Below are positions 1 through 10,595 of a stretch of DNA of 10,595 bases, piece after piece (the first letter of the stretch is position 1; each line of letters opens with the position of its first letter). A model generated the notes under the pieces. The model was not told where the DNA came from. It was given only the letters and a program-made list of their open reading frames with translations, and did no database searches. The translations under genes and the position numbers were made by a program. Source of the DNA: Acidobacteriota bacterium (GTDB taxonomy: Bacteria; Acidobacteriota; Blastocatellia; Pyrinomonadales; Pyrinomonadaceae); assembly GCA_003222935.1 (NCBI GenBank), contig QHXL01000320.1, positions 1 through 10,595 of the forward strand, written 5' to 3'.

Positions 1-2080
1 CCGACGTTTTCTTTGCGAGGCTAACCTTGCTGTTCTTTTTCTTGTCGCGGAGCAGACGACCCGCATACGGTCGTGCCTCCTGGCCGCAGAGCGCGAGGGC
101 AATCGCCTTTAGCACTGTCGATTTACCGACGCCGTTATCTCCGAGGAAGATGTGCCACGCATGTTCGAACCCCAAATCCAAATCAAGGCTGAGGTTTTCG
201 AATGGGCCAATGTTTTCAAGCGTGACACGCTTGAGCTTCGATACTTTTCTTTCGCCGATCGCGACGGTGGACTGCGGCGCGGCTACGGCATCTGTGAGCT
301 TGGTAAGAAAATCGCTGAGGTCTGAGAAGTTATCTTTAGGCGTGTAAGGAAATACTTTTATTCCGTAGCGTCTTTCCAGCAACTCAGCTTTGGCCCGCCA
401 TGCGCCGCCCGTCACGGCCACCAGAGCGTAATGGGTTCGCACAAAAGATTTCGGGAGTGTGATGCCGCGCAGATAGGCTTCGATACCTTCGAGGCTTGCA
501 CCTAAAAACAACAAGGTGCGGGAGAAGAACAACGTCTGCATAAACTGCGAAAAAAGATTATTGCCGGTGATCGCTTCCTCATACTGGTAGGAAGCAACCA
601 TCACTGTGTCCTTTCGTTCGAGCGTTCCGTACAGCTTAAGGATGAAGAAACGACGGCGGGTCAGGGCGGAAAGCAAGCGGTCCGTATCGCGCGGCGTGAA
701 GACATCGTCGCTCGTAACTCGGTAAACGCTCTCCAGCAAATTGTCAAAATTTGTCGTAAGCGCGGCCGAAAAATTAAGAGCTTCCAATTGGGAATGCAGC
801 GACGAGGGGTTAGACCTGCTCAGAAAAACTTTTTGCAAATAGGCGTTTAGCAACTCTCTCTGCGAGTCAGTTGTCAGCCGGCTCACCAGGCTGTCGGCGA
901 CCGGGTCTGCTTGACCTCGTTCTACGTCCGCCTGGTAGTGAGCCTCTTCGATGTCGGTAATGAAATTACTTGAACGTGCCCATTTGAGCAGGCCGACAAC
1001 GAAGTCTTTCCAAACAGGCAGGCCCGACTGAGCGCTCAGACCTGACCCTGCATAGAGTACACATTCCCCGGCAACACAAGCGTTTACCAGGTCGACCGGC
1101 AACTCTTTCGGCAAATGCAGCTCTTCAACTTCGTCCTCTGGTGGACCCGCTGTCGGAACGGGTCGGGATTTGAGTCTCGCTCTGCGGTAGATGATGAACA
1201 CCATGAGACTGGCGGCTATCAGGCTCACCAGACCTAGCAAGATAAAAAGGATCCGATTGTTCGAAAACTCTTTAGCTTCACCTTCGGCAGACGTCGGAGT
1301 TGGACTTGGGTCGGCCGTTAAAGGTTTCAAGGCTCCGAATTCGTAATTTCGCGTTGACGTTTCCTTGTCGCCCACTCTGGCAAATATCTTAAAACTTGAC
1401 TGACTCACCCCATCGGGGAGTTCTACAGTGAACGATCTCTCGTCCATCTTCAGGATTTTTTCGACGGCCTTACCATCGAAATAGATTGTGACCTTGGGCC
1501 ATAGTTCGAGCGGTACATAGTCGCTGAAGGTTACGTCGAAGTCCCTGCCGGTTGGGTTGCGTACCCCATCAATCTCGACCTCTTTGCCTGTCAAACCGGT
1601 CGGAACAAGGACGTTAAATTGGTTATAAGTTATTCCCCCGTCTTCGTTTCGCAGATCAAAAAAGACTACTTCGACAGGAATGGAGTCGCCAGGCTTAGGA
1701 TTGGCTGGAATATTTAGTTTGTCGGGAACAATGGCAGCAATAGTCTCCGCGTCATTATTGTAAATTGGATAAAACCGCGCCGATACACCACCAATCGATA
1801 ACCTGTATCTTTTTTTCAGTTCGTCCGGACCATTTACAGCGGATTGGATTGTGAGTTGGATGACGGTCCCGCTCGGCGCTTCGCGTGGCTTTATTTCCGT
1901 CACGAAGGGGATTTCTGCCGAACGCGGCTGTCTAGGCGTTGGAGACGGGTCAGGGGTTGGATACTTGCCAGGAGTTGGAGACTGGCGAGGAGTTGCAAGC
2001 TGAGCGGGAGTCCGATTGGTCCAACTCGAAATAGGTAGAACAAGAAGGAAGAGAAGTAATAGTAGTAATAGTCTCCTCAC
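1..2080 (-). CDS. Membrane-anchored SIR2-like / SMC-type ATPase fusion with exported TIG-like region (C-terminus missing)
   Basis: The frame is open from a GTG at 2080 to the left window edge (693 codons, no stop), so the 3' part is missing. Order seen: signal peptide (residues 1-20, Leu run after RR); P/T hexapeptide linker (25-52); beta-rich exported region, of which 57-160 resembles a TIG/IPT fold and 165-250 a second beta unit; another P/T-rich linker (257-264); one transmembrane helix (277-298) followed by RRARLK, which places the rest in the cytoplasm; SIR2-like domain (about 325-600); ATPase N-terminus from about 615. SIR2 marks are AGSGLSAQSG (344-353), TTNFD (442-446), LKLYGT (481-486, where His is expected instead of Tyr) and LGAS (526-529). 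Walker A is GDNGVGKST (647-655), preceded by LENIGPFENL as in RecF/SMC/OLD-type ATPases. In known systems SIR2-like domains deplete NAD+, often under control of an NTPase. A role as a transmembrane sensor-effector is my inference. It is the third gene of the minus-strand cassette, 87 bp after the MBL gene. Confidence 0.85.
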   Translation of the reverse strand, partial: MRRLLLLLLLFLLVLPISSWTNRTPAQLATPRQSPTPGKYPTPDPSPTPRQPRSAEIPFVTEIKPREAPSGTVIQLTIQSAVNGPDELKKRYRLSIGGVSARFYPIYNNDAETIAAIVPDKLNIPANPKPGDSIPVEVVFFDLRNEDGGITYNQFNVLVPTGLTGKEVEIDGVRNPTGRDFDVTFSDYVPLELWPKVTIYFDGKAVEKILKMDERSFTVELPDGVSQSSFKIFARVGDKETSTRNYEFGALKPLTADPSPTPTSAEGEAKEFSNNRILFILLGLVSLIAASLMVFIIYRRARLKSRPVPTAGPPEDEVEELHLPKELPVDLVNACVAGECVLYAGSGLSAQSGLPVWKDFVVGLLKWARSSNFITDIEEAHYQADVERGQADPVADSLVSRLTTDSQRELLNAYLQKVFLSRSNPSSLHSQLEALNFSAALTTNFDNLLESVYRVTSDDVFTPRDTDRLLSALTRRRFFILKLYGTLERKDTVMVASYQYEEAITGNNLFSQFMQTLFFSRTLLFLGASLEGIEAYLRGITLPKSFVRTHYALVAVTGGAWRAKAELLERRYGIKVFPYTPKDNFSDLSDFLTKLTDAVAAPQSTVAIGERKVSKLKRVTLENIGPFENLSLDLDLGFEHAWHIFLGDNGVGKSTVLKAIALALCGQEARPYAGRLLRDKKKNSKVSLAKKTS
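1937..2008 (-). repeat. Four tandem 18-nt units encoding P-x-x-x-P-T hexapeptides
   Basis: Four units of 18 nt follow each other in frame (1937-1954, 1955-1972, 1973-1990, 1991-2008). In the protein they read, in order, PAQLAT, PRQSPT, PGKYPT and PDPSPT (residues 25-48). They sit just after the signal peptide and form a probably extended, wall- or periplasm-spanning linker. The units have diverged, so this is an older expansion rather than a fresh slippage tract, but copy number may vary between strains. Confidence 0.8.
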
Positions 2081-2167
2081 ATTAGCACCTCATGTAATTG
2101 TGAGTGATCAGGCTCCATACGGAAATGTTGGAGAATGAGTTACAACGTCCGATGGCAATGCTAACAA
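2081..2167. other. Short spacer between MBL and SIR2-ATPase genes
   Basis: This 87-bp gap holds the ribosome binding site of the downstream gene. I see no strong hairpin followed by a T-run and no convincing promoter, so read-through from the MBL gene is the simplest reading. Confidence 0.5.
2086..2091 (-). promoter_or_regulatory. Shine-Dalgarno site deciding the GTG start at 2080
   Basis: On the minus strand the sequence GAGGTG lies 5 nt before the GTG at 2080. The nearby ATG codons cannot serve: the one at 2093 reaches a stop after three codons, and the one at 2082 is followed directly by TGA. The GTG immediately gives a basic-then-leucine signal peptide, which supports it as the start. 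The same GAGGTG core is used by the MBL gene of the cassette. Confidence 0.6.
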
Positions 2168-3709
2168 TCAATACGGAATGCGATACTCAACGTACAAATC
2201 TTCAAACCTGACCGCCTTCTCAAAGCTCTTACGCTCCTGAGGCGACAACATTCTCTCAATATCCGATTCAATTTCCGTTACGTCCGGAGCGTCCGCCAAC
2301 AGCACTCGCCCGCGCGCCTTCTTCTTGAGCGCGTCCCAAAGCGGAGGGTAAGGAAACTCCCACTGCTGATCTTCAGCGGTTTCGCGGTGAACGGGAATCA
2401 TCGCTACCAAATCGTTGCTAGTCATTTTCTCCAGCCCTTTACCCCTTAAGGTTGCGTTGTGGCTTCCGTGATGACCGACTTTGTACAGAACTGTCCGGGC
2501 CAGCAGATCCTCGGCATTCACTTTCTTAAGTTCTCCTTTGGAGTTTTTGACTTTCCACTCCAATTCGCCCCACGAAAGCCAGTTGCCCACCTGCGCATCT
2601 CCCGGAAATAGCAATACCTTTCCTTCACCAGGCTCGCCCATCTCCACGGCGAAAGCCAGGCAGGTATTGTTTGTATAACTGTCGAGATGTAGTGCGAGCT
2701 CACCAGCCATATTCAACCAGTCATGATCGATGCGTCTCCACTCGTTGTCATCACCGTCTACGAAGCCGTAACGTTCGCTGAAGAAGGTGTCGCTACTCGC
2801 TTGCTCACTGGTAATGCTGAAACTCCCATCGAATGGGCAGGCCCGCGCGCTAAGATCGGATGAATCGTCGTCACCGCCGACTGCTGCCATGAAGCTGTCA
2901 AACAGTGAAAAGCTCTGCTTACCTTCGTCGTAGGTTTCCGTTCTCGACAACTTCTTTCGGATGTAATCCGGATCTTCCGGCGGACCCAGAATGTAAACGC
3001 GGACGTCGTCCACCCCTTCGATTTTCAACGGCTGTTTTTTCGGGTCGCAGTATTCTTTCCCGCCAAGTTCAAGCATGTAATCCCACGTTGCTTCAGTTCC
3101 GCCGTCCGCCGGAGCGTCCGGACCCATTCCGCCAAAAAAGCCGAATAATTCAGAGATGGCATGTTTGTACAGCCCCATGTGTTTATCGCCTTTTTTGGCT
3201 TCGGGGATCAGTGCCATTGCGCTTTTCAGTGCTTTCTTTTTCTTCTTAAACTCTTTCTTGAGTAGCTGTGCGGGTTTGTTGTCGGGCTCTTCAGTCCATG
3301 CCACCCAAACTCTCGCCACGTCCAGTTCGTCGAAGATCGTCTTCGCCTGGTGAAAACCAGAAATGTGATCCCAGTGCTCATGAGTCACTGCGAGGGCGTC
3401 GAGCCGCGCAGCGGATTTTTTGCGGGGGCCTTCATCAAGGAGAGTCTGCTGGATGTTCGCCACGACCGCGTTCATCTCCGGATCGCCGTAGTGTTTGCTT
3501 TTGAGGGCACCGCAATCAACCATCATGTGAAAAGGCTCGGGCTCGCGGGGAAAGGTCACAAGGAAACAGTCACCGAGGCCTTGTTTGTACATGCGTACCC
3601 TGACCTCTCTGCTTTTTGCCTTCGCGACCCGGGCTTTCGTTCTCCTGGTGGGCGCGGCCTTGCTGGCCTTTTTCTTCGTCGACTTTGTACCGATTCGTTT
3701 GGTTGGCAT
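2168..3709 (-). CDS. ComEC/Rec2-like metallo-beta-lactamase-fold hydrolase
   Basis: A 513-residue protein with the metallo-beta-lactamase signature THEHWDH (His110, His112, Asp114, His115), an upstream strand MVDCGA (63-68), LLFPGDAQ with Asp371, and VGHHGSHNAT around His413/His414. The MVDCG, LFPGD and HHGSH set is typical of the ComEC/Rec2 hydrolase domain rather than of true beta-lactamases; relatives are nucleases, phosphodiesterases or lactonases. Residues 1-35 are rich in Lys/Arg and probably disordered, compatible with nucleic-acid binding. There is no transmembrane channel as in full ComEC, no signal peptide, and long insertions lie between the motif strands (about 150-330), so this is a stand-alone cytoplasmic enzyme. 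Its ATG at 3709 lies 2 bp after the stop of the metallopeptidase gene, with its Shine-Dalgarno GAGGTG (3723-3718) inside that gene's last codons, so translational coupling is likely. The substrate is unknown. Confidence 0.88.
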   Translation of the reverse strand: MPTKRIGTKSTKKKASKAAPTRRTKARVAKAKSREVRVRMYKQGLGDCFLVTFPREPEPFHMMVDCGALKSKHYGDPEMNAVVANIQQTLLDEGPRKKSAARLDALAVTHEHWDHISGFHQAKTIFDELDVARVWVAWTEEPDNKPAQLLKKEFKKKKKALKSAMALIPEAKKGDKHMGLYKHAISELFGFFGGMGPDAPADGGTEATWDYMLELGGKEYCDPKKQPLKIEGVDDVRVYILGPPEDPDYIRKKLSRTETYDEGKQSFSLFDSFMAAVGGDDDSSDLSARACPFDGSFSITSEQASSDTFFSERYGFVDGDDNEWRRIDHDWLNMAGELALHLDSYTNNTCLAFAVEMGEPGEGKVLLFPGDAQVGNWLSWGELEWKVKNSKGELKKVNAEDLLARTVLYKVGHHGSHNATLRGKGLEKMTSNDLVAMIPVHRETAEDQQWEFPYPPLWDALKKKARGRVLLADAPDVTEIESDIERMLSPQERKSFEKAVRFEDLYVEYRIPY

Positions 3710-3711
3710 CT

Positions 3712-5733
3712 TTATGGCACCTCACTATCAACGCTGCGGTGTAGCAGTGCGAAAGGTTCTGCGGCATTCCGTAAATGGCGGAAGTAGGTTGCTCTAGGGG
3801 ACCCATCGATCATTCCGCGGCGAAATTGGATGTGGCGTTCAAGACGCGCCTCGTCAGCAATATCTTTGGTGATCGCGTAACGCAGTTTCATAGTATCCAG
3901 GTCCAGGACAAGCGTGCTGCCACCCCTGAACTTGAAAGTTGAAGATTTCTCACCAGGATGTGTCTTGTCCTTGATATCGCGACTCTGAATGAGGGAAATA
4001 ATAAGTTGGTTCAGAGCTGTTCCATCCGGGCCCACCCGACGCGCGGGTCGTAATGAGTGGATCTGAAATTTCGGCACGCCTTTTTTCACCGCGTTCTTGC
4101 CGGAGGCGGACTCTTCCAGACCAGTTTCCATGTTGGCCGCGTTAGCCTTACCAGTCGAACCGCGAAGGCCGGGAAGATTGAACTCGAAGGTGATGCCCGC
4201 GATCTTGCCGAACTTTTTGAGAGCTTGATGACCTTCACTGACAATCCAGTCATTCAACTCGCCGCCGATTTTCTCTGTCGTGTCAAACACTTCCCGCCGA
4301 CTCTTAAAATAGGTGAAATCATTGGCGGTGCTCCTGAGCCGTTCTGCCAGAGGCTCGAAGAACTGTTGGCTGCCACTAACAAGCGGCCAGCGCAGGCTCT
4401 CCGTTGAAAGCGTACGTACGTCGCGCGGATAAATGCCTCGGCGCCTAAAAGCTTCAATAAAAGCGATGCGATAACCGCGATCATCATCTGGAACCAGGTC
4501 AACGTCGGCTGTAATGATTGCTCGCAGGTAGTCGCCAAAGTTGATGTCGATCGGCGGGCAATAGTCGAGCGCTCGGATGCAGACATTCAGAACGTGTTGT
4601 GCTGACTTGGACGCCTCCGACGCGAGCCGGTTTACGAGGTCCGGGTGAAGTTCGCCCTCCTGCAAAATCCCTGTTCCGCTGCTTGCGATGCGCAGGAGGT
4701 CGGCAACACGGCTTTTGTATATTGCGAGGAACGCGTCGAAGACGGCAGCAACGAGAATCGCGCCGCGGGCATGTGGCTCCGTCGTATTCTCATAGTCTTC
4801 AGGTTTGGGATCATGGGGCTTCCATTTACCGGTTATCTTATCGACTTCACCGATTGCATCTCGCAAGGCTCCGTAATTGCCAATGGCTTCACCGAACTGC
4901 TGCGCTAACTCGCCCAGCAAGTTATGGGTTGCAAGGTTTCCCCTCGTGCGCGCTATTTGGTGGCGCAACACCTCCGGAAAGCTGAAGTGCTGAAAGAGGG
5001 CGACTATATCTGCAAAGGCTTCATGGAAAGCGTAGGTGTCGCGATGGTTAGCTTCGGTGAAACGGCTGTGCATTCCGTCGAGGAGAGCGTGGGTAGTCTC
5101 ATGCGCAATGATGTCGTGTGATAGGCAGCTAAACACAATCCCGCCGGGCAAGTAACGTTCAGGGCTCTCAAAAGACGCCGGAAAGTATCCAAACAAGAGG
5201 GCCTTCTTTTCAGGGCTGTAATAGGCATTCGCCTCTCTCAACGCGTGAGGATAAACGCGCAACCGCTCGACGAATTCATAACGAATGCCACCGTCGATGC
5301 GCAGGCGCGGCGCCCACAACGCCGGCCGGCCAAGAGCGCGTTCGAAGTTACGAATCGTAGTCATCGTGACGGCGTAGACCATTTGTTGATGAAACTGCGG
5401 GTTGCCTTCGGAGGGCGGCAATCCATCCTGGGCCAGGATATGTGGATCGTTAAGGTCTACGGGCGCGTAAAATGATCCACTTGCCGGATCGTAGTCCACT
5501 ACTTCTATGTACTTGCCAATGGGTCCTGGCAATAATCCTTCGCTGCCGTATCGGGGTTTCTCTTCCCATTCGACCTTGTAGGTAATTTCATTGATCACCG
5601 CAGTATCGAGGTGTACGGACAGACTGGGATCAAAAGCGTAGCCACGCAGTTTGCGATACACAGGGCGAGGAGTTGAGCCATTCTCCGGTTCGCACTTCTC
5701 ATTCGGCGATGTGTTATTGACCTCATCATCCAT
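3712..5733 (-). CDS. Gluzincin-type zinc metallopeptidase, thermolysin-like, without signal peptide
   Basis: A 673-residue protein with a zinc site HETTH (His211, Glu212, His215) and a downstream helix HEAFADIV, in which Glu238 is the likely third ligand and Asp242 stands four residues later. This geometry (third Glu 23 residues after the second His, then +4 Asp) matches the M4/thermolysin-like gluzincins. The catalytic core is about residues 100-300. The region from about 400 to 673 has no motif I recognise and could be a substrate- or partner-binding part. The N-terminus is hydrophilic with no signal peptide or propeptide-like hydrophobic segment, so the enzyme probably works in the cytoplasm, unlike secreted M4 proteases. 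The ATG at 5733 has GGGAGG at 5749-5744. It is the first gene of the cassette and overlaps no other gene; its stop is 2 bp from the MBL start. The target is unknown; a partner protein of the same cassette is one possibility. Confidence 0.82.
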   Translation of the reverse strand: MDDEVNNTSPNEKCEPENGSTPRPVYRKLRGYAFDPSLSVHLDTAVINEITYKVEWEEKPRYGSEGLLPGPIGKYIEVVDYDPASGSFYAPVDLNDPHILAQDGLPPSEGNPQFHQQMVYAVTMTTIRNFERALGRPALWAPRLRIDGGIRYEFVERLRVYPHALREANAYYSPEKKALLFGYFPASFESPERYLPGGIVFSCLSHDIIAHETTHALLDGMHSRFTEANHRDTYAFHEAFADIVALFQHFSFPEVLRHQIARTRGNLATHNLLGELAQQFGEAIGNYGALRDAIGEVDKITGKWKPHDPKPEDYENTTEPHARGAILVAAVFDAFLAIYKSRVADLLRIASSGTGILQEGELHPDLVNRLASEASKSAQHVLNVCIRALDYCPPIDINFGDYLRAIITADVDLVPDDDRGYRIAFIEAFRRRGIYPRDVRTLSTESLRWPLVSGSQQFFEPLAERLRSTANDFTYFKSRREVFDTTEKIGGELNDWIVSEGHQALKKFGKIAGITFEFNLPGLRGSTGKANAANMETGLEESASGKNAVKKGVPKFQIHSLRPARRVGPDGTALNQLIISLIQSRDIKDKTHPGEKSSTFKFRGGSTLVLDLDTMKLRYAITKDIADEARLERHIQFRRGMIDGSPRATYFRHLRNAAEPFALLHRSVDSEVP

Positions 5734-6013
5734 ATTTACGAAACCTCCCTCTTGGACATCTCACTCATTACAGACCTATTTAGAATGCCCTCGATAAACT
5801 GTCTATACAGGACGGAATGGGTTGGGAAAGCAATTTTCCAGGCCTAGCCACGTCTAGACGAAACGTTTTACAGAGTATCCAGCCGGCCAGGAATCCAATC
5901 GATCCTAACCATAGTGTTATTCAGTGCCGTTTCGTTTCACGACTGAGGAACTGCGATCATGTGATGAGCGATAACAACTACTGAAGTTCCAACACCCCAA
6001 TGAAGGGTGAACA
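5734..6013. other. Intergenic region upstream of the cassette
   Basis: A 280-bp non-coding stretch between the end of the esterase gene and the start of the metallopeptidase gene, both on the minus strand. It contains the Shine-Dalgarno GGGAGG (5749-5744) and a weak candidate promoter. A 7-bp inverted pair CGAAACG / CGTTTCG lies near 5858 and 5928, too far apart and too short to call an operator. I see no reading frame, tRNA or clear terminator. Confidence 0.5.
5804..5833 (-). promoter_or_regulatory. Weak candidate sigma-70 promoter for the three-gene cassette
   Basis: On the minus strand TTGCTT (5833-5828) is followed after 18 nt by TGTATA (5809-5804), about 70 nt before the metallopeptidase start codon. 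Both boxes deviate from consensus, and AT-rich alternatives exist nearer the gene (for example TAAATA), so this is only a candidate. Confidence 0.25.
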
Positions 6014-7039
6014 TCATTCCTTAACAACTGGTTGGCGGAATGAGCGCTCGGTGGTGTCGTTCGGGTCGGTGGAGACTGGACCATCGCGCCACAGCCAGCG
6101 CATCATCTCCGGCATGATGGCGCCGCCAAACTTTTGTCCGTGCTTGTTCATGCCCCACGAGTAGTTCACGTCATAACCCTTCTGCGTGAGAGCTTTTAGT
6201 AGTCGGACATTTTGTAAAAACCAATCCCATTTCTCGTCGTAGACACCGTTGCGGATGCCGCGATTATCGTTGCGGCCATCGCAGAGGAAGATTCGAATCG
6301 GCTTTTTCGCGCTTGCCAGCACACGCTCAGTGTATGCATGACCACCGCGAATATTTGTAAAGCTCCCTACATTGCTCAATACCTTGCGGAATTGGTCGGG
6401 CCGCTCCCAGGCGACGGTAAACGCGGCGATCGCCCCCGAACTCGAGCCGCCGATACCGTGCTGTTCCGGATCCTTTGAAATGTTGTAGTCCTTATTGAGC
6501 GCCGGCATCAGCTCTTCGGTGATCACGCGAGCGTACTTGTCATCGAGTGTGTTGTATTCCGTGGGCCGGTTTGTGGTCCTATCGCCCCACTCACTCGAGC
6601 TGGGCTCAGGCTGTTCCGGCTTACGGCCCGGGTTGATGAACACACCGATCATTACCGGAATCTCGCGCCTGTAGATCAGGTTGTCCATCACGTTCTGTGC
6701 ACGTATATCTCCGTTCTCGGCCTTGAAGGCATGACCGTCCTGAAAAACCATCAGTGCCGCCGGAGCCTTCGGATCGTATTGCGCCGGCACGTACACCCAG
6801 TATGTGTGCTGAGTGCCGGGATAGGCATTGCTTGGTAGCGTGTACGGTCCACGTATCTCGCCCTTTGGCACGCCTTCCTGTGGCATCGAGTCGGGGCCGA
6901 GGCGGTATTGAGCATCCGGGTTTGGACTTGGTGTCGCTTGCGGCTGGCTGGTAGTAGTTTGCGAGGGAGCCTGGGCTAAAGCTATGACTACCGCTCCGGC
7001 AAATATTAAACTGATGGCGTACGCGAACACTTCTCTCAT
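6014..7039 (-). CDS. Exported alpha/beta-hydrolase esterase (enterochelin-esterase-like, PF00756 type)
   Basis: A 341-residue protein with an N-terminal hydrophobic signal peptide (residues 4-23, AQA-like cleavage site) and a short P/T/Q-rich linker (25-42). The esterase fold shows [10 protein letters not shown] (96-105), the nucleophile elbow GSSSG (198-202, Ser200), an acid near DGRND (254-258) and a catalytic His300 in NKHGQ. This pattern is that of the putative esterase family that includes enterochelin esterase and feruloyl/acetyl esterases of plant-polymer degraders. It probably acts in the periplasm or outside the cell on an ester-linked substrate that cannot be named from sequence. 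The start at 7039 has GAGGAG 5 nt upstream. It is divergent from the GH30 gene, and the two could serve the same carbohydrate. Confidence 0.85.
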
Positions 7040-7061
7040 TGGATTCTCCTCAATTGGATTT

Positions 7062-7158
7062 CCTCTGTGCGTTCTCTGCGTCTCTGTCCCTCTGTGGTTA
7101 ACTTAAGGGCCGATTAGATGAACCACAGAGACACAGAGGCACGGAGATCGCACAGAAA
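7062..7158. repeat. Large imperfect inverted repeat in the divergent spacer
   Basis: Left arm 7062-7099 and right arm 7121-7158 are 38 nt each and match at about 30 positions as reverse complements, around a 21-nt loop. Each arm is made of CTCTGTG/CACAGAG-type short units. Such 'CACAGAGACACAGAGG' elements are dispersed intergenic repeats in several environmental phyla. It fills most of the 165 bp between the esterase and GH30 starts, so promoters of both genes must overlap or abut it. The right arm lies inside the open extension of the GH30 frame that begins at 7118. Confidence 0.85.
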
Positions 7159-7204
7159 AAACCCACTGCTAATCTTCTACAAAGATATGGTAATGTCCTG
7201 CGCT

Positions 7205-8701
7205 ATGAAAATAGATCGTCGTGGTTTCCTAATCGGATCATCTTCTGCCCTGGTGTTAGCGAAGAGCGAATTGTCTGCGGCCGGATCTGTTAAGCGGTCC
7301 GAGACGTCCGGGGTGCGTGACAGCGAGTGGAGAGTTGCAGACCGGGCAGTCAAGGTCTATACCACCGCCGAGAACACTAATCACCGCCTGTCAGCTACCG
7401 ACACACTCGCTTTCAAACCCATGGGCCAACCACTGGAAACGCAAGTTTGTGTGTTTGTCGATCCCACGAGGACGTTTCAGACGATCCTGGGGATTGGCGG
7501 CGCGCTCACGGATTCTTCGGCTGAGACGTTCGCAAAACTGCCGCCGGCAAAACAGCGTGAAATCTTAAATGCTTACTTTGACGCACGCACCGGTATTGGT
7601 TACACGCTGGCAAGAACAAACATCCATAGTTGTGATTTCTCAAGTGGTAGCTACACCTATGTGAACGAAGGCGACAAGGAGTTGAAGTCTTTCAGCGTCA
7701 ACCACGACAAGCAATTTCGTATTCCCTTTATCAAACAAGCCATGTCCGCTGCCGGGGGAAAACTCAATATTTTTGGCAGCCCCTGGAGTCCGCCCGCTTT
7801 CATGAAGAGCAACAACGATATGCTTCATGGTGGGAAGTTGAAGCCGGAGTTCTATCAAGCGTGGGCCAACTACTTCACGAGGTTTATCAAAGCCTATCAG
7901 CAAGAAGGGATACCCATCTGGGGTATTTCAATTCAAAACGAGCCCATGGCGACGCAGAAATGGGAGTCATGCATTTTCTCAGCGGAGGACGAGCGAGACT
8001 TCCTGAAAAACTATCTTGGCCCAACGATGAAAAGGGAAGGGCTGAGTAGTAAGAAGATTATTGTCTGGGATCACAATCGTGACCTCATCTATCAAAGAGC
8101 AACGACTCTGCTAAGTGATCCGAAAGCTGCGCAGTACGTATGGGGTATAGGTTATCACTGGTATGAACCATGGAGTGGCGGCGAGCCGATGTTCGACAAC
8201 GTTAAGCTGGTGCACGAGTCTTATCCGAACATGAACCTCATCTTCACGGAAGGTTGCTCCGATTCCTTTGATGCCCAAAAACTTTCCGAGTGGAGACTCG
8301 GTGAACAGTACGGACGTTCAATGATCAATGACTTCAACAACGGCACTGTTGGCTGGACAGATTGGAACATCCTGTTGGATGAGACCGGTGGCCCAAACCA
8401 CGTCGGGAATTTCTGCTTCGCTCCAGTACATGCGGATACCAAAACCGGTGAGCTAACTTATACCAACTCCTATTACTATATCGGGCACTTCTCAAAGTTT
8501 CTCCAACCAGGCGCCAGGAGAATCGCAAGTTCTCCGAGCAGAAGCCAACTAATCTCAACCGCTTTTATCAATCCTGATGGCAAGGTGTCAGTTGTCGTGA
8601 TGAACAAGAGCGACAAGCCGGTGCCCTATTTCCTTTGGGTCGAGGGTCAGGCAGCTGAAGTTAATAGCTTGCCGCACTCCATCCAGACACTTGTTTTCTG
8701 A
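7205..8701 (+). CDS. Tat-exported glycoside hydrolase family 30 enzyme (glucosylceramidase / beta-1,6-glucanase-like)
   Basis: A 498-residue protein from the chosen start. It begins MKIDRRGFLIGSSSALVLA, a twin-arginine signal peptide, so it is exported folded. The catalytic barrel shows GIGGALTDSSAE near the N-terminus, FGSPWSPPAFMK, the acid/base Glu246 in QNEP and the nucleophile Glu349 in FTEGC, which are the GH30 (clan A) hallmarks; the C-terminal beta region ends near the stop. Likely substrates are beta-linked glucans or glucosides; sequence alone does not settle the subfamily. The frame stays open upstream to an ATG at 7118, but that extension reads NHRDTEARRSHR, which is just the translated inverted repeat. 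I therefore start at 7205. ATGs at 7187 and 7193 are possible alternatives, and none has a good Shine-Dalgarno site. Confidence 0.88.
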   Translation: MKIDRRGFLIGSSSALVLAKSELSAAGSVKRSETSGVRDSEWRVADRAVKVYTTAENTNHRLSATDTLAFKPMGQPLETQVCVFVDPTRTFQTILGIGGALTDSSAETFAKLPPAKQREILNAYFDARTGIGYTLARTNIHSCDFSSGSYTYVNEGDKELKSFSVNHDKQFRIPFIKQAMSAAGGKLNIFGSPWSPPAFMKSNNDMLHGGKLKPEFYQAWANYFTRFIKAYQQEGIPIWGISIQNEPMATQKWESCIFSAEDERDFLKNYLGPTMKREGLSSKKIIVWDHNRDLIYQRATTLLSDPKAAQYVWGIGYHWYEPWSGGEPMFDNVKLVHESYPNMNLIFTEGCSDSFDAQKLSEWRLGEQYGRSMINDFNNGTVGWTDWNILLDETGGPNHVGNFCFAPVHADTKTGELTYTNSYYYIGHFSKFLQPGARRIASSPSRSQLISTAFINPDGKVSVVVMNKSDKPVPYFLWVEGQAAEVNSLPHSIQTLVF

Positions 8702-8715
8702 TTTGCCCCGGATCA

Positions 8716-8801
8716 TTAGCCGCAGATTGACGCAGATAAACGCAGAACTGAGGCTGACAATCCACTCGTCTCTGCGAAGATCTGCGTAAATCTGCGGCTA
8801 A
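8716..8801. repeat. Inverted repeat of 10-bp-phased TCTGCG units between convergent genes
   Basis: Left arm 8716-8746 and right arm 8771-8801 are 31 nt and match at 27 positions as reverse complements, with a 24-nt loop. The left arm holds CGCAGA at 8721, 8731 and 8741, and the right arm TCTGCG at 8771, 8781 and 8791, each at exact 10-bp steps. It sits between the stop of the GH30 gene and the stop of the DUF1552 gene, so as RNA it could act as a bidirectional terminator or 3'-end stabiliser, although no T-run follows. The type is a dispersed intergenic repeat seen in many environmental bacteria. Confidence 0.85.
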
Positions 8802-8810
8802 GATTCTGAG

Positions 8811-10160
8811 TCAGATCAGATCCAGTAGGCCGGTACTGTCGCCAAGTCTTTCCTGATGGACGCCCATGCGATCGAGTAGCGAGAGGTACAGGTTCGTGAT
8901 TGGGGTGCTCGTCGGAGCAATGGTGTGCTTTCCAGGTTTCAAGCTCCCGGCACCGCGACCTGCAAGTAAGACCGGTAATGCTTCGTGGGTATGTCTGTTG
9001 CCGTCGGCTATCCCACTTCCGTAAACGAGCATCGAGTGGTCCAACAGAGTACCGTCACCCTCGGGTGTCGATTTGAGCCGCTCCAGGAGATACGCAAACA
9101 ATTCCGTGTGCAGTGTGTTGATGCGAACGACCTTCTCAATCCATTCCGGGTTGTTGCGGTGATGCGTCAATGGATGATGAGGATCGCTGATACCAATCTC
9201 GGGATAGACTCGATTGCTGCCCTCTCTTCCAACCACGAGCGTGACCACGCGAGTCAGATCCGATTGAAACGCCAGGAGCAGTAAGTCGCACATCAGTTTT
9301 GCGTACTCAGGGAATTCGAAAGGTATTCCCGTTGGCTTATCGATCCCGGGGGCAAGTGCACGCGTGTCTTTTTCGGCGCTCTCGATTCGTTGCTCTATCT
9401 CGCGGACGGAGAAGAGATATTCATCCATCTTGCGCTGATCTCCTGGACCAAGAGTCTTAACAAGACCTTGCGTCTCTACTCTCACCATGTCCAGGATGCT
9501 CTTTCGATACTTCAGTCGCCGTGCCCTGGTTTGTGGATCAAGACTGAGATCCTCCCCGGTACCAAACAAGCGTTCGAAAGCCGCACGAGGATTTACCTCG
9601 GGTGGCATGGGCGTCTGCGGTGTACGCCATGACAGGCTGTTGGTATAGGCGCAGCTGTAACCTGAATCGCAGTCACCAACTGTGCGCGAATCTTCGCAAC
9701 CCAATTCGAGAGATGGAAACCGCGTGGTGCCTGCCAGCTTGGTTGCCGCCACTTGATCCACCGAGACTCCGCCACGAATATCGGCGCCCGCAGTCTTGTG
9801 GCAATGTACACCGGTCAGAAATGAAGCACCGGCGCGAGCGTGGTCCCCGGGGCCGTCTCCCAATGCGTTGCCCGTGTAAGAGTCCAAATTAGAAAGAACG
9901 TAAAGGTCCTTCCGAAGCGCTTCGAGCGGTTTGAGGATCCGCGTGAACTGGTAGTCGGAACCGGTCGCGCTTGGCGTCCACTCCCTCATGACAATACCGT
10001 TTGGCACATATACAAAAGCCATTCGGGTTGGAGGTTTCGACTCGAGAGCACGGCCGCGAGCAAACGCCGGAACCATCGCATCAAGCAAGGGAAGGGAAAG
10101 CACTGTCCCCATACCACGCAGAAACGTTCGTCTCGGCAGTCGCTTCCGAGTAATGATCAT
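8811..10160 (-). CDS. DUF1552 family Tat-exported protein (HXXSHH type, PF07586)
   Basis: A 449-residue protein with a twin-arginine signal (LPRRTFLRGMG, residues 8-18; hydrophobic stretch to about 33, likely cleavage after AFA). The mature part begins TRMAFVYVPNGIV and carries HPLTHH (His329, His333, His334), the family's HXXSHH motif with Thr for Ser. The family is of unknown function, found mostly in Planctomycetota, Verrucomicrobiota and Acidobacteriota, and almost always encoded beside a DUF1592/DUF1588/DUF1585 haem protein, as here. Its ATG overlaps the upstream stop (ATGA, 10160-10157) and has an AGGAGA site 8-10 nt before it, so the two are co-translated. The length is usual for the family. 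It ends close to the inverted repeat. Confidence 0.92.
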   Translation of the reverse strand: MIITRKRLPRRTFLRGMGTVLSLPLLDAMVPAFARGRALESKPPTRMAFVYVPNGIVMREWTPSATGSDYQFTRILKPLEALRKDLYVLSNLDSYTGNALGDGPGDHARAGASFLTGVHCHKTAGADIRGGVSVDQVAATKLAGTTRFPSLELGCEDSRTVGDCDSGYSCAYTNSLSWRTPQTPMPPEVNPRAAFERLFGTGEDLSLDPQTRARRLKYRKSILDMVRVETQGLVKTLGPGDQRKMDEYLFSVREIEQRIESAEKDTRALAPGIDKPTGIPFEFPEYAKLMCDLLLLAFQSDLTRVVTLVVGREGSNRVYPEIGISDPHHPLTHHRNNPEWIEKVVRINTLHTELFAYLLERLKSTPEGDGTLLDHSMLVYGSGIADGNRHTHEALPVLLAGRGAGSLKPGKHTIAPTSTPITNLYLSLLDRMGVHQERLGDSTGLLDLI

Positions 10161-10595
10161 CGTGCAATCTCTCCTCTTCGTTTCTGAAATGGTTGGCTGT
10201 TGACGATCCCGAGAATCAGACTCGAGATGCGGTAATTGTCAGCACCCACCTTCCTGACGATCTCTTTAATGGCTGCATCGTCAGCAGGTTCAAGCCCTCT
10301 ACCCAGCGCATAGATAAACATCTTCCGGGTCAAACTCTCGGTGAATGCATTGGGATCAGCTTTCAGAATCGCTTTCAGCGCCTGTGGTCCAGTGAATGAT
10401 CTCCCGTCAGGCAGTGTTCCCGAAGCATTGATCGGAAACTCGCCATCCTTCGTGCGCCAGGCACCGACGGCGTCGAAGTTTTCCAACCCAAATCCCAAGG
10501 GATCCATTCGCACATGACATGAGGCGCAGATTGGGTTCTTTCGGTGTAGTTCAAGTTGCTCACGCATCGAAGATGTTGTGCCGATCTTTGCCTCA
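10157..10595 (-). CDS. C-terminal end of a DUF1592/DUF1588/DUF1585 planctomycete-type cytochrome-like protein (5' part off the window)
   Basis: The last 145 codons are visible; the frame stays open to the right edge, so an internal ATG at 10567 is not the true start. It shows the end of DUF1588 with a c-type haem motif CASCH followed by MDPLGFGLENFDAVG, and then DUF1585 (GTLPDGRSFTG through the C-terminus). In full-length relatives these follow an N-terminal cytochrome-like part and DUF1587, DUF1595 and DUF1592, for a total of about 700-1000 residues. The protein is expected in the periplasm and presumably transfers electrons together with the DUF1552 partner. The stop overlaps the DUF1552 start by 4 bp. 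Confidence 0.9.
   Translation of the reverse strand, partial: EAKIGTTSSMREQLELHRKNPICASCHVRMDPLGFGLENFDAVGAWRTKDGEFPINASGTLPDGRSFTGPQALKAILKADPNAFTESLTRKMFIYALGRGLEPADDAAIKEIVRKVGADNYRISSLILGIVNSQPFQKRRGEIAR

Follow-up and report, generated by a model that had tools for sequence, protein, structure and literature searches.

We analysed a window of 10,595 nucleotides, which makes up the first half of the 20,828-b contig C502 in a MAG of 695 contigs that is 88.6% complete. The contig begins at base 1 of the window, so no leftward extension is possible; N runs occur elsewhere in C502. The gene at this edge encodes a fusion protein in which a signal peptide, a Pro/Thr-rich linker, an exported region and a transmembrane (TM) helix are followed by a SIR2-like domain and then by the first part of an SMC/PtuA-like ATPase. 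Genes for an MBL-fold hydrolase and a zincin-type peptidase lie upstream on the same strand.

2..2080, minus strand: fusion-protein gene, GTG start at 2080, 693 codons visible, truncated at its 3' end where the contig stops
2015..2080, minus strand: signal peptide, residues 1–22 (MRR plus a hydrophobic run; Kyte–Doolittle 2.17, sequence reading)
1913..2014, minus strand: Pro/Thr-rich linker, residues 23–56 (sequence reading)
1301..1912, minus strand: exported beta-rich region, residues 57–260 (weak TIG hint, E = 0.037)
1190..1246, minus strand: TM helix, residues 279–297, followed by an Arg/Lys-rich flank (Kyte–Doolittle 2.87; AF2 helix 269–303)
269..1108, minus strand: SIR2-like domain, residues ~325–604 (Asn444 retained; Tyr484, at 629–631, in place of the catalytic His)
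2..238, minus strand: N-terminal piece of an SMC/PtuA-like ATPase containing the P-loop, residues 615–693 (Walker A at 116–142)
2168..3709, minus strand: gene for an MBL-fold hydrolase of 513 aa with HxHxDH at aa 110–115, separated by 87 bp from the downstream fusion gene
3712..5733, minus strand: gene for a protein of 673 aa resembling zincin-type metallopeptidases (motif HETTH...HEAFAD), separated by 2 bp from the downstream MBL gene

The original prediction described the fusion as one continuous frame, and this is what the gene contains: 693 codons on the minus strand run without interruption from the GTG at 2080 and are still open where the contig stops. The motifs also fall where they had been placed (GSGLS at residue 345, TTNFD at 442, LGAS at 526 and the Walker A motif GDNGVGKST at 647). 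A longer start is impossible because an in-frame TGA is the fourth codon 5' of the GTG. The hydrophobic segments at residues 4–22 and 279–297 have Kyte–Doolittle values of 2.17 and 2.87, and the net charge of the 20 residues outside and inside the second segment is −1 and +2, respectively. The exported domain has no significant match in Pfam or the PDB, and the AF2 model of this part is unusable, with block-mean pLDDT values of at most 56 over residues 51–260. Its earlier description as TIG-like is retained here as a weak hint, the TIG match (E = 0.037) being below the cutoff. Matches that covered the signal peptide and Pro/Thr-rich linker only (window residues 4–67 in G097 and 7–67 in G098) were dropped, as were matches 17–85 in G041 and 22–97 in G095. 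Given the topology of the fusion protein, gating by an outside event would be plausible.

The SIR2-like domain matches Pfam SIR2_2 above the cutoff (E = 3.4e-16), and AF2 of the window protein, built on 9 sequences, gives block-mean pLDDT values of 73–93 over residues 321–600. Foldseek neighbours of this model are ThsA (8.3e-13), DSR2, KomC and human FAM118B; among PADLOC models, ThsA is nearest to the SIR2 part (3e-18) and LmuA is second (2.1e-16). The GSGLS loop and Asn444 of the TTN motif are retained. The column of the catalytic histidine is occupied by Tyr484, which aligns with the histidine of ThsA and FAM118B.

A wider family of membrane-anchored SIR2 proteins was recovered by scanning contigs from 84,980 species, with the aligned TM–SIR2 parts of the window protein, a Ruegeria protein (see below) and a protein of genome G294 as query; of the 155 pattern matches, 8 encode a relative. 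In all eight, an N-terminal TM helix and an exported stretch of about 300 residues precede a second TM helix and a SIR2 domain, with which the protein ends, without an ATPase; the eight include the G294 protein (as L161). Another distinct anchored protein, the ninth (L194), comes from the class of G294, and all nine ATPase-free proteins come from Acidobacteriota-type genomes. For the relative L155, an AF2 model (8 sequences, mean pLDDT 80.8) compared by Foldseek has a WD40-like beta-propeller as its exported part. The inner side of the second TM helix is more positive than the outer side in nine of the ten anchored proteins measured. Eight loci that we compared have no common neighbour gene, except for two pairs (E about 2e-12).

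The anchored type occurs in 2 of the 396 genomes of the phylum sample (those of the window and G294; 34 genomes have any match at 1e-6), a count that leaves out four weak match rows (the second of G245, and those of G222, G248 and G390). Four of 200 genomes in the class of G294 have it (G294, G602, G605 and G662), and no second full-length match was found among 162 genomes of the window's own class. A contig scan with the window protein alone yielded no relatives. Viral-contig scans with that protein and with the window–Ruegeria–G294 TM–SIR2 alignment found none; alignment A6 gave 19 viral loci with SIR2 relatives, of which 0 were anchored. Among 50,697 phage records, one contains a SIR2 match (334–599), counted irrespective of anchoring, and the G294 propeller protein had no tblastn match in plasmids.

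Members of the anchored branch lack the catalytic histidine whereas nearly all other relatives keep it; anchoring therefore goes with loss of this residue. It was absent from 10/10 anchored SIR2 domains and present in 20/20 other relatives in a first alignment. In a 105-row profile alignment (8 rows gapped at the column left out, identical segments counted once), nine of the 11 distinct anchored proteins have Tyr in this column, one has Asn and one has Trp, and among 68 distinct relatives that lack an upstream TM helix, 65 have His, the remaining three having Phe, Asn and Arg; an earlier count of the same alignment gave 64/67, plus one partial frame. TM status in these counts was judged by Kyte–Doolittle values alone, and L032, a partial frame with His and a hydrophobic stretch inside its SIR2 domain, was counted among those without a TM helix. 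The His motif was no part of the patterns that recruited the anchored relatives, although similarity to the window protein was required. In a tree of 26 SIR2 domains, from which the partial rows L032, L035, L042 and L044 were omitted, the window protein and eight propeller proteins form one clade (95/85), and the Ruegeria domain sits beside it on a long branch (86/91, not firm). As far as these sequences indicate, the histidine was perhaps lost once in the anchored branch.

The window covers the first 79 residues of the ATPase, where the contig ends, and holds no PtuB gene. AF2 block-mean pLDDT values are at most 53 in this segment, which matches Pfam AAA_23 above the cutoff (E = 4.9e-8). With 84 ATPase residues as the query, the eight best of 133 PADLOC models were all PtuA (best, 1.6e-16), and C502 is the best PtuA match within its own genome (1.3e-10). 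At E ≤ 1, however, the PtuA model finds a match in each of the 14 control genomes (14/14), which makes resemblance in the P-loop weak evidence by itself. A search for the remaining ATPase and PtuB elsewhere in this 88.6%-complete MAG, of modest sensitivity, gave nothing convincing (best PtuB match, E = 0.116). The putative kinship of the window ATPase with PtuA is transferred from Ruegeria pomeroyi DSS-3, where it is strong.

Of 72,556 plasmid records searched by tblastn, 118 contain a match. Among the 40 records listed, 39 have matches confined to the SIR2 part, and the one with a longer match (residues 299–678) is the circular megaplasmid NC_006569.1 of R. pomeroyi DSS-3. The protein, SPO_RS20455 (WP_011241907.1, 986 aa, annotated as 'AAA family ATPase'), runs from a signal peptide through an exported part, a TM helix and a SIR2 domain to a full ATPase, the same order as in the window protein, with which it aligns colinearly from before the TM helix to past the P-loop (BLASTP, E = 3e-27). 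The combination of exported part, TM helix, SIR2 domain and SMC-like ATPase in one piece, as first described for the window, is thereby found again in complete form; the nine further proteins have the exported part, TM helix and SIR2 domain but no ATPase. The Ruegeria TM helix (195–213) has a modest Kyte–Doolittle value of 1.66, and a peak within its own ATPase is higher (1.82). Its exported part is shorter than that of the window protein and has no detectable similarity to it. In its SIR2 domain, the catalytic Asn and His are both lost, whereas the window protein keeps Asn444.

Pfam identifies SIR2_2 in SPO_RS20455 (3e-6), and AAA_21, AAA_15 and AAA_23 in its ATPase. PADLOC assigns this ATPase to PtuA (6.4e-47) and the directly following gene to PtuB (1.1e-66). 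Of its solved-structure matches, 11/13 are PtuA/retron-PtuA-type or AAA ATPases of that size class, and the best named ones are PtuA, including Septu and retron chains. A CHAT + DUF7379 gene is upstream; CHAT and, on the downstream side, PtuB flank the Ruegeria gene in place of the peptidase and MBL genes of the window. Because SPO_RS20455 is on a complete megaplasmid with PtuB next to it, the layout exists in complete form, in a Septu-like operon. In this analysis, SIR2 is fused to a PtuA-like ATPase in two genomes.

The closest described system for the ATPase appears to be Septu (PtuA/PtuB), and the SIR2 part is nearest to the ThsA and LmuA models. As for Septu and retron I-A effectors, the window ATPase region best matches PtuA, and PtuB is adjacent in Ruegeria. 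Described PtuA proteins are not known to have a SIR2, TM or exported part or to be membrane-anchored. We lean, with somewhat less than even confidence, towards a receptor-like role for the fusion protein, as a single-pass regulator of a Septu-type (PtuA) ATPase. The outside region would sense an envelope or extracytoplasmic event, and the SIR2 domain would act as an oligomerization and/or NAD (ADP-ribose)-binding relay and not as an NADase. The signal would then alter the state of the PtuA-like ATPase, which may release a nuclease (PtuB in Ruegeria; the window contig ends before that point), with growth arrest or phage restriction as the expected outcome. According to the available text of two studies, Septu defence requires the Walker motif of PtuA and the HNH motif of PtuB (PMC13096335) and co-expression of PtuAB arrests growth (PMC11555353).

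Several points count against such a regulator, namely that the window ATPase is cut, PtuB is absent from view, the SIR2 part is similar to LmuA and the nine closest relatives are ATPase-free; a non-defence receptor is therefore a serious rival, although we consider it rather unlikely. The protein would in that case be a physiological envelope or NAD-state receptor, a chromosomal Acidobacteriota TM–SIR2 sensor of which the window copy gained an ATPase. The ATPase-free propeller–TM–SIR2 proteins, with no neighbour common to their eight loci beyond the two pairs, are consistent with this, as is the single SIR2 match (334–599; counted irrespective of anchoring) in the 50,697 phage records. By contrast, both ATPase-fused members adjoin defence-type genes, PtuB and CHAT in Ruegeria and the peptidase–MBL pair in the window. 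The nine ATPase-free relatives have no conserved neighbourhood. A broader proposal is possible, if doubtful: a receptor family with a sirtuin cytoplasmic domain that does not hydrolyse NAD, in which two PtuA-fused lineages would represent an envelope-gated Septu with an exchangeable exported sensor, a propeller or another fold, that controls nuclease release through an NAD-binding pseudo-sirtuin.

If true, bacteria would employ the sirtuin fold as a receptor in the anchored, His-less SIR2 branch, and the SIR2–PtuA fusion beside PtuB would equip Septu with a sensor that faces outwards. The idea can be tested in Ruegeria, a cultured model bacterium that carries the operon. SIR2 and PtuA defence proteins are known already; the anchored, His-less branch with exchangeable exported parts and the PtuA fusion were not found in the literature searched. 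Within the same literature, from which subscription papers and preprints were mostly absent, we recognized no published transmembrane SIR2 protein or peptidase–MBL pair, and the SIR2 defence proteins in the texts consulted are described as NADases, none as a membrane protein. In the accessible text of a review that covers shared defence domains and includes SIR2 systems in its lists (PMC10952713), no word starts with 'transmembrane' or 'membrane'.

The claim that the SIR2 domain is an NAD+-depleting effector fared worse than the architecture. It would make the fusion a membrane-tethered abortive-infection protein, in which an outside event activates the SIR2 NADase via the ATPase. The retained Asn444 of the TTN motif and GSGLS loop point in this direction, as do the best solved relatives, the NADases ThsA, DSR2, KomC and FAM118B. 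However, because the catalytic histidine is replaced in all 11 anchored proteins (by Tyr484 in the window; present in 65/68 relatives without a TM helix), an effector of this type is unlikely, and the Ruegeria domain is without the Asn as well. In the portions of the sources available, DSR2 H171A serves as the catalytically inactive mutant, and NAD+ binds in its complex (PMC10981675), and H206A or N163A in FAM118B blocks the activity of the FAM118B:A pair (PMC12700824). The loss of the histidine does not prove that NADase activity is absent. Overall, we regard this alternative as improbable; a non-hydrolysing SIR2 domain coupled to a PtuA-type ATPase, although unproven, fits better.

SIR2 NADase defences (Thoeris ThsA, DSR1/DSR2, KomC, AVAST 5, SIR2-HerA and SPARSA) have the SIR2 fold and Asn motif in common with the window protein. 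ThsA, DSR2 and KomC have the catalytic His, on the basis of the alignment and mutant labels, whereas the window protein has Tyr and is membrane-anchored; the remaining SIR2 NADase defences are generally described as keeping His and being cytoplasmic. The ThsA model of Thoeris was matched over positions 12–197 of 478 only, leaving the SLOG/STALD part unmatched, and no TIR protein (the ThsB partner) was found among the 7 window proteins scanned, the contig ending at the fusion gene. Full-length DSR models scored far below their cutoffs (Dsr1, 17.6 bits versus 1400; Dsr2, 14.9 versus 1400).

The upstream peptidase has no match in Pfam or NCBIfam. The MBL gene matches models for LmuA (2.3e-11), 6A-MBL (5.7e-7) and Avs1a (1.1e-4), and is under the family cutoffs (Avs1a, 21.1 bits versus 420; 6A-MBL, 29 versus 220). 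Relatives of the peptidase occur in 17/119 genomes of the family and 86 plasmid records, and those of the MBL protein in 12/119 and 34, the window's own genome included in both family counts. We compared 35 peptidase loci (20 from 14 genomes, 14 plasmid records, two of them unannotated, and the window), six of which, all on plasmids, were chosen through the MBL search. An MBL gene is the same-strand neighbour of the peptidase gene in 27/35 loci, or 21/29 without the six MBL-chosen loci; locus L098 is included in the 27 although its genes overlap by start choice. HExxH...HE..AD is present in 34/35 peptidase loci, the 35th being a cut frame, and HxHxDH in 27/27 MBL proteins, printed exceptions aside.

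Partners beside or fused to the pair are varied: patatin (7), an N-terminal subtilase fusion (5), a separate subtilase (1), a Rad50-like ATPase (2, both on Hymenobacter plasmids) and DUF2235 nearby (3, one also with a subtilase fusion). Peptidase loci without MBL have subtilase fusions (4) or caspase-like partners (3). These names follow record annotation, with Pfam used for one patatin and one ATPase and our own reading for the caspase-like proteins. None of the partners, which were sought by chosen queries, was found in 10/35 loci, several of which reach contig ends. CBASS or ThiF genes are near 5/14 plasmid loci. With its exchangeable partners, the pair resembles a defence-type module, and it probably belongs to the same locus as the fusion gene, a conclusion drawn from the window locus alone. 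A zincin-like metallopeptidase is mentioned in conflict systems in the available text of Kaur et al. 2020 (PMC7159879), in which SIR2 and MBL are not mentioned.

These loci raise the alternative that the SIR2–ATPase gene is an exchangeable third component of the peptidase–MBL locus, in the slot held elsewhere by patatin, subtilase or a Rad50-like ATPase, and that its mechanism is set by that system. The same-strand pair with its varied partners, the Rad50-like ATPase on two Hymenobacter plasmids and the plasmid loci near CBASS or ThiF agree with this. Nonetheless, a TM–SIR2–ATPase is the partner in 1/35 loci, the window only, and in 10/35 the queries recognized no partner; an 87-bp gap separates the MBL and fusion genes, and the pair is absent from the Ruegeria locus. 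We consider a third-component role to have a small chance of being correct.

A Lamassu-like system, in which a SIR2-type LmuA part is fused to an SMC-type ATPase and the MBL gene serves as a second effector, is very unlikely. LmuA models do match both the SIR2 part (2.1e-16) and the MBL gene (2.3e-11), but none of the 25 best-scoring models, out of 133, for the truncated ATPase is LmuB, and Ruegeria has a PtuA-type ATPase with PtuB. The MBL gene is similar to LmuA, AVAST 1 Avs1a and 6A-MBL, although far below the NCBIfam cutoffs, and its partner, unlike in those systems, is a zincin-like peptidase without a Pfam or NCBIfam match.

That assembly or binning joined an exported-protein gene to a SIR2–ATPase gene is hardly credible: the MAG is in 695 contigs, C502 has N runs elsewhere and GC3 is lowest (0.45) in the first 100 codons, but GC is even throughout the fusion gene (0.48–0.57), GC3 climbs gradually from 0.45 to 0.67 without a step at the TM helix, no split was found between 1000 and 1300, where the original prediction had placed a possible break, the identical order recurs in the circular, complete Ruegeria record, and the TM–SIR2 junction is found again in nine more proteins.

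The window carries a zincin-like peptidase gene paired with an MBL-fold gene, both upstream of the fusion gene:

3712-5733, minus strand: zincin-like peptidase
2168-3709, minus strand: MBL-fold protein

The peptidase has no match in Pfam or NCBIfam. The pair recurs across several phyla (loci L073, L091-L115 and L120-L127), and its partners are exchangeable, being a patatin, a subtilase, a Rad50-like ATPase or a DUF2235 protein. CBASS or ThiF genes lie near the pair in 5 of the 14 plasmid loci. The pair, with its exchangeable partners, may itself be a defence system.

On Rhizobium rhizogenes pColt5.8d (L126), genes for an AAA ATPase and an HNH protein (10830-13194) sit immediately behind patatin, peptidase and MBL genes. 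The ATPase matches the PtuA-like part of the Ruegeria pomeroyi homologue at 3e-7, and the two genes make up a PtuAB-like pair adjoining the patatin-peptidase-MBL module. Methylorubrum extorquens CM4 pCMU01 (L120) encodes a subtilase-peptidase fusion and an MBL protein, with two genes annotated 'SIR2 family protein' downstream and a DUF2235 gene upstream.

In Ruegeria, a CHAT and DUF7379 protein (L116:3338-6238), encoded immediately upstream of the TM-SIR2-PtuA gene, is possibly a third part of that operon. A single frame elsewhere (L028, G259:C141) joins SIR2 and NTPase regions to a downstream stretch that, read by eye, resembles a histidine-kinase H-box; it looks like an unusual SIR2-NTPase-kinase chain. 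The TM-SIR2 protein of G294, a genome from the window's phylum, also occurs in a MAG titled Bordetella parapertussis (L161, CALQCC020000019.1), a title that is probably a mislabel.

The rest of the window holds:

6014-10160: neighbouring genes of ordinary kinds, for a putative esterase, a GH30 glycoside hydrolase and a DUF1552 (HXXSHH) protein
10157-10595: DUF1588/DUF1585 (PSCyt/PSD) gene, interrupted at the window's end by an N gap

In the remainder of the contig (C502, L026), a large gene is broken by further N runs.
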